Below the pieces are notes generated by a model, which ran no database searches, was not told the DNA's origin, and was given only the letters and a program-made list of their open reading frames with translations. A stretch of 5,810 nt of DNA. Origin: Gemmatimonadota bacterium (GTDB lineage Bacteria > JBHIER01 > G020348925). The DNA lies in NCBI GenBank assembly GCA_020348925.1, contig CP070758.1:2139498-2145307 (forward strand). Reading direction: 5' to 3'. The position numbers and the translations under genes were made by a program. This document shows, in pieces, positions 1 to 5,810 of the stretch. Each line of letters begins with the position of its first letter. Positions within the stretch are counted from its first letter, which is position 1.

Positions 1-744
1 ATCGATGGCGTACTTTTCCCAATCGGAGAGAGGGGTTTGAGGTGAAACGACGACGAGGACGGCAATCTCCTCGGGGATCGTGTTTCCGGCGCTCAAATCC
101 ACCTGGGTTAGGGTGTATTGCCGTTGAAGCGACCCTGTGACGGTATTCAGATCCGTCGTCATTTCAGGTTCGTCGTGACCGGTTAAAAACCCCACCGTCA
201 TCAATTCCTCGCTGGTGATCCGCTTTACGGCGGCCGTCAAATCGTACTCCAACCCTTGCACGCTCTTAATAACCGGCATGACCTCGCTCTTATCCTCATA
301 GAGCATGACGAGCCCCATGTACACCTGTTTGATCTCGATCTTATCATTGGCCACGACGTTCACCTGGAGGGGAGGAATTCGGTAGCTCTGTGCTTCCCGC
401 TCCAACTTCTCCTCGCTGCCGGGATCGATGAACTCATACTGAAATTTCCCCTTGGAATAGGCCTTGTATTCGTCCAGTTGATCCCTCAGATAGCGGGACT
501 GATTGTTGTACGGTGACGGAAGATCGTCACTGAAATACGCTTTGACCACCAGCTTGTCATCCAGGTTTCGGACTGTCTCTTTGCTGGCCTTCGACAGGGA
601 AAAGAGATGTCCCTCAGTCAAATCGAGCCTCCGGAAGACGTTCAAGGAGAATAGATTGAGGATGACGACTATGCCTGCCACAAGCAGAAGCGTGGTCGCC
701 GAATTGATGTCAAACTGTCCTCTGGATTTTGTCTTATCTTTCAT
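1..744 (-). CDS. GldG-like ABC transporter auxiliary subunit (partial, N-terminal 248 residues)
   Basis: Third gene of the operon, open to the left edge, so the C-terminal half is missing. The protein starts MKDKTKSRGQF, has one membrane anchor at about residues 17-37 (TLLLVAGIVVILNLFSL region), then the family-typical stretch RLDLTEGHLFSLS at 39-51, and a soluble domain predicted to lie outside the inner membrane. GLEYDLTAAVKRI at 164-176 followed by GFLTGHDEP at 185-193 is characteristic of the GldG / 'ABC-type uncharacterised transport system' domain. In Bacteroidetes GldG partners GldA and GldF in gliding motility; elsewhere homologues accompany the same ATPase and permease with unknown substrate. 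The ATG at 744 is preceded by a GGTGAGAGG purine run and lies 40 nt after the permease stop, so co-transcription is likely. The family is clear; the substrate cannot be told. Confidence 0.85.
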   Translation of the reverse strand, partial: MKDKTKSRGQFDINSATTLLLVAGIVVILNLFSLNVFRRLDLTEGHLFSLSKASKETVRNLDDKLVVKAYFSDDLPSPYNNQSRYLRDQLDEYKAYSKGKFQYEFIDPGSEEKLEREAQSYRIPPLQVNVVANDKIEIKQVYMGLVMLYEDKSEVMPVIKSVQGLEYDLTAAVKRITSEELMTVGFLTGHDEPEMTTDLNTVTGSLQRQYTLTQVDLSAGNTIPEEIAVLVVVSPQTPLSDWEKYAID

Positions 745-784
745 TGCCTCTCACCACTTTGAAAATAATGTTATCCTTTACACG

Positions 785-1498
785 TTACGCCGATTTTCTA
801 CTGGCCAGAGTCCTCGTTGCCAGGAAGAGACCGAGGAATATGAGGGAGAGATAGTAGATGAGATCGCGGGAATCGATGACACCTCTGGCAATATTGGCGA
901 AATGATTGTTAATGGATACATATTCGAGAATTGAGACCAGGCCACTGGGAACCAGCATGAGGATTTTATCCAGCATGAAAAGAGCAAAGATGATGGCCAG
1001 ACTGATGATGAAGGCCACAATCTGGTTCTCCGTCATGCTTGAGATGTAGACACCAATGGCCAAGTACGAAGCTCCCATGAGAATCAGGCCGAGGTACCCA
1101 CCCACAATGGAACCCCCATCCGCGTTGCCCAGTATCGAGATGGTCAGTGGATATGTGAACGTCAACAGGATGGCCGTCAGAAGCAGCACGAAGGCGGCAA
1201 GATATTTACCGAGGATGACCTCGCTGTCCCTGATGGGCATGGTGACGAGGACCTCCAGGGTACCGGATCGCTTCTCCTCGGCGATGAGGCGCATGGTCAT
1301 GGCCGGGACGAAGAGCGTCAGGAAGAAGGGGACCCAGAATCCGAAGACGGAGCGCAAATCGGCCTGGTTTTGAAGAAACAGTGTGCTGCCGAAAAAGTAT
1401 CCTGATAATAGCAGAAAAAGGGTGATGAAGATGTAGGCAATGGGTGAGTTAAAATAGGATCTGACCTCTTTTTTGAATATAGAGTAGATATTGTTCAT
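785..1498 (-). CDS. GldF-like ABC-2 type permease
   Basis: A 237-residue inner-membrane permease of the ABC-2 superfamily. Visible hydrophobic segments are at about 18-38, 54-72, 98-122, 131-152, 158-182 and 212-230, giving the usual six helices. The cytoplasmic N-terminal amphipathic stretch IYSIFKKEVRSYFNSP (4-19) and the coupling motif AEEKRSGTLEVLVTMPI (73-89) after helix 2 are typical of GldF and NosY-like permeases. The late motif NHFANIARGVIDSRDLIYY (198-216) before the last helix is also family-typical. It begins 9 nt after the ATPase stop codon, with its GAGAG ribosome site just beyond that stop, so the two genes are probably translationally coupled. It should form the membrane channel driven by the GldA-like ATPase. 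The substrate is unknown; gliding motility should not be assumed outside Bacteroidetes. Confidence 0.9.
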   Translation of the reverse strand: MNNIYSIFKKEVRSYFNSPIAYIFITLFLLLSGYFFGSTLFLQNQADLRSVFGFWVPFFLTLFVPAMTMRLIAEEKRSGTLEVLVTMPIRDSEVILGKYLAAFVLLLTAILLTFTYPLTISILGNADGGSIVGGYLGLILMGASYLAIGVYISSMTENQIVAFIISLAIIFALFMLDKILMLVPSGLVSILEYVSINNHFANIARGVIDSRDLIYYLSLIFLGLFLATRTLASRKSA

Positions 1499-1507
1499 TG
1501 TTCACTC

Positions 1508-2443
1508 TCACTCCGATTTTGTTAATTCGCGAAAGACGTTCTCCAAACTGACCTGTTCACGGTGCATTTCAAAGATTGTCCACCGTTTCTCAACGGCCAG
1601 GTGAAACAGGCTTTCTCTGATATCCGTGCCTCTTTGGGACTCCACAGCGTAGCGCCTCAGGTTGCCGGTCTCAACTCCCTTATCCTCCACCTTGGACACG
1701 TTTTCCAGATTGGCAAGAGCGGCCGGCACGTCATCCTCTGGAGCCTTGAGCACGAGATGGACCAACTCCTGGCCCTGAAAGCTGCTCTGAAGTTCCTCGG
1801 GTGTCCCGTCGGCGACCAGTTTCCCCTGGTGGATGATGACGACCCGGTCACAGGTGGCTTGAACCTCCGGGAGAATGTGGGTGGAGAGAATAACGGTCTT
1901 CTCTTTTCCCAGCTCCTTGATGAGGTTTCTGATTTCGACGATCTGGTTGGGGTCAAGACCCACGGTCGGTTCATCGAGGACCAGGATCTCCGGATCATGA
2001 ACCATGGCTCGGGCCAGTCCGACCCGCTGCCGGAATCCTTTGGACAACTCCCCGATGTCCTGATGGAGGACGGTGCCCACTCCGCACAGCTCGATGATGT
2101 TCTTGAGACGTTGGGTGCGCTCTGCCGGAGGTATGCCCCTCAATTCAGCGATAAAATAAAGATAGTCGACCGTATTCATGTCGTGGTAGAGAGGATTATC
2201 CTCGGGCATGTAGCCGAGCATGCGCCGGATCTCGAGGGAATGATCGAAGACGTTCATATCGCCCACCTCCACGGTGCCTGATGTCGGAGGCATGTAGCAG
2301 GTGATGATCTTCATGGTCGTCGTTTTGCCGGCGGCATTGGGGCCGAGAAATCCCAGAATTTCACCCGCCTTTACCTCGAAGGTGATGTCATCCACGGCCC
2401 TCAAAGATCCGTAGTGTTTCGATAAATTGGTAATAGTAATCAT
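1508..2443 (-). CDS. GldA-like ABC transporter ATP-binding protein
   Basis: A 311-residue cytoplasmic ATPase, first gene of the operon. Motifs in order: aromatic A-loop Y11; Walker A GPNAAGKTT (34-42, with K40); Q-loop region GYMPEDNPLY (77-86), where Glu81 replaces the usual Gln as is common in the GldA branch; signature LSKGFRQRVGLA (133-144); Walker B ILVLDEP with catalytic Glu158; D-loop GLDP (162-165); switch His189 in STHIL. After about residue 220 comes a C-terminal domain of about 90 residues ending in SLENVFRELTKSE, a tail seen in GldA and related ABC-2 exporter ATPases. It would hydrolyse ATP to drive the GldF-like permease encoded 9 nt downstream. The ATG at 2443 follows an AGGAACGGAAAG purine run. 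Assignment to the family is firm; the transported substrate is not known. Confidence 0.95.
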   Translation of the reverse strand: MITITNLSKHYGSLRAVDDITFEVKAGEILGFLGPNAAGKTTTMKIITCYMPPTSGTVEVGDMNVFDHSLEIRRMLGYMPEDNPLYHDMNTVDYLYFIAELRGIPPAERTQRLKNIIELCGVGTVLHQDIGELSKGFRQRVGLARAMVHDPEILVLDEPTVGLDPNQIVEIRNLIKELGKEKTVILSTHILPEVQATCDRVVIIHQGKLVADGTPEELQSSFQGQELVHLVLKAPEDDVPAALANLENVSKVEDKGVETGNLRRYAVESQRGTDIRESLFHLAVEKRWTIFEMHREQVSLENVFRELTKSE

Positions 2444-2587
2444 CTTTCCGTTCCTGTAGCTTTATTTGTAATAGTTATCAACCTTCTCTTAACGTTTCTA
2501 ACGTATACATTTTTCATATCCGTTCCCGTGCCATGTATGAGCTGTGTTGTCCCTCAGTAGTATTCCAAAATAATAGTAGTGTTTAAA

Positions 2588-2640
2588 GACTCCGTTTCCA
2601 AAAAATGGTTCCAAAATATACAAAAAAATTCCACGGAGTC
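2588..2640. repeat. 8-bp inverted repeat enclosing an AT-rich, TTCCAAAA-bearing loop
   Basis: GACTCCGT at 2588-2595 is perfectly repeated in inverse as ACGGAGTC at 2633-2640. The 37-nt interior is A-rich. The octamer TTCCAAAA occurs at 2596-2603 and 2609-2616, and again outside the arm at 2563-2570. It lies 145-200 bp upstream of the ABC operon start. There is no T-run after either arm, so it is not a standard intrinsic terminator. A protein-binding site or a small relic element is possible; function is unknown. Confidence 0.45.
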
Positions 2641-2800
2641 AAGGGAAAACCGGTCCGCGAGGCGGAGGAAGGCGGTAGAAAAGTAACATTATGTGTGTAT
2701 TGAGGATAAGATCGGGAGAAGGCGGAATGAGAAAAAATGTGAAATCGCGACGGCACAGAATCCGTGGCTCTCGTCTCAAAAGGTCGGCTTGAGCCAGCAT

Positions 2801-3033
2801 GTCATTGCCAGCAGTACCAAACGAAATGTTAGAAGCCGCTTCTGACAGGTTGTTACAGACTCAGGACCATCACCAGATTTCTCCACGAAGTTTGCCTCGG
2901 ACTTGTCCCGAGGGTGCGGTCTCACCCCAACTTCTCAAGCGGTCCTTGCATGAGAATTCCAAGGCGAAGCTTTCTTCTACGACATGAAGTTGCTTCATTC
3001 TACCATGCATCGCACGGCCCTCCTCGCTATGAC
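2801..3033. repeat. Decayed intergenic repeat bounded by imperfect inverted ends
   Basis: The left end GTCATTGCCAGCAG (2801-2814) and the reverse complement of the right end, GTCATAGCGAGGAG (3020-3033), match at 11 of 14 positions. Both resemble the GTCATTGCGAGGAGC start of the dispersed intergenic repeats common in many Gram-negative and candidate-phylum genomes. Near the right end, TTGCTTC (2990-2996) matches the inner part of that repeat (GAAGCAA on the other strand). A 6-bp hairpin CCTCGG/CCGAGG sits inside at 2895-2913. Open frames across it read like repeat translations and are not genes. Calling it a relic of that repeat family is inference from consensus resemblance. Confidence 0.4.
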
Positions 3034-3167
3034 GAGATGAATGCAGGACCATCTTGTTTCGAACGCGTCGAGCGTCGTGGTGGTGAAGCGGTCATCTCCT
3101 GGACACCTGGGGTATGGGGAACGAGATGTTGCGCTCCGGAAGATGTGGACCATCGTATTTTTAAATC

Positions 3168-3197
3168 TTGCATGAAACAAACGGTTTTTCGTATATT
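3168..3197 (+). promoter_or_regulatory. Candidate sigma70-type promoter of the histone gene
   Basis: TTGCAT (3168-3173) and TATATT (3192-3197) are separated by 18 nt, close to the TTGACA/TATAAT consensus. Transcription would begin near 3204 and give a leader of about 43 nt before the ATG at 3247. It is the best-spaced promoter I found in the window, and it is consistent with a single-gene unit ending at the terminator at 3510-3546. Confidence 0.5.
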
Positions 3198-3246
3198 AAG
3201 AAACGGTGCTTGTGTTATGAAGGCTTCAAATCAAAGGAGGGCTATT

Positions 3247-3459
3247 ATGAACGAAGCGCAGGGAGGGGAGATTCTGGTTGTTGTCTCCAAGCTGAAAGGA
3301 TATATTCGTTCAGCGTCGGGGATGAACACTTCGGCGAACGTCGTCCCGGTCTTATCCGACATAATCCGCCGACTGTGTGACCAGGCCATAGAGAGAGCGA
3401 ATATGGCGGGCCGCAAAACCGTCATGGACAGGGATTTCACATCGGACGAGGTATCGTAG
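3247..3459 (+). CDS. Bacterial histone-fold DNA-binding protein (70 residues)
   Basis: A small single-domain protein that matches the histone fold in length and pattern. Helix 1 is about SKLKGYIRSAS (14-24); loop 1 is GMNTSA (25-30); the long helix 2 runs about 31-54 with regularly spaced hydrophobics (V32, V35, L36, I39, I40, L43, A47, I48, A51); loop 2 is AGRKTV (54-59); a short helix 3 region follows from MDRDF (60-64). The AGRKT loop and an Asp seven residues after the Arg (R56, D63) reproduce the R-x-T element and Arg-Asp salt bridge of archaeal histones such as HMfB. Helix 3 is shorter than in HMf, as in known bacterial histones. Counting residues gives nine Lys/Arg and nine Asp/Glu. 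The start at 3247 is chosen because AAGGAGG (3234-3240) lies 6 nt upstream; an in-frame ATG at 3217 lacks such a site. The expected role is DNA compaction or bending in the nucleoid, as a dimer. The fold is a confident inference; DNA binding is not shown. Confidence 0.85.
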   Translation: MNEAQGGEILVVVSKLKGYIRSASGMNTSANVVPVLSDIIRRLCDQAIERANMAGRKTVMDRDFTSDEVS

Positions 3460-3509
3460 CGAGCTTTTGCCGGATTGTATTCGCCTCAGCGATCGGACAG
3501 AATCAAGTG

Positions 3510-3546
3510 GAGGCTGCCTTGTGTTTCGGGCAGCTTCTTTCTTTTA
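3510..3546 (+). terminator. Intrinsic terminator after the histone gene
   Basis: The nine-base arms GAGGCTGCC (3510-3518) and GGCAGCTTC (3529-3537) pair, with one G-U, around a 10-nt loop. A T-rich tract TTTCTTTT follows. It lies 50 nt after the histone stop codon and marks the end of that transcription unit. A candidate promoter for the downstream receptor overlaps its T-tract. Confidence 0.75.
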
Positions 3547-3566
3547 TGATGACACAATCATTGTGT
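3545..3566 (+). promoter_or_regulatory. Candidate -10 element with a perfect palindromic operator
   Basis: ACACAAT-C-ATTGTGT (3552-3566) is a perfect 7-bp inverted repeat with one central base. It begins 1 nt after TATGAT (3545-3550), a five-of-six match to the -10 consensus, so it would cover the transcription start. The matching -35 is weak: the best TTGTGT lies 20 nt upstream. The arrangement suits a repressor dimer controlling the receptor gene. The palindrome does not match a Fur, FNR or CRP consensus, so the regulator is unknown. Confidence 0.35.
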
Positions 3567-3697
3567 GGATGTTGTACTGTAGAACGACGCGCCGGCCCTC
3601 GAACGGAGACAGATCCGTTGAGCCCATAAGGGGGTGCACCTGGGTGTCCGTTCAAACCGCGACAGGCTGGCTGAGAATCAATGAGGGGGAAAAAGGT
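3567..3697 (+). promoter_or_regulatory. Structured leader upstream of the TonB-dependent receptor
   Basis: No gene is visible between the palindrome and the receptor start. The RNA could form AACGGA/TCCGTT (3602-3607 with 3614-3619), or alternatively GAACGGA/TCCGTTC (3601-3607 with 3647-3653); the two cannot coexist. GCCCA (3622-3626) can pair with TGGGT (3641-3645, one G-U), and GGTGCACC (3633-3640) is self-complementary. The receptor's Shine-Dalgarno AGGGGG (3684-3689) closes the leader. The layout could allow RNA-level control, but I cannot match it to a known riboswitch class. Confidence 0.3.
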
Positions 3698-5810
3698 ATG
3701 GTGTTCCTAAGTGCAAACATGTTGCGCAGGCTTGTTCGTATCATCACGGTCCTTGTGGTCCGCATGACGCCCTTGAATGCTCATGAAATGAAGGATGCGG
3801 GTACCATCGAAGGGAAGGTCACAGACAGCAAGAGCAAAATACCGCTGGAAGGCGCTACGGTTCGCATTCTCGGAACGGAGCGTGCCACGACATCGGACAG
3901 GAGTGGGTATTTCGAGATTCGCAATATCACACCTGGTATGTACACTGTGGAGATATATGCGCCCGGCTACGAGATCATACTGGAACGAGAGGTACGAGTT
4001 TCCTCCGAAAAGATTTTTCTTTTGAATATCGAGCTGGAAAAAGAGTACATCTATACGCTGGATGAGATCGTCGTTACGGCAACCCGTATGAGGGAGAAGG
4101 TCAAAAATATAGAGGGGAGTGTTTCGGTCATACACAAGGAAACGATAGAGACGATGCCGACGGTGCACCTGGTGGACATTATTGACGTCTCTCCTGGATT
4201 TCAAACGTATAGCGCCGACGGGAACAGTATGAGCCCGGGTGTCAACGTCCGGGGCTTCACCGGCGGGGGAATGGCGGAGTATCTTCTCGTCATGGTTGAT
4301 GGGGTACCGATCAATGACATGGAGACAGGTCTGGTCAACTGGAATCTTGTGCCTGCGGGAAAAATCGAAAGAATTGAGATCCTCCGAGGCCCATCGTCGG
4401 CTCTTTACGGTGACGCAGCCTTGGGCGGGGTCATCAATATTTTGACTGATGAGAGACGAGGCCGAAGGGTCACCGAGTTTTCTATAGAGGGCGGCAGTTA
4501 CGGTGAATACGGCGGCAGGCTCCATTTGGCTCGGACATCAGAACATGCTGCGTACGAGATGTATGCATCGCAGTTACGACGGGACGGCTGGCGGGACCGT
4601 AGTGACTGGCGAGGTGAAAACATGACCGGTAAGGTGCGATTGGCCATTGGCAAAGACTGGAAGTTGTCTCTCTCTTCCCTCAACCAGCGCATTCGCAGCC
4701 AGACACCAGGGGCTCTTACTCCGGCTCAACTTCAGGAAGACAGAAATCAATCCGTGTTGGATCTTGATCGAGAAGATCAGCGCAGGCATCTCCTTTTTCT
4801 CAATGTCGATCGAGAGCATTTCCGGAGAGGCAGAGTCGAGGCCAACCTCTACTTTCAATACAAGGATACGGATATATACCGGACGCTGTTTTTCGAGACG
4901 AAGGAACAATCCAAGGAGACGTACCATGTCCGGGCGAGCACCCAGTATAGTACATCCCTCTCATGGAAGGGGATCACGCATCAACTCGTATGTGGCGCCG
5001 AAGTGGAATGGGGGAGGATGCACAGCAGGTACTTCGATCTCCTCTCCGCCGACCGGTTTTCTGAAACGCCTTCGACAAAGGGCCTCGGAGTGAGGAGGAA
5101 AGCGGCCTGGTATCTTCAGGGGAAATTTTTCCCGGTGGAACACGTGAGCGCCACATTGGGATTGAGATGGGATGGGATATACGATGATTATGAAGACGAG
5201 CTCCGCAACAATTCATCCCTCACATCGGACAAGTCCGCTCTGAGCACGAAGCTTGGCCTCAATTGGAAACCGGATGAGTACGGCCACCTGTATGCGAACC
5301 TGGGACGGGCATTCAAGGCGCCCACAATCGAACAACTCTTCGATCAAAGGCCATTTTACCATGAGTATTTAGGGACTGTTTTCATTTCAAATGCTGCCCT
5401 GGAAGCACAGAGTGGGATAAATTATGAGATCGGATTAAGGCGGAGTTTCGGCCCTTTGATGGAGACAGGTCTCTCGTTGTACCAGATGGACATGGAGGAT
5501 GAGATCGAGTTCGATATGGGCACTCTTCAATACGTCAATATAGGGAAGAGTCGACACCGAGGTTTTGAAGGGGAGATAAGGATCCAACCCTTTTCAAGCG
5601 CAACGGGTTTTGTCAGTTATACATATTCGGATGCCCAGTACAGAACTGGAGGGAACACGGGCAATCAAATCAACAACATACCCAACCATCAGATGACGGT
5701 AGGTCTCCTTTACACGAGTGATGTGGGCTTCAAATCCGGAATCCTCATCCACTCGGTGAAGGACCAATATATGGATGCGGAAAACGAATATCCGCTCGCC
5801 GATTACACCA
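3698..5810 (+). CDS. TonB-dependent outer-membrane receptor with N-terminal carboxypeptidase-regulatory-like domain (partial)
   Basis: The frame is open for 704 codons to the right edge, so the last barrel strands are missing. A signal peptide covers about 1-28: RR(10-11), a hydrophobic run interrupted by R22, then a plausible cut after LNA(28). Residues 36-113 form a CarboxypepD_reg-like beta-sandwich (GTIEGKVTD, PLEGATVRILG, TSDRSGYFEIRNITPGMYTVE). The TonB box is DEIVVTATR (122-130). The plug spans about 131-250 with NVRGF (183-187), VMVDGVPIND (198-207), RIEILRGPSSALYGDAALGG (225-244) and VINILT (245-250). The rest is an amphipathic beta-barrel, with the conserved GRAFKAPTIEQLF motif around 537-549. 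It would import a scarce ligand (siderophore, cobalamin, glycan or similar) using TonB energy; the ligand cannot be inferred. AGGGGG lies 8 nt before the ATG at 3698; ATG 3719 is an alternative start that still leaves a signal peptide. Confidence 0.92.
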   Translation, partial: MVFLSANMLRRLVRIITVLVVRMTPLNAHEMKDAGTIEGKVTDSKSKIPLEGATVRILGTERATTSDRSGYFEIRNITPGMYTVEIYAPGYEIILEREVRVSSEKIFLLNIELEKEYIYTLDEIVVTATRMREKVKNIEGSVSVIHKETIETMPTVHLVDIIDVSPGFQTYSADGNSMSPGVNVRGFTGGGMAEYLLVMVDGVPINDMETGLVNWNLVPAGKIERIEILRGPSSALYGDAALGGVINILTDERRGRRVTEFSIEGGSYGEYGGRLHLARTSEHAAYEMYASQLRRDGWRDRSDWRGENMTGKVRLAIGKDWKLSLSSLNQRIRSQTPGALTPAQLQEDRNQSVLDLDREDQRRHLLFLNVDREHFRRGRVEANLYFQYKDTDIYRTLFFETKEQSKETYHVRASTQYSTSLSWKGITHQLVCGAEVEWGRMHSRYFDLLSADRFSETPSTKGLGVRRKAAWYLQGKFFPVEHVSATLGLRWDGIYDDYEDELRNNSSLTSDKSALSTKLGLNWKPDEYGHLYANLGRAFKAPTIEQLFDQRPFYHEYLGTVFISNAALEAQSGINYEIGLRRSFGPLMETGLSLYQMDMEDEIEFDMGTLQYVNIGKSRHRGFEGEIRIQPFSSATGFVSYTYSDAQYRTGGNTGNQINNIPNHQMTVGLLYTSDVGFKSGILIHSVKDQYMDAENEYPLADYT

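Follow-up and report, generated by a model that had tools for sequence, protein, structure and literature searches.

The window, that is, the whole stretch of 5,810 nt analyzed here, contains a histone gene that stands alone between an ABC transporter cluster and the gene for a TonB-dependent receptor (Table 1). Bacteroidota are the best-known source of gene sets of the GldA/GldF/GldG type. No RNA elements or tRNAs were found within the window, and the approximately 800 bases between the ABC operon and the histone gene (2444 to 3246) had no recognizable genes or Rfam RNAs. The frame running into the histone ATG happens to be stop-free, giving 208 open codons. An N-terminal extension or ZZ domain encoded in this open frame was considered and rejected, because a strong Shine-Dalgarno sequence lies upstream of the ATG at 3247; the extension was also countered by the lack of a Pfam domain and by the similarity to a second genomic copy of the gene, which ends about 35 bases upstream of the start. 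A 181-aa upstream frame contained no domain except a sub-threshold histone match.

Table 1 Positions of the histone gene, its signals and neighbors, and the second histone gene
Feature	Position	Strand	Remarks
ABC transporter cluster	1–2443	−	Related to GldA/GldF/GldG, all below equivalog cut-offs; divergent from the histone gene
Leader plus Shine-Dalgarno, CTTCAAATCAAAGGAGGG	3224–3241	+	CTTCAAAYCRAAGGAGGG matches only two sites in the genome, each upstream of a histone gene; the other site is L002 1466–1483
Shine-Dalgarno, AAGGAGGG	3234–3241	+	Strong; upstream of the ATG at 3247
Histone gene, 70 aa	3247–3459	+	ATG start, open frame, TAG stop at 3457–3459
Terminator-like hairpin	3509–3538	+	Some 50 bases downstream of the stop; stem of 11 pairs followed by TTCTTTT
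TonB-dependent receptor	3698 onward	+	Downstream neighbor of the histone gene
Second histone gene, MSDVQQGGEVLVVVSKLKGYIRTKSGMNTSGNV...	C1:2952610–2952822; L099 about 7611–7823		Hairpin and signal-peptidase-like gene downstream

A previous reading of the sequence alone had credited the gene with a strong Shine-Dalgarno sequence, a promoter-like element of its own, and an intrinsic terminator. The first of these was borne out. A scan of the + strand directly upstream of the gene found no sigma-70-like promoter, and apart from a TATATT the promoter claim was not supported. For the terminator, hairpins were no more numerous around the gene than in shuffled sequences (one found, with a mean of 1.4 expected); therefore, its support comes from its position and from the hairpin behind the second copy, which occupies a similar place but has a different sequence.

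A phmmer search matched residues 7–67 of the product to HBb (Bd0055) of the predator Bdellovibrio bacteriovorus, a histone of solved structure (8cmp), with an E value of 4.7e-12. Because of this match, the low dN/dS ratio between the two genomic copies (about 0.08), and the 227 related loci found, the ORF is not a chance one, and we concluded that 3247–3459 is a real gene encoding a histone fold. An AF2 model of the monomer, built with 39 related sequences, reached a pLDDT of 88 (more than 90 within the core) and showed three helices, at residues 13–24, 32–53, and 61–64. The earlier reading of a functional, stand-alone histone-fold gene in a bacterium is supported by the solved homologue, the confidently predicted fold, and the purifying selection between the copies.

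That reading had also aligned the protein with the archaeal HMf-type histones, in helix lengths as well as in motifs. The motifs are present: AGRKT occupies residues 54–58, and R56 and D63, the RD clamp, are seven residues apart. Loop 2 and the RxTxxxxD motif are common to this protein and to HMfA and HMfB (1a7w, 1b67, 5t5k), as is the histone fold; this likeness is generic, and HBb is the closest match. In a profile search of solved structures, HBb was found with an E value of 3.2e-24 vs. 5.9e-4 for HMfB. The profile suggested as a check, PF00808 (CBFD_NFYB_HMF), scored 17.3 bits, below its gathering cut-off of 21.4, and the NCBIfam archaeal histone model scored 22.1 bits against a cut-off of 50. 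The top Foldseek matches to the AF2 model were HBb structures (9ezz, E value 1.1e-5, rmsd 1.1 Å, 50% identity), followed by HLp and HTkC, with HMfB far lower at 0.023. VIA-align gave a Z of 9.3 for the HBb structure 8fvx and 6.2–6.5 for HMf; values of this size are modest on their own, but their ranking matches the sequence evidence.

The helix lengths did not agree with those of HMf. From the Ser of L1 to the Gly-Arg of L2 there are 26 residues, the same as in HBb, vs. 30 in HMfB; consequently, the central helix α2 is four residues, or one turn, shorter than in HMfB. The third helix is a single turn in the AF2 model, as in HBb. In addition, M53 stands at the place of the histidine that HMf uses for tetramer formation, H49 (ANMAGRKT compared with ARHAGRKT in HMfB), and all 80 close relatives kept from a survey of genomes are bacterial. 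Given the helix lengths and the missing tetramer histidine, we rejected membership in the HMf type, and it is extremely improbable that the protein is an archaeal nucleosomal histone acquired by a bacterium and forming hypernucleosomes. The sighting of a bacterial histone was right, and its alignment to the archaeal type was wrong.

The protein belongs to the HBb family. Our preferred reading, to which we assign a probability of about 0.88, is that it is a "bacterial dimer" histone with a truncated α3, the class whose type member is HBb/Bd0055, and that it acts in the nucleoid as a DNA-bending dimer. The class is that of Schwab et al. (2024), and its features were compared with those of the protein. 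HBb is its best solved relative, both by sequence and by profile; it has a single histone fold with a truncated α3 and a shortened α2; and it carries R56, K57, T58, and D63 of the RKTxxxD motif together with K15 and K17 of the α1 lysines, R21 being in the place of the third. A short central helix and a short α3 are also the features that separate HBb from HMfB according to the authors of the HBb structure (PMC11317129).

Ten DNA-contacting residues have been listed for HBb (PMC11317129). Eight of them (S9, K10, K12, N22, S24, K52, T53, and R57) are identical here, as S14, K15, K17, N27, S29, K57, T58, and R62; the other two, K16 and T8, are changed to R21 and V13. Residues S14, K15, T28, T58, and D63 were invariant in an alignment of 39 sequences. 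The dimer-core residues L31, I35, L38, V11, and I59 of HBb correspond to L36, I40, L43, L16, and F64, all still hydrophobic. At about 50% identity, HBb (8cmp, 8fvx, 9ezz, 9f0e, 8fw7) and the window protein share the RD clamp and the lack of a tetramer histidine in addition to the helix features above. They differ in A54 for D49, in an ending of MDRDF for MARDI, in the longer N-terminus of the window protein, and in that the window genome, unlike the case of HBb, has a second close copy.

The truncated α3 and the RKT or RTT of loop 2 are also found in the face-to-face histones HLp (9qt0) and HTkC (9f2c), the next structural matches after HBb. We regard it as very unlikely that the protein is of this kind and, like Leptospira HLp, forms tetramers wrapping about 60 bp of DNA. 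In HLp the contacts between dimers are made by a network of R49, N53, and R55; both arginines have counterparts here (R50 and R56), but N53 is replaced by A54, and S52 by M53. Of the R and N at the dimer–dimer contact, which bacterial dimer histones both lack, the protein thus lacks N and has R. Identity was 38% to HLp and 32% to HTkC vs. 50% to HBb, and the E values for HLp were weaker. Because R50 corresponds to a tetramer-contact residue, the sequence does not settle the oligomeric state; with R49 and R55 of HLp kept but N53 lost, a dimer appears more likely than a tetramer.

As a bacterial dimer histone, the protein would act as proposed for HBb. Two of the 70-residue chains would be joined head to tail by way of the long central helix of each, and the resulting handshake dimer would grip successive minor grooves without sequence preference. 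The grip would be provided by the N-termini of the α1 helices (S14, K15, K17, and R21) and by the paired L1–L2 loops (N27, T28, and S29 with K57, T58, and R62). Such a dimer would bend DNA, and hence compact it, beside proteins of the HU/IHF family, for which the genome has four genes above the cut-off. Histone and HU also coexist in Bdellovibrio (PMC10627809). The binding mode of HBb was read as a straight sheath in one paper (PMC10627809) and as DNA bending in a later one with solution data (PMC11317129); because of those data, the bending mode was adopted here. Over its full length the chain carries a net charge of about −0.5, which is unusual for an abundant nucleoid protein; the charge of the core is +3, the family median.

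Across the 84,980 species genomes scanned, 227 related loci were found, of which 80 were kept. Judged by their record titles, the relatives come from Bdellovibrionota, Planctomycetota (many of them anammox bacteria), Myxococcota, Nitrospirota, Desulfobacterales, Gammaproteobacteria, Eisenbacteria, Dadabacteria, Neomarinimicrobiota, Acidobacteriota, and others; their genomes are mostly MAGs, and isolated odd cases may be binning errors. Almost all of the relatives kept end in GRKTVMDRDF or a near variant, and the near-invariant ending occurs in about ten phylum-level groups. The search of solved structures returned no member of this group; HBb itself reads GRKTVMARDI. Gene neighborhood gave no clue to function, because nothing beside either copy of the gene recurred across the relatives, save scattered ABC ATPases; other clades of relatives have neighborhoods of their own. 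GRKTVMDRDF also closes the histone domain of a ZZ histone (Bd3044-like) in the same large clade as the stand-alone MDRDF histones, a Bdellovibrio MAG protein (L083, 4707–5174) with a cysteine-rich, ZZ-zinc-finger-like N-terminus. The window protein, with its 70-aa gene and strong Shine-Dalgarno sequence, is without such a finger.

In a midpoint-rooted tree of 85 short sequences (68 columns), in which most forks are unresolved, the two copies from the window genome paired (98/43) and nested in a group of 38 rows (98/88) made up mainly of planctomycete, nitrospirota, and desulfobacterial proteins. HBb was on a long branch outside the strongly supported MDRDF clade. The window genome was the sole representative of its phylum, a poorly sampled lineage, among the genomes compared. 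To a specialist, one more member of a family characterized in 2023–2025 will be of little surprise; the locus adds a histone pair from a phylum otherwise unrepresented in this comparison, points to a widespread group ending in GRKTVMDRDF, and lends weight to the idea that dimer histones have a patchy distribution over many bacterial phyla, beside HU.

The genome is a single contig of 5.04 Mb with two histone copies, and a profile search found no credible histone beyond these two. The two proteins were 81% identical over 64 residues. With a dN of 0.12 and a dS of 1.54, both copies have been under long-lasting purifying selection. Similarity at the DNA level extends from the upstream boundary given above to near the stop; only the leader and Shine-Dalgarno sequence, the coding region, and a terminator-like hairpin are common to both loci. 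The leader CTTCAAAYCRAAGGAGGG was kept in both copies despite near-saturated synonymous divergence, and may act in translation or autoregulation of both genes. As a family-wide element the CTTCAAA leader was rejected, TTCAAA being found upstream in only 2 of 85 loci of relatives.

The possibility of high expression had been raised for the window copy. Its codon adaptation was 0.675, compared with 0.763 for the second copy and 0.76–0.81 for the HU-like genes, and was exceeded by 98% of 62 background genes and by about 94% of their 70-codon pieces. The background consisted of seven 20-kb samples of the genome. Given the weak codon bias of this genome, the low value is only a hint, speaking against high expression of the window copy, which probably has the lower expression of the two. 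It also had the longer branch in the tree (0.38 vs. 0.13), and its residues N52 and M53 were absent from all of the relatives compared, the second copy being more typical of the family. The idea that the window copy had lost basic residues was dropped, since its core charge is the same as that of the second copy.

The low codon adaptation, long branch, and private residues would also fit a specialized or regulatory histone-fold partner that is off general chromatin duty, for example, in a heterodimer with the second copy. The retained DNA-contact residues and family-typical core charge speak against this, and we consider it quite unlikely. An unlikely but related idea is that the diverged copies work together as paired histone variants, one constitutive and the other conditional or heterodimer-forming; if true, such a pair would give bacterial chromatin interchangeable subunits.

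Two copies are not unique to the window genome, because the Bdellovibrionales MAG HKST-UBA28 also carries two. Its histones (L074 and L077) are both of the MDRDF clade and are not closely paired in the tree.
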